A stretch of 64,000 nt of DNA, taken from positions 806,001-870,000 of the forward strand of contig CP051239.1 in NCBI GenBank assembly GCA_017794945.1, given 5' to 3'. Within the stretch, counting starts at the first letter, position 1. Each line of letters begins with the position of its first letter. The translations under genes and the position numbers were made by a program. Shown in pieces: positions 1-64,000 of the stretch. Below the pieces are notes generated by a model that was not told the origin of the DNA, did no database searches, and saw nothing but the letters and a program-made list of their open reading frames with translations. Source of the stretch: Alcanivorax sp. (GTDB lineage Bacteria; Pseudomonadota; Gammaproteobacteria; Pseudomonadales; Alcanivoracaceae).

Positions 1-1
1 C

Positions 2-205
2 CACAAACCCTGCGCGCTGTTCAACGTGGCCGGCTACTACGACGGCCTGGGCACCTTCCTGGATCACGCCACCGAAGAGGCATTTTTGCGCCCGCACCAC
101 CGGGGCATGCTGATCGTGGAATCGCAGCCCGCCGCCCTGCTCGACCGCATGGCCGCTTACCAGCCGCCCCAGGCCAAGCAATGGGTAAAGAAAGACGAGT
201 TGTGA
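2..205 (+). CDS. LOG-family protein (cytokinin riboside 5'-monophosphate phosphoribohydrolase-like), 3' end only
   Basis: Only the last 67 codons are inside the window; the 5' part lies upstream. The readable peptide begins HKPCALFNVAGYYDGL and contains FLDHATEEAFLRPHHRG, which matches the C-terminal region of the LOG/TIGR00730 Rossmann-fold family formerly annotated as lysine decarboxylase. Known members cleave the N-glycosidic bond of nucleoside 5'-monophosphates and act in the cytoplasm. The PGGxGT and active-site motifs are upstream and cannot be inspected, so the family call rests on the tail alone. It converges on uraA across a REP-rich spacer. Confidence 0.72.
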   Translation, partial: HKPCALFNVAGYYDGLGTFLDHATEEAFLRPHHRGMLIVESQPAALLDRMAAYQPPQAKQWVKKDEL

Positions 206-227
206 CGGGCTGTGAGAGCGGGCTTTT

Positions 228-254
228 GTGGGAGCGGGCCTAGCCCGCGAAAGG
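228..254 (+). repeat. REP-like palindrome, forward copy (left half of a BIME-like pair)
   Basis: A 27-nt unit of the form GTGGGAGCGGGC-N-GCCCGCGAAAGG whose GCGGGC/GCCCGC arms can pair. It lies 23 bases after the stop of the LOG-family gene and faces an inverted copy at 320-346. Pseudomonas-type REPs have a very similar core, by memory; no search was run. Confidence 0.8.
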
Positions 255-282
255 CCGGCCTGCCGGCCGGCAAAGGTCGCCC

Positions 283-1620
283 TTAAGAGTCTCTGGAATC
301 CTGCCGGTGGCTGTCGCCACCTTTCGCGGGCCGGGCCCGCTCCCACAGATCACCCTTGCTCCTGGCGTGGTTAAGCATATCTTCGACGTATTCCTGTTCT
401 TCGTGGAGATCGTCCGCGGTGGCCGGCGCGGCGGGCAGTAGCTGATTGAGGATCACCGCCACCAGACCGCACAGGCTGATGCCCTGCAGGGTGAACTCGC
501 CGTTGCCCATCACCATGCCGCCGATGCCGAAGATCAGCGTCACCGCCACGATCACCAGGTTGCGCTGGGCGTGCAGATCCACCCGCGCCTTGATCAGGGT
601 GTTCATGCCGACGCTGGCGATGGAGCCGAACATCAGAATCAGAATGCCGCCCATCACCGGGGTGGGAATACTCTGCAGCAGCAGGCCCACCTTGCCGATG
701 AACGCCAGGCCGATGGCGAACACCGCGGTCCAGGTCATCACCACCGGGTTGAACACCTTGGTGAGCATCACCGCGCCGGTCACTTCCGAATAGGTGGTGT
801 TAGGCGGCCCGCCGAAGAGGGCGGCGGCCATGCTGGCGATACCGTCGCCGGTGAGGGTGCGGTGCAGACCGGGCTTCTTGATGTAGTCCTTGCCGGTGAC
901 ATTGCTGATCGCCAGTACGTCGCCGACGTGTTCGATGGCCGGCGCCAGTGCCACCGGCACCATGAACAGGATGGCCGGCCAGTGGAAGGTGGGCGCCACG
1001 AAGTCCGGCACCGCCAGCCAGCGCGTCTGCTGGACGGCGCCGAAATCCACCATGCCCAGGGCCAGCGCCGCCAGATACCCGGTTACCACCCCGCACAAAA
1101 TCGGCAACAGCCGGAACAGCCCGCGGGCCAGGGTCGCCACCAGCATGGTGGTGAGCAGCGCCACCATGGACACCGTCAGCGCCTGGCCATAGGGGAACAC
1201 CCGTTCGGCGCCGTTGCCGGTCAGTCCCATGGCGAAATTCACCGCCGTGGGGGCCAGACTGAGCCCGATCACCATGATGATCGGCCCGGTGACCACCGGC
1301 GGCATCAGCCGGTGCAAAAAGCCCGGGCCGCGCCACTTCACCAGCGCGCCCAGCACCACATAGACCACCGCGGTGCAGAACAGCGCGCCCATGGTGGCGG
1401 GGATGCCCCACTGCTCGACGCCATGGGCAATGGGCGCCACGAACACGAACGACGACGCCAGGAACACCGGCACCGACCGCCGCGTGATCCACTGAAACAG
1501 CAAGGTGCCGAGCCCGGCGGTGAACAGCGCCACGCTCGGGTCCAGGCCGGTGAGCAGCGGCATCAGCACCATGGCGCCGAACGCCACGAACAACATTTGC
1601 GCGCCGATCAGAATGTTCAT
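283..1620 (-). CDS. uraA: Uracil/xanthine permease, NCS2 family
   Basis: A 445-residue hydrophobic protein with about 12-14 predicted membrane helices. It starts [10 protein letters not shown], and a conserved [13 protein letters not shown] segment matches the NCS2 (nucleobase-cation symporter 2) substrate-site region. The known role is proton-coupled uptake of uracil across the inner membrane. Its ATG overlaps the upp stop by four bases (ATGA), so the two are co-translated and import is linked to salvage. The last 20 or so residues are odd: [10 protein letters not shown] is the translation of a REP sequence, followed by a polar tail to a TAA stop. The family core appears complete before this tail, so function is probably kept. 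Other NCS2 substrates such as xanthine cannot be excluded, but the upp neighbour argues for uracil. Confidence 0.93.
320..346 (-). repeat. REP-like palindrome, reverse copy inside the uraA 3' end
   Basis: The inverted partner of the copy at 228-254. It is preceded by a second small stem (GGTGGC/GCCACC, about 306-320) and a GTCTCTGG-A-ATCC-type lead at about 289-300, modules that recur at 3053-3086 and 9226-9260. It lies within the reading frame of the permease and encodes about residues 425-434. Confidence 0.8.
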
Positions 1621-2243
1621 TTGGTGCCGAAGATCTTGTCGCCGGCGTCGCCCAGGCCGGGCACGATGTAGCCGTCTTCGTTGAGGCCCTGGTCCACGGA
1701 GGCGGTATAGAGCGTCACATCCGGGTGCGCCTCGTGCACGCGGCGGATGCCCTCCGGCGCCGCCACCAGTACCAGCGCGCGAATCTGGGTGCAGCCGGCT
1801 TTCTTGAGCATGTCGATGGTGGCGACCATGGAGCCGCCGGTGGCCAGCATCGGGTCGATCACCAGCGCCAGGCGCTCCTCCAGGCCGTGGGCCAGCTTCT
1901 CGAAATAGGCCACCGGCTCCAGGGTTTCCTCGTTACGGTAGAGCCCCACCACGCTGACCTTGGCGCTGGGAATCAGCTCCAGAACGCCGTCCAGCATACC
2001 GATGCCGGCGCGCAGAATCGGCACCACGGTGACTTTCTTGCCCTTGATGCGCTGCGCCGGCACCGCCCCCATCCAGGTGTCCACCTGGTAGTCCTCCAGC
2101 AGCAGGTCGCTGGTGGCTTCGTAGGTCAACAGGCTGGCCACTTCCGCGGTGAGCTGGCGGAAGCTGCGGGTGCTCAAGGATTGCTGCCGCAGCAGCCCCA
2201 GCTTGTGCTTCACCAGGGGATGGGCAATTTCATGAACATGCAT
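1617..2243 (-). CDS. upp: Uracil phosphoribosyltransferase
   Basis: A 208-residue protein, the usual family length. It converts uracil and PRPP to UMP in the cytoplasmic pyrimidine salvage pathway. The PRPP-binding loop reads [11 protein letters not shown] and the uracil-binding end reads [12 protein letters not shown] at the C-terminus. I chose the internal ATG at 2243 ([14 protein letters not shown]) because an upstream extension in the same frame has no homology to the family and a GAGGAG ribosome site precedes this ATG. It is the first gene of a upp-uraA operon and is divergent from ppa. Confidence 0.97.
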
Positions 2244-2350
2244 GGTGTCGGGCTCCTCAGACTGACGCGGGGCGATTGTACCCGCCACGCCGCCGGGAGG
2301 CACCGTCCGCTACGACTTTCGGCGATTAGCCAGGCGGGGCGCGCGGTTGC

Positions 2351-2356
2351 TATAAT
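2351..2356 (+). promoter_or_regulatory. Probable extended -10 promoter of ppa
   Basis: TGC-TATAAT gives a perfect -10 hexamer preceded by the TG of an extended -10 element. No good -35 is visible, as expected for this class. Transcription would start near 2363, about 60 bases ahead of the ppa start. Confidence 0.6.
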
Positions 2357-2423
2357 CCGCGCCCGTTCAACAGGGCACCGCCACGGTCCCTGCCCGATGA
2401 CCCAATCGCTTAAAGGACAGACC

Positions 2424-2954
2424 ATGGATTTCACACAGGTACCCGCCGGGAAAGACGTTCCCGAAGATATCTTCGTCGCCATTGAAATTCCGGCCAACGC
2501 CGACCCGATCAAATACGAGATCGACAAGGACAGCAATGCCGTCTTCGTCGACCGTTTCATGGCCACCCCCATGTTCTATCCGGCCAACTACGGGTACATC
2601 CCCAACACCCTGTCCGAAGACGGCGATCCGCTGGACGTGCTGGTGGTCACCCCCTACCCGGTGGTGCCCGGCTCCGTGATCCGCTGCCGCCCGGTGGGCG
2701 TGCTCAACATGACCGACGAAGCCGGCAAGGACGCCAAACTGGTGGCGGTGCCCCATACCAAGCTCACCAAGCTCTATGACGACGTCAAGGAAATCGACGA
2801 TCTGCCGTCACTGCTGCTGGCCCAGATCAAGCACTTCTTCGAAAACTACAAGGATCTGGAAGAAGGCAAATGGGTGAAAGTGGACGGCTGGGACAACGCC
2901 GCCGCCGCCAAAGAGGAAATCCTCAAGTCCGTCGCGGCCTTCGAAAAGAAATAA
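2424..2954 (+). CDS. ppa: Inorganic pyrophosphatase, family I
   Basis: A 176-residue protein, normal for bacterial family I soluble pyrophosphatase. It hydrolyses diphosphate to two phosphates, pulling biosynthetic reactions forward in the cytoplasm. The signature DGDPLDVLV (metal-binding aspartates) is present around residues 66-74, after the active-site segment [13 protein letters not shown]. The ATG at 2424 gives the standard N-terminus [10 protein letters not shown] and follows a TAAAGGACAG ribosome site. It is transcribed alone and divergently from upp, with a BIME-like repeat pair directly downstream. Confidence 0.97.
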
Positions 2955-2974
2955 CCGCCTTTTCGAACCCGCTT

Positions 2975-3001
2975 GTTGGAGCGGGCCTCGCCCGCGAAAG
3001 G
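2975..3001 (+). repeat. REP-like palindrome, forward copy
   Basis: GTTGGAGCGGGC-CTC-GCCCGCGAAAGG, 20 bases after the ppa stop. It pairs with the inverted copy at 3086-3112 to form a second BIME-like element between convergent ppa and the AraC gene. Confidence 0.8.
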
Positions 3002-3085
3002 AAGCGAAGCTCCAGGCAGGATCCCGGAGGCATATCTAACGGCACAAACACCGTCTCTGGTATCCCGCCGTGTGGCTAACGCCAC

Positions 3086-3112
3086 CCTTTCGCGGGCGGG
3101 GCCCGCTCCCAC
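3086..3112 (-). repeat. REP-like palindrome, reverse copy with upstream module
   Basis: An inverted partner of the copy at 2975-3001. The preceding module 3053-3085 contains GTCTCTGGTATCCCGCC and a GTGGC/GCCAC stem shared with the copies at 289-320 and 9226-9258. The facing side (about 3010-3030) carries a degraded inverse of the same module (CTCCAGGCAGGATCC). Confidence 0.8.
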
Positions 3113-3141
3113 AAATCGTTCCAAAAAAATCCCGCCTTTCT

Positions 3142-4173
3142 CTAGATCCCTTCCCGGTATTCCCTAGGCGTTTTACCGCTCCATCGCTTAAACGCGCGGG
3201 AGAAATTGGCGACGTCGTTGTAGCCCAATGCGTAAGCGACTTCACTGATGCGCGTGCCCCGTTCTCCAAGCAACTTACAGGCCTGCCGATAGCGCGCCTC
3301 GTCCTGTAACTGTCGATAGGTGAGATCCGCTTGCTGCAGGTGGCGCTTGAGCGTGCGCGGTGAAGTGGCCAGCTGTTCGGCCATCTCGGCGAGCTCCGGC
3401 AGAGGCCCAGGGTGATCGCGGAGCACGGCGCGCACCCGTTCCGGCAGCGGCCCTTCCTGGTTGGCCCGCCAGCGCCGGAATTCCAGTTCGCACTGCTCCC
3501 GGGCCAGCGCTTCCGCCTGCGGGTCGGCCAGCCGTGGCCGCGCCGCCAGCAACGCTTCGGAGACGATCAGCGCGTCCCGCGCCTGACCGTATTGGACCGG
3601 TACCGGCACCGCCTTGCGCAGGGCCTCGGCGTGGGGCGGCGGCGCGCCTTGGAAATGCACCTCCGCGCCCTCCGGGCTGGCTTCCAGCAGCTGCTCCAGC
3701 ATGTAGACAAAGCCGATCACCATGGCCTCGATAACAAAGCTTTGTATCGGCCCGGGGTTGAAGTCGGTACGAAAGCTGAGTGCCTGACGCCGCTCGGCCA
3801 GGGGCTCCCGCTCCACGCTCAGAAACGGCGCGCGCAGCCCCAGATAGCGGCGCGCCGCTTCCAGACCGTCGTCCATGGTGGGGCTCGACAGCGCCAGCAG
3901 CCCCACCGGCCCGTGCAGCGTGATGCGCATGGCCCGCGCATACCGAAAGCCGAGGCCGGCCTCCCCGACCAGGGACAGCGCCGCCTCGGCGGCGGCGTCC
4001 GCCTGTTCCAGGGGCAGCCGGTATTCCGAATCCAGCAGTTGCTCGCGCTTGAGCCCCAGCGTCGTCAACAGCGCCGCCGGATCGTGCCCCAGGTCGCGGA
4101 GGACATCGCACAGCAGCACCACATAAATACCGGGGATACCGGGCGTGAACCAGGTCCGGCCTGAAACGACCAC
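3142..4173 (-). CDS. AraC-family transcriptional regulator (PF12625-type N-terminal domain)
   Basis: A 343-residue regulator with an arabinose-binding-like N-terminal half (about 15-200) and a C-terminal AraC helix-turn-helix pair (about 240-343; SPRTLKRHLQQ and YNDVANFSRAFKRWSG). This architecture is shared by OruR/ArgR-like and many lipid- or alcohol-responsive AraC proteins; the ligand is unknown. The start is a GTG at 4173 with GGAGGG 6-8 bases upstream. The open frame continues much further, but there it runs antisense to the divergent gene at 4258 and has no family similarity. It probably regulates that divergent hydrolase-like gene, a common pairing; this is inferred from position only. 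Confidence 0.85.
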   Translation of the reverse strand: MVVSGRTWFTPGIPGIYVVLLCDVLRDLGHDPAALLTTLGLKREQLLDSEYRLPLEQADAAAEAALSLVGEAGLGFRYARAMRITLHGPVGLLALSSPTMDDGLEAARRYLGLRAPFLSVEREPLAERRQALSFRTDFNPGPIQSFVIEAMVIGFVYMLEQLLEASPEGAEVHFQGAPPPHAEALRKAVPVPVQYGQARDALIVSEALLAARPRLADPQAEALAREQCELEFRRWRANQEGPLPERVRAVLRDHPGPLPELAEMAEQLATSPRTLKRHLQQADLTYRQLQDEARYRQACKLLGERGTRISEVAYALGYNDVANFSRAFKRWSGKTPREYREGI

Positions 4174-4257
4174 AGGTTGGCCCTCCACAACAAGACGGGA
4201 AAGCACGACTGGACCATAGTTGTTGACATCAATCAATGGCAGAAACCCGGAGTCGCC

Positions 4258-5121
4258 ATGAAACTGCTTTCCCGTTCCCGTCGCGCCGTTCAGCGTTTGC
4301 CGATCCGGCCGCGCCGCATGAACTTCCGTTTCAAGGGTCTGGAGAACACCCGCTACTGGTTCGACAACGATCCGGTGCTGACCCATTTCATGAATGTGCT
4401 GTCGGTGACCTTCCCGGACGGCGAGCGCTTCTTCGTGGACGCGGTGCGCGCCTTCCGCGACCGGGTCGACGATCCGCAACGCCAGAAGGACATCTCCGGC
4501 TTTATCGGCCAGGAGGCGATGCATTCCCTGGAGCATCAGGCGTTCAACGACCTGGTCTCCGGCAAGGGCTATGAGGCACTGGTGGAAAAAGCGCTGGGCG
4601 TCACCCGGCATCTGCTGGCCGGCGGCCGCAAGCACCTGAGCGCCGAGGAACAGCTGGCCGCCACCGCCGGCCTGGAGCACATCACCGCGATTCTCGCCGA
4701 TACCATTCTGCGGCGCGGCGACATGGTGGAGAAAATGGACCCGTCCGTGCGCGATCTGTGGGTCTGGCATTCCATTGAGGAAACCGAGCACAAGGCGGTG
4801 GCCTTCGACCTCTACCAGGACGTGGACGGCGGCTACTGGCGCCGCCAGCGCACCTTTTTCACCGGCACCGCCTATCTGATCGGTTTCAGCGCCTACTTCA
4901 CCTGGCAGTTCCTCAAGCAGGACGGCGTCAACCGGCAGCCGCTGACCCTGGCCAAGGGCCTGTGGAAGATGTTCGGCTACCGGGGCGTGGTGAGCGCGGC
5001 GATTCCGGCCTGGTTCCAGTACCTGCGCCCGGACTTCCATCCCTGGCAGGACGACAACACCCACCTGCTGGACGCCTGGCGCGCCACCCTGCCCGAGCCG
5101 GCGGTGTCCGCCGCCGCCTGA
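4258..5121 (+). CDS. Metal-dependent hydrolase family protein (PF10118-like)
   Basis: A 287-residue protein resembling the poorly characterised 'predicted metal-dependent hydrolase' family. Putative metal ligands sit in ExxH-type motifs: QEAMHSLEH near residue 83, GLEHI near 141 and EETEHK near 175, an arrangement reminiscent of ferritin-like di-iron proteins. A hydrophobic stretch around 200-220 (GTAYLIGFSAYFTW) may be membrane-associated. The start at 4258 follows CCCGGAGTCGCC; an in-frame upstream ATG at 4177 would overlap the regulator's start region. It is divergent from the AraC gene and ends in a strong hairpin. The reaction is unknown. Confidence 0.75.
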   Translation: MKLLSRSRRAVQRLPIRPRRMNFRFKGLENTRYWFDNDPVLTHFMNVLSVTFPDGERFFVDAVRAFRDRVDDPQRQKDISGFIGQEAMHSLEHQAFNDLVSGKGYEALVEKALGVTRHLLAGGRKHLSAEEQLAATAGLEHITAILADTILRRGDMVEKMDPSVRDLWVWHSIEETEHKAVAFDLYQDVDGGYWRRQRTFFTGTAYLIGFSAYFTWQFLKQDGVNRQPLTLAKGLWKMFGYRGVVSAAIPAWFQYLRPDFHPWQDDNTHLLDAWRATLPEPAVSAAA

Positions 5122-5148
5122 TCCGGTCCGCGAAAAAAATGGACAGCC

Positions 5149-5182
5149 GAAAACCGCCCCGTCATCCTTTGGGGCGGTTTTC
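5149..5182 (+). terminator. Rho-independent-like hairpin after the hydrolase gene
   Basis: A perfect 12-bp stem (GAAAACCGCCCC at 5149-5160 with its complement at 5171-5182) and a 10-base loop. The T-rich 3' arm can serve as the U-tract. It ends 17 bases before the next start codon. Confidence 0.75.
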
Positions 5183-5198
5183 AGCGTCAGGCGGACCC

Positions 5199-5963
5199 AT
5201 GACTTCGGATAACGATCCCACTTCCAACCCGGCCTCCGGCAAGGACCGGCTGTTCGCCGAACAGGACCGGGCCATCAGCGACTTCGATTTCGGCGAAAGC
5301 ACCGCCCGGGTGTTCGACGACATGCTGGATCGCAGCATTCCCCAGTACGGTGAGTTGCAGCGCATGATCGGCGAGCTGGCCGGCGAATTCGCCACCCCCG
5401 GCTCGCGGGTCTACGACCTGGGCTGCTCCACCGGCCTCACCCTGAAAAGCCTGGACCGCACCGTGGACGCCGGCGCCACCCTGGTGGGCGTGGACTATTC
5501 CCCGGCGATGCTGGATAAAGCCCGGGGCAACCTCGACGACCAGCACCAGGCCGGCCGCCTGCGGCTGGAGCACGCCGATCTGAATGACGGCATCCACATC
5601 GAGAACGCCTCCGTGGTGGTGCTCAACCTGACCCTGCAGTTCGTGCGCCCGGTCAACCGGGAAAGCCTGCTGCGCTCGGTGGTCGATGGCCTCAACCCCG
5701 GCGGCGTGTTGATTCTGGTGGAAAAGGTGCTGGGCAGCGACGCCCTGCTCAACCGGCTGTGGATCAAGTTGTACTACGACATGAAGAAGCGCAACGGCTA
5801 TTCGGAAACCGAGATCGCCAAGAAGCGGGAGGCGCTGGAGAACGTGCTGATTCCCTACCGCCCGGACGAGAACATCAAGATTCTCGCGCGCAGCGGTTTG
5901 GATAACGTGGACATGTTCTTTAAGTGGTACAACTTCGCGGGGTTCTTAGGGGTAAAGGCGTAG
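5199..5963 (+). CDS. CmoA-like carboxy-SAM synthase / SAM-dependent methyltransferase fold protein
   Basis: A 254-residue class I SAM-binding protein. It has the Rossmann motif VYDLGCSTGLTLKSL near residue 68, ASVVVLNLTLQFV near 135, LNPGGVLILVEK near 166, and the tract YSETEIAKKREALENVL near 195. These segments parallel E. coli CmoA, which makes carboxy-S-adenosylmethionine from SAM and prephenate for tRNA wobble cmo5U34 modification. The arginine in KKRE matches the region where CmoA binds the carboxylate. CmoA normally sits beside CmoB, but no cmoB is here, so a related methyltransferase is possible. The ATG at 5199 was chosen because it begins at the family N-terminus. Confidence 0.72.
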   Translation: MTSDNDPTSNPASGKDRLFAEQDRAISDFDFGESTARVFDDMLDRSIPQYGELQRMIGELAGEFATPGSRVYDLGCSTGLTLKSLDRTVDAGATLVGVDYSPAMLDKARGNLDDQHQAGRLRLEHADLNDGIHIENASVVVLNLTLQFVRPVNRESLLRSVVDGLNPGGVLILVEKVLGSDALLNRLWIKLYYDMKKRNGYSETEIAKKREALENVLIPYRPDENIKILARSGLDNVDMFFKWYNFAGFLGVKA

Positions 5964-5973
5964 CGGACGCCGG

Positions 5974-6034
5974 CCCGGCCGTCCCTGGCCGGGCGTAAAC
6001 CGCGCTGCGAAGCGGTGCTTCGGTCGCGGTTTAC
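5974..6034. terminator. Two tandem hairpins between convergent genes
   Basis: The first hairpin pairs CCCGGCC (5974-5980) with GGCCGGG (5987-5993). The second pairs GTAAACCGCG (5995-6004) with CGCGGTTTAC (6025-6034), perfect over 10 bp. The second arm contains the stop codon of the DUF2333 gene. They probably block transcription from both sides. Confidence 0.5.
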
Positions 6035-7029
6035 CCCTCCTGGAGAAGTTTCCGCAGGTCCACCAGGGAGGCGTTGGCGCGGGTGATGTAGTTGGCCATC
6101 ACCAGCGAGTGGTTGGCGAACACCCCGAAGCCGGAGCCATTCAGAATCACCGGGCTCCACAGGGTCTGCTGGGTGGCTTCCAGTTCGCGCACCATCTGCC
6201 GGAAGCTGACGGTGGCGTTCTTGCGGCGCAGCACGTCGGCGAAATCCACCTCCACCGCGCGCATCAATTGCACCAGCGCCCAGGACGCGCCCCGCGCTTC
6301 ATAGAAAACGTTGTCGATCTCCATCCAGCCGGTTTTCACGAAGCGCTCTTCCTTGTCCAGCTCGCCCACCGGGGTGTCATTGTCGGTGTTCAGCTGGGTA
6401 CGACCGACGCTCTGGCTGAGGCTGAGGCTCAGGGAACCGAGCCGGTTCTGCACTTCGTTGAGCCAGTAGTTGAGGTTGTCCGCGCGGGCGTAGAACTGGG
6501 CGCTGCCGTCCTGGCGGCGCAGCGCCTCCAGGTAGTTTTCCAGGGCGCGGATACCACGCCGGTACTCGCTCTCGGTGGCCGGCATGGCCCAGCTTTCGGC
6601 GTCGAAGTTGAACTGCGGCTCGGCGATCGCCAGGAACGGGTCCTCCTGGCTCTGCGACTGGGAGCGGCTCATGTCGCGGCGCATCACCCGGGTCACGTCC
6701 CGCAACTGCACCAGTACGCCGAACTCCCAGGAGGGCATGTTATCCAGCCACAGACGGTGCGGCAGCATGTCGTTGCTGAGATAGCCGCCGGGCTTGTCGA
6801 GCAGCGTACTGGCCACATGAATCACTTCCCGGGTCATGGTTTCCCCGGCCACCGCGCCGTCGCGGCGGTTCACTTCCGACAGGTCCGGCTCCCAGCTCCA
6901 GTACCAGCCCAGCGCCACATCCACCAGCAGCAGGATCGCCAGCAGCCACAGCAGGCCTTTCCAGATACGGTTGTTTCTTGGGTCCAGGAGCGTGTCCCCG
7001 ACCTTTTGTCCGAATTTGTCGTCCGTCAT
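6031..7029 (-). CDS. DUF2333 family membrane-anchored protein
   Basis: A 332-residue protein with one N-terminal membrane helix at about residues 24-43 (WKGLLWLLAILLLVDVAL) and a large soluble part, probably periplasmic. Conserved family stretches include GGYLSNDMLPHRLWLDNMP and the C-terminal FANHSLVMANYITRAN. The family is widespread in gammaproteobacteria and has no established function. The ATG at 7029 is close to the membrane segment and is the only convincing start. It is transcribed alone, convergent with the CmoA-like gene. Confidence 0.85.
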   Translation of the reverse strand: MTDDKFGQKVGDTLLDPRNNRIWKGLLWLLAILLLVDVALGWYWSWEPDLSEVNRRDGAVAGETMTREVIHVASTLLDKPGGYLSNDMLPHRLWLDNMPSWEFGVLVQLRDVTRVMRRDMSRSQSQSQEDPFLAIAEPQFNFDAESWAMPATESEYRRGIRALENYLEALRRQDGSAQFYARADNLNYWLNEVQNRLGSLSLSLSQSVGRTQLNTDNDTPVGELDKEERFVKTGWMEIDNVFYEARGASWALVQLMRAVEVDFADVLRRKNATVSFRQMVRELEATQQTLWSPVILNGSGFGVFANHSLVMANYITRANASLVDLRKLLQEG

Positions 7030-7285
7030 TGTCGTTCCCGAGTATTGTCTTGTCCCAAGAGGCTACCAGAGTAACGTCAAGCAGCGGAGAAGGGCGACCT
7101 CCGCATCGTTTAGTTTTGCGTCGCCGGGCCGGGGCGGCGAGAATGACGCGCCAGTGGTCCAGGCGGCCAACCTTAACCCGGCGCTAATCCAGGCCCCGGC
7201 ATACTTGTGCGGTGTTTTTCCCGGCATACCCGGGAACCCAGCCTCCGGTCCGGTATCGAAAGGCTGTATCCAGTGGGAGGAATAG
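7030..7285. other. Intergenic region, divergent DUF2333/dsbD
   Basis: 256 bases between divergent starts must hold both promoters, but no confident -35/-10 pair stands out. A TCGCCG/CGGCGA hairpin lies at 7121-7140. No gene is supported here. Confidence 0.5.
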
Positions 7286-9208
7286 ATGACGTTGACTCTG
7301 CGTATGCTGATCGCGGTGGTCGGGCTCGCTTTGAGCGTGGCCGCCCCGGCGCTGTCCCTGGGGGGCGGCGACAGCCCGTTCGGCGGCGGCGATGACCGCC
7401 TGCCCAACGTGGACGAAGCGATCCAGGTGGTGCCCGACGCGGACTGGGACCGCCAGCAACTGCTGGTCAGCTTCAGCATGCTCGACCGGGTCTATCTGTA
7501 CCGCCACCGCCTCGGCTTCACCCTGCGCGACGCCAACGGCAACCTGCTGGACGACTTCGACGACCTGGACCTGCCCCCCGGCGAGGCCAAGACCGACGAG
7601 ATCTACGGCGACGTCAACGTGTTCTTCGACCAGCTCGACGTGCGCCTGCCGCTGGACAGCGTGCCCCTGGCCGACACCGAACTGGAAGTGCGGTACCAGG
7701 GCTGCATCGAGGACAAGCTTTGCTACCCACCGGAGGTGCGCACCTTTTCATTCAGCGCGCCCGGACCGGAACGCGCCCCGGCGGCCGCCGTGCCGGCAAG
7801 CAACGATGCGGCGGCCGGCGGGCCCCGCGACGACGAGAGCGGCTTCTTCAGCATCCTGCTCTCCGAGGACGCCAACGCCTTCAACAGCTGGATGCACGAC
7901 CGCAACCTGGGGCTGATCGTGGTGCTGTTCTTCGCCGGCGGCCTGCTGCTGGCCTTCACCCCCTGCGTGTTCCCCATGGTGCCGATCCTGTCCGGCATCA
8001 TCGCCGGGCAGACCGACGCCAGCGCCCGCCGCGGCTTTATCCTCAGCTGCGCCTACGTGCTCGGCGTGGCGGTGCCGTACACCCTGGCCGGCCTGCTGGT
8101 GGCGGTGTTCGGTGCCGGCCTGAACCTGCAGTTTCTGCTCCAGCAGCCGGCGGCCATCCTTACCAGCGTGGTGATCTTCGTGCTGCTGGCGCTGTCCATG
8201 TTCGGGCTCTATGAGCTTCAACTACCGGAGCGGCTGCGCAACCGGCTCAACAACGCCGGACCCAGCGGTCGCGGCGGGCTGGGCGGCGCGGTGCTGCTGG
8301 GCGTGATTTCCGCCCTGGTGGTGTCCCCCTGCGTCACCCCGATTCTGGCCGGCGCCCTGCTCTACGTGGCCGGCACCGGCGACGCCGCCACCGGCGCCGC
8401 CTCGCTGTTCGCTCTGGCCCTGGGCATGGGCGTGCCGCTGATCATCTTCGGCACCGGCGGCGGCCATTTCCTGCCCCGCGCCGGGCAGTGGATGGAAGAC
8501 ATCAAACGCTTCTTCGGCGTGGTGATGCTGGGCGTCGCCATCTGGCTGCTTGACCGTATTGTCAGCGACACCCTGACCCTGGCGCTCTACGGCCTGTTGC
8601 TGGCGGTGTACGGCGTGCAGCTCGGCGCCCTGGAGCCGGTCCGCGAAGGCGGCTCCCGCCTGAAACGGGGCCTCGCCCTGGTGCTGGCCCTGTACGGGGC
8701 GATCATGGTGGTGGGCGCCGCCGGCGGCGGCAGCGACCCCTGGCAGCCGCTCAAACCCCTCACCCAAAACCCGTCCGAAAGCAGTGGCCAGACCGGCGGC
8801 GGCAGCAGCGCCGCCACGGCGGACGACGCCCAGCACGGCCCCTGGATCGACGTGGACGGCCGCCAGGGCCTGCGCGACGCCCTGGCCCGCTCCGCCGACG
8901 CGGACAAACCGGTACTGGTGGACTTCTTCGCCGAGTGGTGCGTGGCCTGCAAGGTCATGGAAGACACCACCCTCAGCGACCCGAACGTGCTCGACGCCAT
9001 GGCCGGCTACGACCTCTACCGGGTCGACATCACCGAGATCAACCAGGAAAACCAGACCATCATGGCCGACTACGACATCTTCGGCCTGCCCAGCTTCGTG
9101 TTCTTCGCCCCCGACGGCGACGAAATCCCCGAATCTCGCGTCCTCGGGGAGATGGACAGCGAGCGTTTCCTCAAGCATCTGGAGCGGCGGGTAACACCAC
9201 ACCTTTGA
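7286..9208 (+). CDS. dsbD: Thiol:disulfide interchange protein DsbD
   Basis: 640 residues with the full three-part DsbD layout. After a signal peptide (about 1-24) comes the periplasmic alpha domain with Cys140 and Cys146 (QGCIEDKLCYPPE). The eight-helix membrane core has Cys227 (FTPCVFPMVP) and Cys349 (SPCVTPILAG). The C-terminal thioredoxin-like domain has the CVAC pair at 552/555. It carries electrons from cytoplasmic thioredoxin to periplasmic DsbC/DsbG and apocytochromes. All six redox cysteines are present, so it should be active. The start follows GGGAGG with a 5-base gap. Upstream of aroQ, as in Pseudomonas (recalled as dipZ-aroQ1). Confidence 0.97.
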   Translation: MTLTLRMLIAVVGLALSVAAPALSLGGGDSPFGGGDDRLPNVDEAIQVVPDADWDRQQLLVSFSMLDRVYLYRHRLGFTLRDANGNLLDDFDDLDLPPGEAKTDEIYGDVNVFFDQLDVRLPLDSVPLADTELEVRYQGCIEDKLCYPPEVRTFSFSAPGPERAPAAAVPASNDAAAGGPRDDESGFFSILLSEDANAFNSWMHDRNLGLIVVLFFAGGLLLAFTPCVFPMVPILSGIIAGQTDASARRGFILSCAYVLGVAVPYTLAGLLVAVFGAGLNLQFLLQQPAAILTSVVIFVLLALSMFGLYELQLPERLRNRLNNAGPSGRGGLGGAVLLGVISALVVSPCVTPILAGALLYVAGTGDAATGAASLFALALGMGVPLIIFGTGGGHFLPRAGQWMEDIKRFFGVVMLGVAIWLLDRIVSDTLTLALYGLLLAVYGVQLGALEPVREGGSRLKRGLALVLALYGAIMVVGAAGGGSDPWQPLKPLTQNPSESSGQTGGGSSAATADDAQHGPWIDVDGRQGLRDALARSADADKPVLVDFFAEWCVACKVMEDTTLSDPNVLDAMAGYDLYRVDITEINQENQTIMADYDIFGLPSFVFFAPDGDEIPESRVLGEMDSERFLKHLERRVTPHL

Positions 9209-9225
9209 ACGAGGGCACCAACAAC

Positions 9226-9285
9226 GTCCCTGGTATCCCGCCGGGTGGCTGAAGCCACCCTTTCGCGGGCGCGGCCCGCTCCCAC
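9226..9285 (-). repeat. Single REP-like unit with its complete accessory module
   Basis: A solitary copy. It has the lead GTCCCTGGTATCCCGCC, then a GGTGGC-TGAA-GCCACC stem, then the reverse REP core 9259-9285 (CCTTTCGCGGGC...GCCCGCTCCCAC). It lies 17 bases downstream of the dsbD stop between two co-directional genes, with no inverted partner nearby. Confidence 0.78.
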
Positions 9286-9295
9286 AAGGCCCGCT

Positions 9296-9476
9296 GCTGG
9301 AGGGTCCGGACGTATATTCCGACCCGTGGCGGTGACCTCTTCGCACCAGCGAGGTGCCGGGCAGGGCTGCCCAGGACCGTATTTGGCCAGGGATGGCCAA
9401 ATCCGAGCCTACAAGGATGTACTCGTGGCGTGTCCTGGGCAGCCCTGCCCGGCACCTCGCCCCCGCTGGAGGGTCC
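9296..9476. repeat. 29-bp perfect inverted-repeat element with internal hairpins, flanked by 12-bp direct repeats
   Basis: Arms at 9349-9377 and 9432-9460 are exact reverse complements (begin GCGAGGTGCCGGGCAG). Between them, ATTTGGCCA-GGGA-TGGCCAAAT (9381-9402) is a perfect 9-bp hairpin, and CGAG...CTCG brackets CCTACAAGGATGTA. GCTGGAGGGTCC occurs at 9296-9307 and 9465-9476 as direct repeats around the whole. No protein is encoded. It resembles dispersed palindromic elements of Pseudomonas/Halomonas-type genomes, but copy number cannot be seen here. It would also act as a strong terminator. Confidence 0.8.
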
Positions 9477-9634
9477 CCGCCCCGCATGCGTCGACCGTAC
9501 ATGTAACCAATGGTGTAAAGTCCTTTTTTCCTTCATGAGATACCCTTAGACTCGCGAATACAGGTAAAAGCCGGACAAACTGGCTTTTTGCCACACGTTC
9601 AACGCAGATAACGACAAATTCAGGGGTATACGCC

Positions 9635-10084
9635 TTGGCTAGCATCCTCGTCCTGCACGGGCCCAACCTGAACCTGCTGGGCCGCCGCGAGCCGGACCAG
9701 TACGGCGCCGCCACCCTGGCGGAGATTGATCAGGCACTGATGGACCAGGCCGCCGAGGCCGGACACCACCTGCAGCATCTGCAAAGCAACGCCGAGTACG
9801 AACTGATCGAGCGCATCCACGGCGCCCCCGCGGAAGGCATCGATTTCATTCTGTTCAACCCGGCCGCGTTCACCCACACCAGCGTGGCACTGCGCGATGC
9901 GCTGCTGGCGGTGCGGATTCCGTTCATCGAGGTGCACCTTTCCAACGTGCACCGCCGTGAAACCTTCCGTCACCACTCTTACTTCTCGGACATCGCCGAG
10001 GGCGTCATTTGCGGCCTGGGCGCCACCGGCTACCGGCTGGCGCTGGCCGCCGCCCTGGAAACACTGGATCAGGCACAGGAATGA
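9635..10084 (+). CDS. aroQ: Type II 3-dehydroquinate dehydratase
   Basis: 149 residues, normal for the type II enzyme. It converts 3-dehydroquinate to 3-dehydroshikimate in the cytoplasmic shikimate pathway. Motifs are [17 protein letters not shown] at the N-terminus (catalytic loop with the essential Tyr in YG), [16 protein letters not shown], and [17 protein letters not shown]. The start is TTG at 9635: it gives the family N-terminus [11 protein letters not shown], an AGGGG lies about 10 bases upstream, and no ATG fits. The stop overlaps an ATG shared with the accB start region, so it is the first gene of an aroQ-accB-accC-prmA operon. Confidence 0.95.
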
Positions 10085-10086
10085 GC

Positions 10087-10539
10087 ATGGACATTCGTAA
10101 AATCAAGAAGCTGATCGAACTGCTGGAAGAGTCCGGCATTGAAGAACTGGAAATTCAGGAAGGCGAGGAATCCGTGCGCATCAGCCGTGGCAGCCGCCAC
10201 GCGGCGCCGGCGTACGCCCCGCAGCCGGCCGCCCCGGCACCCGCTCCGGCGGCGCCCGCCCCGGCTGCGGAAACGGCGGCCTCCGCACAGGACGACACCC
10301 CCAGCGGTCACCTGGTGCGCTCGCCGATGGTCGGCACCTTCTACCGCTCCCCGTCGCCGGGCGCCGCGTCGTTCGTGGAAGTGGGCCAGAAAGTGAAAGC
10401 CGGCGACGTGCTGTGCATCGTCGAGGCCATGAAGATGATGAACCAGATCGAGGCGGACAAATCCGGCACCATCGACGCCATTCTCGTGGAGGACGGCGAG
10501 CCGGTGGAATTCGACCAGCCCCTGTTCTCCATCGTTTAA
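10087..10539 (+). CDS. accB: Biotin carboxyl carrier protein of acetyl-CoA carboxylase
   Basis: 150 residues. An N-terminal segment [16 protein letters not shown] is followed by an Ala/Pro-rich flexible linker (about 38-70) and a biotinyl domain with EAMKMMN, where Lys116 is biotinylated. It carries the carboxyl group from biotin carboxylase to the transferase in the first step of fatty acid synthesis. I prefer the ATG at 10087, which matches the E. coli N-terminus and lies 6 bases after AGGA. An ATG at 10081 that overlaps the aroQ stop would add only MS. Twelve bases separate it from accC. Confidence 0.97.
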
Positions 10540-10551
10540 CGGGGGTTGCCC

Positions 10552-11895
10552 ATGCTGGAAAAAGTACTGATTGCCAACCGAGGCGAGATCGCCCTGCGGA
10601 TTCTGCGCGCCTGTAAGGAAATGGGCATTCGCACCGTGGCGGTGTATTCCAAGGCCGACCGGGATCTGATGCACGTGCGCCTGGCGGACGAGGCGGTCTG
10701 CATTGGCCCGGCTCCGTCGGTCAATTCCTATCTGAACATTCCCGCGATCATCAGCGCCGCCGAGGTCACCGACGCCGACGCCATCCACCCCGGTTACGGC
10801 TTCCTGGCGGAAAACGCCGACTTCGCCGAGAGCGTTGAACGCTCCGGCTTTATCTTCGTCGGGCCGCGCGCCGAAACCATCCGCCTGATGGGCAACAAGG
10901 TGTCCGCCATTGAAGCAATGAAGAAAGCCGGCGTGCCCACGGTGCCCGGCTCCAGCGGTTCAGTGGGCGACGACGCCGACTCGGCGCTGATGATGGCCGA
11001 GGAAATCGGCTACCCGGTGATCATCAAGGCGGCCTCCGGCGGCGGCGGGCGCGGAATGCGCGTGGTGGAGAGCCGCGACCAGCTGCTCAACGCCATCACC
11101 CTGACCCGCTCGGAAGCGAAGAACGCCTTCGGCGACGCCACCGTCTACATGGAAAAGTTTCTGCAGAAACCGCGCCATGTGGAAATTCAGGTGCTCTCCG
11201 ACGGCGCCGGCCACGCCATCCATCTGGGCGATCGGGACTGCTCTCTGCAGCGCCGCCACCAGAAAGTGGTGGAAGAGGCGCCGGCGCCCAACATTCCCCT
11301 GCACCTGAAGAACGAAGTCGCCCAGCGCTGCGTGGACGCCTGCAAGGAAATCAACTACCGAGGCGCCGGCACCTTTGAATTCCTCTACGAGGACGAACGC
11401 TTCTACTTCATCGAGATGAACACCCGCGTGCAGGTGGAACACCCGGTCAGTGAAATGATCACCGGCGTGGACATCGTCAAGGAGCAGCTGCGCATCGCCG
11501 GCGACAACGCCCTCGGGCTGAAGCAGGAAGACGTCACCTTCCTGGGCCACGCCATCGAAGTGCGCGTCAACGCCGAGGACCCGGTCACCTTCGTGCCCAG
11601 CCCCGGCCGCATCAGCTACTTCCACGCCCCCGGCGGCAACGGCGTACGGGTGGACTCCCACGTCTACGGCGGCTACACGGTGCCGCCCTACTACGACTCA
11701 CTGATCGGCAAGCTGATCACCTGGGGGGAAAACCGGGACGTGGCGTTCGCGCGCATGCGCAACGCCTTGGATGAAATCGTGGTGGAGGGCATCAAGACCA
11801 ACGTGGCCCTGCACCGGGACAAGATTTTCCGCGACCCGGCCTTCCAGAAGGGCGGCGTGGACATCCACCACCTGGAGAAGAAGCTCGGCTCATGA
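10552..11895 (+). CDS. accC: Biotin carboxylase subunit of acetyl-CoA carboxylase
   Basis: 447 residues, the standard length. It uses ATP and bicarbonate to carboxylate the biotin on AccB. Visible motifs are [17 protein letters not shown] at the N-terminus, the ATP-grasp glycine loop [12 protein letters not shown] near residue 159, [17 protein letters not shown], and [14 protein letters not shown] with the catalytic Glu/Arg. The ATG at 10552 follows GGGGGTTGCCC. Its stop overlaps the prmA start by four bases (ATGA), indicating translational coupling. Confidence 0.98.
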
Positions 11896-12776
11896 GCTGG
11901 CTTCAGCTCCACATCGCCACCGATCCGGACCACGCCGACGCCTTCCAGGACGCCCTGGAAGCGCTCGGCGCCGGCGCGGTGACCCTCACCGACGGCGCCG
12001 ACCAGCCGGTCTTCGAGCCGCCTCCTGGCGCGCGCCCCCTGTGGCGCACCACCGTGGTGACCGCCCTGTTCAGCGACGACACCGATACCGACGCCATCCT
12101 GGCCCGCCTGGGCGAGCAGGGCCTGGTGTTCGCCGATCACCGTGTCGAAACGCTCGCCGACCAGGCCTGGGAGCGGGCCTGGATAGACGATTTCCAACCG
12201 ATGCGCTTCGGCGAGCGGTTGTGGATCGTGCCCAGCTGGAGCGAGCCCCCGGAGCCCGAAGCGGTCAATCTCAAGCTGGACCCGGGCCTGGCGTTCGGCA
12301 CCGGCACCCATGACACCACCGCCCTGTGCCTGGAGTGGCTGGAACAGACCGACCTGGACGGACGACAGGTGCTGGATTTCGGCTGCGGCTCCGGGGTGCT
12401 GGCCATCGCCGCTCTGCTGCTGGGCGCCGAGCGGGCGCTGGGCACCGACATCGACAATCAGGCGCTCACCGCCAGCGCCGACAACGCCGCCGCCAACGGC
12501 GTCGGCGAGCGGCTGGCACTGTGCCTGCCGGACGCCTTGGCGGCGGACTATCGCTGCGACCTGCTGGTGGCCAATATTCTCGCCGCGCCGCTGATCGAGC
12601 TGGCGCCGGTGCTGGCCGGTCGCTGCCGCCCGGGCGCGCCGATGGCGCTGTCCGGCATCCTCGCCGACCAGGCGCAACGTGTCCGCGACGCCTACGCGCC
12701 CTGGTTCGACCTCGGCCCCACCCGCCAGCGTGGCGACTGGGTGCGGGTGGACGGGGTTCGCAAGGCGGGCAGATAA
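11892..12776 (+). CDS. prmA: Ribosomal protein L11 methyltransferase
   Basis: 294 residues. It trimethylates L11 lysines and the N-terminus using SAM. The C-terminal catalytic domain has the SAM motif [19 protein letters not shown] near residue 161 and the (N/D)PPY-like [14 protein letters not shown] near 230. The [16 protein letters not shown] segment is a PrmA hallmark. It overlaps the accC stop by four bases and is the last gene of the aroQ operon, the same order as in Pseudomonas. Confidence 0.96.
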
Positions 12777-12849
12777 GCGGTCGCGGCGCTTGCCGCGCCC
12801 CCCTGTTTTTCTGTACAACAAAGTTTCTATCCCTCAACACATAAAAACC

Positions 12850-13980
12850 ATGGCCGGCCAGTACAAAACCCGCTGCCCGCATTGCGGTGCCCAATTCAAG
12901 ATCAGTGACGAGCACCTGGGGCAGGCCCGGGGCGCGGTGCGCTGTGGCTCCTGTCTGCAAATTTTCCAGGCCACCGATCACTTCGTCGGCGAGACACCCT
13001 CCGCCGCCCGGCCCGACACCGGGAACAGCGACACGCCTCCGGCCACTGATAACGCCGGGCAATGGCAATACGCCCTCGACGACGAAGACACCGACAGCCA
13101 GGACGACGGCAAAAAAAGCAGCGGCGGCTTCGGCGATAGCGAGCTGAGCGATTCGTTCCTGTCCCTGGACCGCGACGGCGACGAAGGCCTGGGCGAGGAC
13201 TTCTCGGACATGGAAGGCGCCAGCCGCGCCGGCGGCGGTGACGACAACGCCGACGAAGCCTGGGCGGAAGCCCTGCTGGAAGACCTGGACGACGAGGACG
13301 AACCGGCGCCGGCCGCCCCGCCGCCGCCGAAGACCCGCCCGGCGGCCGCGTCCCGGCCGGACCCGATCAGCGAAGACGACGACCAGTTCGAGTTTCTAAA
13401 CAGCACCCCGACACGGCGCCATCAAGTCGCCAACGAACGCCTGGACTACATGGCACCGCCGCCCTCCGGGCCGGCGGTAACGGCCAAATGGGCCCTGCTG
13501 TCGGTGCTCGCCCTGGTGCTGCTGGCCGCTCAGTACGCCTTTTTTCATTTCGACACCCTGGCGCGCTCGCCCCAGTGGCGGCCGCTCTACGCGCAGGCCT
13601 GCCAACTGCTCGGCTGTCAGTTGCCGCTGCAAACCGACCTGAGCCGGCTGCGCGGCGCCAACCTGGTGGTGCGCAGCCACCCGCACTACCAGAACGCCCT
13701 GATGGTGGACGCCCTGCTGTTCAACGAGGGCGACTGGCCGCAACCGTTCCCGGCGCTGGAGCTGACCTTCAAGGATCTGCGCGGCAGCACCGTGGCCACG
13801 CGCCGCTTCGCGCCATCGGAGTATCTGCGCGGGGAACTGGCCGGCCTGGACGCCATGCCGGTGGATACCCCGGTGCACATTGCCCTGGAAATCGTCGATC
13901 CCGGCGAGCGGGCGGTGAACTACAACCTGCGCCTGCGCGCCCCCACGACGCCGCCGTCCCGAGTGTCCCAGCGGCCCTGA
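12850..13980 (+). CDS. Zinc-ribbon and DUF3426 domain membrane protein
   Basis: 376 residues. The N-terminal zinc ribbon (MJ0042 type) has Cys9, Cys12, Cys32 and Cys35 (RCPHCGAQF and RCGSCLQIF). It is followed by a long acidic, low-complexity stretch (about 60-200), a single membrane helix at about 212-232 (KWALLSVLALVLLAAQYAFF) and a C-terminal DUF3426 domain with paired cysteines (ACQLLGCQLP). The topology suggests a cytoplasmic zinc ribbon and a periplasmic DUF3426 domain. The function is unknown. The position between prmA and dusB is conserved in Pseudomonas (recalled as PA4851). The ATG at 12850 immediately precedes the zinc ribbon. Confidence 0.88.
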   Translation: MAGQYKTRCPHCGAQFKISDEHLGQARGAVRCGSCLQIFQATDHFVGETPSAARPDTGNSDTPPATDNAGQWQYALDDEDTDSQDDGKKSSGGFGDSELSDSFLSLDRDGDEGLGEDFSDMEGASRAGGGDDNADEAWAEALLEDLDDEDEPAPAAPPPPKTRPAAASRPDPISEDDDQFEFLNSTPTRRHQVANERLDYMAPPPSGPAVTAKWALLSVLALVLLAAQYAFFHFDTLARSPQWRPLYAQACQLLGCQLPLQTDLSRLRGANLVVRSHPHYQNALMVDALLFNEGDWPQPFPALELTFKDLRGSTVATRRFAPSEYLRGELAGLDAMPVDTPVHIALEIVDPGERAVNYNLRLRAPTTPPSRVSQRP

Positions 13981-14027
13981 TTGATCACGGGCCTTTCCCC
14001 CGGCGCTCCGGGTCACTATCATTGTCG

Positions 14028-14048
14028 CCCCGCGCGGCCCGCGCGGGG
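14028..14048 (+). terminator. GC hairpin upstream of dusB
   Basis: CCCCGCGC-GGCCC-GCGCGGGG forms a perfect 8-bp stem, followed by CACTTTG rather than a T-run. It could stop transcription from the upstream gene or sit in the dusB-fis leader. The role is uncertain. Confidence 0.4.
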
Positions 14049-14103
14049 CACTTTGAACAGTGTTCCAGGCGACACCTGACTGCCAACCGAACCCGAATCC
14101 AGC

Positions 14104-15144
14104 ATGCAAATCGGCTCCTACCTGCTCCCCAACCCCTTGATTCTCGCGCCCATGGCCGGCGTGACGGATCGTCCTTTCCGGCATTTATGCCGGGAGCTGG
14201 GCGCCGGGCTGGTGGTGTCCGAAATGGTGACTTCCGACACCCGGCTGTGGGACACCCGCAAGTCCGCCCACCGACTCGACCATAGCGGCGAGCCGGGGCC
14301 GGTGTCGGTGCAAATCGCCGGCGGCGAACCGGACATGCTGGCGCACGCGGCCCGGGCCAACGTCGACCGGGGCGCGCAGATCATCGATATCAACATGGGC
14401 TGCCCGGCGAAAAAGGTGTGCAAGCGCGCCGCCGGCTCCGCACTGCTTTCCGACCCGGACCTGGTGGCCCGGATTCTGGACGCGGTGGTGGCGGCGGTGG
14501 ACGTGCCGGTGACCTTGAAAATCCGCACCGGTCCGACCCGCGACGATCGCAATGCCGTGGCCATCGCCCGCATCGCCGAGCAGGCCGGTATCCAGGCGCT
14601 GGCGATCCACGGACGCACCCGCGCCGACAAGTTCAACGGCGAGGCGGAGTTCCGCACCGTCCGCGACGTTGTGGCCGCGGTGGGCATCCCGGTTATCGCC
14701 AACGGTGATATCAATTCGCCACAAAAAGCCCAACGGATACTGGAAACCACGGGTGCCAGTGGTATCATGATCGGCCGCGCTGCCCAGGGTAATCCCTGGA
14801 TCTTCCAGGACACCGTGCATTACCTGGATCACGGTCGGCTGCCCCCGGCGCCGAAGGTCGAAGACGTGGCTGCCCGCGTCCTCGCGCACCTGATCGACCT
14901 GCATCGCTTTTACGGGGACTACTCCGGCGTGCGCATCGCCCGCAAGCATCTGGGCTGGTATACGCAACACCTGCCCGGCGGGGAGGATTTTCGGCGCGGG
15001 TTCAACAAGCTGGAAAAGGCCGGCCAACAACGGCGGGCCATTGAGCAGTTTTTCCAACAGATCAGCGCCCTCGGCGACCGGATTCGAATCGGTGGCTACG
15101 GCGAGGTGTCTGCCCGGAACAAAGACGGAGCATTGGCCGCATGA
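14104..15144 (+). CDS. dusB: tRNA-dihydrouridine synthase B
   Basis: 346 residues. An FMN-dependent enzyme reducing uridine to dihydrouridine in the tRNA D-loop. The TIM-barrel start [15 protein letters not shown] and the [13 protein letters not shown] motif with the catalytic Cys near residue 100 are present. Also visible are KIRTG, HGRTR and [12 protein letters not shown]. Its stop TGA overlaps the fis start (ATGA). The dusB-fis pairing is the standard gammaproteobacterial arrangement in which fis expression is read through dusB. Confidence 0.97.
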
Positions 15145-15470
15145 CCCTTTCTTCAATGAAGACCGCTGCTGCACGGACACTGACAGAAATGAATACCGCT
15201 GAATCGCGCAAACCCCATCTCACGCTGGCCCGCAGCGAAACCCACGACACGCTGCGCAACTGCGTGCGACGGTCGCTCGCCGATTACTTCAACCAGTTGG
15301 AAGGCGAGCCGGTCAGCGAGCTGTATCAGATGGTGCTGGCGGAAATGGAGATTCCTCTGCTTGAGAAAGTTCTCGAGTACACCCGCGGCAACCAGACCAA
15401 GGCCGCCGAGCTGCTGGGCCTGAACCGCGGCACGCTGCGCAAGAAACTCAAGCAATACGGCTTGCTCTGA
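15141..15470 (+). CDS. fis: DNA-binding protein Fis
   Basis: 109 residues as annotated; Pseudomonas Fis proteins are similar in length, E. coli Fis is 98. It is a nucleoid-associated factor that bends DNA and activates rRNA promoters in rapid growth. The C-terminal part [30 protein letters not shown] is nearly diagnostic. The ATG at 15141 overlaps the dusB stop. In-frame ATGs at 15156 and 15189 are alternatives, and conservation does not decide between them. It is followed by a clear terminator, so dusB-fis is a closed unit. Confidence 0.95.
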
Positions 15471-15487
15471 ACGCAACCCGTGACGAC

Positions 15488-15520
15488 AGGGGCAGTTTCC
15501 GACTGCCCCTTTCTTATTTT
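15488..15520 (+). terminator. Rho-independent terminator of dusB-fis
   Basis: AGGGGCAG (15488-15495) pairs with CTGCCCCT (15503-15510) over 8 bp with a 7-base loop, followed by TTCTTATTTTT. The purH start lies 16 bases beyond. Confidence 0.9.
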
Positions 15521-15535
15521 TAAGGTGATCATCCC

Positions 15536-17104
15536 ATGAGCAAGGCCGTTGAACGCGCGCTGATCAGCGTCTCGGATAAAACCGGCATCGTCGATTTCGC
15601 CCGCGCCCTCGCCGACCGGGGCGTGGAGTTGTTATCCACCGGCGGCACCTTCCGCGCCATCCAGGAAGCGGGCATCGCGGTACGCGAAGTGTCCGACTAC
15701 ACCGGCTTCCCGGAAATGATGGACGGCCGGGTGAAAACCCTGCACCCCAAGGTGCACGGCGGCATCCTCGGCCGGCGCGGCCAGGACGATGCGGTGATGG
15801 CGGATAACGACATTCGCCCCATTGACCTGGTGGTGGTCAACCTCTACCCCTTTGAGCAAACCGTGGCGCGGCCCGACTGCAGCCTCGAGGACGCCATCGA
15901 AAACATCGACATCGGCGGCCCCACCATGGTCCGTTCGGCGGCCAAGAACCACGCCCATGTGGGCATCGTCACCGACGCCGGCGACTACGCCCGCGTGCTC
16001 GACGACCTCAACGGCAACGGCGGCGCCCTGTCCGACGGCCTGCGTTTCGACCTGGCGATCAAGGCGTTCGAGCACACCGCCGCCTACGACAGCGCCATCG
16101 CCAACCACTTCGGCAAGCTGGTCGGCGAGGACAATCAGGATTTCCCGCGCACCATCAACCTGAATTTCAAAAAAGCCCAGGGCATGCGCTACGGCGAGAA
16201 CCCGCACCAGAAAGCGGCGTTCTATGTGGAACGCAACCCGGGCCAGGCGTCCGTGGCCACCGCCCGCCAGCTGCAGGGCAAGGCGCTCAGCTACAACAAC
16301 ATTGCCGACACCGACGCCGCCCTGGAGTGCGTGAAATCCTTCAGCAAGCCGGCCTGCGTGATCGTCAAACACGCCAACCCGTGTGGCGTGGCGGTCAGCC
16401 TGGAAGGCATCGACCAGGCCTACGAGCTCGCCTTCGCCACCGACCCGGAGAGCGCTTTCGGCGGCATCATCGCCTTTAACCGGGAACTGGACGCGGCCAC
16501 CGCCAAGGCGATCGTCGACCGCCAGTTCGTGGAGGTGATCATCGCGCCCAAGGTATCCGAAGAGGCGCTGGCCATCACCGCCGCCAAGAAGAACGTGCGC
16601 GTGCTGGTGTGCGGCGAATGGGACGGCGCCACCGCCGGCGGCCTGGACTACAAGCGCGTCAACGGTGGCCTGCTGGTGCAGGACCGGGACGTGGGCATGA
16701 TCACCGAGAAGGACCTCAAGGTGGTCACCAAGCGCGCCCCCACCGAAGCGGAACTGCACGACGCCATCTTTGCCTGGAAGGTGGCCAAGTTCGTCAAGTC
16801 CAACGCCATCGTCTACGCCAAGAACCGCCAGACCGTGGGCGTCGGCGCCGGCCAGATGAGCCGCGTTAATTCCGCGCGCATCGCCGCCATCAAGGCCGAG
16901 CACGCGGGCCTGGAAGTGGCCGGTTCGGTGATGGCCTCCGACGCCTTCTTCCCGTTCCGCGACGGCCTGGACAACGCCGGCAAGGCCGGCATCCGCTGCG
17001 TGATCCAGCCGGGCGGCTCGATCCGCGACGAGGAAGTGATCGCCGCCGCCGACGAAGCGGACATCGCCATGGTGTTCACCGGCATGCGGCATTTCCGGCA
17101 CTAA
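15536..17104 (+). CDS. purH: Bifunctional AICAR transformylase / IMP cyclohydrolase
   Basis: 522 residues, the usual length. It carries out the last two steps of IMP synthesis. The N-terminal IMP cyclohydrolase domain (MGS-like, about 1-195) starts with [15 protein letters not shown] and has [16 protein letters not shown]. The C-terminal transformylase domain has the conserved KHANPCGVA near residue 280 and [10 protein letters not shown]. An AAGGTG ribosome site precedes the ATG. The fis terminator lies just upstream, so the purH-purD operon needs its own promoter, which I could not pinpoint. Confidence 0.98.
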
Positions 17105-17127
17105 ACAGGCATAAGAGAATCGACCCC

Positions 17128-18414
17128 ATGAAAGTCCTGATCATCGGCGGCGGTGGCCGCGAGCACGCCCTGGCCTGGAAAGTGGCGCAAGCGGAACAGG
17201 TGGAGAAAGTGCTGGTGGCGCCGGGCAACGCCGGCACCGCCCGCGACGCCAAGCTGGAAAACGTGGCCCTGGACGTCAACGATCAGACCGGCCTGGCCGA
17301 CCTGGCCGAGCGGGAAGGCGTGGCGCTGACCATCGTCGGCCCCGAGGCGCCGCTGGTGGACGGCCTGGTGGACTACTTCCAGAGCCGCGGCCTGAAGTGC
17401 TTCGGCCCCGGCAAGGCCGCCGCCCAGCTGGAAGGCTCCAAGGCCTTCACCAAGGACTTTCTGGCCCGCCAGAACATTCCCACCGCCGCCTACGGCAACT
17501 TCACCGATGTGAACGAAGCCCTCGCCTATGTGCGCGAGCAGGGCGCGCCCATCGTGATCAAGGCCGACGGCCTGGCCGCCGGCAAGGGCGTGATCGTGGC
17601 GATGACCCTGGAAGAGGCGGAAGCCGCCGTGCGCGACATGCTCGACGGCAACAAATTCGGCGACGCCGGCCACCGCGTGGTGGTGGAGGAATTCCTCGAC
17701 GGCGAGGAAGCCAGCTTCATTGTCATGGTGGACGGCGAGCACATCCTGCCCATGGCCACCAGCCAGGACCACAAGCGCGTCGGCGACGGCGACACCGGCC
17801 CCAACACCGGCGGCATGGGCGCCTACTCACCGGCGCCGGTGGTTACCGACCAGGTCCACCAGCGCATCATGGAAGAAGTGATCCGCCCCACCGTGGCCGG
17901 CATGGCCGCCGAAGGCATGCCCTACACCGGTTTTCTGTACGCCGGCCTGATGATCAGCCCGGACGGTCACCCCAAGGTGATCGAGTACAACTGCCGCTTC
18001 GGCGACCCGGAAACCCAGCCGATCATGATGCGTCTGAACAGCAGCCTGGCGGACCTGTGCCTGGCGGCGCTGGACGGTGCCCTGGATAGCGTCACCGCCG
18101 ACTGGGACCCGCGCCCGGCCCTGGGCGTGGTACTGGCCGCCGGCGGCTACCCGGACGCCTACCGCAAGGGGGATGTGATCCATGGCCTGGACGGCGCCGA
18201 TTCAGACACCGTGAAAGTGTTCCACGCCGGCACCCGCGAGGATGACGGCCAGGTGGTGACCAGCGGCGGCCGCGTGCTGTGCGTCACCGCCCTCGGCGAC
18301 ACCGTGGCCCAGGCCCAGCAGCGGGCCTACCAGGCGGTGCGGGGCATCGGTTGGGACGACGCCTATCACAGAAGCGACATCGGCTACCGTGCAGTGGCCC
18401 GGGAAAAGGCTTAG
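17128..18414 (+). CDS. purD: Phosphoribosylamine-glycine ligase (GAR synthetase)
   Basis: 428 residues. An ATP-grasp ligase joining phosphoribosylamine and glycine, second step of purine synthesis. Visible are [18 protein letters not shown] at the N-terminus, [14 protein letters not shown] near 148, [19 protein letters not shown] near 213 and [12 protein letters not shown] near 288. It follows purH by 23 bases in the same direction, as in most gammaproteobacteria. Confidence 0.98.
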
Positions 18415-18457
18415 CATACCCCCTCAGAATAACGAATGAGAAAACCCCGGGGGAGCC

Positions 18458-19564
18458 ATGACCGTATCCACACCGGTGGAGACCGCCGGCACGCCCGACG
18501 TGTCCCGCCTGAGCGCCTTTATTCCCTTTGACGGCCTGAGCCCGTCGCACCTGCGCGACATCGAACAGCAGATCACCGTGCACCGGCTGCCCGCCGGCCG
18601 GCTGCTGTTCAAGCGCGGCCAGAGCGGCGACAAGGCTTACTTCCTGATCGACGGCGAGCTGGATCTGATCGACGCCGGCTTCACGGTGCGCCCGTTCGCC
18701 GCCGACGACGATGAAAACTACCTGGCCGTGGACAACTACTCCCGCCATACGGTCAACGCCATTACCCGCGACAGCGCCACGCTCTACAGCATCGACCGGG
18801 ACAAGCTGGATCTGCTGATGGCCTGGACCCAGGCCACGGAACTGACGCCCGGCGAGCATCACAGCGACGACGAGGACCATAACTGGATGGACGCGCTGCT
18901 GGCCTCGGGGCTGTTCGCGCAAATGCCGCCGGCCAAGCTGCACGCCTTGTTCGTCAAGTTCCAGCCCCGCGAGGTGGAACTGGGCGAAACCGTGGTGCGC
19001 GAAGGCGACAGCGGCGACACGTTCTATGTGATCAAGCGCGGCAAGGCGATGGTCAGCCGCGCCGGCGCCGGCGGCGACCAGCCGGTGGCCGGCCTGGCGG
19101 CCGGCCGCTTCTTCGGCGAGGACGCCCTGATCAGCGACCAACCGCGCAACGCCACCGTGACCATGACCAGCGACGGCGAATTGATGTGCCTGGACAAAGC
19201 CGACTTCCAGGCCATTCTGCAGGCCACGGTGATCCGCCGCCTCAGCGAAGACCAGTTGGAGGACCGGGTACTGGAAGGCGAACGGGCCCATGTGCTGATC
19301 GACGTACGCCTGCCCATGGAGGCGCGCCACGACCTGATCCCCGGCGCCCGCAATCTGCCGCTTAACCAATTGCGCGAGCAGGCGCCCCGCCTGGAGAAGG
19401 CATTCACCTATATCCTCTGCGCCGAAGGTCGACGCAGTGAACTGGGAGCCTATATCCTCTCCGAGGCGGGCTTGGACGCCTATGTGCTGGATCGGGGATA
19501 TGATGACACTAGGGAAGAACAACCAAACAGCGAACGGACCATGGCGGCCAACGCCGAAAACTGA
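18458..19564 (+). CDS. Double cyclic-nucleotide-binding domain protein with C-terminal rhodanese domain
   Basis: 368 residues. The first cNMP-like domain (about 20-130) lacks a recognisable phosphate-binding cassette. The second (about 145-260) keeps it well (FFGEDALISDQPRNATV), so it probably binds cAMP or a relative. The C-terminal third is a rhodanese fold with Cys321 in the loop CAEGRRS, a plausible sulfurtransferase active site. There is no helix-turn-helix, so it is not a CRP-type regulator. It sits between purD and the RetS-like gene and overlaps the latter's start by about 60 bases, implying co-expression. GGGGGAG precedes the start. Substrate and partner are unknown. Confidence 0.83.
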   Translation: MTVSTPVETAGTPDVSRLSAFIPFDGLSPSHLRDIEQQITVHRLPAGRLLFKRGQSGDKAYFLIDGELDLIDAGFTVRPFAADDDENYLAVDNYSRHTVNAITRDSATLYSIDRDKLDLLMAWTQATELTPGEHHSDDEDHNWMDALLASGLFAQMPPAKLHALFVKFQPREVELGETVVREGDSGDTFYVIKRGKAMVSRAGAGGDQPVAGLAAGRFFGEDALISDQPRNATVTMTSDGELMCLDKADFQAILQATVIRRLSEDQLEDRVLEGERAHVLIDVRLPMEARHDLIPGARNLPLNQLREQAPRLEKAFTYILCAEGRRSELGAYILSEAGLDAYVLDRGYDDTREEQPNSERTMAANAEN

Positions 19565-22319
19565 ACGCGACCGGCCGTCACGGCCACCGGCCTGGCTGCG
19601 CTGGTTGCCGGGCCTTCTGGTGTTGCTGGCCACCGCCCTGCAGGCGGCGCCGCCGCCTTATGTGGTCAGCAGCCTGCCCGACAACGCACGCCTCACCATT
19701 TACTCGGAGTACCTGCCCGACCCCGACGGCACCCTGAGCCTGGAAGCGATCACCGCCGGTGAGTTCGAGGGCCGCTTCAAGCCCGCCTCACGGTTCGTGG
19801 AACGGCTGGGCCTGAGCGACCACCCCTGGTGGGTACGCATCGCGGTGCAGAACGAACTGGGCAGCCAGCGCCGCTTCGCCCTGATGCAGGGGCCGCGCCA
19901 TTACTTCGACAGTGAGTTCTTCCTGCCCGGCGAAGGCGGCTACCGCCCCGCCGGGCCCGGCGAGCGCTTCGTGCACCGCACGCCGGTCTATCTGGTCGAC
20001 CTGCCCCCCGGCGAACCCCAGGTGTTCTACTGGCGGGTCAATCCGCGCGGCAGCCTGATCTACTCCATCAACCTGAGCACCCTGCCGGCGGCGCTCGGCA
20101 ACGACCCGCTGTTCGCACTCTATTGGCTGCTGTTCGGCGTGATGCTGGCGCTGGCCGTCTATAACGGCCTGGTGGCGCTGATGCGCGGCGGCATCAGCCA
20201 CGGTTACCATGCCGGCTTCCTGCTCGCCCTGGCCGGCCTGGTGCTGTTTTCGTCCGGCATCCTGGCCGGCCACTCGCTGATCGGCGCCTGGCTGCCGCAA
20301 CTGAAGATGGGCAGCCTGATGCTGGCGATCATCGGCGCCAGCGGCGTCGGCCGAACCTTCGTGGACAGCCGCCACAACACGCCGCTGCTGGACCGCCTGC
20401 TGCGCGGCCTGACCCTGCTGGCGCTGCTGTTTCTGGTGGCGGTGCCCTGGCTGCCGATCGCCGGCGCCCTGGCCGCCGCCTTCGGGCTGGGCCTGGCCGC
20501 CGCCGCTCTGCTGGTGGCCCTGGGCTACCAGGCCTGGCACCGCGAGGTGCCGCTGGGCGCCCTGTATTTCTTTACCAGCCTGCTGGTGGGCAGCCCGGTG
20601 GTGCTGGGCTGCCTGACCATGCTCGGCCTGGTGCAGAGCAACGTGGACCTGGGCCTGTGCGTGATGATCACCGTCAACCTGGCCGGCTTTATCCAGGCCG
20701 CCGGCCTGCGCATCCAGCACCACCAGCACCTGCACGAGAAGATGGAGCGCCGGCGCAGCCAGAGCGTGGCGGATACCGTGGACACCACTCGCCGGGAGAC
20801 CCTGGCGCGCATGGGGCACGACGTGCGCACGCCGCTGAGCGGCATTCTCGGCATGGCCGAGATCCTCGAGGACACGCCGTTGACACCCAACCAGAAGGAC
20901 TGCGTAGGCGGTATCCGCAATGCCGGCGAAAGCCTGCTCAAGATCATCAACGACGTGCTGGAGTACTCGCAGCTGTCCGACCAGGGTGCGGATATCAACC
21001 GCGAGGCGCTGGACGCCAACGAGCTGCTGATGGGCGCGGTGGATTTGTTCCGCGAACGGGCGGAAGAAAAGCAGGTGGAGCTGATCACCCATGTACACAC
21101 CAACCTGCCGGCGCGCATGGAGGGCGACCCCGGCCGGCTGCGCCAGGTGCTCACCAACCTGATGGGCGCCTTCATACGCCATGCCCAGCCCGGCGAGCTG
21201 ATCATCGATATTTCCCTGGAGCCCACCGGCCGCGCTGGCCAGGTACGGTTCGAATTCAGCGGCACGGCGTTGCGGCCCGGCACCTTCCGCGCGCTGCGCG
21301 ACCCCGCCGCCCGCCAGGACAGCAGCAACCTTAACCTGTCGATCGCCGAGCAGCTGGTGGAGGCCATGCAGGGCCGCGCCGGCGAGCGCGACGAGCACGG
21401 CGGCGACATCGCCTACTGGTTCGTGCTGCCGCTGCCGGCCATGGAGGCGCCACCGAGCGGACCGGACACCGACATCAGCGCCCTGCAGGGCCGCAGCATG
21501 CTGGTGGTGGACGACTCCAGCACCGTCACCCGGGTGATCCGCCACCTGGCCCTCGGCTGGGGCATGCGCGTCACCGCCTGCCACGACCCCCGCGAAGCGC
21601 TGGCGTCGCTGCGCACCCAGGCCAACATCAACGAACCCTACGACATCGTGCTGCTGGATCAGCATATGCCGGGCATGAACGGCCTGCAGCTGGCGGCGCG
21701 CATCCACGAGGACCCGGTGATCACCCACCCCACCACCCTGATCATGCTCACCGGCGTGAACAACGCGCCCACCGCCACCGAAGCCCGCAATGTGAGCATC
21801 CACCGGGTGCTCACCAAGCCCGTATCGGCGCCCCGTCTGAAACAGGCTCTGGCGGAAGAAATGGGGCTGCGGCGGCCGGTGCGCGAACGCGGGCAGCCGG
21901 AAACCCCGGACCCCGGGCTGAAACTGCTGGTGGTGGAGGATCACAAGCTCAGCCAGAAGGTGATTCGCGGCATGCTCAGCAAGCTGGGTCTGAGCGCGGA
22001 CCTGGCCGCCAACGGCAAGGAAGCGCTGGCGATGGCCACCGAAAAGCGCTACGACCTGATCCTGATGGATTGCGAAATGCCGGAGATGGACGGCTTCGAG
22101 GCCACCCAGCGGATCCGCGAGTACGAGCGCCGCCAGGGCCTGGTGGCGGTGCCCATCGTCGCACTCACCGCCCACATTCTGCGCGAGCACCGCGAGCGCA
22201 GCCTGGCCTCGGGGATGAACGCGCACATCCCCAAACCGGTGGAGATGAGCGTGCTGCGCGAGGCGCTGGTGCGTTTTACCCGGAAAGATCCGGGCGTGGC
22301 AGACGGCGACGCCAACTGA
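19503..22319 (+). CDS. retS: RetS-like hybrid sensor kinase (7TMR-DISM, HK, two receivers)
   Basis: 938 residues from the chosen start; P. aeruginosa RetS is close to this. Order: short cytoplasmic lead and signal-like helix, periplasmic 7TMR-DISMED2 domain (about 50-190), seven-helix membrane block (about 200-410), HisKA with GHDVRTPLSG (His439), a degenerate ATPase domain, then two receivers with phospho-acceptor Asp719 (LLDQHMPGMNG) and Asp856 (LMDCEMPEMDG). The ATPase region has NLMGAFIRHA instead of a normal N-box and no DxGxG, so autokinase activity is doubtful. RetS proteins act by binding and inhibiting GacS. Starts at 19500 or 19503 are possible. Its position after purD matches Pseudomonas. 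Confidence 0.85.
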   Translation: MTLGKNNQTANGPWRPTPKTERDRPSRPPAWLRWLPGLLVLLATALQAAPPPYVVSSLPDNARLTIYSEYLPDPDGTLSLEAITAGEFEGRFKPASRFVERLGLSDHPWWVRIAVQNELGSQRRFALMQGPRHYFDSEFFLPGEGGYRPAGPGERFVHRTPVYLVDLPPGEPQVFYWRVNPRGSLIYSINLSTLPAALGNDPLFALYWLLFGVMLALAVYNGLVALMRGGISHGYHAGFLLALAGLVLFSSGILAGHSLIGAWLPQLKMGSLMLAIIGASGVGRTFVDSRHNTPLLDRLLRGLTLLALLFLVAVPWLPIAGALAAAFGLGLAAAALLVALGYQAWHREVPLGALYFFTSLLVGSPVVLGCLTMLGLVQSNVDLGLCVMITVNLAGFIQAAGLRIQHHQHLHEKMERRRSQSVADTVDTTRRETLARMGHDVRTPLSGILGMAEILEDTPLTPNQKDCVGGIRNAGESLLKIINDVLEYSQLSDQGADINREALDANELLMGAVDLFRERAEEKQVELITHVHTNLPARMEGDPGRLRQVLTNLMGAFIRHAQPGELIIDISLEPTGRAGQVRFEFSGTALRPGTFRALRDPAARQDSSNLNLSIAEQLVEAMQGRAGERDEHGGDIAYWFVLPLPAMEAPPSGPDTDISALQGRSMLVVDDSSTVTRVIRHLALGWGMRVTACHDPREALASLRTQANINEPYDIVLLDQHMPGMNGLQLAARIHEDPVITHPTTLIMLTGVNNAPTATEARNVSIHRVLTKPVSAPRLKQALAEEMGLRRPVRERGQPETPDPGLKLLVVEDHKLSQKVIRGMLSKLGLSADLAANGKEALAMATEKRYDLILMDCEMPEMDGFEATQRIREYERRQGLVAVPIVALTAHILREHRERSLASGMNAHIPKPVEMSVLREALVRFTRKDPGVADGDAN

Positions 22320-23325
22320 CCGGTGACTCACCGCGCCAGCGGCGGAAAGCGCGGCTGAACGAGCTGGACTCGGCGAACCCCAGCAACAGGGCGATCTCGG
22401 TCAGGTTGAGCCCCGGGTCACGCAGGTACAGCTCGGCCAGGCTGCGGCGCAGGCCGTCGAGCACCTCCTGATAGGCCAGCCCCTGCCGCTGCAGCCGGCT
22501 CTGCAGGGTGCGCACGGTGAGGCCCAGCTCCGCGGCCACCACGTCCACGGACGGGTCGCCACTGCCCAGACGCCGGTAGATCGCCGAGCGCACCCGGCTG
22601 AGCAGGTTGCCGTGGGCGTCGAAGTCGGCCAGCAAGGCCCCGGCCTCCTTCTCCATCATCCGCCCCAGCCCGGGGTCGGCGCTTTCCAGCGAGTGGCGCA
22701 GCAGCGCGGCCGGCAGGCGCACGCCATCGAAGTCGGCGTTAAAACGCACCGGCGCCTGGAACCAATCCCGGTAACGGCCCGCGTCCGCCGGCGGCGGATG
22801 GCGGAAACACACCTCGGCAGGGGCCGCGCCGGGGGGCATCAGCGGACGCATGAAGGTCACCCAGCCGGTGATCGCCGCCTCGGTGAGCATGCGGCCCGGC
22901 TCCCCCGCCACCGGGCACTGCCAGCACAGACGCACCAGGTCACCCTCGTCATCGCGCTGGGTGCGCCCCAGATTGCCGGACAGCTTCTCGAAGCGCATCA
23001 GCCGCTCGATGGCTTCGTCCAGATCGCGGCTGGCGAGAATCACGTAGCCCAACACCTGGTAAGAGCGGGGCCGCACCCGGCGCCCGGTTTCGAAGCCCAG
23101 GCCCGGGTCGCCGCAGGCCTCCAGAATCACCAGAAACAGGCGCATCACGTCGAGCAGCGGCAGCAGCCGCCCCGGGTCGTTGAATACGGCGCCGTCGATG
23201 CCCGCCTGTTCCAGCACCGTGGCCCGTTGCAAGCGATAGTGCGCGAGCAGATCCGGCAGCACCGAGTCGACAAAGGCCGCCGAGACGCTGCGGTCGGTGC
23301 CGGCCACCGCGGGACTGATGTGCAT
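22276..23325 (-). CDS. AraC-family transcriptional regulator
   Basis: 349 residues with a PF12625-like N-terminal ligand domain (about 15-200) and a C-terminal AraC helix-turn-helix (LTVRTLQSRLQRQG and LLLGFAESSSFSRAFRRWRGESP). The ATG at 23325 has AGAGGG upstream; a TTG at 23355 would add ten residues. Its 3' end overlaps the retS 3' end by 44 bases on the opposite strand. It is divergent from coq7 across about 80 bases, so it could control coq7 or an unlinked gene. The effector is unknown. Confidence 0.85.
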   Translation of the reverse strand: MHISPAVAGTDRSVSAAFVDSVLPDLLAHYRLQRATVLEQAGIDGAVFNDPGRLLPLLDVMRLFLVILEACGDPGLGFETGRRVRPRSYQVLGYVILASRDLDEAIERLMRFEKLSGNLGRTQRDDEGDLVRLCWQCPVAGEPGRMLTEAAITGWVTFMRPLMPPGAAPAEVCFRHPPPADAGRYRDWFQAPVRFNADFDGVRLPAALLRHSLESADPGLGRMMEKEAGALLADFDAHGNLLSRVRSAIYRRLGSGDPSVDVVAAELGLTVRTLQSRLQRQGLAYQEVLDGLRRSLAELYLRDPGLNLTEIALLLGFAESSSFSRAFRRWRGESPVSWRRRLPRPDLSG

Positions 23326-23405
23326 GATGCCCTGGCCCTCTGTTTCACTGGTCAATGAAGCGGTTATGCTAGCATGCCTGTGACAGGTGCCCGGAGACCG
23401 GAACG

Positions 23406-24053
23406 ATGACCGAACGACACTTTAGCCCCATGGACCGCCTGCTCAGCCGCGTGGACAGCGCCCTGCGCACCCTGACGCCGGGCTCCGCCCGCGCCGAGCG
23501 CCAGCCGCCCAACGCGGACCCTCGGCCGGAGGCGCCGCTCAACCCCAGCGAGCGCCGCCATGTTACCGGGCTGATGCGTATCAACCACACCGGCGAAGTG
23601 TGTGCCCAGGCGCTCTACCAGGGCCAGGCCAGCACCGCCACCCTGCCCCATGTGCGCCACGCCATGGAGGCGGCGGCCCGGGAAGAGGAAGATCATCTGG
23701 CCTGGTGCGACGACCGCATCCGCGAACTGGGTGGTGTGCCCAGCCGGCTGAACCCGTTGTTCTATGCCGTCAGCTACGCGCTGGGCGCCGGCGCCGGCCT
23801 GGCCGGCGACCGCTGGAGCCTGGGGTTCGTCTCCGAGACCGAGCACCAGGTGGTGCGCCACCTGGAGAATCACCTCACCCGCCTGCCCGCCGGCGACCGG
23901 CGCAGCCGCGCCATTCTGGAACAAATGCGTGAAGACGAGCTGCGCCACGCCGTCACCGCCGAAGGCGCCGGCGGCGCCCCCCTGCCACCGCCCATCAAGG
24001 GCGCCATGGCGCTGATGAGCAAAGTCATGACCTTCACCACCTACAGAATCTGA
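23406..24053 (+). CDS. coq7: 2-polyprenyl-3-methyl-6-methoxy-1,4-benzoquinone monooxygenase (ubiquinone C6 hydroxylase)
   Basis: 215 residues. A di-iron ferritin-like hydroxylase of ubiquinone synthesis. Iron ligands are seen in [17 protein letters not shown] (Glu), [11 protein letters not shown] (ExxH), [12 protein letters not shown] (ExxH region) and REDELRHA (ExxH). It is membrane-associated through hydrophobic helices such as [16 protein letters not shown]. Many gammaproteobacteria use the flavin enzyme UbiF instead; Pseudomonas-like lineages use Coq7. The order coq7, speD, OsmC, vfr, trp matches P. aeruginosa. A repeat-plus-terminator element follows directly. Confidence 0.95.
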
Positions 24054-24054
24054 A

Positions 24055-24223
24055 GCAGTTAATAGTTAACAGTGAACAGTTAATAGTTGCGCGGGCGGGG
24101 TTGGTGCCACGCTGAACGCAAAGAGGCCGCGCCCCAAAGCCAGGAGCGCGGCCTCTTTCGTTTCAGAACAACACGGACGGTGGTCCGCGAGCTGTTAACT
24201 GTTCACTGTTAACTCTTAACTGC
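24055..24223. repeat. Heptanucleotide (AGTTAAY) array pair flanking a bidirectional terminator
   Basis: The left arm 24055-24088 is a run of 7-mers AGTTAAT, AGTTAAC, AGTGAAC, AGTTAAT. The right arm 24190-24223 is its inverse with about four mismatches. The centre holds a perfect 13-bp stem, 24120-24132 (AAAGAGGCCGCGC) with 24146-24158, with A-rich and T-rich ends suited to termination in both directions. It fills the space between convergent coq7 and speD. A sister element lies at 33955-34140. Confidence 0.88.
24120..24158. terminator. Bidirectional terminator between coq7 and speD
   Basis: A 13-bp perfect GC-rich stem beginning AAAGAGG and ending CCTCTTT, with a 13-base loop, followed by TCGTTT. 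The convergent genes on both sides make a two-way terminator likely. Confidence 0.8.
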
Positions 24224-24227
24224 CTTT

Positions 24228-25031
24228 TTACATGTTGCGGCTGTAGAAGATTTCGAGCATTTCGGTCTGCAGGCGTTCGCGGATATCGGCGAGCTCCTTG
24301 TCGTCGAACTCGTCGCTGCCGGCGCCGAACAGGTAGTTGTTGATGTCGAACTCCTTGAGAAGCATCTTGGTGTGGAAGATGTTCTCCTGGTACACGTTCA
24401 CATCGATCATCTGGTACCCGTTCTGGGTGTCCTCGGTGAGGAAGTTCTGAATCGAGTTGATGTCGTGGTCGATGTAGTGCTTGGTGCCGTCCAGGTCGCG
24501 GGTCATGCCACGCACCCGGTAATCGATGGTGACGATGTCGGAATCGAAGCTGTGGATCAGATAATTGAGCGCCCGCAGCGGTGAAATCACACCGCAGGTG
24601 GACACGTCCACGTCCACCCGGAAGGTGGAGATGCCATTATCCGGGTGGGATTCCGGGTAGGTGTGCACCGTCACGTGGCTCTTGTTCAGGTGGGCGACCA
24701 CCGAATCCGGCAGCGGCCCCGGCGCCTCTTCGTCCCAATCACCGTCGGTGGGCGGGGACTCGTGCTCGGCGATCAGCATGGTCACGCTGGCGCCCTGGGG
24801 ATCGTAATCCTGGCGAGCGATGTTAAGGATATTGGCGCCGATGATCCGGGTCACGTTGGTGAGGATCTCGGTGAGACGCTCGGCGTTGTACAGCTCGTCG
24901 ATGTATTCGATGTATTCCTTGCGATGCTGCTCGGTTTTCGCATAGGCGATATCGAAGATATTAAAGCTGAGGGACTTGGTCAGGTTGTTAAAACCATGTA
25001 CCGAAATCTTGGGATTGGGATCTTTCACCAC
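24228..25031 (-). CDS. speD: S-adenosylmethionine decarboxylase proenzyme
   Basis: 267 residues, similar to the E. coli enzyme (264). It supplies decarboxylated SAM for spermidine synthesis. The proenzyme self-cleaves before a serine that becomes the pyruvoyl cofactor; here [16 protein letters not shown] places it at Ser118. [16 protein letters not shown] and [14 protein letters not shown] are conserved. The start is non-ATG: GTG at 25031 or the next codon (GTG at 25028), with GGGGAA upstream. speE is not adjacent. It lies 25 bases downstream of the OsmC gene in the same direction. Confidence 0.96.
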
Positions 25032-25056
25032 GGCGTTATTTCCCCGCTGGCCGTTA

Positions 25057-25476
25057 TCAGGATTCGATGCTATAGCTGTGCGTCACCGCCACGCCACCGC
25101 GTGTCAGCATGATGGCGGCGGAGCAATACTTCTCCGCGGACAGTTCCACGGCGCGCTTGACCTGATTTTCCTTGAGGTTATTGCCGCTGACCCGGAAATG
25201 CAGGTGAATTTTGGTAAAAACGGCCGGAACCTCGTCTTCGGCCCGCTCCGCTTCCATCTCGCAGCGGCAGCCGGTCACGTCCTGGCGGGCCTTGCGCAGG
25301 ATGTGCACCACATCAAAGCTGGAGCAGCCGCCCACGCCCATCAGAACCGTTTCCATGGGCCGCGCGCCGCGGTTTTTGCCGCCATGATCCGGCGGCCCGT
25401 CCATCACCAGAGTATGGCCGGTTTCCGACTCGGCCTGGAAACAGACATCGCCCTGCCAATCAACCACCGCTTTCAT
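25057..25476 (-). CDS. OsmC/Ohr family protein (YhfA-like)
   Basis: 139 residues of the OsmC fold. Two conserved cysteines, in [14 protein letters not shown] near residue 50 and [12 protein letters not shown] near 117, are the family's peroxidatic/resolving positions, so thiol-dependent hydroperoxide reduction is possible. The YhfA subgroup has no proven role. The ATG at 25476 was selected over a longer frame because of the AGGAG site and the typical [10 protein letters not shown] start. It lies divergent from the Vfr-like gene and upstream of speD, the same place as in P. aeruginosa. Confidence 0.87.
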
Positions 25477-25709
25477 TCGAGTCTCCTGCTCACGCCCTCG
25501 CGGAATGGCCGCGAAGACTACCACAGACCACTCCCACGCCATACCCCGGCGAACGTAGAACCCCGCCGGGCTGGCGGACGGCCGCGGGAAGCGGCAGACT
25601 GTGGACCGGTTCCCTTGGCAGTCACGTGAAAAACAGGCAAACTCCATAAGCTTAAATAGCTAAGACTTTTTTCCGGCTTTTAAGCAGCGTGCCCAGAAGC
25701 AGAGAGCCC

Positions 25710-26339
25710 ATGAGCGACGGTAACAAGATAATTCCAAATCTGGACCAATTTCTCGCCAACTGTCATCGCCGGAAGTACCCGGCCAAAAGCACCATTATTT
25801 ACGCCGGTGACGAGTCGGACGCCCTTTACTATATTCTCAAGGGCTCCGTGACGGTAATGATCGAGGACGATGATGGCCGTGAGATGATCATGGCCTACCT
25901 GAATGAAGGCGACTTCTTCGGTGAGATGGGCCTGTTCGAGGCCGATCCGTCCCGTTCCGCCTGGGTCAAAGCGAAAACCGAGTGCGAGGTGGCGGAAGTC
26001 AGCTACCCCAAATTCCGCCAATTGGCCCGGGAAGACGCCGAGATCCTGTTCGCGGTGTCCGCGCAGATCGCCGGACGCCTGCGCGCCACCACCCGCAAGG
26101 TCGGCGACCTGGCGTTCCTGGACGTCACCGGCCGCGTCGCCGGCACCCTGCTGGACCTGTGCAAGCAACCCGACGCCATGACCCACCCGGACGGCATGCA
26201 GATCAAGGTCACCCGCCAGGAAATCGGCCGCATCGTCGGCTGCTCCCGCGAAATGGTCGGACGCGTCCTTAAGAACCTGGAAGAACAGGGCCTGGTCTCC
26301 GTGAAAGGCAAAACCATGGTCGTGTACGGCACCCGCTGA
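25710..26339 (+). CDS. vfr: CRP/Vfr-family cAMP-responsive transcriptional regulator
   Basis: 209 residues, the length of E. coli CRP. The N-terminal cAMP-binding barrel has the phosphate cassette [18 protein letters not shown] (Arg and Ser contacts) near residue 70. The long dimer helix leads to a C-terminal winged helix-turn-helix [20 protein letters not shown]. Vfr controls virulence, motility and carbon genes in Pseudomonas. The ATG at 25710 follows GAGAG; an upstream GTG at 25689 is less likely. It is divergent from the OsmC gene. A small CGGTTAC/GTAACCG hairpin follows the stop. Confidence 0.95.
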
Positions 26340-26340
26340 G

Positions 26341-26360
26341 CGGTTACCTTCCAGTAACCG
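26341..26360 (+). terminator. Weak hairpin after the Vfr-like gene
   Basis: CGGTTAC (26341-26347) pairs with GTAACCG (26354-26360) around a 6-base loop. There is no T-run, so termination would be weak or Rho-assisted. Confidence 0.35.
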
Positions 26361-26473
26361 AGGCACCACAAAGCTCCCATCAAACCGTCGCCGGATCGTC
26401 ATACAGCCCCTGTAGAGTGCCGGTCGCCGTCCTTGGACGAGCGTCCATCGCACCGCAACAACAAGGGGCTCCG

Positions 26474-29167
26474 GTGACTTCTCCCAGATCGCTTTTTCGC
26501 ACCTTCGGACCACGACTGACCGCGTTGATTTGTCTGATCGTCGCGCTGACCGCTTGCGGCGGCGGTGGCGGCGGTAATGACGCCGCCACGCCGGCACCCA
26601 ATCAGCCTGGCTCACCCGGCGGCCCGGGCCAGCCCGAACCGGAACCGGAACCGGAACCGGAGCCTGAGCTCGGCTGGTTCGATGCCGACTGGCAAAACGG
26701 TGATCTGCCCCTCCCATCCCGTTCCGCGCCACGTGGTTTCTGGCTGGCCACCGATGTCCATGTTCACAGCGACCATTCCTCGGACGGCTCGATCTGGCGC
26801 CAGGCCAGCGACGATGCCCTGCCCGGCAACGTGGCGGTCAGCGATCAAATCGGTCAGGCGCAACGACAGAATCTGGATTTCCTCGCTCTTACCGATCACC
26901 GGACCTATGACCAGCATTGGGATCCGCTGTGGACCTCCGACCGGCTTCTATTGATCCCCGGCGAAGAAGCTAACGGCCGGCCGCACGCCAATATCCTCGG
27001 CGCCACGGACACCATTCTGGATGGCCTCAGCCCACCGGAAGGCGGCGAGCATCGCCCCACCCAGCAAAGCCTCTGGGATGCCCATGGCCAAGGCGCCGTG
27101 ATGCAGAGCAACCACCCGGACCGAGACTGGACCGACGACGACGGCACCCCCAATGATCACGCCAGCACCCTGGGCGTGGATCTGATCGAAGTGTGGAATG
27201 TGGCGGAGGACATCAACGCGCAACTGGCCTATGCCGAGAGCCGGTGGAATCGGGGTTGGGAAACCGGCGTGACCGCCAGTTCGGATAATCATTTTCGCGA
27301 GCTGTGGCTGATCGGCTTCGGTCCGGGCACGGTCAAGACCCATGTCTTCAGCGCCACCGACAACGAGGCGGGAATTCTTGCGGGGCTTCGCGCGGGGCGC
27401 ACCGTGCTCAGCGATGGCGGCGCGCTGGCACCGTTCGTCACTCTGCAAGCGGACGCCCAGGGGGACGGTGTGTTCGAGGCCCTGCCCGGCGACGCCGTGG
27501 CGGTACCGCCGGGTGGCCGCCTGGCCGTGCGCGTACGCGTGCAGCGTGGTTTCGGTGATCGGCTGCGCCTTTATACCGCGCCGGGCCGGGACAGCGGCGC
27601 GGTGGCGGAATTCACCGTCGACAGCGCCGATGACACCTTTACCACCGTGATCACCCGCCCGGATGACACCCGCCCCTTCTGGGTCTACGCCGAACTCAGC
27701 ACCTTGCTGGGCGTGCGCAAGGCTCTGACCTCGCCGGTCTTCCTACGCACCGGCGAACCACCGCGCCCAAACAGCGAACAGATCGTTCCGGAAAGCCTCG
27801 ACATTGAGGACGGCGCGGCGCTGGCACTGGGGTCACGGGGCACCTTCACCGGCTTCCCCGACGTCGCCGGTGACGAACAGGGCGTCCCCCTGACCGTAGC
27901 GGAGCGACACGGCGTGGATGGCACCGATGTGGTGTTCCGGCGCGGCGACAGCGCCGGGGAAACAGTGATTAACACGATTCCGGGCGCCGCCCGCTATCCG
28001 CGTATCGCCGCCGCCGGCGGCATCGTCTGGGTGATCTGGCAAGACGAACGCCGCGGTCAACGACCACGCCGCCCACAGATCATGCTGCGTGCCTCGGTAG
28101 ACGGCGGGGTCAACTGGGGCCGGGAATACACCCTCACCCTAGGCGGAGACCGGGCCATCCGTCCGGCGATAGCGGCTTTGTCCGACGGCAAGCCGGTTAT
28201 GGCCTGGAGCGATAACCGCCGACGTTGCTTCGATTTATACGTGCAAGTCGGCCTTAATGGCGAAGCGCTCAATCTCAGCGGGGAAAAAACCTGCGAGGCC
28301 GGCAACCGCCTGGACACACGCAGCACCCGCGATCCGGCGTCCTTGCATCCGGCGCTCACCGTTCTCGACGATGACACCGTTGTGGTCGCCTTCCAGGACA
28401 ACCGGTTCGATGTGAACCCGGGCTGGACCGGGCAAACCGGCTTTTACGACGGCCTGGAAGGCCTTGATCGTACCGACCCGGACAACTGGGAAATCCTTGC
28501 CCGTCGTCGCGACGCGGTCAGCGGCGAGTGGTCCCCGGTGGTGCGCGTTTCCAATAACGGCGACCCCGAGGATGCCTTCGCCGAGGATGCCCTGGCCGAC
28601 CGTCACCCGGCCCTGGCCCAGGACGGACACGGCCGACTGGTGGCTGCCTGGGACGCCAAGGTCCTGAACAGCTCCGGCGTCAATAGCGCGATCTTCGCCA
28701 GCATTTCAGAAGATGGTGGCCTGAGCTGGACGACACCCTCTTTGGTGGGACGCAACGACGACGCCATGAGCCAGCGCCCGGCTCTGAGCAACAGCAAACG
28801 TGGCACCGTGATGGCCGCATGGATGGATACACGGGACGCGGACTGGCGCCACCGCATCTGGGGCAGCCGCTGGTCCGCGGAAGAAGGCTGGCGCGAAAGC
28901 CATCGCCTTTCCGGGCGCGGCAACGGTGTCTGGCCGCGGCTGTGGCGGACGCATCTGGTGTACGCCTCGGATCGCGGTGCTGCCCCACAGCGGGACACCA
29001 CTTGGCGGGTGCTGCACCGGCGCGCTGAACCGGTGGGCGACACCCCCACCGCCATGGCGCGCACTTATACCGCCCGTGGCGACGCCGATGCCTGGCGCGA
29101 TTATTGGCAGCGGAAAGGGGCGCTCGAGGATCTCGCCGAGCCGGACCACGAGCACCGGCACCCCTGA
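26474..29167 (+). CDS. Lipoprotein with CehA/McbA-type PHP metallohydrolase domain and Asp-box (sialidase-like) domain
   Basis: 897 residues from a GTG start preceded by AAGGGG. The lipoprotein signal ends LTAC (Cys28), then a Gly run and an EP-repeat linker. The PHP domain (about 85-330) shows DVHVHSDHSSDG, ALTDHRTYD, IPGEEAN, QSNHPDRDW and ASSDNHFRE, a near-complete set of metal ligands, as in CehA and related hydrolases. The second half (about 480-860) has Asp-box-like turns (SVDGGVNWG, SEDGGLSW) and repeated IVWVIWQDER / VVVAFQDNR blades, suggesting a beta-propeller. The substrate is unknown; a phosphoester or glycan at the cell surface is a guess. It is absent from the corresponding Pseudomonas locus as I remember it. 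Confidence 0.78.
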   Translation: MTSPRSLFRTFGPRLTALICLIVALTACGGGGGGNDAATPAPNQPGSPGGPGQPEPEPEPEPEPELGWFDADWQNGDLPLPSRSAPRGFWLATDVHVHSDHSSDGSIWRQASDDALPGNVAVSDQIGQAQRQNLDFLALTDHRTYDQHWDPLWTSDRLLLIPGEEANGRPHANILGATDTILDGLSPPEGGEHRPTQQSLWDAHGQGAVMQSNHPDRDWTDDDGTPNDHASTLGVDLIEVWNVAEDINAQLAYAESRWNRGWETGVTASSDNHFRELWLIGFGPGTVKTHVFSATDNEAGILAGLRAGRTVLSDGGALAPFVTLQADAQGDGVFEALPGDAVAVPPGGRLAVRVRVQRGFGDRLRLYTAPGRDSGAVAEFTVDSADDTFTTVITRPDDTRPFWVYAELSTLLGVRKALTSPVFLRTGEPPRPNSEQIVPESLDIEDGAALALGSRGTFTGFPDVAGDEQGVPLTVAERHGVDGTDVVFRRGDSAGETVINTIPGAARYPRIAAAGGIVWVIWQDERRGQRPRRPQIMLRASVDGGVNWGREYTLTLGGDRAIRPAIAALSDGKPVMAWSDNRRRCFDLYVQVGLNGEALNLSGEKTCEAGNRLDTRSTRDPASLHPALTVLDDDTVVVAFQDNRFDVNPGWTGQTGFYDGLEGLDRTDPDNWEILARRRDAVSGEWSPVVRVSNNGDPEDAFAEDALADRHPALAQDGHGRLVAAWDAKVLNSSGVNSAIFASISEDGGLSWTTPSLVGRNDDAMSQRPALSNSKRGTVMAAWMDTRDADWRHRIWGSRWSAEEGWRESHRLSGRGNGVWPRLWRTHLVYASDRGAAPQRDTTWRVLHRRAEPVGDTPTAMARTYTARGDADAWRDYWQRKGALEDLAEPDHEHRHP

Positions 29168-29180
29168 GTCGAAAACGAGG

Positions 29181-29987
29181 CTAGAAGAACAGGGCCTGGA
29201 GCGCGGCGCCCGGGTCTTCCGCTCGCATGAAGGCTTCGCCGACCAGGAACCCATTGATGCCGTTTTTGCGCATCAGGCGGACGTCGTCGCGGGTGTGGAT
29301 GCCGCTTTCGGTGATCACCAGGTGGTCGCCGGGGACCTGCTCGGCCAGCTCCAGGGTCGTGTCCAGGCGGGTGTCGAAGGTGTGCAGGTCGCGGTTGTTG
29401 ATGCCGATCAGCTCGATATTGAGTTTCAGCGCCCGGGCCAGCTCGTCGGCGGTGTGCACTTCCACCAGCACGTCACAGCCGGCCCGCTGGGCGGCGTGGT
29501 AGAGCTGGTCGAGCTGGGCGTCGGACAGCGCCGCCACGATCAGCAGCACCGCATCGGCGCCCATGGCGCGGGTTTCGAACACCTGCCAGGGGTCGATGAT
29601 GAAGTCCTTGCGCAGCACCGGCAGGGAGACCGCGTTGCGGGCGGCGCGCAGATAATCCTCATGGCCCTGGAAGAAATCCTGGTCGGTGAGCACCGACAGG
29701 GCGCTGGCGCCGGCCCCTTCGTAACGGCGGGCGATGTCCACCGGGTCGAAGTCCTCGCGGATCAGCCCCTTGCTGGGGGAAGCCTTTTTCACTTCGGCGA
29801 TCACCGCCGGCCGGCCGGCGGCCACGCTGGCATAGAGCGCTTTGGCAAAGCCCCGCGCCTTGCCCTGGTTGCCCGCCATGGCTTCCAGCTCGCCCAGGCT
29901 GTAGCGCTGCTGGCCGGCCTGGATCTCCTCGCGCTTGCGCTCGACGATGCGCTCCAGAATGGTTCCGCTGATCGCTGCGTCGCTCAT
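29181..29987 (-). CDS. trpC: Indole-3-glycerol phosphate synthase
   Basis: 268 residues. It cyclises CdRP to indole-3-glycerol phosphate in tryptophan synthesis. The TIM-barrel motifs [53 protein letters not shown] and [13 protein letters not shown] are all present. It is monofunctional, without a TrpF fusion. A GGAAGAGG site precedes its ATG, which overlaps the trpD stop by four bases. It is last in trpEGDC and converges on the PHP lipoprotein gene with a 13-base gap. Confidence 0.98.
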
Positions 29988-31027
29988 ACCTCTTCCTTCA
30001 ATGCGAAAGTGAACTGCGCCAGTTCGCGCATCCGCTCGGCGGCCTCGCCATTGTGAACCAGATCCTCGGCCATCCGAACCCCCTCTTCCAGGGTGCGGGT
30101 GACGCCGGACACATAGATCGCGGCGCCGGCGTTGAGGGTGATCATGTCGGCGGCCTTGGCGGCGTTGCCTTCTTTACGCTTGCTGAACGCCTCGCGGATC
30201 AGCGCCAGCGACGCCTTCGGGTCGGTCACGTCCAGCCCCACCAGGGAGGCGGACTCAATGCCCACGTCTTCCGGGGTGAGGCTGTATTCGCGCACTTCCC
30301 CGTCCTTGAATTCCGCCACATGGGTGCGCCCGGCCAGGCTGATTTCATCCAGGCCGTCGAGGCCGTGCACCACCATCACGTGCTCGGCGCCCAGGCGCCC
30401 CATCACTTCCGCCATGGGGCGACAGAGCTTGTCCGAGAACACGCCCACCACCAGCCGCTGTACGCCGGCCGGGTTGGTCATCGGCCCGAGAATATTGAAC
30501 AGGGTACGCATGCCCAGTTCCTTGCGCGGGCCGATGGCGTACTTCATGGCACTGTGGTGTGACGGCGCGAACATAAAGCCGACGCCCACCGCGTCCACGC
30601 ACTGGGCCACCTCGTTGGGGCTCAGGTCCAGGCGGATGCCGGCTTCCTCGAGCAGATCCGAGGAGCCGCTTTTCGAGCTCACCGAGCGGTTGCCGTGCTT
30701 GGCCACCCGGCAGCCCGCCGCCGCCGCCACGAAGGCGCTGGCGGTGGACACATTGAACAGATTGGCGCCGTCGCCGCCGGTGCCGACGATGTCCACCAGG
30801 TGGCGGCGGTTGTCGATCACCACCGGGGTGACCAGTTCGCGCATCACCATGGCGGCGCCGGTGATTTCGTCCAGGGATTCGCTTTTCATGCGCAGGGCCA
30901 CCAGAAAGCCGCCGATCTGCGCATCGGTGGCGCCGCCGGTCATGATCTGGCGCATCACGTCGTTCATCTGCTCGGTGGACAGGTCGATGTGATCGACCAC
31001 CGTGGCCAGGGCCTCCTGGATGTTCAT
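29984..31027 (-). CDS. trpD: Anthranilate phosphoribosyltransferase
   Basis: 347 residues. It transfers phosphoribosyl from PRPP to anthranilate. PRPP-binding [15 protein letters not shown] and [19 protein letters not shown] are present, as is [13 protein letters not shown]. It overlaps trpG and trpC by four bases at either end (both ATGA), indicating tight coupling of the operon. Confidence 0.98.
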
Positions 31028-31614
31028 GCGCTTTCCCCCTTCAGAAAGTTGTTGAGCAGATCATGGCCGTGTTCGGTAAGGATCGACTCCGGGTGATACT
31101 GCACGCCTTCCAGCGGCAGCTCCCGGTGGCGCATGCCCATGATCTCGTCCATGTCGCCGTTATCGTCCAGGGTCCAGGCGGTCACCTCGAAGCAGTCCGG
31201 CAGGCTGGCCTTGTCCACCACCAGGGAGTGATAGCGGGTGGCCGTGTAGGGACTGGGCAGGCCGCGGAACACACCCTTGCCGGTATGATGCACCGGCGAG
31301 GTCTTGCCGTGCATCACCGTGCGGGCGCGCACCACTTGGCCGCCGAACGCCTGGCCCAGGGCCTGGTGGCCCAGGCAGACGCCGAGAACCGGTATCTTGC
31401 CGGCGAAGTGTTTGATGGCGTCCACGGAAATGCCCGCCTCGTTGGGTGTGCAGGGCCCCGGCGAAATCATCAACCGGTCGGCGTTGAGCGCTTCCATGCC
31501 GGCCAGGTCGATCTTGTCGTTGCGGTGCACCAGCACCTCGGCGCCCAGCTCCTGAAGGTACTGCACCAGGTTGTAGGTAAAGCTGTCGTAGTTGTCGATC
31601 ATCAATACGCGCAT
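31024..31614 (-). CDS. trpG: Anthranilate synthase glutamine amidotransferase subunit
   Basis: 196 residues. It releases ammonia from glutamine for TrpE. The class I amidotransferase triad is seen: [12 protein letters not shown] (Cys near residue 84) and VQYHPESIL (His/Glu near 170). The ATG at 31614 begins [15 protein letters not shown] and overlaps the trpE stop by one base (TAATG). An in-frame upstream extension lies inside trpE and lacks family similarity. Confidence 0.98.
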
Positions 31615-33125
31615 TACTGGTTCCCCCCGTCCCCGTTGGCGCCGCCCAGGTCGAGGCCGCCCAGCGCCATATTCACGGCGCGGAACACGGCGCGCGCCTT
31701 GTTCATGGTTTCCTTCCATTCCAGGTCGGGCACCGAGTCGGCGACGATGCCGCCGCCCGCCTGCACGTACAGACGGCCGTCCTTGACCACGGCGGTGCGG
31801 ATGGCGATGGCCATGTCCATGTCGTCGTTGAAGCCGATGTAGCCCACGGCACCGCCGTAGACACCGCGCTTGGTGGGCTCCACCTCGTCAATGATCTCCA
31901 TGGCGCGGATCTTGGGGGCGCCGCTCAGGGTGCCCGCCGGGAAGGTGGCGGCCAGCACTTCCAGCGGCCCCAGGCCCTTGCGCAGGGTGCCTTCCACGTT
32001 GGAGACGATGTGCATCACGTGCGAGTAGCGCTCGATCTCCATGTTGCCGGTGACACGCACCTGGCCGGGCTCCGCCACCCGGCCCACGTCGTTGCGGCCC
32101 AGGTCGATCAGCATCAGATGCTCGGCGATCTCTTTCGGGTCGGCGAGCAGCTCTTCTTCCAGCTCCTTGTCGCGCTGCGGCGTGGCGCCGCGTTTGCGGG
32201 TGCCGGCGATGGGCCGCACCGTGACCTGGTCGTCCTCCACCCGGGTGAGGATCTCCGGCGAGGAGCCGGCGATGTGAAAATCCTCCAGGTCCAGATAAAA
32301 CATATAAGGGGACGGGTTCAGATAGCGCAGCGCCCGGTACAGGTCGATGGCCGGGGCCGGAAAATCGCAGCTCATGCGCTGGGCCGGCACCACCTGCATG
32401 ACGTCGCCGGCGAGAATGTACTCGCGGATCTTCTCCACGGCGGCGGCGTGCTGCTCGCGGGGAAACTCGGAGACGAAGTCGTTTTCGTCCACCGGCGCGC
32501 CGTACACCTGGTGCTCCGGTTCCGGCAGCGGCGCGCGCAGGCGGCGCTCCAGCTCGTCCAGACGGGCTTCGGCGCCGGCCACCGCGTCCGCGGCGTCGGG
32601 GCTCACGTGCACGATCAGGAACAGGCTGCCGCGCAGGTTATCGAACACCACCACTTCCTCGGAGCGCATCAGCAGGATGTCCGGCACCCGCAGCACGTCC
32701 TCGCCGCGCGCCGGGCCCAGCCGGGGCTCGAAATAGCGCACGCTGTCGTAGCCGAAGTAGCCCACCAGGCCGCCGTTGAAACGGGGCAGCCCGGGCACGT
32801 CCGGGGCCCGGTACTGGAGACGGTAGTCTTCGATCCAGGCGATCGGGTCGTCGCTGTCGAGCTCCTCGACGACAGCGCCGTCGGCATCGCTCACGGTGAT
32901 GCGCGGGCCGGTGATGCGCACCACCTCGCGGGCCGGCAGGCCGATGATCGAATAGCGGCCCCAGCGCTCGCCGCCCTGCACCGATTCGAACAGGTAGCTG
33001 TAGGGCCCGGCGGCCAGCTTGCGGTAGGCGGACAGCGGCGTGTCCAGATCCGCCAGCACTTCGCGCACGATCGGTACGCGGCTATAACCCTGGCGGGCGT
33101 AATCGTCCAGATTGCGTGGTGACAT
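31614..33125 (-). CDS. trpE: Anthranilate synthase component I
   Basis: 503 residues. It converts chorismate and ammonia to anthranilate. The feedback site LLES-type motif appears as [16 protein letters not shown] near residue 43. The chorismate-binding half has [38 protein letters not shown] and [16 protein letters not shown]. It is the first gene of a compact trpE-G-D-C operon; trpF, trpB and trpA are elsewhere. The leader shows no obvious Trp-rich peptide. Confidence 0.98.
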
Positions 33126-33388
33126 GGTGGTCCCCGGTCTTTGTCAGGTGCGGCAATCGCAAGTCGTGAATTGTAGCGGAAAAACTGCGGAGACTCTCAG
33201 GCAACCAGCGGCACCGGGAGACTCCCGAGGGCGAGCGTCACCATCGCCAGCCGGCGGGGGAGAAAGGCAGGAACGAATTAAGCGGGTTTGAGCGGTCCAT
33301 GGGCGGATTCTAGCGCCGCTTCGGGGCCGATGCCAACACCCGTTTGGGGAATGGCCAAGCGCCCGTCAAGACGCCATACTGCGTGCCC
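33126..33388. other. Intergenic region between divergent trpE and the PNPOx-like gene
   Basis: 263 bases. On the trpE side the complement of 33168-33173 reads TACAAT, a candidate -10 about 43 bases upstream of the start. A GGGAG-A-CTCCC hairpin lies at about 33216-33226. I see no Trp-codon leader peptide and no coding sequence. Confidence 0.5.
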
Positions 33389-33946
33389 ATGAGCTTACCC
33401 CAGCGATGGACAGACTGGTTCGAGGCCACCCGCAAGGCCGCCCCCCACTGCTTTATGCAGCTCGCCACCGTGGGCGACGACGGCGGTGCCCGCTGTCGCA
33501 CCCTGAGCCTGCGCGAGCGCCACGGACGGGCCCTGTGGTTCACCACCGACCAGCGCAGCGAAAAAGCCATGCAGCTGGAGCGCCAGGCCGGCGCCGAAGC
33601 CTGCTGGTACGACCTCACCAGCCGCACCCAGTGGCGTTTCCGCGGCCGGGTGCATTTCCTCACCCCGCAACAGCACCCCGAGGACACTCTACGACTGTGG
33701 CGCCTGATCGACCGCGAAGCCCGGGCGCGCTTCTGCGGCCCGCCGCCCGGCAGCCTCTGGCAACCGCCCAAATCCGACCACTACCGCTACCTGCCGCCCA
33801 CCCCGGAAGACCACCCGGCGGAAGACTTCTCCATCCTGGTGCTCACCGCCGACCAGGTCGACGTCCTCGAACTCGCCGAATCCCCCCACCGCCACTGGCA
33901 ATACCACGGCGAAGGACGCGGGGCCCCCACGCGGCTAGTGCCCTAG
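33389..33946 (+). CDS. Pyridoxamine 5'-phosphate oxidase-like flavin-binding protein (Alr4036/Pnpox_2 type)
   Basis: 185 residues of the split-barrel FMN fold. Family features include an N-terminal QRWTDWFEATRKAAPHCFMQLATVG, the stretch ARCRTLSLRERHGRALWFTTDQRSEK expected at the FMN phosphate site, and CWYDLTSRTQWRFRGRV. It may bind FMN and act as an oxidoreductase, but it is not necessarily true PdxH, whose C-terminal RLxxR signature I do not see. The ATG at 33389 is favoured over an earlier TTG. There is no strong ribosome site. It ends inside a strong hairpin. Confidence 0.78.
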   Translation: MSLPQRWTDWFEATRKAAPHCFMQLATVGDDGGARCRTLSLRERHGRALWFTTDQRSEKAMQLERQAGAEACWYDLTSRTQWRFRGRVHFLTPQQHPEDTLRLWRLIDREARARFCGPPPGSLWQPPKSDHYRYLPPTPEDHPAEDFSILVLTADQVDVLELAESPHRHWQYHGEGRGAPTRLVP

Positions 33947-33955
33947 CCGCGTGGG
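33926..33955 (+). terminator. Hairpin overlapping the stop of the PNPOx-like gene
   Basis: A perfect 12-bp stem: CCCACGCGGCTA (33926-33937) with TAGCCGCGTGGG (33944-33955), loop GTGCCC. The TAG stop codon lies in the right arm. It abuts the heptanucleotide array. Confidence 0.65.
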
Positions 33956-34140
33956 CAGTTAATAGTTAACAGTGAACAGTTAACAGTTCGCGGTAGAGGC
34001 TGCCGCCAATTTGAAAGGTGTGAGGCCGCGCTTCCGAATTGGGCGCGGCCTCTTACGTTCCAGTCGGCACCGCCCAACCCCGCGCAACTATTAACTGTTA
34101 ACTATTCACTGTTAACTGCTAACTATTCACTATTAACTGC
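33955..34140. repeat. Second heptanucleotide (AGTTAAY) array pair around a terminator stem
   Basis: The left arm 33955-33988 is nearly identical to the arm at 24055-24088 (one clear difference). The right arm 34086-34140 is inverted and longer (55 bases, about 7.5 heptads), as if units were duplicated. The centre has a perfect 10-bp stem, GAGGCCGCGC (34022-34031) with 34043-34052, the same core as the first element. It sits between the convergent PNPOx-like and response-regulator genes. Confidence 0.88.
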
Positions 34141-34142
34141 TT

Positions 34143-34694
34143 TCATTTCACTTGTCGTTTGCCGAGTTTGCGGGCGAGGGTGCGGCGGTGCATGCCGAGG
34201 CGGCGGGCGGTTTCGGAGATGTTGAAGTCGGTCTCGGCGAGGGTTTCGTGGATGCGCTCCCACTCCAGGGTTTTGATCGAGGTGGGGCGGCCGGTGACTT
34301 CCACTTCCACGTTGCCCTCGGCGCGTTCGAAGGCGGCTTCGATGTCGTCGGTGTTGGAGGGTTTGGCCAGGTAGTGGCAGGCGCCCAGCTTGATCGCTTC
34401 CACCGCGGTGGCGATGCTGGCGTAGCCGGTGAGCACGACGATCAGGGTTTCCGGGTCGTGCTCGTGCAGGGCCTGCACGCAGGCCAGACCGGAGGCGCCG
34501 CCTTTGAGCTTGAGATCCACCACCGCGTAGTCCGGGGTTTGCTCGCTCAGCACCTGGCGCAACACGTCCAGGCTGTCCGCGTGGCGCACTTGATAGCCGC
34601 GCCGTTCGAACGAACGGCCCAGGGTACGGGCGAACGCGGCGTCGTCCTCGACGATCAGCAGGGTTCGCTGGTGTTCCGGCTGCTCAGTGCTCAT
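34143..34694 (-). CDS. Redox response regulator, PrrA/RegA/RoxR family
   Basis: 183 residues. The receiver domain has acidic pair EDD near residue 16, phospho-acceptor Asp60 in VVDLKLKGG and Lys in YLAKPS. The C-terminal Fis-type helix-turn-helix reads ISETARRLGMHRRTLARKLGK, which is typical of RegA/PrrA. These regulators control respiratory oxidases and energy genes in response to redox state. GGAGG precedes the ATG at 34694, and the start overlaps the sensor gene by 11 bases. It is last in the cyo operon. Confidence 0.93.
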   Translation of the reverse strand: MSTEQPEHQRTLLIVEDDAAFARTLGRSFERRGYQVRHADSLDVLRQVLSEQTPDYAVVDLKLKGGASGLACVQALHEHDPETLIVVLTGYASIATAVEAIKLGACHYLAKPSNTDDIEAAFERAEGNVEVEVTGRPTSIKTLEWERIHETLAETDFNISETARRLGMHRRTLARKLGKRQVK

Positions 34695-36036
34695 AACCGC
34701 CCTCCTTCCGGTCCGGTTCATCCATCCGCTGTTCATCAATCTCCTGTTCATCGATGGTAAGCGCCGACAACGGCAGCGTCAGCGTCACCACGGCGCCGCC
34801 CTGGGGGCGGTTGCCGGCGCTGACGTTGCCGCCCAGGGTGCGCACCACATTGAACACCAGGAACAGGCCCAGGCCGCCGCCGGGACGGCCCTTAGTGGAC
34901 TGGTAGGGGCGCCCAAGATGGCTGAGCATGGCCTCGGAAAAACCGGCGCCCTGGTCCATCACCGAGACGATCAGCGTATCGTCGCGGCGGCTGACTTCCA
35001 GCCCCACCCAGTGCGGCGACGCCTCCAGGGCGTTGTCGAGCACGTTATGCACGGTCTGTTTGAGCGCGGAATCGGAGATGATCGCCCGGTCCTCGCCGAA
35101 CAGGTTGCGGTATTCGAAGTCGTTCACCGGGCGGGTGGTGCGCCACTCCGCCACCAGCTCGTCGACGAAGGCGTGCACGGTGGTCTCCTCCGAGGCTTCG
35201 CCGCGGGCCTCGCCGGCGGACAGCAGAATACCGCTGACGATGGATTTGCAGCGCAGCACCTGGGTCTGCATTTCGCCGATCTCCTGGGCCAGATCCGGGT
35301 CGGACTGGAACACCGGCATGCGCCGCCAGTCGCCCAGAATCACCGCCAGGGTGGCCAGCGGCGTGCCCAGCTCGTGGGCGGCGCCGGAGGCCAGCAGGCC
35401 CATGCGCACAATGTGCTCTTCCTCGGCGGCGCGCTGGCGCAGGGCCGCCAGGCGCGCGTCCCGGTCGCGCCGGTTGCGGGTAATGCGGTTGATAAAGATC
35501 ACCAGCAGCACCGCGTTGAGCACGAAGCACAGCAGCATGCCCTGGATATAGAGGCTCAGCGGGCCCAGTTCGTAGTCGAGCGGCAACGGCAGCGGCCGGG
35601 CGGCGAACTCCAGGGCCACGAAACAGCCGGCGGTGACCAGCAGAATGATCCAGGTGGACCAGGCCTCCAGCAGCACCGCCGCCAGCACCACCTGCAGCAG
35701 GTAGAGGAAAATAAAGGGGTTGGTGGCGCCGCCGCTGAGATAGAGCTGCATGGTGAGCGTGATCACGTCCACCAGCAGGGCGACGAACAGCTCGCCGTTA
35801 CTGACCGGCCGCCGCAGCCGCAGGCGCAGCAGGCTGGCGCCGTTGAACGCCACCAGCCCGGCCAGCACCGCGAACATGTACAGCAGCGGCAGCTCGATCC
35901 TGAACACGAAGAAGACCACCAGGATGGTGCCCACCTGACCGAGCACGGCGATCCAGCGCAGCTGGATCAGCTGCTGCATGTTCTTGCGCCCGGTGGCGTC
36001 GTCGTCCACCGGCGTGGTCGCGCTGGGCGGAATCAT
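34684..36036 (-). CDS. Redox sensor histidine kinase, PrrB/RegB/RoxS family
   Basis: 450 residues with six predicted membrane helices (about 28-185), then HisKA and ATPase domains. SGGATNPF (102-108) is the quinone-binding GGxxNPF motif of RegB. The H-box is GAAHELGTPLA with His221, and Cys263 in VLRCKS lies at the position of the redox-active cysteine reported for RegB. The ATPase has NVLDNALEASP, DQGAGF and GGGLGLFL, so it looks active. It senses ubiquinone pool redox state in known systems. It overlaps the SURF1 gene by four bases, so sensor and oxidase are co-expressed. Confidence 0.94.
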   Translation of the reverse strand: MIPPSATTPVDDDATGRKNMQQLIQLRWIAVLGQVGTILVVFFVFRIELPLLYMFAVLAGLVAFNGASLLRLRLRRPVSNGELFVALLVDVITLTMQLYLSGGATNPFIFLYLLQVVLAAVLLEAWSTWIILLVTAGCFVALEFAARPLPLPLDYELGPLSLYIQGMLLCFVLNAVLLVIFINRITRNRRDRDARLAALRQRAAEEEHIVRMGLLASGAAHELGTPLATLAVILGDWRRMPVFQSDPDLAQEIGEMQTQVLRCKSIVSGILLSAGEARGEASEETTVHAFVDELVAEWRTTRPVNDFEYRNLFGEDRAIISDSALKQTVHNVLDNALEASPHWVGLEVSRRDDTLIVSVMDQGAGFSEAMLSHLGRPYQSTKGRPGGGLGLFLVFNVVRTLGGNVSAGNRPQGGAVVTLTLPLSALTIDEQEIDEQRMDEPDRKEGGYEH

Positions 36037-36785
36037 CGCGGGTCTCCTGATCGGCGCGGCCGGAATTCTTCCCGGGCCGCGTAGCCGGCGCCGCCGGCCA
36101 CCATCAGCGCGAGCATAAACCAGGTGAGCGCATAGACCAGGTGATTATTGCGGAATTGGATCACGGTGAGGCCGGACACCGGCTGACCGGCACCGCCGCC
36201 TTCAGCCAGCGGCGGCGCCTCGGCGTCGACGAAGTACGGCGCCACCCGGTCCAGGCCACGGGCCTTGGCGATGGCGGCCACGTCGCGGGAATACCAGCGG
36301 TCCTTTTCCGGCGCGTTATCGCGCAGAAAGGCACCGCCCGGTTCGCTGGGGCGCAGCAGGCCGGTGATCGTCACGGGCCCGCGCGGCTCGCCCTCCCGGC
36401 GCTGCGCCCGTTGCCGGTTCTCCGGTGCCACGAAGCCCCGGTTGACCAGTACCGTGGTGCCGTCCTGGCGGCGCAGCGGGGTCAATACCCAGTAACCGCT
36501 GCCGAGAAGGGTGCTGGCCTGCACCAGCGTCTCCTGCTGGTGCAGGAACTCGCCGTGCAGGCGCACCCGCAGGTATTCGTACGCTTGCGGGTCGATGTCG
36601 GCGCCCGCCGGGGCAGCCACCGGCGGCGCGTCCACGCGCTGCTCGACCCGCTCGATCAGGTCCAGCTTCCAGGTCCGCCGTTCCAGCTGCCACTGGCCGA
36701 GCGCCAGGAAGCCGATAAAAGCCAGCAGCGCCAGGGCGCCCCACAGCAGCCGCCCCGGCCAGCGGCGGGCAGTCCGCGGGGCCAT
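36033..36785 (-). CDS. SURF1-family cytochrome oxidase assembly protein
   Basis: 250 residues with two membrane helices (about 13-30 and 214-234) bracketing a periplasmic domain. The start LGQWQLERRTWK and the C-terminal FRNNHLVYALTWFMLALMV are family signatures. SURF1 assists haem insertion or assembly of haem-copper oxidase subunit I in the inner membrane. It begins one base after the cyoD stop and overlaps the sensor kinase gene by four bases. Its presence in a quinol oxidase operon suggests a role for this bo3-type enzyme. Confidence 0.9.
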   Translation of the reverse strand: MAPRTARRWPGRLLWGALALLAFIGFLALGQWQLERRTWKLDLIERVEQRVDAPPVAAPAGADIDPQAYEYLRVRLHGEFLHQQETLVQASTLLGSGYWVLTPLRRQDGTTVLVNRGFVAPENRQRAQRREGEPRGPVTITGLLRPSEPGGAFLRDNAPEKDRWYSRDVAAIAKARGLDRVAPYFVDAEAPPLAEGGGAGQPVSGLTVIQFRNNHLVYALTWFMLALMVAGGAGYAAREEFRPRRSGDPR

Positions 36786-36786
36786 C

Positions 36787-37158
36787 TCAGCCCCAGGGGT
36801 CCTGCATCATCCCCGGCATCATGTTCACGTTCAGGTGGTACATGACCCACAGCGAACCGGCCAGGGTAATGAACACGATCACCGCCGTGAAAATCAGCGC
36901 CAGCATGTTCCAGCCGCCCTGGGAGCGGAAGTTCATGTGCAGGAAATAGATCATGTGCACCACGATCTGCACCGCCGCCAGGCTGAGGATCACCAGGGCG
37001 GTGACGCCGGTGCTCTCGAACACGTCGGCCATCACCACCCAGAACGGGATCACCGTGAGCACCACGGCGAGCACGAAGCCGGTCATGTACCCCTTGAAGG
37101 TACTGTGCGGCGCATCGGGGAGGACGTCGTCGTGAGCCGCGTCGTGATGATCGCTCAT
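36787..37158 (-). CDS. cyoD: Cytochrome bo(3) ubiquinol oxidase subunit IV
   Basis: 123 residues with three membrane helices (about 24-43, 53-72, 83-103). The KGYMTGFVLAVVLTVIPFWVVM start, YFLHMN and WVMYHLNVNMM are typical of CyoD. It stabilises the copper site during oxidase assembly. The ATG overlaps the cyoC stop by four bases. Confidence 0.94.
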   Translation of the reverse strand: MSDHHDAAHDDVLPDAPHSTFKGYMTGFVLAVVLTVIPFWVVMADVFESTGVTALVILSLAAVQIVVHMIYFLHMNFRSQGGWNMLALIFTAVIVFITLAGSLWVMYHLNVNMMPGMMQDPWG

Positions 37159-37787
37159 GGCAGGACTCCCATCAGGTAGACAAAGGTGAACACGCCGATC
37201 CAGACCACATCCAGGAAATGCCAGAACATGGACAGACAGAACAGACGGCGCTGGTTCTCGACGATCAGCCCGTGCTTACGCAGCTGCACCACCAGCACCA
37301 CCAGCCAGATGATACCGAACAGCACGTGCAGGCCGTGCGTACCCACCAGGGCGAAGAAGGAGGTCAGGAAGGCGCTGCGCTGCGGGCCCGCCCCTTCATT
37401 CAACAGATGGGCGAACTCGTACAGCTCCAGGCCCAGGAAGGCCACGCCCAAAAGACCGGTCACCGCCAGCCAGCCGATGGTGGCGCCGACCCGCTTGCGC
37501 TGCGTCTCCAGCATGGCAAAGCCATAGGTGATCGACGACAGCAGCAGGAACGAGGTGTTGATCGCCACCAGCGGCAGATCGAACAGCTCGGCGCCGGTGG
37601 GGCCGCCCGCGTAACTGCGCCCCAGCACGCCATAGGTGGCGAACAGACAGGCGAAGATAAGGCAGTCGCTCATCAGGTAGAGCCAGAACCCCAGCAACGT
37701 GCCGGTTTCCGGGTGATGATCCTCGGTGACGTGAAACTCCAGGGCTTCCACGTCACCGCTTTCCGGGGTGTAGGTGGTCTCAGACAT
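37155..37787 (-). CDS. cyoC: Cytochrome bo(3) ubiquinol oxidase subunit III
   Basis: 210 residues with five membrane helices. [40 protein letters not shown] and the C-terminal [18 protein letters not shown] are conserved in the CyoC/subunit III family. It lies in the inner membrane beside subunit I. It overlaps cyoB by eight bases. Confidence 0.96.
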
Positions 37788-39786
37788 GGCTGGCTAACAT
37801 CCGCGTACGTTCCGCTTCCACCCGCTCCACTTCTTCGGCGGGAATGTGATAGTCACGGTCATAGTTAAAGGTATGGCCGATGGCGACCGCCAGCAGCGCG
37901 GCGAAGCTCACCCCCGCCAGCAACCACATGTGCCACACCAGGGCGAAGCCCAGCACCGTACTGATACCGGCGAGAATGATGCCCGCGGCGGTATTCTTCG
38001 GCATATGGATGGCCTTGAAGCCCTGCTCCGGCCGGCGGTACTTGTGCTGCTTCATCTGCCACCAGGCATCCAGATCATGCACCCGGGGCGTGAAGGCGAA
38101 GTTGTACTGCGGCGGCGGCGACGAGGTGGCCCACTCCAGGGTGCGGCCGTCCCAGGGGTCGCCGGTGGTGTCGCGCAGCTGATCCCGGCGACGGTGGCTC
38201 ACCACCAACTGCACGATGAAGAACAGAATACCCAGGGCGATCAGGAAGGCGCCGAAGGCGGCCACCTGGAACCAGAACTGCATGGCGGCGTCTTCCTCGA
38301 ACTGGCTCATGCGCCGGGTGACGCCCATCAGGCCGAGCACGTACAGCGGCATGAAGGCGAAGTAGAAGCCGATGGTCCAGAACCAGAACGACATCTTGCC
38401 CCAGAACGGGTCCAGCTTGTAACCGAACGCCTTGGGATACCAGTAAGTGATACCCGCGAACAGACCGAACAGCACACCACCGATAATCACGTTATGGAAA
38501 TGCGCCACCAGGAACAGGCTGTTGTGCAGCACGAAGTCCGCCGGCGGCACCGCCAGCAACACACCGGTCATGCCACCGATCACGAAGGTGATGATGAAAC
38601 CGATGGTCCACAGCATGGGCACCTCGAAGCGGATGCGGCCCCGGTACATGGTGAACAGCCAGTTGAAAATCTTCGCCCCGGTGGGGATCGAGATGATCAT
38701 GGTGGTGATGCCGAAGAACGAATTCACGCTGGCCCCCGACCCCATGGTGAAGAAGTGGTGCAGCCAGACCATGTAGGAGAGCACCGTGATCACCACCGTG
38801 GCGTAGACCATGGAGGCATAGCCGAACAGGCGCTTGCCGCTGTAGGTGGACACCACTTCGGAGAAGATACCGAAGGCCGGCAGAATCAGGATGTACACCT
38901 CCGGGTGACCCCAGATCCAGATCAGGTTGATGTACATCATCACGTTGCCGCCCAGATCATTGGTGAAGAAGGCGGTGCCGAGATAACGGTCCAGCAGCAG
39001 CATGCCCAGCACCGCGGTGAGTACCGGGAAGGCGGCGACGATCAGGACGTTGGTGCACAGGGAGGTCCAGGTGAACACCGGCATTTTCATCAGATTCATG
39101 CCGGGGGCGCGCATCTTGACGATGGTCACCAACAGGTTGATGCCCGATAGCAAGGTGCCCACCCCGGCGATCTGTAGCGCCCATAGATAGTAATCCACCC
39201 CCACCCCGGGGCTTTCCATGATCCCCGATAACGGCGGGTAGGCCAGCCAGCCGGTCTTGGCGAACTCACCGATGAACAGGGACGCCATCACCAGGGCGGC
39301 GCCGCTGGCGGTCATCCAGAAGCTGAAGTTATTGAGAAACGGGAAGGCCACATCCCGGGCGCCGATCTGCAACGGAATGATGTAGTTCATGATGCCGGTG
39401 ATCAGCGGCATGGCGACGAAGAAGATCATGATCACGCCGTGGGCGGTAAAGATCTGATCGTAATGATCCGGTGGCAGGTAACCGGTGGCGTCGCCGAACG
39501 CCCAGGCCTGCTGAATGCGCATCATGATGGCGTCGGCAAAGCCGCGCAGCAGCATCACCAGACCCAGCACCATGTACATGATGCCGATCTTTTTGTGGTC
39601 GATACTGGTGAACCACTCTTTCCACAGATAGCCCCAGACGCGGTAGTAGGTCAGCGCCCCCAACAGGGCGACGCCGCCGATCGCCACGACCACGAACGTT
39701 GCCACGATCACCGGCTCATGGAGCGGAATGGCGTCCCAGGACAGACGTCCGAAAATCAGCTGGGTGAGATCGAGTTGCTCAAGCAT
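37780..39786 (-). CDS. cyoB: Cytochrome bo(3) ubiquinol oxidase subunit I
   Basis: 668 residues with about 15 membrane helices. It binds low-spin haem, high-spin haem and CuB and pumps protons. The motif [15 protein letters not shown] carries the CuB histidine, the proton-channel Glu and the cross-linked Tyr. HHFFTMG gives the other CuB histidines. [11 protein letters not shown] holds the haem histidines, and an N-terminal AHGVIMIFF segment is also present. The length and N-terminal extension match CyoB rather than cytochrome c oxidase. Confidence 0.98.
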
Positions 39787-39788
39787 GT

Positions 39789-40745
39789 TCAGTTCCCATG
39801 AGATCCGTGGTCATGATCCGGTTCGTGATGATCCATCATGTCCTTCATGCACACCGTGCCCGGGTCCACGCAGCGGTTCAGGATGGCGTCATACAGCCCG
39901 GGATCGACATCGGCGTAATAGCGCACCGGTTCCTTCTGGCTGGGTTCGGCGAGTTGCTTGTAGGACGCCCGGCTGAGCTCGCCGCCATCGTCACGCACCT
40001 TTTCCACCCAGTCTTCAAAGTCCGCCTCCGTTTCCAGGCCGTGGAAATGGAAGCGCATGTGGGAGAAACCGGCGCCGCTGTAGTTGGCGGAGAAACCGTC
40101 GTACACGCCGGGCTCGTTGATCACGCCGTGCAGCTTGGTCTCCATGCCCGCCATGGAATAGATCTGCCCGGCCAGCGCGGGGATGTAGAACGAGTTCATG
40201 TTCGAGTGCGAGGTGATCTCGAAGCGGATCGGCCGGTCCACCGGCGCCGCCAGTTCGTTGACGGTGGCGATGCCCTGCTCCGGATAGAAGAACAGCCATT
40301 TCCACTCCAGCGACACCACCTGCACCACCAGCGGCTCGGTGCCTTCGGGCACCGGGCGGCTGGCGTCGATGCGGTCCAGCGGGCGATACGGGTCCAGCTT
40401 ATGGGTGCTCACCCAGGTGATCGCGCCCAGCGCGATGATGATCAGCAACGGCACCGCCCAGATCACCAGCTCGAGCATGGTCGAGTGATCCCAGTCCGGC
40501 GAATACTCCGCGTCCCGGTTGGAAGCGCGATACCGCCAGGCGAACATCAGCGTCATGATGATCACCGGCACGATCACGATCAGCATCAGACCGGTGGCCC
40601 AGAGAATCAGATCACGCTGTTGCATGGCGACATCGCCAGAGGGCGACATCACCACCATGTCACAGCCCGCCAGCAGGGCCAGGGGAACGGATAGAAGGGC
40701 GCCTCGAAGCGGCCTGGATAATGAAAACAGCTTGGGAAATGCCAT
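39789..40745 (-). CDS. cyoA: Cytochrome bo(3) ubiquinol oxidase subunit II
   Basis: 318 residues. A lipoprotein signal ends LLAGC (Cys28) and two membrane helices follow. The cupredoxin domain contains [22 protein letters not shown] and [17 protein letters not shown]. The CuA ligand set CxxxC/HxxM is absent, so it is a quinol, not cytochrome c, oxidase. The last 20 residues are His/Asp-rich ([14 protein letters not shown]), a possible metal-binding tail. The start at 40745 puts the lipobox at a normal distance; an ATG at 40817 would give an overlong signal region. It is the first gene of the seven-gene operon. Confidence 0.95.
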
Positions 40746-40811
40746 TGCCGGATCAGGATTTGTGGCCCACGATACGAACGACTCTACTCGTTGGGGGACG
40801 TCGCGGGAATT

Positions 40812-40824
40812 GGACATTTTGTCC
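40812..40824. promoter_or_regulatory. Palindrome in the cyoA / transporter divergent region
   Basis: GGACA-TTT-TGTCC is a 13-base perfect palindrome, 67 bases upstream of the cyoA start and 89 upstream of the transporter start. It could be an operator for either gene. The binding protein is unknown. Confidence 0.35.
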
Positions 40825-40871
40825 TATGGCGGCGCCCCCGGGTTCAGGCGATGCTATGCATTGGTCGTCCG

Positions 40872-40901
40872 TTGACGTGCTTAACCCTTTGTTTGCATAA
40901 A
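40872..40901 (+). promoter_or_regulatory. Possible promoter of the MHS transporter gene
   Basis: TTGACG (40872-40877) and CATAAA (40896-40901) are 18 bases apart. The start codon is only 11 bases beyond the -10, so the leader would be very short. Confidence 0.35.
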
Positions 40902-40912
40902 GAGCCAGCATC

Positions 40913-42247
40913 ATGTCCAGCAGCCAAGATCAAACCACGACGCCCGTCACTACCCTGGAACAGGATCTGCGTAATACCACCGCCGACCGCTCCAAGGTGG
41001 CGCCCGGGGAAATCGCCGTGGGCGTGGTGATCGGCCGCGCCTCGGAGTACTTCGATTTCTTCGTGTTCGGCATCGCCTCGGTGCTGGTGTTCCCCTACGT
41101 ATTCTTCCCGTTCCTGGGGCGCCTGGAAGGCATGCTGGCGGCGTTCATTATTTTTTCGTTCGCGTTCCTGGCCCGGCCCTTCGGCACCGCCCTGTTCATG
41201 ACCATCCAGCGGCACTGGGGCCGCGGCGTGAAACTCACCGTGGCGCTGTTCATGCTGGGCACCGCCACCGTCGGCATGGCGTTGCTGCCCACCTACGACA
41301 CCCTGGGCGTCTGGACCATCCTGCTGCTGGCACTGTTCCGTATTCTCCAGGGCTTTGCGCTGGGCGGTTCCTGGGACGGCCTGCCCTCTCTGCTGGCACT
41401 GAACGCGCCGCGCGATCGGCGCAGCTGGTACGCCATGCTCGGCCAGCTCGGCGCGCCGATCGGCTTCCTGGTGGCCGCGGCCCTGTTCCTGTACCTGGTG
41501 CTGAGCCTCTCCAGTGAGGATTTCCTGGGCTGGGGCTGGCGCTACCCGTTCTTCGTCGCTTTCGCGATCAACGTGGTGGCGCTGTTCGCGCGCCTGCGCC
41601 TGGTGGTCACCGATGAGTACACCCGCGCCCTGGAAGAAGGCGAACTGGAGCCCATCGGCACCCGCGAGATGCTGCGCCGGCAGGGCTACAACATCTTTAT
41701 CGGCTCGTTCGCGGCGCTGGCCAGCTACGCCCTGTTCCACATGGTGACCATTTTTCCGTTGTCCTGGATCAGCTTTAACGAAAGCCAGTCGATCCACGAC
41801 GTGCTCGGCGTCCAGCTCGCCGGCGCGGTGCTCGCCGTGTTCGGCACCATCGCCTCCGGCTGGATCGCCGATCGCATCGGCAAGCGCACCACGGTGGCTT
41901 TGCTGGCCTGTCTGATCGGTGTCTTCGCGCTGTTCACGCCGATGCTGCTGGACGGCTCCCCGGTCCAGCAGGACGCCTTTATCCTGATCGGCTTCGCCCT
42001 GCTGGGCGTCTCCTACGGCCAGGCCGCCGGCACCGTGACCACCAACTTCGAGCGCCGCTTCCGCTACACCGGGGCGGCCTTCACCTCGGATTTCGCCTGG
42101 CTGTTCGGCGCCGCCTTCGCGCCGCTGGTGGCGCTCGGGCTGTCGGCCAACTTCGGCCTCGCCTACGTCAGTGTCTACCTGCTCTCCGGGGTGGTCTGCA
42201 CGCTGCTGGCGTTGCGCATCAACAAATCGCTGGAAGCCAGCGACTAG
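40913..42247 (+). CDS. MFS transporter, metabolite:H+ symporter (MHS) type
   Basis: 444 residues with about 12 membrane helices. The MHS hallmarks are IGRASEYFDFFVFGIASVLVFP in helix 1, the cytoplasmic loop RIGKRTTV between helices 8 and 9, and RILQGFALGGSWDG in helix 4. Family members import organic acids, betaine or related compounds with protons. Many MHS proteins carry a YD motif in helix 1 that is YF-D here. The substrate is not predictable. Divergent from cyoA; convergent with the next gene. Confidence 0.85.
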   Translation: MSSSQDQTTTPVTTLEQDLRNTTADRSKVAPGEIAVGVVIGRASEYFDFFVFGIASVLVFPYVFFPFLGRLEGMLAAFIIFSFAFLARPFGTALFMTIQRHWGRGVKLTVALFMLGTATVGMALLPTYDTLGVWTILLLALFRILQGFALGGSWDGLPSLLALNAPRDRRSWYAMLGQLGAPIGFLVAAALFLYLVLSLSSEDFLGWGWRYPFFVAFAINVVALFARLRLVVTDEYTRALEEGELEPIGTREMLRRQGYNIFIGSFAALASYALFHMVTIFPLSWISFNESQSIHDVLGVQLAGAVLAVFGTIASGWIADRIGKRTTVALLACLIGVFALFTPMLLDGSPVQQDAFILIGFALLGVSYGQAAGTVTTNFERRFRYTGAAFTSDFAWLFGAAFAPLVALGLSANFGLAYVSVYLLSGVVCTLLALRINKSLEASD

Positions 42248-42254
42248 GGCCTGT

Positions 42255-43160
42255 TCACACCAGGAAAGGCCGGGCGGCGTCGATGACGGCGTCCGGCGCT
42301 TCGGTCTGTGGGTAGTGGCCGACGCCGGCCAGTTCCACCACGTCCGGGTCGGGAATCAGCTCCCGGTAGCGCGCCACCATGTGGCCGCCGGACACCGGGT
42401 CCTCGGTGCCGTCGATCAAACGCACCGGGATACCGCGCCGCGCCGCGTCGCGCAGAGCGCCCACCCAGCGTTCACGGTGGCGGCGCCGCTCTTCCATGTA
42501 GCGAATCAGGCGCGGCATCACCGCGCGGCCGTTTCGGTGCTGCAGCAACGCCCAATAACCCGCCACTTCGCCGTCCGGCAGGGGCCGGGCGCAGATGTGG
42601 CGGAAGGTGGCTTCCATCTTCTCGAAGGTGAAGAACTTCACCACCAGGGGGCCGAGCGGGCTGATCAGCAGTTTCTGCAGGCGCACCGGCAGGTGGGTTT
42701 CCGGGAACAGGCCGCCGTTGAGCAGCACCACCTTGTCGATCTCCAGGCCGGGCTGTTGCCGGTCGGCGCGCTCGCCGTGGCGGGCCAGCAGCTCCTGGGT
42801 GACGGTGTCGCCGTAGTCGTGGGCCAGTATCCGGCAGCGGGCCACGCCCAGCCTGGCGAGCAGGGCTTCCACCATGTCCGCCTGGGCGAGAATGCTGTAG
42901 GGAAAGCGGCGCGGCTTGGCGCTGAGCCCGAAGCCCAGCAGGTCCATCATGATCACCCGGTAGTCGGCGGTGAACGCCGGCAGGATGTGCCGCCAGTCCC
43001 AACTGGCGGTGGGAAAGCCGTGGATCATCACCAGCACCGGACGGTCGGCGCCGCCCTCATCCCGGTACCAGATGTCCTGGCCGTTCCAGTCGAAGGTGGC
43101 ACCGCCGGCCCGCCAGGTCTCGATCGCCTGGAGGGCGGGCTGGTGTGGGTCAGAGGGCAT
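42255..43160 (-). CDS. Alpha/beta hydrolase (haloalkane dehalogenase / epoxide hydrolase-like)
   Basis: 301 residues. The oxyanion motif VMIHGFPTASWDW and an aspartate nucleophile in LAHDYGDTVTQ put it in the Asp-nucleophile subgroup of haloalkane dehalogenases and epoxide hydrolases. The acid is probably in DGTEDPVSG and the histidine in GVGHYPQTEAP. A cap domain spans about 130-215. No signal peptide is seen, so it is probably cytoplasmic. The substrate is unknown. It lies 38 bases downstream of the reductase gene in the same direction and could be co-transcribed. Confidence 0.82.
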   Translation of the reverse strand: MPSDPHQPALQAIETWRAGGATFDWNGQDIWYRDEGGADRPVLVMIHGFPTASWDWRHILPAFTADYRVIMMDLLGFGLSAKPRRFPYSILAQADMVEALLARLGVARCRILAHDYGDTVTQELLARHGERADRQQPGLEIDKVVLLNGGLFPETHLPVRLQKLLISPLGPLVVKFFTFEKMEATFRHICARPLPDGEVAGYWALLQHRNGRAVMPRLIRYMEERRRHRERWVGALRDAARRGIPVRLIDGTEDPVSGGHMVARYRELIPDPDVVELAGVGHYPQTEAPDAVIDAARPFLV

Positions 43161-43198
43161 CGGTGTTCTCCTTGTTATCGCCCGCGCCGCGAGTGCCG

Positions 43199-44311
43199 CT
43201 AGCTCAGTGAGCCCAACGCCGCCTTGGTGAACGGCTCGATCTCATCATGCTGGCCGTCGCGCATTTTGACCAGCCAGTTGGGGTCCTGCAGCAAGGCTCG
43301 GCCCACCGCGATCAGGTCGAACTCGTCCGCCGCCATGCGCTTGGCCAGGTCCTCGATGCCCTTGGGGTTGGCGTTGCCGCCGATGCCCTGGTTGTTGGCG
43401 CCGATAAAGTCGTCGTCCAGCCCCACGCTGCCCACGGAGATCACCGGCTTGCCGGTGAGCTTGCGGGTCCAGCCGGCCAGGTTCAGGTCGGAGCCTTCGA
43501 ATTCAGGGGTCCAGAAGCGGCGCGTGGAGGCGTGGAACACGTCCACGCCGGCGTCGGTGAACAGCGTCAGGAAGCGCTCCAGCTCTTCCGGGGTTTCCGC
43601 CAGACGCGCTTCGTAATCCTGCTGCTTCCACTGGGAAAAGCGCAGCACGATGGCGAAGTCCTCGCCCACCGCGGCGCGCACCGCCTCGACGATTTCCACG
43701 CCGAAGCGGGCGCGGTTTTCCAGGGAGCCGCCGTACTGGTCGTCACGCTGGTTGGTGCCTTCCCAGAAGAACTGGTCCAGCAGGTAGCCGTGGGCGCCGT
43801 GGATCTCCACGCCGTCGAAGCCGATCTCCTTGGCGGCGCGGGCGGAATCCGCGAACGCCTGGATCACGTCCTGGATGTCCTTCAGGGTCATGGCTTCGCC
43901 ATTGGGCTTGCCGGGCTTGAACAGGCCGGACGGGGAGTAACCGGGGGCGTCCTTGTCCGGGCCCACGCCGGGCCGGCGGGTGCCGCCCACGTGCCAGAGC
44001 TGGGGAATGATGGCGCCGTTGGCGGCGTGCACCTGGCGCACCACTTCCTTCCAGCCGTTGAGCGCCGCTTCGCCATGGAACGCCGGCACGCTGTCGTGGC
44101 CCGGCGCGCCGGGGTGACCCACGGTGGTGCCCTCGGTGATCAGCAGCCCCACTTCGCCCTCGGCGCGGCGCCGGTAGTAGCCGGCCACTTCCTCGGTGGG
44201 CACCTGGCCCGGTGAGAAATTGCGGGTCATGGGCGCCATCGCCACCCGGTTACGCAGCTTCAGGGATTTGCATTCAAAAGGACGGAACAAAGGGGCCAGA
44301 TCAGCGCTCAT
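43199..44311 (-). CDS. NADH:flavin oxidoreductase, old yellow enzyme family
   Basis: 370 residues of the FMN TIM-barrel ene-reductase family. Key segments are LKLRNRVAMAPMTRNFSPG at the N-terminus, the catalytic EIHGAHGYLLDQFFWEGTNQRDDQYGGSLENRARF around residue 177, and AVGRALLQDPNW near the FMN phosphate site. Such enzymes reduce activated alkenes, quinones or nitro compounds with NAD(P)H. The ATG at 44311 follows GGAG with a 7-base gap. It is divergent from an HxlR regulator across a symmetric operator, so it is probably its target. Confidence 0.9.
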   Translation of the reverse strand: MSADLAPLFRPFECKSLKLRNRVAMAPMTRNFSPGQVPTEEVAGYYRRRAEGEVGLLITEGTTVGHPGAPGHDSVPAFHGEAALNGWKEVVRQVHAANGAIIPQLWHVGGTRRPGVGPDKDAPGYSPSGLFKPGKPNGEAMTLKDIQDVIQAFADSARAAKEIGFDGVEIHGAHGYLLDQFFWEGTNQRDDQYGGSLENRARFGVEIVEAVRAAVGEDFAIVLRFSQWKQQDYEARLAETPEELERFLTLFTDAGVDVFHASTRRFWTPEFEGSDLNLAGWTRKLTGKPVISVGSVGLDDDFIGANNQGIGGNANPKGIEDLAKRMAADEFDLIAVGRALLQDPNWLVKMRDGQHDEIEPFTKAALGSLS

Positions 44312-44349
44312 TGGGGCACTCCAGACAGGGATACGATAACAGGCAATTC

Positions 44350-44396
44350 GGTTGCGTTTCGAAACCGTACCCATAACGGTTTCTTCTTGCAACCGT
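44350..44396. promoter_or_regulatory. Nested, perfectly symmetric operator between the reductase and HxlR genes
   Basis: Outer arms CGGTTGC (44350-44356) and GCAACCG (44390-44396) and inner arms GAAACCGT (44362-44369) and ACGGTTTC (44377-44384) share one centre. Gaps are 5 bases on each side and 7 in the middle. The half-sites are related (AACCGTA occurs in both). The arrangement fits two cooperating dimers of the adjacent HxlR protein repressing both divergent genes. Confidence 0.75.
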
Positions 44397-44414
44397 ATTT
44401 GGCACACTGCCCCC

Positions 44415-44873
44415 ATGGTCCGTAAACGATTTCCCGACACCCACTGCTCCGTGGCCCGCGCCCTCAATGACGTGGGCGACTGGTGGTCCCTTCTGGTGGT
44501 GAAAGAAGCCATGCTCGGCACCCGCCGGTTCGTGGACTTTCAGCAGAACCTCGGCATCGCCCGCAATATTCTCTGCGACCGTCTGGCGCGGCTGCTGGAG
44601 AACGGCGTGCTGATCAAGCAGGACGTGGGCGAGCACGGCACCCGCTACGAGTACCGGCTCACCGACAAGGGGCGGGATCTGTTCACGGTGATCACCGCGC
44701 TGCGTCAGTGGAGCGACCGCTGGAACGGGGAAAGCGACGGCCCGGAACTGGTCGACCGGGCCAACGGCGAACCGGTGCGGACCGTGGCGGTGCAAAGCCG
44801 CGATGGCCGCGCGCTGGACGTGCGCGCGGTGGTCTACCGGGATTCGTCGGACACCGACAGCGCCGCGGGCTGA
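44415..44873 (+). CDS. HxlR/DUF24-family transcriptional regulator
   Basis: 152 residues. The winged helix-turn-helix covers about 15-105, with the conserved CSVARALNDVGDWWSLLVVKEAMLG and RFVDFQQNLGIARNILCDRLARLLENGVL. Cys11 is at the position of the redox-sensing cysteine in YodB/HypR-type members, which respond to quinones or hypochlorite. The ATG at 44415 has no Shine-Dalgarno sequence. It is divergent from an ene-reductase, a pairing seen for electrophile sensors. Its 3' end overlaps the next gene by 40 bases on the opposite strand. Confidence 0.88.
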   Translation: MVRKRFPDTHCSVARALNDVGDWWSLLVVKEAMLGTRRFVDFQQNLGIARNILCDRLARLLENGVLIKQDVGEHGTRYEYRLTDKGRDLFTVITALRQWSDRWNGESDGPELVDRANGEPVRTVAVQSRDGRALDVRAVVYRDSSDTDSAAG

Positions 44874-45424
44874 TCCTCCAGCTCGATGCGGCGCGCCTTC
44901 CAGTAACGCTCCTTCCAATAGACGTTGTTCAGCGACGAGGTCATCACGCCGCGGCTGGTGGAGGCATGCAGAAAGCGCTTGCCGCCCATGTAGATGCCCA
45001 CATGGCGCTGGCGGAAGCCGGTCTTGAAGAACACCAGATCGCCGGCCTGCAGCTGCGAGCGGCTCACCCTCTCCCCCTCCCGGGCCAGTTCCTCGGTGGT
45101 GCGCGGCAGGTCGACGCCGAGCTTTGACCGGAAGGTGATCTGCACGAAGGCGGAACAGTCCACGCCGGCCTCGCTGCTGCCGCCAAGCCGGTACGGCACG
45201 CCGCGCCAGCGCTCCGCCTGGGCGCGCAGCAGCGGCAGCACCGGCGAGCTCTCGCCCCCGGCGCCCTGGGCGGGCACGTCGTCGCGTAGCAGCGGCGGCG
45301 GCTCGCCGCCGGCGGCACGCTCTTCCACATGGGGCGCCGGGCGGCTGGCGCAGCCGACAAGCAACGCCGCCAGTATCAAAAGCACCGGCAGTGAGGCGCG
45401 CTGAAGAACGGGGGCAAAAAGCAC
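44834..45424 (-). CDS. NlpC/P60 family lipoprotein (peptidoglycan endopeptidase)
   Basis: 196 residues. The lipoprotein signal ends LLVGC (Cys25). After a Pro/Glu-rich linker comes the NlpC/P60 domain with Cys90 (GVDCSAFVQ), His in RHVGIYMGG and His in FLHASTSRGV, the expected Cys-His-His triad. The likely role is cleavage of peptide cross-links of peptidoglycan at the outer membrane, as for E. coli Spr/MepS. The GTG start at 45424 places the lipobox correctly and has GGAG about 10 bases upstream. An upstream alternative at 45502 has an implausible leader. Confidence 0.86.
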   Translation of the reverse strand: MLFAPVLQRASLPVLLILAALLVGCASRPAPHVEERAAGGEPPPLLRDDVPAQGAGGESSPVLPLLRAQAERWRGVPYRLGGSSEAGVDCSAFVQITFRSKLGVDLPRTTEELAREGERVSRSQLQAGDLVFFKTGFRQRHVGIYMGGKRFLHASTSRGVMTSSLNNVYWKERYWKARRIELEDQPAALSVSDESR

Positions 45425-45504
45425 GGAAACGGCGTCTCCCTGGGTTTTCGGAACAGCGTTTTGCGGACTATACCGCCGGCCGGCGGCGCCCGCCAACGCC
45501 AAAG

Positions 45505-46167
45505 TCAGTGGTGTCCCTGGTGTTCCATCATGTGCCTGGGGTTGTGCATGCCCTGTTTTACGCCGAAGCGGATCAGCAGCACATTGACGGGGTAAGCCAC
45601 CAGCAACCCCACCGACAGGGAGATAATCAGCGCGCCCCAGAACACCGGGTCCCCGATACGGGCGTCGCCGGCCAGGCCGGCGTTCACCGACAGGGCCGAA
45701 GCTTCCATAACCGTGATGCTGATCGATTCGGCCACCACCGAGTCCTTCAGCGCGACGCCGAACGCCTCACCGGCCTGCACCAGCGGCCCCAGTGTGAAGG
45801 CGAAGCCGATGATATAGGCGAGCGTGAAGGTGGTCAGGTTGACCGGCCAGCCGGTCATGGCCAGGAGCCCGGCCAGCGTCAGCACACCGATAATTTCACC
45901 GAGACCGCAACCTGAGTAACAGTGGGCCACGGAGCGGAAGCTCTTGCGCCACAGGGAATCGTGGGCGATCTGGCCGCGCCCGGTATACCAGTACACCGCC
46001 AGTCCCAGGGGGCCGGAATACAGCACCGTCAGCACCCAGGCGACCTTCATCATGCCGCCCAGGAAGGCGTTGTGGCGGCGCAGGTCCTGGATTACCCAGG
46101 CGGCGCAGGCCAGGGATATCACGGCCCAGACCGCCAGCACCGGCCAGGTCAACCACTGAGAGAGCAT
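45505..46167 (-). CDS. DUF4396 family membrane protein
   Basis: 220 residues, mostly hydrophobic, with about six membrane helices. A conserved motif HCYSGCGLGEIIGV lies near residue 83, and the C-terminus is His/Met-rich (HNPRHMMEHQGHH), suggesting metal binding. The family has no assigned function and is often found near copper or metal genes. AGGAGG precedes the ATG at 46167 by four bases; a longer frame upstream lacks support. Confidence 0.8.
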   Translation of the reverse strand: MLSQWLTWPVLAVWAVISLACAAWVIQDLRRHNAFLGGMMKVAWVLTVLYSGPLGLAVYWYTGRGQIAHDSLWRKSFRSVAHCYSGCGLGEIIGVLTLAGLLAMTGWPVNLTTFTLAYIIGFAFTLGPLVQAGEAFGVALKDSVVAESISITVMEASALSVNAGLAGDARIGDPVFWGALIISLSVGLLVAYPVNVLLIRFGVKQGMHNPRHMMEHQGHH

Positions 46168-46229
46168 ATCGCCTCCTTGCATTCTCGCTTCCGTCACGCG
46201 GAGAAAGGGGCTCAGCTTCGGCGGGGAAG

Positions 46230-46255
46230 GCCGGGTCCACAAGCGCGGACCCGGC
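46230..46255 (-). terminator. Hairpin downstream of rpe
   Basis: GCCGGGTCC (46230-46238) pairs with GGACCCGGC (46247-46255), perfect 9 bp. There is no T-run on either side. It may end the amgK-murU-rpe unit on the minus strand. Confidence 0.45.
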
Positions 46256-46280
46256 ATCATTACGAAGTTTCACAACGGCG

Positions 46281-46955
46281 TCAGACGCCGGCCAGCTCCC
46301 GGCGCAGCTCACCGATCACCGCCGGATAATCGTCCTTGCCGAAAATCGCGGAGCCGGCCACGAAGGTGTCGGCGCCGGCGGCCGCCACCTGGCGGATGTT
46401 CTTTTCCGAGATACCGCCGTCCACTTCCAGGCGGATATCCCGGCCGCTGGCGTCGATCAGGGCGCGCACTTGCTCGATCTTGCCCAGGGTGCCGGGAATG
46501 AACGACTGGCCGCCGAAGCCCGGGTTCACGCTCATCAACAGCACCATGTCGAGCTTGTCCATCACGTACTCCAGGCACGCCGGGCTGGTCGCCGGGTTGA
46601 GCACCAGCCCGGCCTGGCAGCCGGCGTCGTGAATCAGCTGCAGGGAGCGGTCCACGTGGGCGGAGGCCTCCGGGTGGAAGGTGATCATGGAGGCACCGGC
46701 GTCGGCGAACATGCGGATCAGATCATCCACCGGGCTGACCATCAGATGGACGTCGATGGGCGCGGTGATGCCGTGCTGACGCAGCGCCTTGCAGACCATC
46801 GGGCCGATGGTCAGGTTGGGCACGTAGTGGTTGTCCATGACGTCGAAATGGATCATGTCGGCGCCGGCGGCAAGCACCGCGTCGCACTCCTCGCCCAGGC
46901 GCGCGAAGTCGGCGGCGAGAATGGAGGGGGCGATGAAGTCGGTTTGCTTGGCCAT
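46281..46955 (-). CDS. rpe: Ribulose-phosphate 3-epimerase
   Basis: 224 residues. It interconverts ribulose 5-phosphate and xylulose 5-phosphate in the pentose phosphate pathway. The TIM-barrel motifs [51 protein letters not shown] and [11 protein letters not shown] carry the metal and phosphate ligands. An AAGGAC site precedes the ATG. It starts nine bases after the murU stop and is probably in one transcript with amgK-murU. In Pseudomonas rpe usually precedes gph-trpE, so the location differs. Confidence 0.97.
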
Positions 46956-46964
46956 GAAATGTCC

Positions 46965-48646
<1,682 letters not shown>

Positions 48647-48704
48647 CAATCCATTACACTGCCGCGATTGCGAAACGGCCCTTTTTACCTGTTCCGAGCA
48701 GCCG

Positions 48705-50978
48705 ATGCCACTGCCCTCACGATTGTTTTTACCCGGCCTCGCCCTTTTGCTGGCCGGCGTCGCCGGAGCCGACGACGACCTCAATTGGGTCGACCGCGAC
48801 ACCATGACGACCCTCCCGCCGGTCCAACAGCGGCCGATTCCGGTCTGGTGCAGCGGCATCTATTACAACCCGTCCGTGGGCGTGCCGGCCGATCAGAGCG
48901 ACATCATCATCACCGCCGACAGCACCAGCCTCACCGAGGATGGGCTGATCAACATGGATGGCGAGGTACTGATCGAGCGCCCCGGCCGGCGCCTGACCAC
49001 CCAATCCGCGCTGCTCGACCAGTCCAGCGGCAAATTCGAGGTGGCCAACAGCCTGCGCCTGGAGACCGACCAGTTCACCTTTATCGCCGACGGCATGAGC
49101 GGCCAGACCCAACGCCGCGAGGCCAGCCTGAACCGGGTCCGCTACGCGCTGTTCGGCCCCGGCGCCCGGGGCACCGCGGAACACATTGATCTGGTGGACA
49201 ATTTCACCACCATTGAGCAGGGCACCTACACCACCTGCGCGCCCGGCTCCAACGGCTGGGAGCTGAGCGGCCGGCAAATCCGGCTGGACCGCCAGGAGGG
49301 CTGGGGCGAGGCCCGTGACGTGACACTGCGGGTCAAGGGCATGCCGCTGCTGTGGCTGCCGTGGATCACCTTCCCGATCGACGAGCGCCGCAAGAGCGGC
49401 CTGCTGTTCCCCACCATCAGCACCAGCGACAGCGGCGGTGTGGATCTGACCCAGCCGATCTACATCAATATCCATCCGCAGATGGACGCCACCATCGCGC
49501 CGCGCTACATCGACGGCCGGGGCAGCGGTGTCGAAAGCGAGTTCCGCTACCTGTCCGACCTGGGCCAGGGCCGCCTCAGCTACGGCGTGCTGTTCAACGA
49601 CAGCGAGTTCGACGGCGAGGACCGGGAACTGGCTGCCTGGCAGCACGACGGCTCGGTGGGACGCTGGGCGCTCACCTCCGACGTGAACTACGTGTCCGAC
49701 GACTTCTACTTCAAGGATCTGGATACCGGCCTGGAGGTCAGCTCCCGCACCCACCTGCCCCGGCTGGGCCAGGCGCGCTACTTCGGCCGCGACTGGCGGG
49801 CGCTGGCGCGTTTGCAGTCCTGGCAGACCATCGACCCGACGCTGCCGGACGACCAGCTGCCCTACCGCCGTCTGCCGCAGCTGCAGCTGTCCGGCGATCC
49901 GGAGCTGGTGGGTCCGGTGCGGGGCCTGTGGCTTAGTGACGTGACCGCCTTTGACCGCTCCGACAAGGACACCAGCAACAACCCCACCGGCGCCCGCGTG
50001 CATCTGGCCCCGGGCCTGGCGGTGCGCATGGAGGAAAGCTGGGGCTATGTGGAACCCCAGGCGCGGCTCTACCATAACCGTTACCAGCTGGACGATGCGG
50101 AAACCTCCGCCAGCGACGCGACCCTGAGCACCTGGGGCGCCAGCGTGGATTCCGGGCTCTTCCTGGAACGCGAGACCAATCTGTTCGGGCGCGGCTACAC
50201 GCAAACCCTGGAGCCGCGGCTGTTCATCAACAAACTGGCTTACGAACAGCAGGATCAGCTGCCCAATTTCGACAGCGGTGAGCTGACCTTCTCCTACAAT
50301 ACCTTGTTCCGGCAGAACCGGTTCATCGGTTACGACCGCTTCGGCGACGAGGAAAAGGCCTCACTGGGTCTGACCAGCCGCTTCCTGCGCGACGCCGACG
50401 GCCGCGAGCAGTTGCGGTTGCGCCTCGGTCAGGGCTTCTACCGGGGCGAACGCAAGGTGCAGCTGAACGGCGAGCCGCCGGACGACGCCGACCAGACCCC
50501 GATGGTCGCCGACATGCGCTGGAACTTTGGGCACGATTGGTACCTCTACACGGAGGGACAATGGGATACCCACGCCAATGAGCGGCAGCGCTCCTCGGTG
50601 CGACTGGGCTACACGGACCGGGAACGGCGGGTGTTCAACCTGGCCTTCCACGATCGCCCCGCGGACGACATCCGCCAGTCGGAGATCGCCACCATCCTGC
50701 CGGTCCACAATAACTGGCGGCTGGTGGGCCGCTGGCTCTACGACTATGAGAACCAGCGCACCGTGGAAACTCTGGCGGGCGCGGAATGGCGCAACTGCTG
50801 TTGGAAAATCCGTTTGCTGAGCCAGCGGGAACTCACCGACGAAGACGGTGACACCACGCTGGAAGCGGACACCACCGTGCTACTACAGATTCAAATGACC
50901 GGGCTGGGCGGCTTCGGCGGCCGGGTGGATTCCCTGCTGGAACGCAGCATTCCCGGATACAGGAGTGAGTATGATTAG
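48705..50978 (+). CDS. lptD: LPS-assembly protein LptD
   Basis: 757 residues. A signal peptide (about 1-22, ending AGVAGAD) is followed by an OstA-like periplasmic domain (about 60-200, jellyroll) and a 26-strand outer-membrane barrel. Cysteines occur early (VWCSG near 49), at TTCAPG near 179 and as an adjacent pair NCCWK near 700, matching the 1-3/2-4 disulphide pattern of LptD. It inserts LPS into the outer leaflet with LptE. It heads a lptD-surA-pdxA-rsmA-apaG-apaH operon. Confidence 0.97.
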   Translation: MPLPSRLFLPGLALLLAGVAGADDDLNWVDRDTMTTLPPVQQRPIPVWCSGIYYNPSVGVPADQSDIIITADSTSLTEDGLINMDGEVLIERPGRRLTTQSALLDQSSGKFEVANSLRLETDQFTFIADGMSGQTQRREASLNRVRYALFGPGARGTAEHIDLVDNFTTIEQGTYTTCAPGSNGWELSGRQIRLDRQEGWGEARDVTLRVKGMPLLWLPWITFPIDERRKSGLLFPTISTSDSGGVDLTQPIYINIHPQMDATIAPRYIDGRGSGVESEFRYLSDLGQGRLSYGVLFNDSEFDGEDRELAAWQHDGSVGRWALTSDVNYVSDDFYFKDLDTGLEVSSRTHLPRLGQARYFGRDWRALARLQSWQTIDPTLPDDQLPYRRLPQLQLSGDPELVGPVRGLWLSDVTAFDRSDKDTSNNPTGARVHLAPGLAVRMEESWGYVEPQARLYHNRYQLDDAETSASDATLSTWGASVDSGLFLERETNLFGRGYTQTLEPRLFINKLAYEQQDQLPNFDSGELTFSYNTLFRQNRFIGYDRFGDEEKASLGLTSRFLRDADGREQLRLRLGQGFYRGERKVQLNGEPPDDADQTPMVADMRWNFGHDWYLYTEGQWDTHANERQRSSVRLGYTDRERRVFNLAFHDRPADDIRQSEIATILPVHNNWRLVGRWLYDYENQRTVETLAGAEWRNCCWKIRLLSQRELTDEDGDTTLEADTTVLLQIQMTGLGGFGGRVDSLLERSIPGYRSEYD

Positions 50979-52266
50979 GTCTCTGGCAACCTGGTTGCTG
51001 AGCGCGACGATTTTGCTGTCCCCGGGCGTCCACGCCCAGGTGGAAATGCTCGACCGCATCGTGGCGGTGGTCAACGACGGCGTGATCATGGAAAGCGAGC
51101 TGCAGGAACGGGTGGACGAAATCGCCGCCCAGTTCCGGGGTGACAACCGCCCGCTGCCGCCCCGCGAGGTGCTGCGCGAGCAGGTGCTGGACCGGATAAT
51201 CCTGGAGCGTCTGCAGCTGCAGATGGCGGAACGGGCCGGTATCCGCGTCGACGACGGCGCCCTCAACCAGGCGCTGTCCGGCATCGCCCGGCAGAACAAC
51301 ATGACCTTGCAGCAATTCGCCGATGCCCTGCGCGCCGACGGCTACGACTGGTCCCGCTTCCGCGAGCAGGTACGCAACGAAATGGTGGTGTCCCGGCTGC
51401 AGCAGCGCAGCGTGGCGTCCCGGGTGCGGGTCACCGACCGCGAGGTGCAACGGTTCCTGGAGTCGGAGACCGGCCGTCAGATGTTCCAGGCGGACTTCCA
51501 TCTCGGCCATATCCTGGTCAAGGTGCCCGGCAACGCCAGCCCGGAACAGGTGAGCGCGGCCCAGGAAGAGGCCGAGGCCCTGGTGCGGCGCCTGCGCGAC
51601 GGCGCCGACTTCGCGGAAACCGCGGTGGCCGAGTCGGACGGCCCGGAGGCGCTGGAAGGCGGCGACCTGGGCTGGCGGGAAGCGGCCCAGTGGCCGAGCC
51701 TGTTCGCCGACGCGGCGATCACCATGAGCAAGGGCGAGATCAGCGAGCCGCTGCGCTCCGGCGCCGGCTTCCACATTCTCAAGATGATCGACCGTCGCGG
51801 CGGCGGCGCCGAGAAAGTGGTCACCCAGTACCGGGTGCGCCACGTTCTGGTGCGCGCCGACACGCTCACCAGCGAAGAGCAGGCCCGCGCGGAAATCAAC
51901 CGGGTCCACGACCAGGTGGCCGGCGGCGAGCTGAGCTTCGCGGAAGCAGCGGCGGAACACTCCGACGACCCGGGCAGCGGCCGCCAGGGCGGCGAGCTGG
52001 GCTGGGTGACCCCCGGTGAGATGGTGCCCGAGTTCGAACAGATGATGGTGGAAACCCCGCCCGGCCAGCTGTCACCGGTGTTCCAAAGCCAGTTCGGCTG
52101 GCACTTCCTGCGCGTGGAGGAGACCCGGGAAGCGGACATGAGCGACCAGTTCCGTGAGCTGCAGGCCCGCCAGGCCCTGCAGAAGCGCCGCTTCGACGAA
52201 GAGCTGCAAACCTGGCTGCAGGAGCAGCGCGCGGAAGCCTACGTGGATATCCGCCTGCAATCATGA
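50971..52266 (+). CDS. surA: Periplasmic chaperone and peptidyl-prolyl isomerase SurA
   Basis: 431 residues. A signal peptide ends near GVHAQ (residue 22-23). The SurA N-domain (about 24-150) begins LDRIVAVVNDGVIMESEL. Two parvulin domains follow: FHLGHILVKVP and RVRHVLVRADTL mark their starts. It helps outer-membrane proteins, including LptD, to fold. The ATG at 50971 follows AGGAG; a GTG six bases earlier is less likely. It overlaps the lptD stop by eight bases. Confidence 0.97.
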   Translation: MIRSLATWLLSATILLSPGVHAQVEMLDRIVAVVNDGVIMESELQERVDEIAAQFRGDNRPLPPREVLREQVLDRIILERLQLQMAERAGIRVDDGALNQALSGIARQNNMTLQQFADALRADGYDWSRFREQVRNEMVVSRLQQRSVASRVRVTDREVQRFLESETGRQMFQADFHLGHILVKVPGNASPEQVSAAQEEAEALVRRLRDGADFAETAVAESDGPEALEGGDLGWREAAQWPSLFADAAITMSKGEISEPLRSGAGFHILKMIDRRGGGAEKVVTQYRVRHVLVRADTLTSEEQARAEINRVHDQVAGGELSFAEAAAEHSDDPGSGRQGGELGWVTPGEMVPEFEQMMVETPPGQLSPVFQSQFGWHFLRVEETREADMSDQFRELQARQALQKRRFDEELQTWLQEQRAEAYVDIRLQS

Positions 52267-53258
52267 CGCGGCGCCCGATCGCCATCACCGCCGGTGATCC
52301 CGCCGGCATCGGTCCGGATCTGCTGGCGGCGCTGCCGGCGGCGCTGCCGGAGCTGCCCCTGGTGCTGCTCGCCGACCGTGACGTGCTGACCACACGGGCC
52401 GCCGCGCTCGGCCTGGAACCGGCACTGCCGGAATGGGCGCCGGGCCGGCCCGCCCCGGAGCGCGGCGCCGTCCTGTGGCACTGCCCGGCCGGCGCCATCG
52501 TGACCGCCGGGCAGCCGGACCCGGCCACCGGCGCCGGCACCCTGGCGATGCTGGAGCGGGCCGCCGACGGCTGCCTGGACGGCACCTTCGCCGCCATGGT
52601 CACCGCGCCGGTGGCCAAGAACATCATCCGCGAAGGCGCCGATCCCGCCTTCACCGGCCACACGGAATTCCTGGCCGAGCGGGGCGGCGTCGACCAGGTG
52701 GTAATGATGCTGGCCGCCGGTGATCTGCGCGTGGCGCTGGCCACCACCCACCTGCCCTTGGCACGGGTGCCGGCGGCCATCACCGACGCCGCCCTGACGC
52801 GCACGCTGACCATCCTGCATGACGACCTGCGCCGCAAGTTCGCCCTGCCGCGCCCGCGAATTCTGGTGCTGGGGCTCAACCCCCACGCCGGCGAAGGCGG
52901 CCATCTCGGCCGCGAGGAACTGGATGTGATTATTCCCACCCTGGCGCGCCTGCGCGAACAGGGCCTGCGGCTGACCGGACCGGTGCCGGCGGACACCGCC
53001 TTCCAGCCGGACCTGCTGGCGCAGCACGACGCGGTGCTCGCCATGTACCACGACCAGGGCCTGCCGGTGCTGAAATACGCCGGCTTCGGCGAGGCGGTGA
53101 ACCTGACCCTGGGGCTGCCGTTCATCCGCACCTCGGTGGACCACGGCACCGCCTTTGATTTGGCCGGCACCGGCCGGGCCCGCGCCGGCAGCCTGCTGGC
53201 CGCCACCCGCCTGGCGGCGGACCTGGCCGCCCGCGCCGAAGGCCAGGAGACACCATGA
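52263..53258 (+). CDS. pdxA: 4-hydroxythreonine-4-phosphate dehydrogenase
   Basis: 331 residues. An NAD-dependent oxidative decarboxylase in pyridoxal phosphate synthesis. It has ITAGDPAGIGPD at the N-terminus, TAPVAKNIIRE, FTGHTEFLAE (zinc His), GLNPHAGEGG and AMYHDQGLPVLKY. It overlaps surA and rsmA by four bases each (ATGA). Confidence 0.97.
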   Translation: MTRRPIAITAGDPAGIGPDLLAALPAALPELPLVLLADRDVLTTRAAALGLEPALPEWAPGRPAPERGAVLWHCPAGAIVTAGQPDPATGAGTLAMLERAADGCLDGTFAAMVTAPVAKNIIREGADPAFTGHTEFLAERGGVDQVVMMLAAGDLRVALATTHLPLARVPAAITDAALTRTLTILHDDLRRKFALPRPRILVLGLNPHAGEGGHLGREELDVIIPTLARLREQGLRLTGPVPADTAFQPDLLAQHDAVLAMYHDQGLPVLKYAGFGEAVNLTLGLPFIRTSVDHGTAFDLAGTGRARAGSLLAATRLAADLAARAEGQETP

Positions 53259-54067
53259 GCGAACACCGTGCCCGCAAACGCTTCGGCCAGCACTTCCTGC
53301 ACGACGCCGGGATCATCGACCGGCTGGTGCGCTCGGTGGCGCCCCGCGAGGGCGAAACCGTGGTGGAAATCGGCCCCGGCCAGGGCGCCCTGACGTTCCC
53401 GCTGCTGGAGCAGGTGGCGCACCTGACGGTGGTGGAGCTGGACCGGGACCTGATCGGCCGGCTGCGCGACCAGGTGCCGGAAGAGCGCCTGACCATCCAC
53501 CAGAGCGACGCCCTGCGCTTCGACTTCAGCACCCTCGCCGAACACGGGCCGCTGCGAGTGGTCGGCAACCTGCCCTACAACATTTCCACGCCGCTGATTT
53601 TCCATCTGCTGTCGCAAAGCGGCGCCATCGCCGACATGACCTTCATGTTGCAGAAAGAAGTTGTGGAGCGGCTCACCGCCGCCCCCGGCGGCAAGGATTA
53701 CGGCCGCCTGTCGGTGATGGTGCAGTATCATTGTCAGGCGGATTACCTGTTTCCGGTGCCGCCCGGGGCGTTTCAACCGCCGCCCAAGGTGGATTCCGCC
53801 GTGGTGCGCCTGATCCCCCACGCCCGCCCGCCCTGGCCGGCGGATGACCCGGCCTGGCTGAGCCGGCTGGTGGCGCAGGCGTTCAGCCAGCGCCGCAAGG
53901 CGATCCGCAACAGCCTGAAAACATTGATTGCCCCGGAGGTGTTCGACACCGCCGGCATCGATCCCGGCCTGCGCCCGGATCATCTGTCCGTCGCGGACTA
54001 CGTGACCCTGGCCAACGCCACCGCGCCGAAACCAGGACCCGGAACAACCAAGGAGCCGACGCCATGA
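53255..54067 (+). CDS. rsmA: 16S rRNA dimethyladenosine transferase
   Basis: 270 residues. It dimethylates A1518 and A1519 of 16S rRNA in late 30S assembly. SAM motif VVEIGPGQGALTFPLLE near 45 and catalytic GNLPYNISTPLIF near 112 are present. RKRFGQHFLHD is the typical N-terminus. ATGA overlaps join it to pdxA and apaG. Confidence 0.97.
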   Translation: MSEHRARKRFGQHFLHDAGIIDRLVRSVAPREGETVVEIGPGQGALTFPLLEQVAHLTVVELDRDLIGRLRDQVPEERLTIHQSDALRFDFSTLAEHGPLRVVGNLPYNISTPLIFHLLSQSGAIADMTFMLQKEVVERLTAAPGGKDYGRLSVMVQYHCQADYLFPVPPGAFQPPPKVDSAVVRLIPHARPPWPADDPAWLSRLVAQAFSQRRKAIRNSLKTLIAPEVFDTAGIDPGLRPDHLSVADYVTLANATAPKPGPGTTKEPTP

Positions 54068-54468
54068 CCGCCGTGGACGACACCGCCATCGATACCGACC
54101 GCTACCGCATGCAGGTCACCGTGGAGACCGAGTATCTGCCTGACCAGAGCGACGAGGACGGCCAGCGCTGGGTGTTCGCCTACCATATCCGTATCCTCAA
54201 CCGGGGCGCGGTGACCGCGCGCCTGCTGACCCGTCACTGGGTGATCACCGACGGCGAGGAACGCTCCCGGGAGGTGCACGGTGAAGGCGTGGTGGGCGAG
54301 CAGCCCAGCATCGCCCCCGGGGAGGAGTTTCATTATTCCAGCGGCGCCATCCTCGAGACCGAAGTGGGCACCATGGAAGGCAGTTACCAGATGATCGCCG
54401 AAGATGGCACCTGCTTCGACGCGGAAGTACCCGCCTTCACCCTCGCCGTACCGCGCGCGCTGCACTGA
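54064..54468 (+). CDS. apaG: ApaG domain protein (Co2+/Mg2+ efflux protein ApaG)
   Basis: 134 residues with an immunoglobulin-like fold. The glycine motif GEGVVGEQP and the HYSSGAILETEVGTMEGSY segment are diagnostic. The biochemical role is unclear; mutants in enterics have Co2+ resistance phenotypes. It lies between rsmA and apaH in the standard order. Confidence 0.96.
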   Translation: MTAVDDTAIDTDRYRMQVTVETEYLPDQSDEDGQRWVFAYHIRILNRGAVTARLLTRHWVITDGEERSREVHGEGVVGEQPSIAPGEEFHYSSGAILETEVGTMEGSYQMIAEDGTCFDAEVPAFTLAVPRALH

Positions 54469-54477
54469 GGGGCGGCC

Positions 54478-55290
54478 ATGAGTACCTACGCGATCGGTGA
54501 TCTGCAGGGCTGCCTGGCCCCCTTCGACGCCCTTCTTGATGAGATCGGCTTCAACCCGGACCGCGACCGGCTGCTGCTGGCCGGCGACCTGGTCAACCGC
54601 GGCCCGGATTCCCTGGGCGCGCTGCGCCGGGTGTATCAGCTGCGGGACAATGTCCGCGTGGTGCTGGGCAACCACGACCTGCACCTGCTGGCGGCATCCC
54701 ACGGACACGCCGGACTGAAGAGTAAGGACACCCTGCAGGCGATTCTCGACGCCCCGGATCGGGACGAGTTGCTCGGCTGGCTGCAGAGCCGGCCACTGCT
54801 GGTGGAGGTGCCCGAATTCCAGGCGGTGATGACCCACGCCGGGTTGCCGCCGCTATGGCGGCTGGACGAGGCCCGGGCCCGCGCCCTGGAAGTGGAAACG
54901 GTCCTCGCCTCGCCGGACAAGGCCGAGAGGTTCTTCGCCAACATGTACGGCAACAGCCCCGCCGGCTGGCACGACGGCCTGGAAGGCACCGACCGCTGGC
55001 GGGTGATCACCAACTATTTCACCCGCATGCGCTTCGTCAACGACGCCGGCGAGCTGGACCTGGGCAGCAAGGGCGAGCCGGACCAGCCACCGGCCGGCTT
55101 TATGCCCTGGTTTGAACACCCACAGCGCCGTGAACGGGACGTCCGCGTGCTGTTCGGCCACTGGGCCGCCCTGGAGGGCCGCACCGGCACCGCCGGGGTG
55201 GAAGCCCTGGATACCGGCTGCGTCTGGGGCGGCTGCCTGACCGCCCTGCGCCTGGAGGACGGCCGCCGCTTTCAGTGCGCCTGCCACTGA
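54478..55290 (+). CDS. apaH: Bis(5'-nucleosyl)-tetraphosphatase, symmetrical
   Basis: 270 residues. It splits Ap4A into two ADP and removes Np4-type RNA caps. Metallophosphoesterase motifs are IGDLQGC, LAGDLVNRGPDS, GNHDLH, MTHAGLPP and FGHWAALEG. It is the last gene of the operon and starts nine bases after apaG. Confidence 0.97.
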   Translation: MSTYAIGDLQGCLAPFDALLDEIGFNPDRDRLLLAGDLVNRGPDSLGALRRVYQLRDNVRVVLGNHDLHLLAASHGHAGLKSKDTLQAILDAPDRDELLGWLQSRPLLVEVPEFQAVMTHAGLPPLWRLDEARARALEVETVLASPDKAERFFANMYGNSPAGWHDGLEGTDRWRVITNYFTRMRFVNDAGELDLGSKGEPDQPPAGFMPWFEHPQRRERDVRVLFGHWAALEGRTGTAGVEALDTGCVWGGCLTALRLEDGRRFQCACH

Positions 55291-55689
55291 CCCCGCCCGG
55301 CGGCGCCGTCTTCGCGCGTTATTAACGCGCCCGCCACAATTGGTTTATTTATAAAAAAAGTTCCCGCCGGAAAAATTTTTTGCTTTTGACTTGGCTTTCG
55401 TTTTAGCGCCATGCTAGAACCGAAGTGATTCGATTCCGCCCGCTTAAGCCGCCGGCGCCAGCCCGCCGGCCAGGAGCGTCCGAATGCGTCAGGCGTGGAC
55501 CCTTAGTCTCCTTTTTCGTGCCGCCGACCGGCACCGGGGCCCGCTTTTACCCTTTTCCCGTTCGTTCCCCTTGCGATTGGAACGAAACTCGCATGGTTTT
55601 TCCCCGAACACAGTTTTCACACGTATCGCCATACGTACTTGTCTCGCGGCACACCGCAGGCGCGGCACACCGCCAGGAGGGAGTAAAGC
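55291..55689. other. Intergenic leader between apaH and prkA
   Basis: 399 bases without a supported gene. A near-palindrome GCGCGTTA-T-TAACGCGC (55314-55330) follows apaH and may be its terminator. An unusually AT-rich tract (about 55336-55400) follows. TTGACT at 55386-55391 and CTAGAAC at 55414-55420 could form a promoter, the latter resembling a sigma-S -10 (CTA...). The remaining roughly 260 bases would be a long untranslated leader. Confidence 0.5.
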
Positions 55690-57612
55690 ATGAGTATTCT
55701 CCGTCACTATCAGGCCCGGTTCGAAGCAGGCCAGGAAGACGAGATGTCCCTGGAAGAGTATCTCGCCCTCTGTAAAAGCGACCCCGGTGTCTACGCGTCC
55801 GCCCCCGAACGCATGCTGATGGCCATCGGCGAGCCGGAGCTGGTGGACACCTCCAAGGACCCCCGCCTGTCGCGGATTTTTTCCAACAAAATGATCCGCC
55901 GCTACCCGGCCTTCGACGAGTTCTACGGTCTGGAAGACGTAATCGAAAACATCGTCAGTTACTTCCGCCACGCGGCTCAGGGCCTGGAAGAGAAGAAACA
56001 GATTCTGTATCTGCTCGGCCCGGTGGGCGGCGGCAAGTCCTCACTGGCGGAAAAGCTCAAGGCGCTGATGCAGAAGGTGCCGTTCTACGCCATCAAGGAT
56101 TCGCCGGTGAACGAATCGCCGCTGTGCCTGTTCGACGCCGAAGAGGACGGCCCGATTCTGGAAGAGGAGTACGGCATTCCGCGCCGCTATGTGCGCACCA
56201 TCATGTCGCCCTGGGCGGTGAAGCGCCTGAAGGACTACGGCGGCGACCTGAGCCAGTTCCGCGTGGTGCGCCGCTACCCGTCGATTCTCGACCAGGTGGC
56301 GGTGGCCAAGACCGAGCCCGGCGATGAAAACAACCAGGACATCTCGTCCCTGGTGGGCAAGGTGGACATCCGCAAGCTGGAGGAATTCGCCCAGGAAGAC
56401 CCGGACGCCTACAGCTTTTCCGGCGGCCTGTGCCGGGCCAACCAGGGGCTGCTCGAGTTCGTGGAAATGTTCAAGGCGCCGATCAAGGTGCTGCACCCGT
56501 TGCTCACCGCCACCCAGGAGGGCAACTACAACGGCACCGAGCACATGGGCGCGATTCCGTTCGACGGCATCGTGCTGGCGCACTCCAACGAAGCCGAGTG
56601 GCAGACCTTCCGCCACAACAAGAACAACGAAGCCTTTATCGACCGCGTGTTCATCGTCAAGGTGCCCTACTGCCTGAGAGTCACCGAAGAGCAGCTGATC
56701 TACGACAAGCTGCTGCGCAACTCCAGCCTGCGCGAAGCGCACTGCGCGCCGGATACCCTGCGCATGCTGGCCCAGTTCTCGGTGCTCACGCGCCTCAAGG
56801 AGCCGGAGAATTCCAGCATCTATTCCAAGATGCGGGTCTACGACGGCGAAAACCTGAAGGACGTGGATCCGCGCGCCAAGTCGATGCAGGAATACCGCGA
56901 CATGGCCGGTGTCGACGAAGGCATGGACGGGCTCTCCACCCGTTTCGCGTTCAAGATTCTCTCCAAGGTGTTCAATTTCGATCATTCCGAGGTGGCGGCC
57001 AACCCGGTCCATCTGATGCACGTGCTGGAACAGCGCATCGAGCAGGAACAATTTCCCCAGGAGCTGCAGGAACAGTACCGCCGCTTCATCAAGGAATACC
57101 TGGTGCCGCACTATGTGGAATTCATCGGTAAGGAAATCCAGACCGCCTACCTGGAATCCTACTCCGAATACGGCCAGAACATTTTCGACCGCTACGTGAT
57201 GTACGCGGATTTCTGGATCCAGGACCAGGAGTTCCGCGACCCGGACACCGGCGAAATTTTCGACCGCCAGTCCCTCAACGAGGAGCTGGAAAAAATCGAA
57301 AAGCCGGCCGGCATTTCCAACCCCAAGGATTTCCGCAACGAGGTGGTCAACTTCGTGCTGCGCGCCCGCGCCAACAACAATGGCCGCAACCCGAGCTGGA
57401 TGAGTTACCAGAAGCTGCGCGATGTGATCGAGAAGAAGATGTTCTCCAACACCGAAGAGCTGCTGCCGGTAATCTCGTTCAACCCCAAGGGCAGCGAGGA
57501 CGACCGCCGCAAGCACGACAATTTCGTCAAGCGGATGATGGACCGGGGGTATACGGAGAAGCAGGTGCGGTTGTTGTCGGAGTGGTATTTGCGGGTGCGT
57601 AAGGCGCAATGA
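55690..57612 (+). CDS. prkA: PrkA family serine protein kinase / AAA protein
   Basis: 640 residues, the family length. The N-terminal AAA+ region has Walker A GPVGGGKSS near residue 105. The C-terminal part (about 380-640) is the PrkA kinase-like domain (YADFWIQDQEFRDPDTGE). E. coli YeaG, its homologue, acts in nitrogen starvation and stationary phase; Bacillus PrkA is reported to have Lon-like protease activity, so kinase status is debated. AGGAGGG precedes the ATG. It forms the usual prkA-yeaH-spoVR trio. Confidence 0.95.
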   Translation: MSILRHYQARFEAGQEDEMSLEEYLALCKSDPGVYASAPERMLMAIGEPELVDTSKDPRLSRIFSNKMIRRYPAFDEFYGLEDVIENIVSYFRHAAQGLEEKKQILYLLGPVGGGKSSLAEKLKALMQKVPFYAIKDSPVNESPLCLFDAEEDGPILEEEYGIPRRYVRTIMSPWAVKRLKDYGGDLSQFRVVRRYPSILDQVAVAKTEPGDENNQDISSLVGKVDIRKLEEFAQEDPDAYSFSGGLCRANQGLLEFVEMFKAPIKVLHPLLTATQEGNYNGTEHMGAIPFDGIVLAHSNEAEWQTFRHNKNNEAFIDRVFIVKVPYCLRVTEEQLIYDKLLRNSSLREAHCAPDTLRMLAQFSVLTRLKEPENSSIYSKMRVYDGENLKDVDPRAKSMQEYRDMAGVDEGMDGLSTRFAFKILSKVFNFDHSEVAANPVHLMHVLEQRIEQEQFPQELQEQYRRFIKEYLVPHYVEFIGKEIQTAYLESYSEYGQNIFDRYVMYADFWIQDQEFRDPDTGEIFDRQSLNEELEKIEKPAGISNPKDFRNEVVNFVLRARANNNGRNPSWMSYQKLRDVIEKKMFSNTEELLPVISFNPKGSEDDRRKHDNFVKRMMDRGYTEKQVRLLSEWYLRVRKAQ

Positions 57613-57617
57613 AAAGA

Positions 57618-57648
57618 CAGTTAATAGTTAAGAGTGAATAGTTAATAG
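57618..57648 (+). repeat. Lone heptanucleotide (AGTTAAY) array
   Basis: AGTTAAT, AGTTAAG, AGTGAAT, AGTTAAT then AG: just over four units in the same order as the left arms at 24055 and 33955. It has no inverted partner and no central stem. It starts six bases after the prkA stop, before yeaH. Confidence 0.82.
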
Positions 57649-57679
57649 CGCGCGGTGAGTTTTCGTAGTGGAGAGCGGT

Positions 57680-58960
57680 ATGAGTTATATCATTGACCGG
57701 CGTCTCAACGGGAAGAACAAGAGTACGGTGAACCGGCAGCGTTTTTTGGAGCGTTACCGGCGGCATATTCGTGAAGCGGTGAACGAGGCGGTGGGCCGCC
57801 GCTCGATTACCGATATGGAGCAAGGCGAGCGCATCAGCATTCCCGAAAAGGATTTGTCCGAGCCGCGCTTTCATCACGGTTCCGGCGGGCGCCGCAACGT
57901 GGTGCATCCGGGCAACCGCGAATTCCAGGCCGGCGACCGGGTCAAGAAGCCCTCCGGCGGCGAAGGCGGTGCCGGTGGCCGGGACGCCAGCGATTCCGGC
58001 GAAGGCGCCGACGAGTTCGCGTTCGAAATCGACCAGCGGGAATTTCTCAACTTCCTGTTCGAAGACCTGGAGCTGCCCAACCTGATCAAACGGCACCTGG
58101 AGGGCAGCCGCTCTTTTCACCGCCGTCACGGCGGCATCGTCAGTCACGGCCTGCCGGCGAAGATCAACATCGTGCGCTCCATGCGCCAGGCGTCCATGCG
58201 CCGGCGCGCGCTCACGGCGGCCAGCCGCCGCCGGCTGCGCCTGCTCGAGGAAGAGCGCGACGCCCTGCTCGGCCAGGACCAGTCCCCGGAGCGCAATGAG
58301 CGCCTCAATGACCTGGACACCCAGATCGACCGGGTGCGCCGGCGCATCGAGCGCATTCCGTTTCTGGATGAGGTGGATCTGCGCTTCAACCACCACGTCA
58401 AAGTTCCGGTGCCGGTGAGCCGCGCGGTGATGTTCTGCATCATGGATGTGTCCGGCTCCATGAATCAGGACATGAAGGACCTGGCCAAGCGCTTCTTCCT
58501 GCTGCTCTACCTGTTCCTGCAGCGCAACTACGAGCACACCGAGGTGGTGTTCATCCGCCACCACACCAGCGCCAAGGAAGTCAACGAGGAGGAGTTCTTC
58601 TACTCCCGGGAGACCGGCGGCACCATCGTCTCCAGTGCGCTGAAGCTGACCCTGGACACCATCAAGGCCCGCTACCCGGTGGAAGAGTGGAACCTGTACG
58701 GCGCCCAGGCCTCGGACGGCGACAACTGGAACGACGATTCGCCGGGCTGCGCCGCGCTGCTGGAGAAGGAACTGCTGCCGCGCATGCAGCATTTCTCCTA
58801 CGTGGAGGTGATGCCGCGCAGCCACCAGGCCCTGTGGGAGCATTACCAGAGCGTGCAGGAACGCTGTGGCGACGTGTTCTCCATGGCGCAGATCGACGAC
58901 CCGGGCGACATCTACCCGGTATTCCGGCGCCTGTTCAAGAAGCGCATGGAGGTGGCATGA
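57680..58960 (+). CDS. yeaH: YeaH/YhbH family protein (DUF444)
   Basis: 426 residues. A VWA-like fold is suggested by [22 protein letters not shown] near residue 255 (a MIDAS-type DxSxS motif) and by [11 protein letters not shown]. The N-terminus is basic and the 76-115 stretch is Gly-rich. It is consistently linked to PrkA and SpoVR and may be a PrkA substrate or partner. GGAGAG precedes the ATG at 57680. It overlaps the spoVR start by four bases. Confidence 0.94.
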
Positions 58961-60477
58961 CCGTGGCCGACAGCAAACTGATCTCCAGCGGTTCCGACTG
59001 GGACTTCGAGACCCTGGCGGAATACGACCAGGCCATCGCCGAGCTGGCCCACGGCAAGTTCGGGCTCGACACCTACCCGAACCAGATCGAGGTGATCTCC
59101 TCGGAGCAGATGATGGACGCCTACTCCTCGGTGGGCATGCCGGTGGGCTACAACCACTGGTCGTTCGGCAAACAGTTCGTGGAGGTGGAAAGCCGCTACC
59201 GGCGCGGCCAGATGGGCCTCGCCTACGAAATCGTGATCAACTCCAACCCCTGCATCGCCTACCTGATGGAAGAGAACACCATCACCATGCAGGCGCTGGT
59301 GATCGCCCACGCCGGTTACGGCCACAACTCCTTCTTCAAGGGCAACTACCTGTTCAAGACCTGGACCGACGCCTCGGCGATCATTGATTACCTGGTGTTC
59401 GCGCGCCACTACCTGGCCGAGTGCGAGCAACGCCACGGTGTCACCGCGGTGGAGGAAACCCTGGATTCCTGCCACGCGCTGATGAACTACGGCGTCGACC
59501 GCTACAAAAGGCCCACGCCGATCTCCGCCCATGAGGAAAAGCGCCGCCAACGCGACCGGGAAGAGGCCCTGCAACGTCAGGTCTCGGAACTGTGGAAAAC
59601 CTTTCCCGACATGCAGCCGATGGTGCAGCGCCGCGAGCCCAGCCGGCGCTTCCCCTCCGAGCCCCAGGAAAACCTGCTCTACTTCCTGGAGAAGAACGCC
59701 CCGCTGCTGGAGCCCTGGCAGCGCGAGGTGATCCGCATCGTGCGCAAGATGGCGCAGTACTTCTACCCCCAACGACAGACCCAGGTGATGAACGAAGGCT
59801 GGGCCACCTTCTGGCACTACACGCTGCTCAACGAGCTCTACGACCAGGGCCGCGTGGACGACGGCTTTATGCTGGAATTCCTGCAGAACCACAGCCAGGT
59901 GATTTACCAGCCGCCGTTCGATTCGCCCTACTATTCCGGCATCAACCCCTACGCCCTGGGGTTCGCCATGTTCCAGGACATCCGCCGCATCTGCGAGGCG
60001 CCCACCGACGAAGACCGCCAGTGGTTTCCGGACATCGCCGGCAGCGACTGGCTGGCGACGCTCAAGTTCGCCATGGAAAGCTTCAAGGACGAGAGCTTTA
60101 TCCAGCAGTTTCTGTCACCGCGTCTGATCCGCGAATTCAAGCTGTTCAGCCTGATGGACGACTCCGAGCGCGACTACATCGAGATCAACGCCATCCACAA
60201 CGAGCCCGGCTACCAGGCGATCCGCAACCGGCTCTCCGAGCAGTACAACCTGAGCATCCAGGAACCCAACATCCAGGTGTACTCGGCGGACGTGCGCGGC
60301 GACCGATCCCTCACCCTGCAGCACCTGCGCCAGCACCACCGGCCGCTGGAGGCGGACACCGCCCAGGAGGTGCTGCGCCACCTGCACCGCCTGTGGGGCT
60401 TCGACGTGCACCTGGAGAGCGTCGACAACGGCAGCGTGGTGGAGCGATTGTCGATTCCTTCACATCGCCTTGATTGA
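58957..60477 (+). CDS. SpoVR family protein (YcgB)
   Basis: 506 residues. SpoVR-family signatures include [49 protein letters not shown] and [17 protein letters not shown]. Bacillus SpoVR is needed for spore cortex formation; the role in Gram-negatives is unknown, although the prkA-yeaH-spoVR group is linked with stationary phase. The ATG overlaps the yeaH stop (ATGA). A Fur-like site begins at its last codon. Confidence 0.93.
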
Positions 60478-60494
60478 TAAACGTTCTCATTAAT
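60476..60494 (+). promoter_or_regulatory. Fur-box-like operator upstream of the iron importer
   Basis: The 19-mer GATAAACGTTCTCATTAAT resembles the GATAATGATAATCATTATC consensus, with the common TTCTCATT core. It overlaps the spoVR stop and lies 50 bases before the solute-binding protein gene, an appropriate place for iron repression. Confidence 0.6.
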
Positions 60495-60543
60495 GTTTAT
60501 ATCCGGCGCAACCTTATTCGTTCATTCGCCGGAGAAACCCTTC

Positions 60544-61563
60544 ATGCGTCGACTCAGTGTCCTCTTCTCGTTAATGGCCGCCCTGGTGGTAACCGGATGC
60601 AGCTCGCAAAGCGAAGAAGTGAACGTCTATTCCGCCCGTAAGGAAGCACTGATCAAGCCCCTGCTGGACCGCTTCACCTCGGAAACCGGCATCACCGTGA
60701 ACCTGATCACCGGCAGCGCCGACGCCCTGGTGGAGCGCATGAAGGCCGAAGGCGAGCACAGCCCCGCCGACGTGCTGATCACCACCGACGCCGGCCGTCT
60801 GTACCGCGCCCAGCAGGAAGGCCAGCTGGCCACCACGGAGAGCGACACCCTCGCCGAGCAGGTGCCCGAGGCCCTGCGCGACCCGGAAGGCCACTGGTAC
60901 GGCCTGTCCGTGCGCGCCCGGGTGGTGGTCTACGCCCCGGACCGGGTGGACCCGTCCGAGCTGTCCACCTACGAAGCCCTGGCCGACGAAAAATGGGATG
61001 ACCGCATCTGCATCCGCTCCTCGGACAACATCTACAACCAGTCCCTCACCGCCAGCCTGATCGCCCACAACGGCGAAGCGGACACCGAGCAATGGGCCGA
61101 GGGCCTGGTGTCCAACATGGCCCGTGATCCGGTGGGCGGCGACCGCGACCAGATCAAGGCCCTGGCCGCCGGCGAGTGCGACATCGCCGTGGTCAACACC
61201 TACTACCTGGGCATGATGCAGGGCGGCGACGACGCCGACGCCCGCGAGATCGCCGAGCAGGTGGCGGTGTTCTGGCCCAACCAGGACGGCCGCGGCGCCC
61301 ACATCAATATTTCCGGCGCCGGCGTGGCCACCAACGCCCCCAACCCGGACAACGCCCGGCAGCTGATCGAGTTCCTGGTCAACGACGAATCCCAGCAGTG
61401 GTACGCCGAGACCAACTACGAGTACCCGGTGCGCGCCGACGTGCCGGTCAGCGATTTGCTGCAGGAGTGGGGTGAGTTCAAGCAGGACGACCTGCCGCTG
61501 ATCAAGCTGGGCGAGCTGAACGCCGACGCGGTCAAACTGATGGACCGCGCAGGCTGGAAATAA
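60544..61563 (+). CDS. fbpA: Ferric iron ABC transporter, substrate-binding lipoprotein
   Basis: 339 residues. The lipoprotein signal ends VVTGC (Cys19). The fold is that of FbpA/FutA iron-binding proteins: NVYSARKEALIKPL at the start, SSDNIYNQSL and VVNTYYLGMM, with the paired tyrosines that bind Fe3+. Being lipidated, it is probably tethered to a membrane rather than free in the periplasm. The start at 60544 follows CCGGAGAAA; an upstream ATG at 60493 would overlap the Fur-like site region. Confidence 0.92.
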   Translation: MRRLSVLFSLMAALVVTGCSSQSEEVNVYSARKEALIKPLLDRFTSETGITVNLITGSADALVERMKAEGEHSPADVLITTDAGRLYRAQQEGQLATTESDTLAEQVPEALRDPEGHWYGLSVRARVVVYAPDRVDPSELSTYEALADEKWDDRICIRSSDNIYNQSLTASLIAHNGEADTEQWAEGLVSNMARDPVGGDRDQIKALAAGECDIAVVNTYYLGMMQGGDDADAREIAEQVAVFWPNQDGRGAHINISGAGVATNAPNPDNARQLIEFLVNDESQQWYAETNYEYPVRADVPVSDLLQEWGEFKQDDLPLIKLGELNADAVKLMDRAGWK

Positions 61564-61596
61564 TCGTTCAAGACAGGCAAGGCGGCGGCGGATCGG

Positions 61597-61602
61597 TATA
61601 AT
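61597..61602 (+). promoter_or_regulatory. TATAAT immediately upstream of the permease gene (possible leaderless promoter)
   Basis: A perfect -10 hexamer lies six bases before the ATG at 61609. Transcription would begin at or next to the start codon. No clear -35 is visible. Confidence 0.4.
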
Positions 61603-61608
61603 CGCGCC

Positions 61609-63225
61609 ATGTTTTCGTCGCCCGCCCTGCGCTCCCTGGTTCTACTGCTGCTGGCGCTGGCGCTGGCCACACCGGTACTGGTGGTGGCCGGCAGCTGGCT
61701 GGCCGGCGCCTCGCCCAATTGGGGCCACCTGAGCAGCACGGTACTGCCCTCGTACCTGCGCCACTCCTTGTTCCTGGCCCTGTTCACCGGCACCGGCACC
61801 CTGCTGATCGGCGTCGCCGCCGCTTGGGCGGTGTCCCGCTTCCGCTTCCCCGGGCGCCGGGTGCTGGAGTGGGCCCTGCTGCTGCCGCTGGCCTGCCCCG
61901 CCTATCTGATCGCCTACACCTGGACCGGCATGCTGGCCAGCGAAGGCGCCCTGCAGCAGGCGTTGCCGCTGCCCCTGCCGGACATCCGCAGCCCGGCCGG
62001 CGCCGGCCTGATGCTGACGCTGGTGCTCTACCCCTATGTGTATCTGATGACCCGCGCCGCCTTCGTCAGCCAGTCGGCGGTGGCGCTGGAAGTGGCGCGC
62101 ACCCTGGGCGCCGGGCCCTGGCGGCGGTTCTTCCGGGTGGCCCTGCCGCTGGCACGGCCGGCGATCATTGCCGGGCTGGCGCTGGTATTGATGGAGACCC
62201 TGGCGGACTACGGCACCGTGGCCTACTTCGGCGTGCCCACCCTGAGCACCGGCATCTACCGCACCTGGTTCGGGCTGGGCGACGCCATGGCGGCGGCGCA
62301 ACTGGCCGGCGTACTGCTGCTCGCCATGGTGGTGCTGCTCACCCTGGAGCGGCGCGCCCGCAAGGAACGGCGCATCAGCGTCGCCTCGGCGCGGGCGGCG
62401 GCGCCGCTGCCGCTGGGCCGGGGCCCGGGCCTGTTGCTGGCGGCGGCGCTGTGGCTGCCGGTGCTGCTCGGGTTCATTCTGCCCGCCCTGCAACTGCTGG
62501 TGTGGAGCCTGCCGCGCTGGCGGGATCTGGCAGAGCCGGGCTTCCTGGGCCTGCTCGGCACCAGCCTGCTGATCGCCCTGTGCACCGCCCTGGCCGCCAC
62601 CGGCCTGGGCCTGCTGCTGATCTGGGCGCGGCGGCTGCGCGGCGACCGGCCCCGCCGCCTGGCCGCCGGGCTCGCCGGCTTCGGCTACGCGGTGCCGGGC
62701 ACCGTGCTGGCGGTGGGCGTGGTGCTGGTGCTCGCCAGCCTGGACCGCGGCCTCAACGATTTGCTGGCGTCCGTGGGCCTGCCGGAGCCCGGGCTGCTGT
62801 TCTCCGGCACCCTGTTCGCGGTGGTGTTCGCCTGCACGGTGCGCTTCCTGACCATTCCCATCCAGGGTCTGGACGCCGGCCTGCAGAACCTGTCCCCCAA
62901 CCTGGACAACGCCGCCCGCTCGCTGGGCACGGCGTCGCTGCCGATGCTGCGGCGGGTGCATCTGCCGCTGTTGCGGGTGCCGCTGGCCACCAGCGCCCTG
63001 CTGGTGTTCGTGGACACCCTCAAGGAGTTGCCCGCCGCGCTGGTGCTGCGGCCCTTCAACACCAATACCCTGGCGGTGCGCGCCTTCGAACTGGCGTCCG
63101 ACGAGCGACTGGCGGACGCGGCGCTGCCGGCGCTGACCATTCTGCTCGCCGGAGTGGCGCCGGTGATACTGCTGACCCGCTCGATACGGAACCCCCACCA
63201 GGAGAGCCCCCATGCTGACCATTGA
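61609..63225 (+). CDS. fbpB: Ferric iron ABC transporter, fused permease
   Basis: 538 residues with two tandem binding-protein-dependent permease domains (about 12 helices). The EAA-type loops EVARTLGAGPWRRFFRVALPLARP near 160 and NAARSLGTASLPMLRRVHLPLLR near 430 contact the ATPase. One chain doing the work of two permeases is usual in FbpB/SfuB. No Shine-Dalgarno is seen before the ATG, but a TATAAT lies just upstream. The gap from fbpA is 45 bases. Overlaps the ATPase gene by 14 bases. Confidence 0.94.
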   Translation: MFSSPALRSLVLLLLALALATPVLVVAGSWLAGASPNWGHLSSTVLPSYLRHSLFLALFTGTGTLLIGVAAAWAVSRFRFPGRRVLEWALLLPLACPAYLIAYTWTGMLASEGALQQALPLPLPDIRSPAGAGLMLTLVLYPYVYLMTRAAFVSQSAVALEVARTLGAGPWRRFFRVALPLARPAIIAGLALVLMETLADYGTVAYFGVPTLSTGIYRTWFGLGDAMAAAQLAGVLLLAMVVLLTLERRARKERRISVASARAAAPLPLGRGPGLLLAAALWLPVLLGFILPALQLLVWSLPRWRDLAEPGFLGLLGTSLLIALCTALAATGLGLLLIWARRLRGDRPRRLAAGLAGFGYAVPGTVLAVGVVLVLASLDRGLNDLLASVGLPEPGLLFSGTLFAVVFACTVRFLTIPIQGLDAGLQNLSPNLDNAARSLGTASLPMLRRVHLPLLRVPLATSALLVFVDTLKELPAALVLRPFNTNTLAVRAFELASDERLADAALPALTILLAGVAPVILLTRSIRNPHQESPHADH

Positions 63226-64000
63226 CGACCTGAACGTACGGTTCGACGGCCAGCCGGTATTGGAAGACGTCTCCCTCTCCCTGGACGAGGGCCTGATCGG
63301 CTGCCTGATCGGGCCCTCCGGCTGCGGCAAGACCACCCTGCTGCGCCTGGTGGCCGGCTTCCTGGCCCCGGACCGCGGCCGCATCGCCCTGCACGGCGAC
63401 GCCGTCACCGGCGACCGGTTGCTGGTGCCCGCCGAGCAGCGCCGGGTGGGCATGGTGTTCCAGGACATCGCCCTGTTCCCGCACCTGGACGTGGCCGCCA
63501 ACATCGGCTTCGGCCTGAACCGCTGGAGCGCGGACCAGCGCCGCGCCCGGGTCGAGGACCTGCTCACCCTGGTGGGCCTGCCCGGCATGGGCGGCCGCTA
63601 CCCCCATCAGCTTTCCGGCGGCCAGCAACAGCGCGTGGCCCTGGCCCGGGCACTGGCCCCCAAGCCCCGCCTGCTGCTGCTGGACGAACCCTTCTCGGCG
63701 CTGGACGCGGAACTGCGCGAGCAGATCAGCCGCGACGTGCGCGCCATCCTGCTGAAAGAGGGCATCACCGCCCTGTTCGTCACCCACGACCAGAACGAAG
63801 CCTTCGCCATCGCCGACCGGGTCGGCGTGATGCACGCCGGCCGGCTGGCGCAGTGGGATACGCCCTACCGCATCTACCACCGGCCGCGCACCCGCTTCGT
63901 GGCCGATTTCATCGGCCGCAGCAGCTTCATCCCCGGCACCGTGACCACCGAAGGCCGGGTGGAAACCTGCCTGGGCGTGTTCGCCGGCAACCTGTCCGAC
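63212..64000 (+). CDS. fbpC: Ferric iron ABC transporter, ATPase (3' end outside the window)
   Basis: The first 263 codons are visible; the gene continues beyond 64,000. Walker A GPSGCGKTT, Q-loop VFQDIALFPH, signature LSGGQQQRVALARAL, Walker B LLLLDEPFSALD and H-loop FVTHD are intact. FbpC proteins are near 350 residues and have a C-terminal regulatory domain, of which only the beginning is present. GGAGAG precedes the ATG. It forms a three-gene Fe3+ import operon. Confidence 0.95.
   Translation, partial: MLTIDDLNVRFDGQPVLEDVSLSLDEGLIGCLIGPSGCGKTTLLRLVAGFLAPDRGRIALHGDAVTGDRLLVPAEQRRVGMVFQDIALFPHLDVAANIGFGLNRWSADQRRARVEDLLTLVGLPGMGGRYPHQLSGGQQQRVALARALAPKPRLLLLDEPFSALDAELREQISRDVRAILLKEGITALFVTHDQNEAFAIADRVGVMHAGRLAQWDTPYRIYHRPRTRFVADFIGRSSFIPGTVTTEGRVETCLGVFAGNLSD

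What the first reader, a model, noticed from the sequence alone, without database searches (positions are those of the whole stretch)
24055..24223. Heptanucleotide AGTTAAY array forming an inverted pair around a terminator
In a GC-rich genome, an AT-rich 7-base period (AGTTAAT, AGTTAAC, AGTGAAC, AGTTAAT) stands out sharply. It is repeated in inverse on the far side of a 13-bp stem. I know no named family with this unit. It may be a REP-like mobile element, a protein-binding array or a nucleoid anchor.
Basis: partly seen in the sequence, partly recalled or inferred. Interest (0 to 1): 0.75.

Follow-up and report, generated by a model that had tools for sequence, protein, structure and literature searches.

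The report
Heptamer-armed hairpins at gene ends
This marine bacterium carries dozens of long DNA hairpins, built from repeated 7-letter words and fitted right up against the ends of genes; related species keep hairpins in the same places but spell them with different 7-letter words, which hints at an unrecognised process that renews them.

Summary
Window 24057-24221 is a 165-bp hairpin: four AGTKAAY heptamers, a core with a 13-bp stem, and the heptamers in inverse (-109 kcal/mol, z -12.8). I found 33 such loci in the genome (Alloalcanivorax, near A. venustensis): 24 inward-facing pairs, no outward ones, 9 single arms. Of 45 arms facing a stop codon, 41 start within -19..+10 nt of it.

In sister species the same gene-end positions hold arms of another heptamer (AGTKGAY, AGTTGMA, AAGCTNC, GACGCYK, GATRCAG), REP-like palindromes, or nothing. 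Genomes differ in which heptamer dominates. At several loci both arms changed class while a locus-specific core stayed, sometimes inverted. In other phyla, AGTKAAY arrays also tend to follow stop codons, and those with a partner pair inward.

Best reading: REPIN-like gene-end palindromes that turn over by insertion, nesting, loss and arm exchange, perhaps doubling as terminators or mRNA 3'-end hairpins. No mobilising enzyme was identified. Parts of the kind are in print (Xanthomonas GGGAATC pairs read as G-quadruplexes; paired repeats in Geobacter; Beggiatoaceae TAACTGA). My searches of open-licence papers found neither this unit nor in-place arm switching.

The parts
24057..24221 (.). whole element 1: arm - core - inverted arm, between the stop codons of a COQ7-family gene (+, ends 24053) and an S-adenosylmethionine decarboxylase gene (-, stop at 24228-24230)
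24057..24084 (+). left heptamer arm, 4 AGTKAAY units (a fifth, degenerate unit AGTTGCG follows at 24085-24091)
24120..24158 (.). terminator-like 13-bp stem with 13-nt loop inside the core
24194..24221 (-). right heptamer arm, inverted
33957..34138 (.). whole element 2, between a pyridoxamine-phosphate-oxidase-like gene (+) and a response-regulator gene (-)
33957..33984 (+). left arm of element 2, 4 units (a fifth, degenerate unit follows)
34022..34052 (.). GAGGCCGCGC stem-loop in the core of element 2
34090..34138 (-). right arm of element 2, 7 units
57619..57646 (+). single arm, 4 units, 6 nt after the stop of a PrkA gene and before a DUF444 gene on the same strand

Best explanation
These are extragenic palindromes of the REPIN-like kind whose arms are short arrays of one heptamer. 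Each unit is arm (about 28-50 nt) - core (in many copies with a terminator-like stem) - inverted arm, and folds as one long hairpin. SHOWN by sequence: the architecture, the fit to stop codons, the turnover at orthologous sites, one clear case of concentric nesting, and remnants of older arms. INFERRED: copies arise by insertion at gene ends and inside older copies; selection keeps those that start at or after a stop codon and do not part a gene from its start region; once there they act as terminators or mRNA 3'-end hairpins; inverted arms let the core flip; the self-complementary GTTAAC shared by both arms lets the element be lost by slippage, leaving AGTTAACT-like scars; arms are exchanged for the heptamer type common in that genome by an unidentified copying process.
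For: 33 loci, 24 inward pairs, 0 outward. 41 of 45 stop-facing arms within -19..+10 nt of the stop; 13 convergent, 11 tandem and 0 divergent pairs. Hairpin z -12.8 and -8.0. Three-unit matches in 15 of 56 relatives plus the own genome, 1 to 433 per genome, 2 of 29 genera. Orthologous loci hold the same class, another class, a REP-like repeat or nothing. Concentric nesting of three arm classes. Old-class unit left outside new-class arms in G006 and G009. Scar beside a REP pair in G010. Published REPs share the position: most between convergent genes lie <20 bp from both ORF ends and often supply the stop (PMC3733652, section 15 read).
Against: No transposase or other enzyme tied to the arms: none of 30 Y1-transposase loci carries AGTKAAY or AGTKGAY arms within 1.5 kb. 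No target duplication was established. Cores are mostly locus-specific: the orthologous core was the best match in 19 of 20 loci between G000 and G005, so copying of whole elements between loci is not directly seen. Class switching with the core kept is not what plain transposition predicts. Terminator function rests on a consensus scan with a weak excess (2 found, shuffle mean 0.5).
Confidence: 0.55

Rival explanations
1. No mobile element: arms grow in place around native terminator hairpins by replication slippage in 7-nt steps and by hairpin template switching, which also flips the core.
For: Period 7 is the most frequent tandem period. Cores are locus-specific and are kept when arms change. 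Core inversions occur. Slippage has been proposed in print for heptamers (PMC4692102, PMC4679880; passages read).
Against: Arms at unrelated loci share one positional consensus, which local growth does not predict. Arms within an element are not more alike than between elements (0.842 against 0.859; 98.9% of permutations reach the observed value), against hairpin templating. Genomes differ in dominant class.
Confidence: 0.2
2. A REPIN subclass moved in trans by RAYT (Y1) transposases.
For: Same niche and hairpin layout as REPINs. Y1 genes occur in 21 of 24 genomes, and G034, G015 and G016, which lack them, have few or no arrays. In G019 a different heptamer class (TAGCGAG) lies inside REP-flanked units on both sides of a Y1 gene.
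Against: None of 30 Y1 loci carries AGTKAAY or AGTKGAY arms. The arms lack the GTAG/CGTC tag (consensus). G002, G003 and G004 have Y1 genes and no AGTKAAY or AGTKGAY arrays.
Confidence: 0.1
3. A binding array: a DNA- or RNA-binding protein recognises the heptamer at 3' ends, and its changing specificity drives the dialects.
For: Sense orientation at stops, also for the single arms; one dominant heptamer in several genomes; sense bias in other phyla.
Against: For pairs, sense orientation follows from inward facing. No candidate protein. Orthologous genes lose the array, or carry a REP instead, without visible loss of the gene.
Confidence: 0.09
4. A translational backstop: units carry TAA or TGA and the 7-nt step shifts the frame.
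For: In 19 of 45 arms the gene's stop codon overlaps or lies inside the array.
Against: The example AGTKAAY arm has stops in only 2 of 3 sense frames; the AAGCTNC example and GGGAATC have none, yet they occur at the same kind of place.
Confidence: 0.04

Closest known systems
GGGAATC heptamer repeats of Xanthomonas and GGGGA(C/T)T of Nostoc (Rehm et al. 2015, PMC4692102; passages and sections 15-16 read)
   Same: Tandem heptamers, mostly intergenic; 70 and 75 close convergent pairs in two Xanthomonas genomes; strong preference for the stop codon, coding strand. My own check of GGGAATC in one other genome: 3 of 4 loci inward pairs, 3 of 4 with a sense stop 4-28 nt before.
   Different: Unit; explained there by G-quadruplexes, which an AGTKAAY array without G-tracts cannot form; no orthologous class switching described in what I read.
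REP/REPIN palindromes with RAYT (PMC3116915, abstract only; PMC3733652, passages and section 15)
   Same: Inverted pairs forming hairpins, extragenic, close to ORF 3' ends, can supply the stop codon, genome-specific populations.
   Different: Arms are tandem heptamers without GTAG/CGTC tag; no linked RAYT found.
Paired tandem-repeat sites of Geobacter metallireducens (PMC2700814; passages only)
   Same: Several classes in one genome of short tandem repeats on opposite strands (one class of heptanucleotides), called predicted global regulator binding sites.
   Different: Units; relation to stop codons not stated in what I read.
TAACTGA repeats of Beggiatoaceae (PMC4679880; abstract, introduction, passages)
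   Same: Tandem heptamers, stops in all frames noted, spread over distant phyla.
   Different: Mostly just upstream of start codons; [quoted passage not shown] other unit.

Membership tests
REP/REPIN (GTAG or CGTC tagged) | Inverted pair with spacer, folding as a hairpin, in extragenic space | tested here: met
   24 inward pairs, z -12.8 and -8.0 for the two folded
REP/REPIN (GTAG or CGTC tagged) | Unit is a 20-40 bp palindrome tagged GTAG or CGTC at one end | tested here: not met
   Arm consensus is tandem heptamers without such a tag
REP/REPIN (GTAG or CGTC tagged) | A RAYT gene linked to the same repeat | tested here: not met
   0 of 30 Y1 loci (+-1.5 kb) with AGTKAAY or AGTKGAY arms; 30 of the listed hits were read, not all
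Heptamer repeats of the Xanthomonas type | Tandem heptamers, convergent pairs, close to stop codons on the coding strand | tested here: met
Heptamer repeats of the Xanthomonas type | G-tracts able to form a quadruplex | tested here: not met
   No GGG in the AGTKAAY unit; arms read
TAACTGA repeats (Beggiatoaceae) | Unit TAACTGA, placed just before start codons | tested here: not met
   Unit AGTKAAY; arms begin at stop codons
MITE of an insertion sequence | Terminal inverted repeats shared with a full transposon, and target duplication | tested here: inconclusive
   Inverted arms present; no duplication established from empty alleles; no full-length parent seen, but no systematic search for one was made
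Integron attC site | Palindrome after a gene with RYYYAAC...GTTRRRY ends (recalled) | not tested
   Considered because attC sites also follow stop codons; only compared by eye with the recalled consensus, which the arm ends do not fit
Intrinsic terminator | GC-rich stem followed by a T-run | tested here: inconclusive
   2 terminator-like sites on the minus strand, 0 on the plus strand, shuffle mean 0.5; no transcript data

The most novel reading that the evidence does not exclude
A dedicated, undescribed system writes heptamer arms on both sides of gene-end hairpins. Each genome has a current 'dialect'; the system replaces both arms in place with that dialect and rejoins the resident core in either orientation; it, or relatives of it, works in many phyla. 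The GGGAATC, paired Geobacter and AGTKAAY repeats would be dialects of one process.
Probability: 0.12. Interest if true: 0.88.

Novelty: new variant of a known kind. Interest (0 to 1): 0.6.

Why it matters
Heptamer repeats in bacteria have been reported piecemeal and explained one by one (quadruplexes, regulator sites, slippage). Here one architecture, inward heptamer arms set at stop codons around a core, is shared by AT-rich and G-rich units and by several phyla, so explanations tied to one unit cannot be general. Sister species with different dialects at the same loci make the question of how such repeats spread and stay uniform directly testable. It also bears on how bacterial gene ends and terminators evolve.

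Tried and rejected
RAYT mobilisation: 30 Y1 loci read, no AGTKAAY or AGTKGAY arms; kept as a rival only. Hairpin-templated homogenisation of the two arms: tested and contradicted. Three-frame stop backstop: fails for AAGCTNC and GGGAATC. G-quadruplex: no G-tracts in the unit. Rfam: nothing at gathering thresholds in the window. Target site or duplication from empty alleles: candidates exist (G012 speD-coq7 gap of 13 nt; G002 at the 839957 locus; G010 at 118199), but each may be a deletion scar, so no target was fixed.

Controls: the reversed-pattern control is not valid for AGTKGAY and AGTTGMA, because the reversed pattern hits the same arrays; it is near zero against the full counts for AGTKAAY in most genomes (not in G029, 2 matches against 10) and zero for GACGCYK.

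Dropped before counts: two of 35 array clusters (G000 514454 and 901016) are two-unit matches inside genes and were left out of the 33. In one search arrays too near a stretch end were not scored (99 arrays from 120 stretches). In one search one of 29 relatives (G020) was not read. In one search loci with poorly aligned flanks are unscored: 2 of 33 for G005, 16 for G010, 15 for G012; for G010 only 14 stretches had been fetched, beside two loci in hand. 'REP' is a short motif match. The output was cut in the middle, so locus states are counted. The listings stop at about 100 rows of 187, so some arrays may be missing from the 60 found. Gene ends come from my own ORF scoring, not a gene finder.

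Full report
WHAT IS THERE. Window 24057-24221 lies between the stop codon of a COQ7-family gene (+) and that of an S-adenosylmethionine decarboxylase gene (-) (Pfam). The left arm starts 3 nt after one stop and the right arm ends 6 nt from the other. As RNA it folds into a single hairpin, -109.2 kcal/mol, z -12.8; the second element in the window gives -89.3, z -8.0. Chance is excluded: 19 matches against 0.06 expected.

GENOME-WIDE. The genome (3.14 Mb, one contig, 86% complete) has 187 two-unit matches with at most one mismatch, against 3 for the reversed control. In the stretches fetched and the window I found 60 arrays in 35 clusters. Two clusters are two-unit matches inside genes, leaving 33 loci: 24 pairs and 9 single arms. 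All 24 pairs face inward. With my own ORF-based gene calls, 13 pairs lie between convergent genes, 11 between tandem genes, none between divergent genes. Of 45 arms that face a stop codon in sense, 41 start between -19 and +10 nt of the end of that stop, and in 19 the stop overlaps or lies inside the array. One locus could not be scored because the neighbouring gene is outside the stretch. For pairs, sense orientation follows from inward facing, so only the single arms add independent weight.

NOT A PLAIN MICROSATELLITE. Arms at unrelated loci share a positional consensus: outer unit AGTTAAN, then AGTTAAC, AGTGAAY, AGTTAAY and an inner AGYGAAA-like unit (57 arms). Arms of one element are not more alike than arms of different elements (0.842 against 0.859; 98.9% of 5000 permutations reach the observed mean). 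Copying between the two arms of a hairpin is therefore not what keeps them uniform.

THE FAMILY. A stretch of relative G005 (same genus) is contained unchanged in Alloalcanivorax venustensis ISO4 contig28, so the window is from an Alloalcanivorax; the family name Alcanivoracaceae is recalled. Three-unit AGTKAAY matches (up to 1 mismatch) occur in the own genome and 15 of 56 relatives, in 2 of 29 genera, 1 to 433 per genome. Counts for AGTKAAY/AGTKGAY/AGTTGMA/GACGCYK, both strands: G000 124/6/3/1; G005 118/22/6/1; G010 13/108/5/1; G006 4/183/0/5; G008 131/16/0/18; G009 36/135/0/446; G001 1/8/47/612; G003 0/0/103/0; G012 4/0/4/114; G033 433/17/29/147; G034 0/0/1/4. Many genomes have one dominant unit, a dialect; some mix (G027 128/103/43/0; G031 82/58/30/4). 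A scan for any tandem repeat of period 4 to 15 in 464 kb of 11 genomes found period 7 the most frequent (35 runs; next 14 with 21 and 6 with 16).

SAME PLACE, DIFFERENT WORDS. At speD-coq7, read in 28 of 29 relatives, the gap after the stop holds AGTKAAY arms (G005, G007, G008, G011, G019, G027, G033), AGTKGAY arms (G006, G009, G010), AATTGAT arms (G024, G029), CGCCTGA arms (G001), AAGCTTC-like repeats (G031; two units in G002 and G004), a REP-like repeat (G003), only 13 nt (G012), or no recognisable repeat. For the 33 loci: G005, 31 scored: 21 same class, 7 AGTKGAY, 1 AAGCTNC, 1 nested, 1 REP. G010, 17 scored: 11 AGTKGAY, 4 AGTKAAY, 1 REP, 1 none. G012, 18 scored: 8 REP, 8 none, 1 GATRCAG, 1 coreless AGTKAAY palindrome. 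Heptamer hairpins and REP-like pairs thus occupy one niche. Published REPs show the same position: most between convergent genes lie <20 bp from both ORF ends, and they often supply the stop (PMC3733652, section 15).

ARMS CHANGE, CORES STAY. Cores are mostly locus-specific. In 19 of 20 loci the G000 core matches the orthologous G005 core better than any other G005 core compared. Against G010 this holds for 7 of 10 loci, among them 6 of the 9 in which both arms are AGTKGAY in G010. At 921688 and 1821212 the alignment is collinear from flank to flank while nearly every unit of both arms differs by A to G at position 5. At 743498, 784643, 2290634 and 3123485 the class differs and the core is inverted. 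Over comparisons with a recognisable orthologous core, the core is inverted in 2 of 16 same-class comparisons (G000-G005) and in 5 of 8 loci with switched class (G005 or G010): Fisher p 0.021; within G005 alone 3 of 3 against 2 of 16, p 0.010, leaving out 2374462, whose core was not the best match. This test was chosen after seeing the data, some loci count in both groups, one call (2652876) is nearly tied, and G010 may simply be more distant. I treat it as a lead.

NESTING AND LOSS. At the G005 counterpart of 1879987 three palindromes are concentric: AAGCTGC-type arms around AGTTGAA-type arms around GATACAG-type arms. In G006 and G009 one AGTKAAY unit remains outside AGTKGAY arms. In G010 at 263963 the sequence AGTTAACT sits beside a REP pair. 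GTTAAC is its own reverse complement, so both arms carry it in direct orientation, a possible route to loss by slippage (inference).

BEYOND THE FAMILY. Of 99 arrays with enough flank, 55 have an ORF of at least 100 codons ending in sense between 40 nt before and 25 nt inside the array, against 16 in antisense and 7% at random positions; 19 have an inward partner, 0 an outward one. Counting only ORF ends before the array, up to 60 nt away, sense leads 40 to 22 of 105 arrays. Within 10 nt it is 26 ORF ends to 3, and 14 to 3 among the 64 arrays whose titles I read as outside Alcanivoracaceae. About half of the arrays in other phyla show no stop nearby, and most have no partner. A planctomycete locus (L332) reads AGTTAAT AGTTAAT AGTGAAT AGTTAAT, core, inverse arms, the same unit order as here. 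AT-rich genomes may add chance arrays. GGGAATC, the Xanthomonas unit, was found in 1 of 369 genomes of the class; of its four loci, 3 are inward pairs and 3 have a sense stop 4-28 nt before the array.

MECHANISM. Most likely these are REPIN-like palindromes that turn over by insertion at gene ends and inside older copies, with slippage loss, core inversion and arm exchange, and that perhaps act as terminators or mRNA 3'-end hairpins. Shown: layout, position, turnover, nesting. Inferred: transposition, function, the arm-exchange process. No enzyme is known: Y1 transposases occur in 21 of 24 genomes, but none of the 30 loci read carries AGTKAAY or AGTKGAY arms. The consensus scan gives only weak support for terminators (2 sites, minus strand, shuffle mean 0.5).

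KNOWN OR NEW. Heptamer repeats, convergent pairs and stop proximity are in print for GGGAATC (PMC4692102), paired tandem repeats for Geobacter (PMC2700814), TAACTGA repeats near start codons for Beggiatoaceae (PMC4679880). I found no paper naming this unit or the dialect switching (searches; open-licence papers only). Cyanobacterial STRR heptamers are recalled and were not read. I file it as a new variant of a known kind.

Noticed in passing
L245 (G005 C34:31300-32344): Three concentric palindromes of three heptamer classes at one gene end, like nested dolls.
   Followed up: partly
window 24120-24158 and the G005 orthologue (L090): The terminator loop alone appears inverted between G000 and G005, although the rest of the core runs in the same direction.
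   Followed up: partly
L224 (G019 C11:117907-118215 +-1.5 kb): A Y1 transposase gene flanked on both sides by REP units that contain TAGCGAG-type heptamers.
   Followed up: partly
G000:C1:2544762-2546983: Three Y1-transposase-like genes in a row.
   Followed up: no
L057 / L254 (G000:C1:2921679 and G005 C8:8700-9714): A hairpin spans the stop codon just before the array, and its two sides differ together between G000 and G005.
   Followed up: no
L188 (G012 C1:203001-223000): Where G000 has a full element (921688), G012 has only two arms back to back with a 3-nt loop and no core.
   Followed up: no
L176:182-237 (G009): Eight perfect AACACGC units, a further heptamer class.
   Followed up: no
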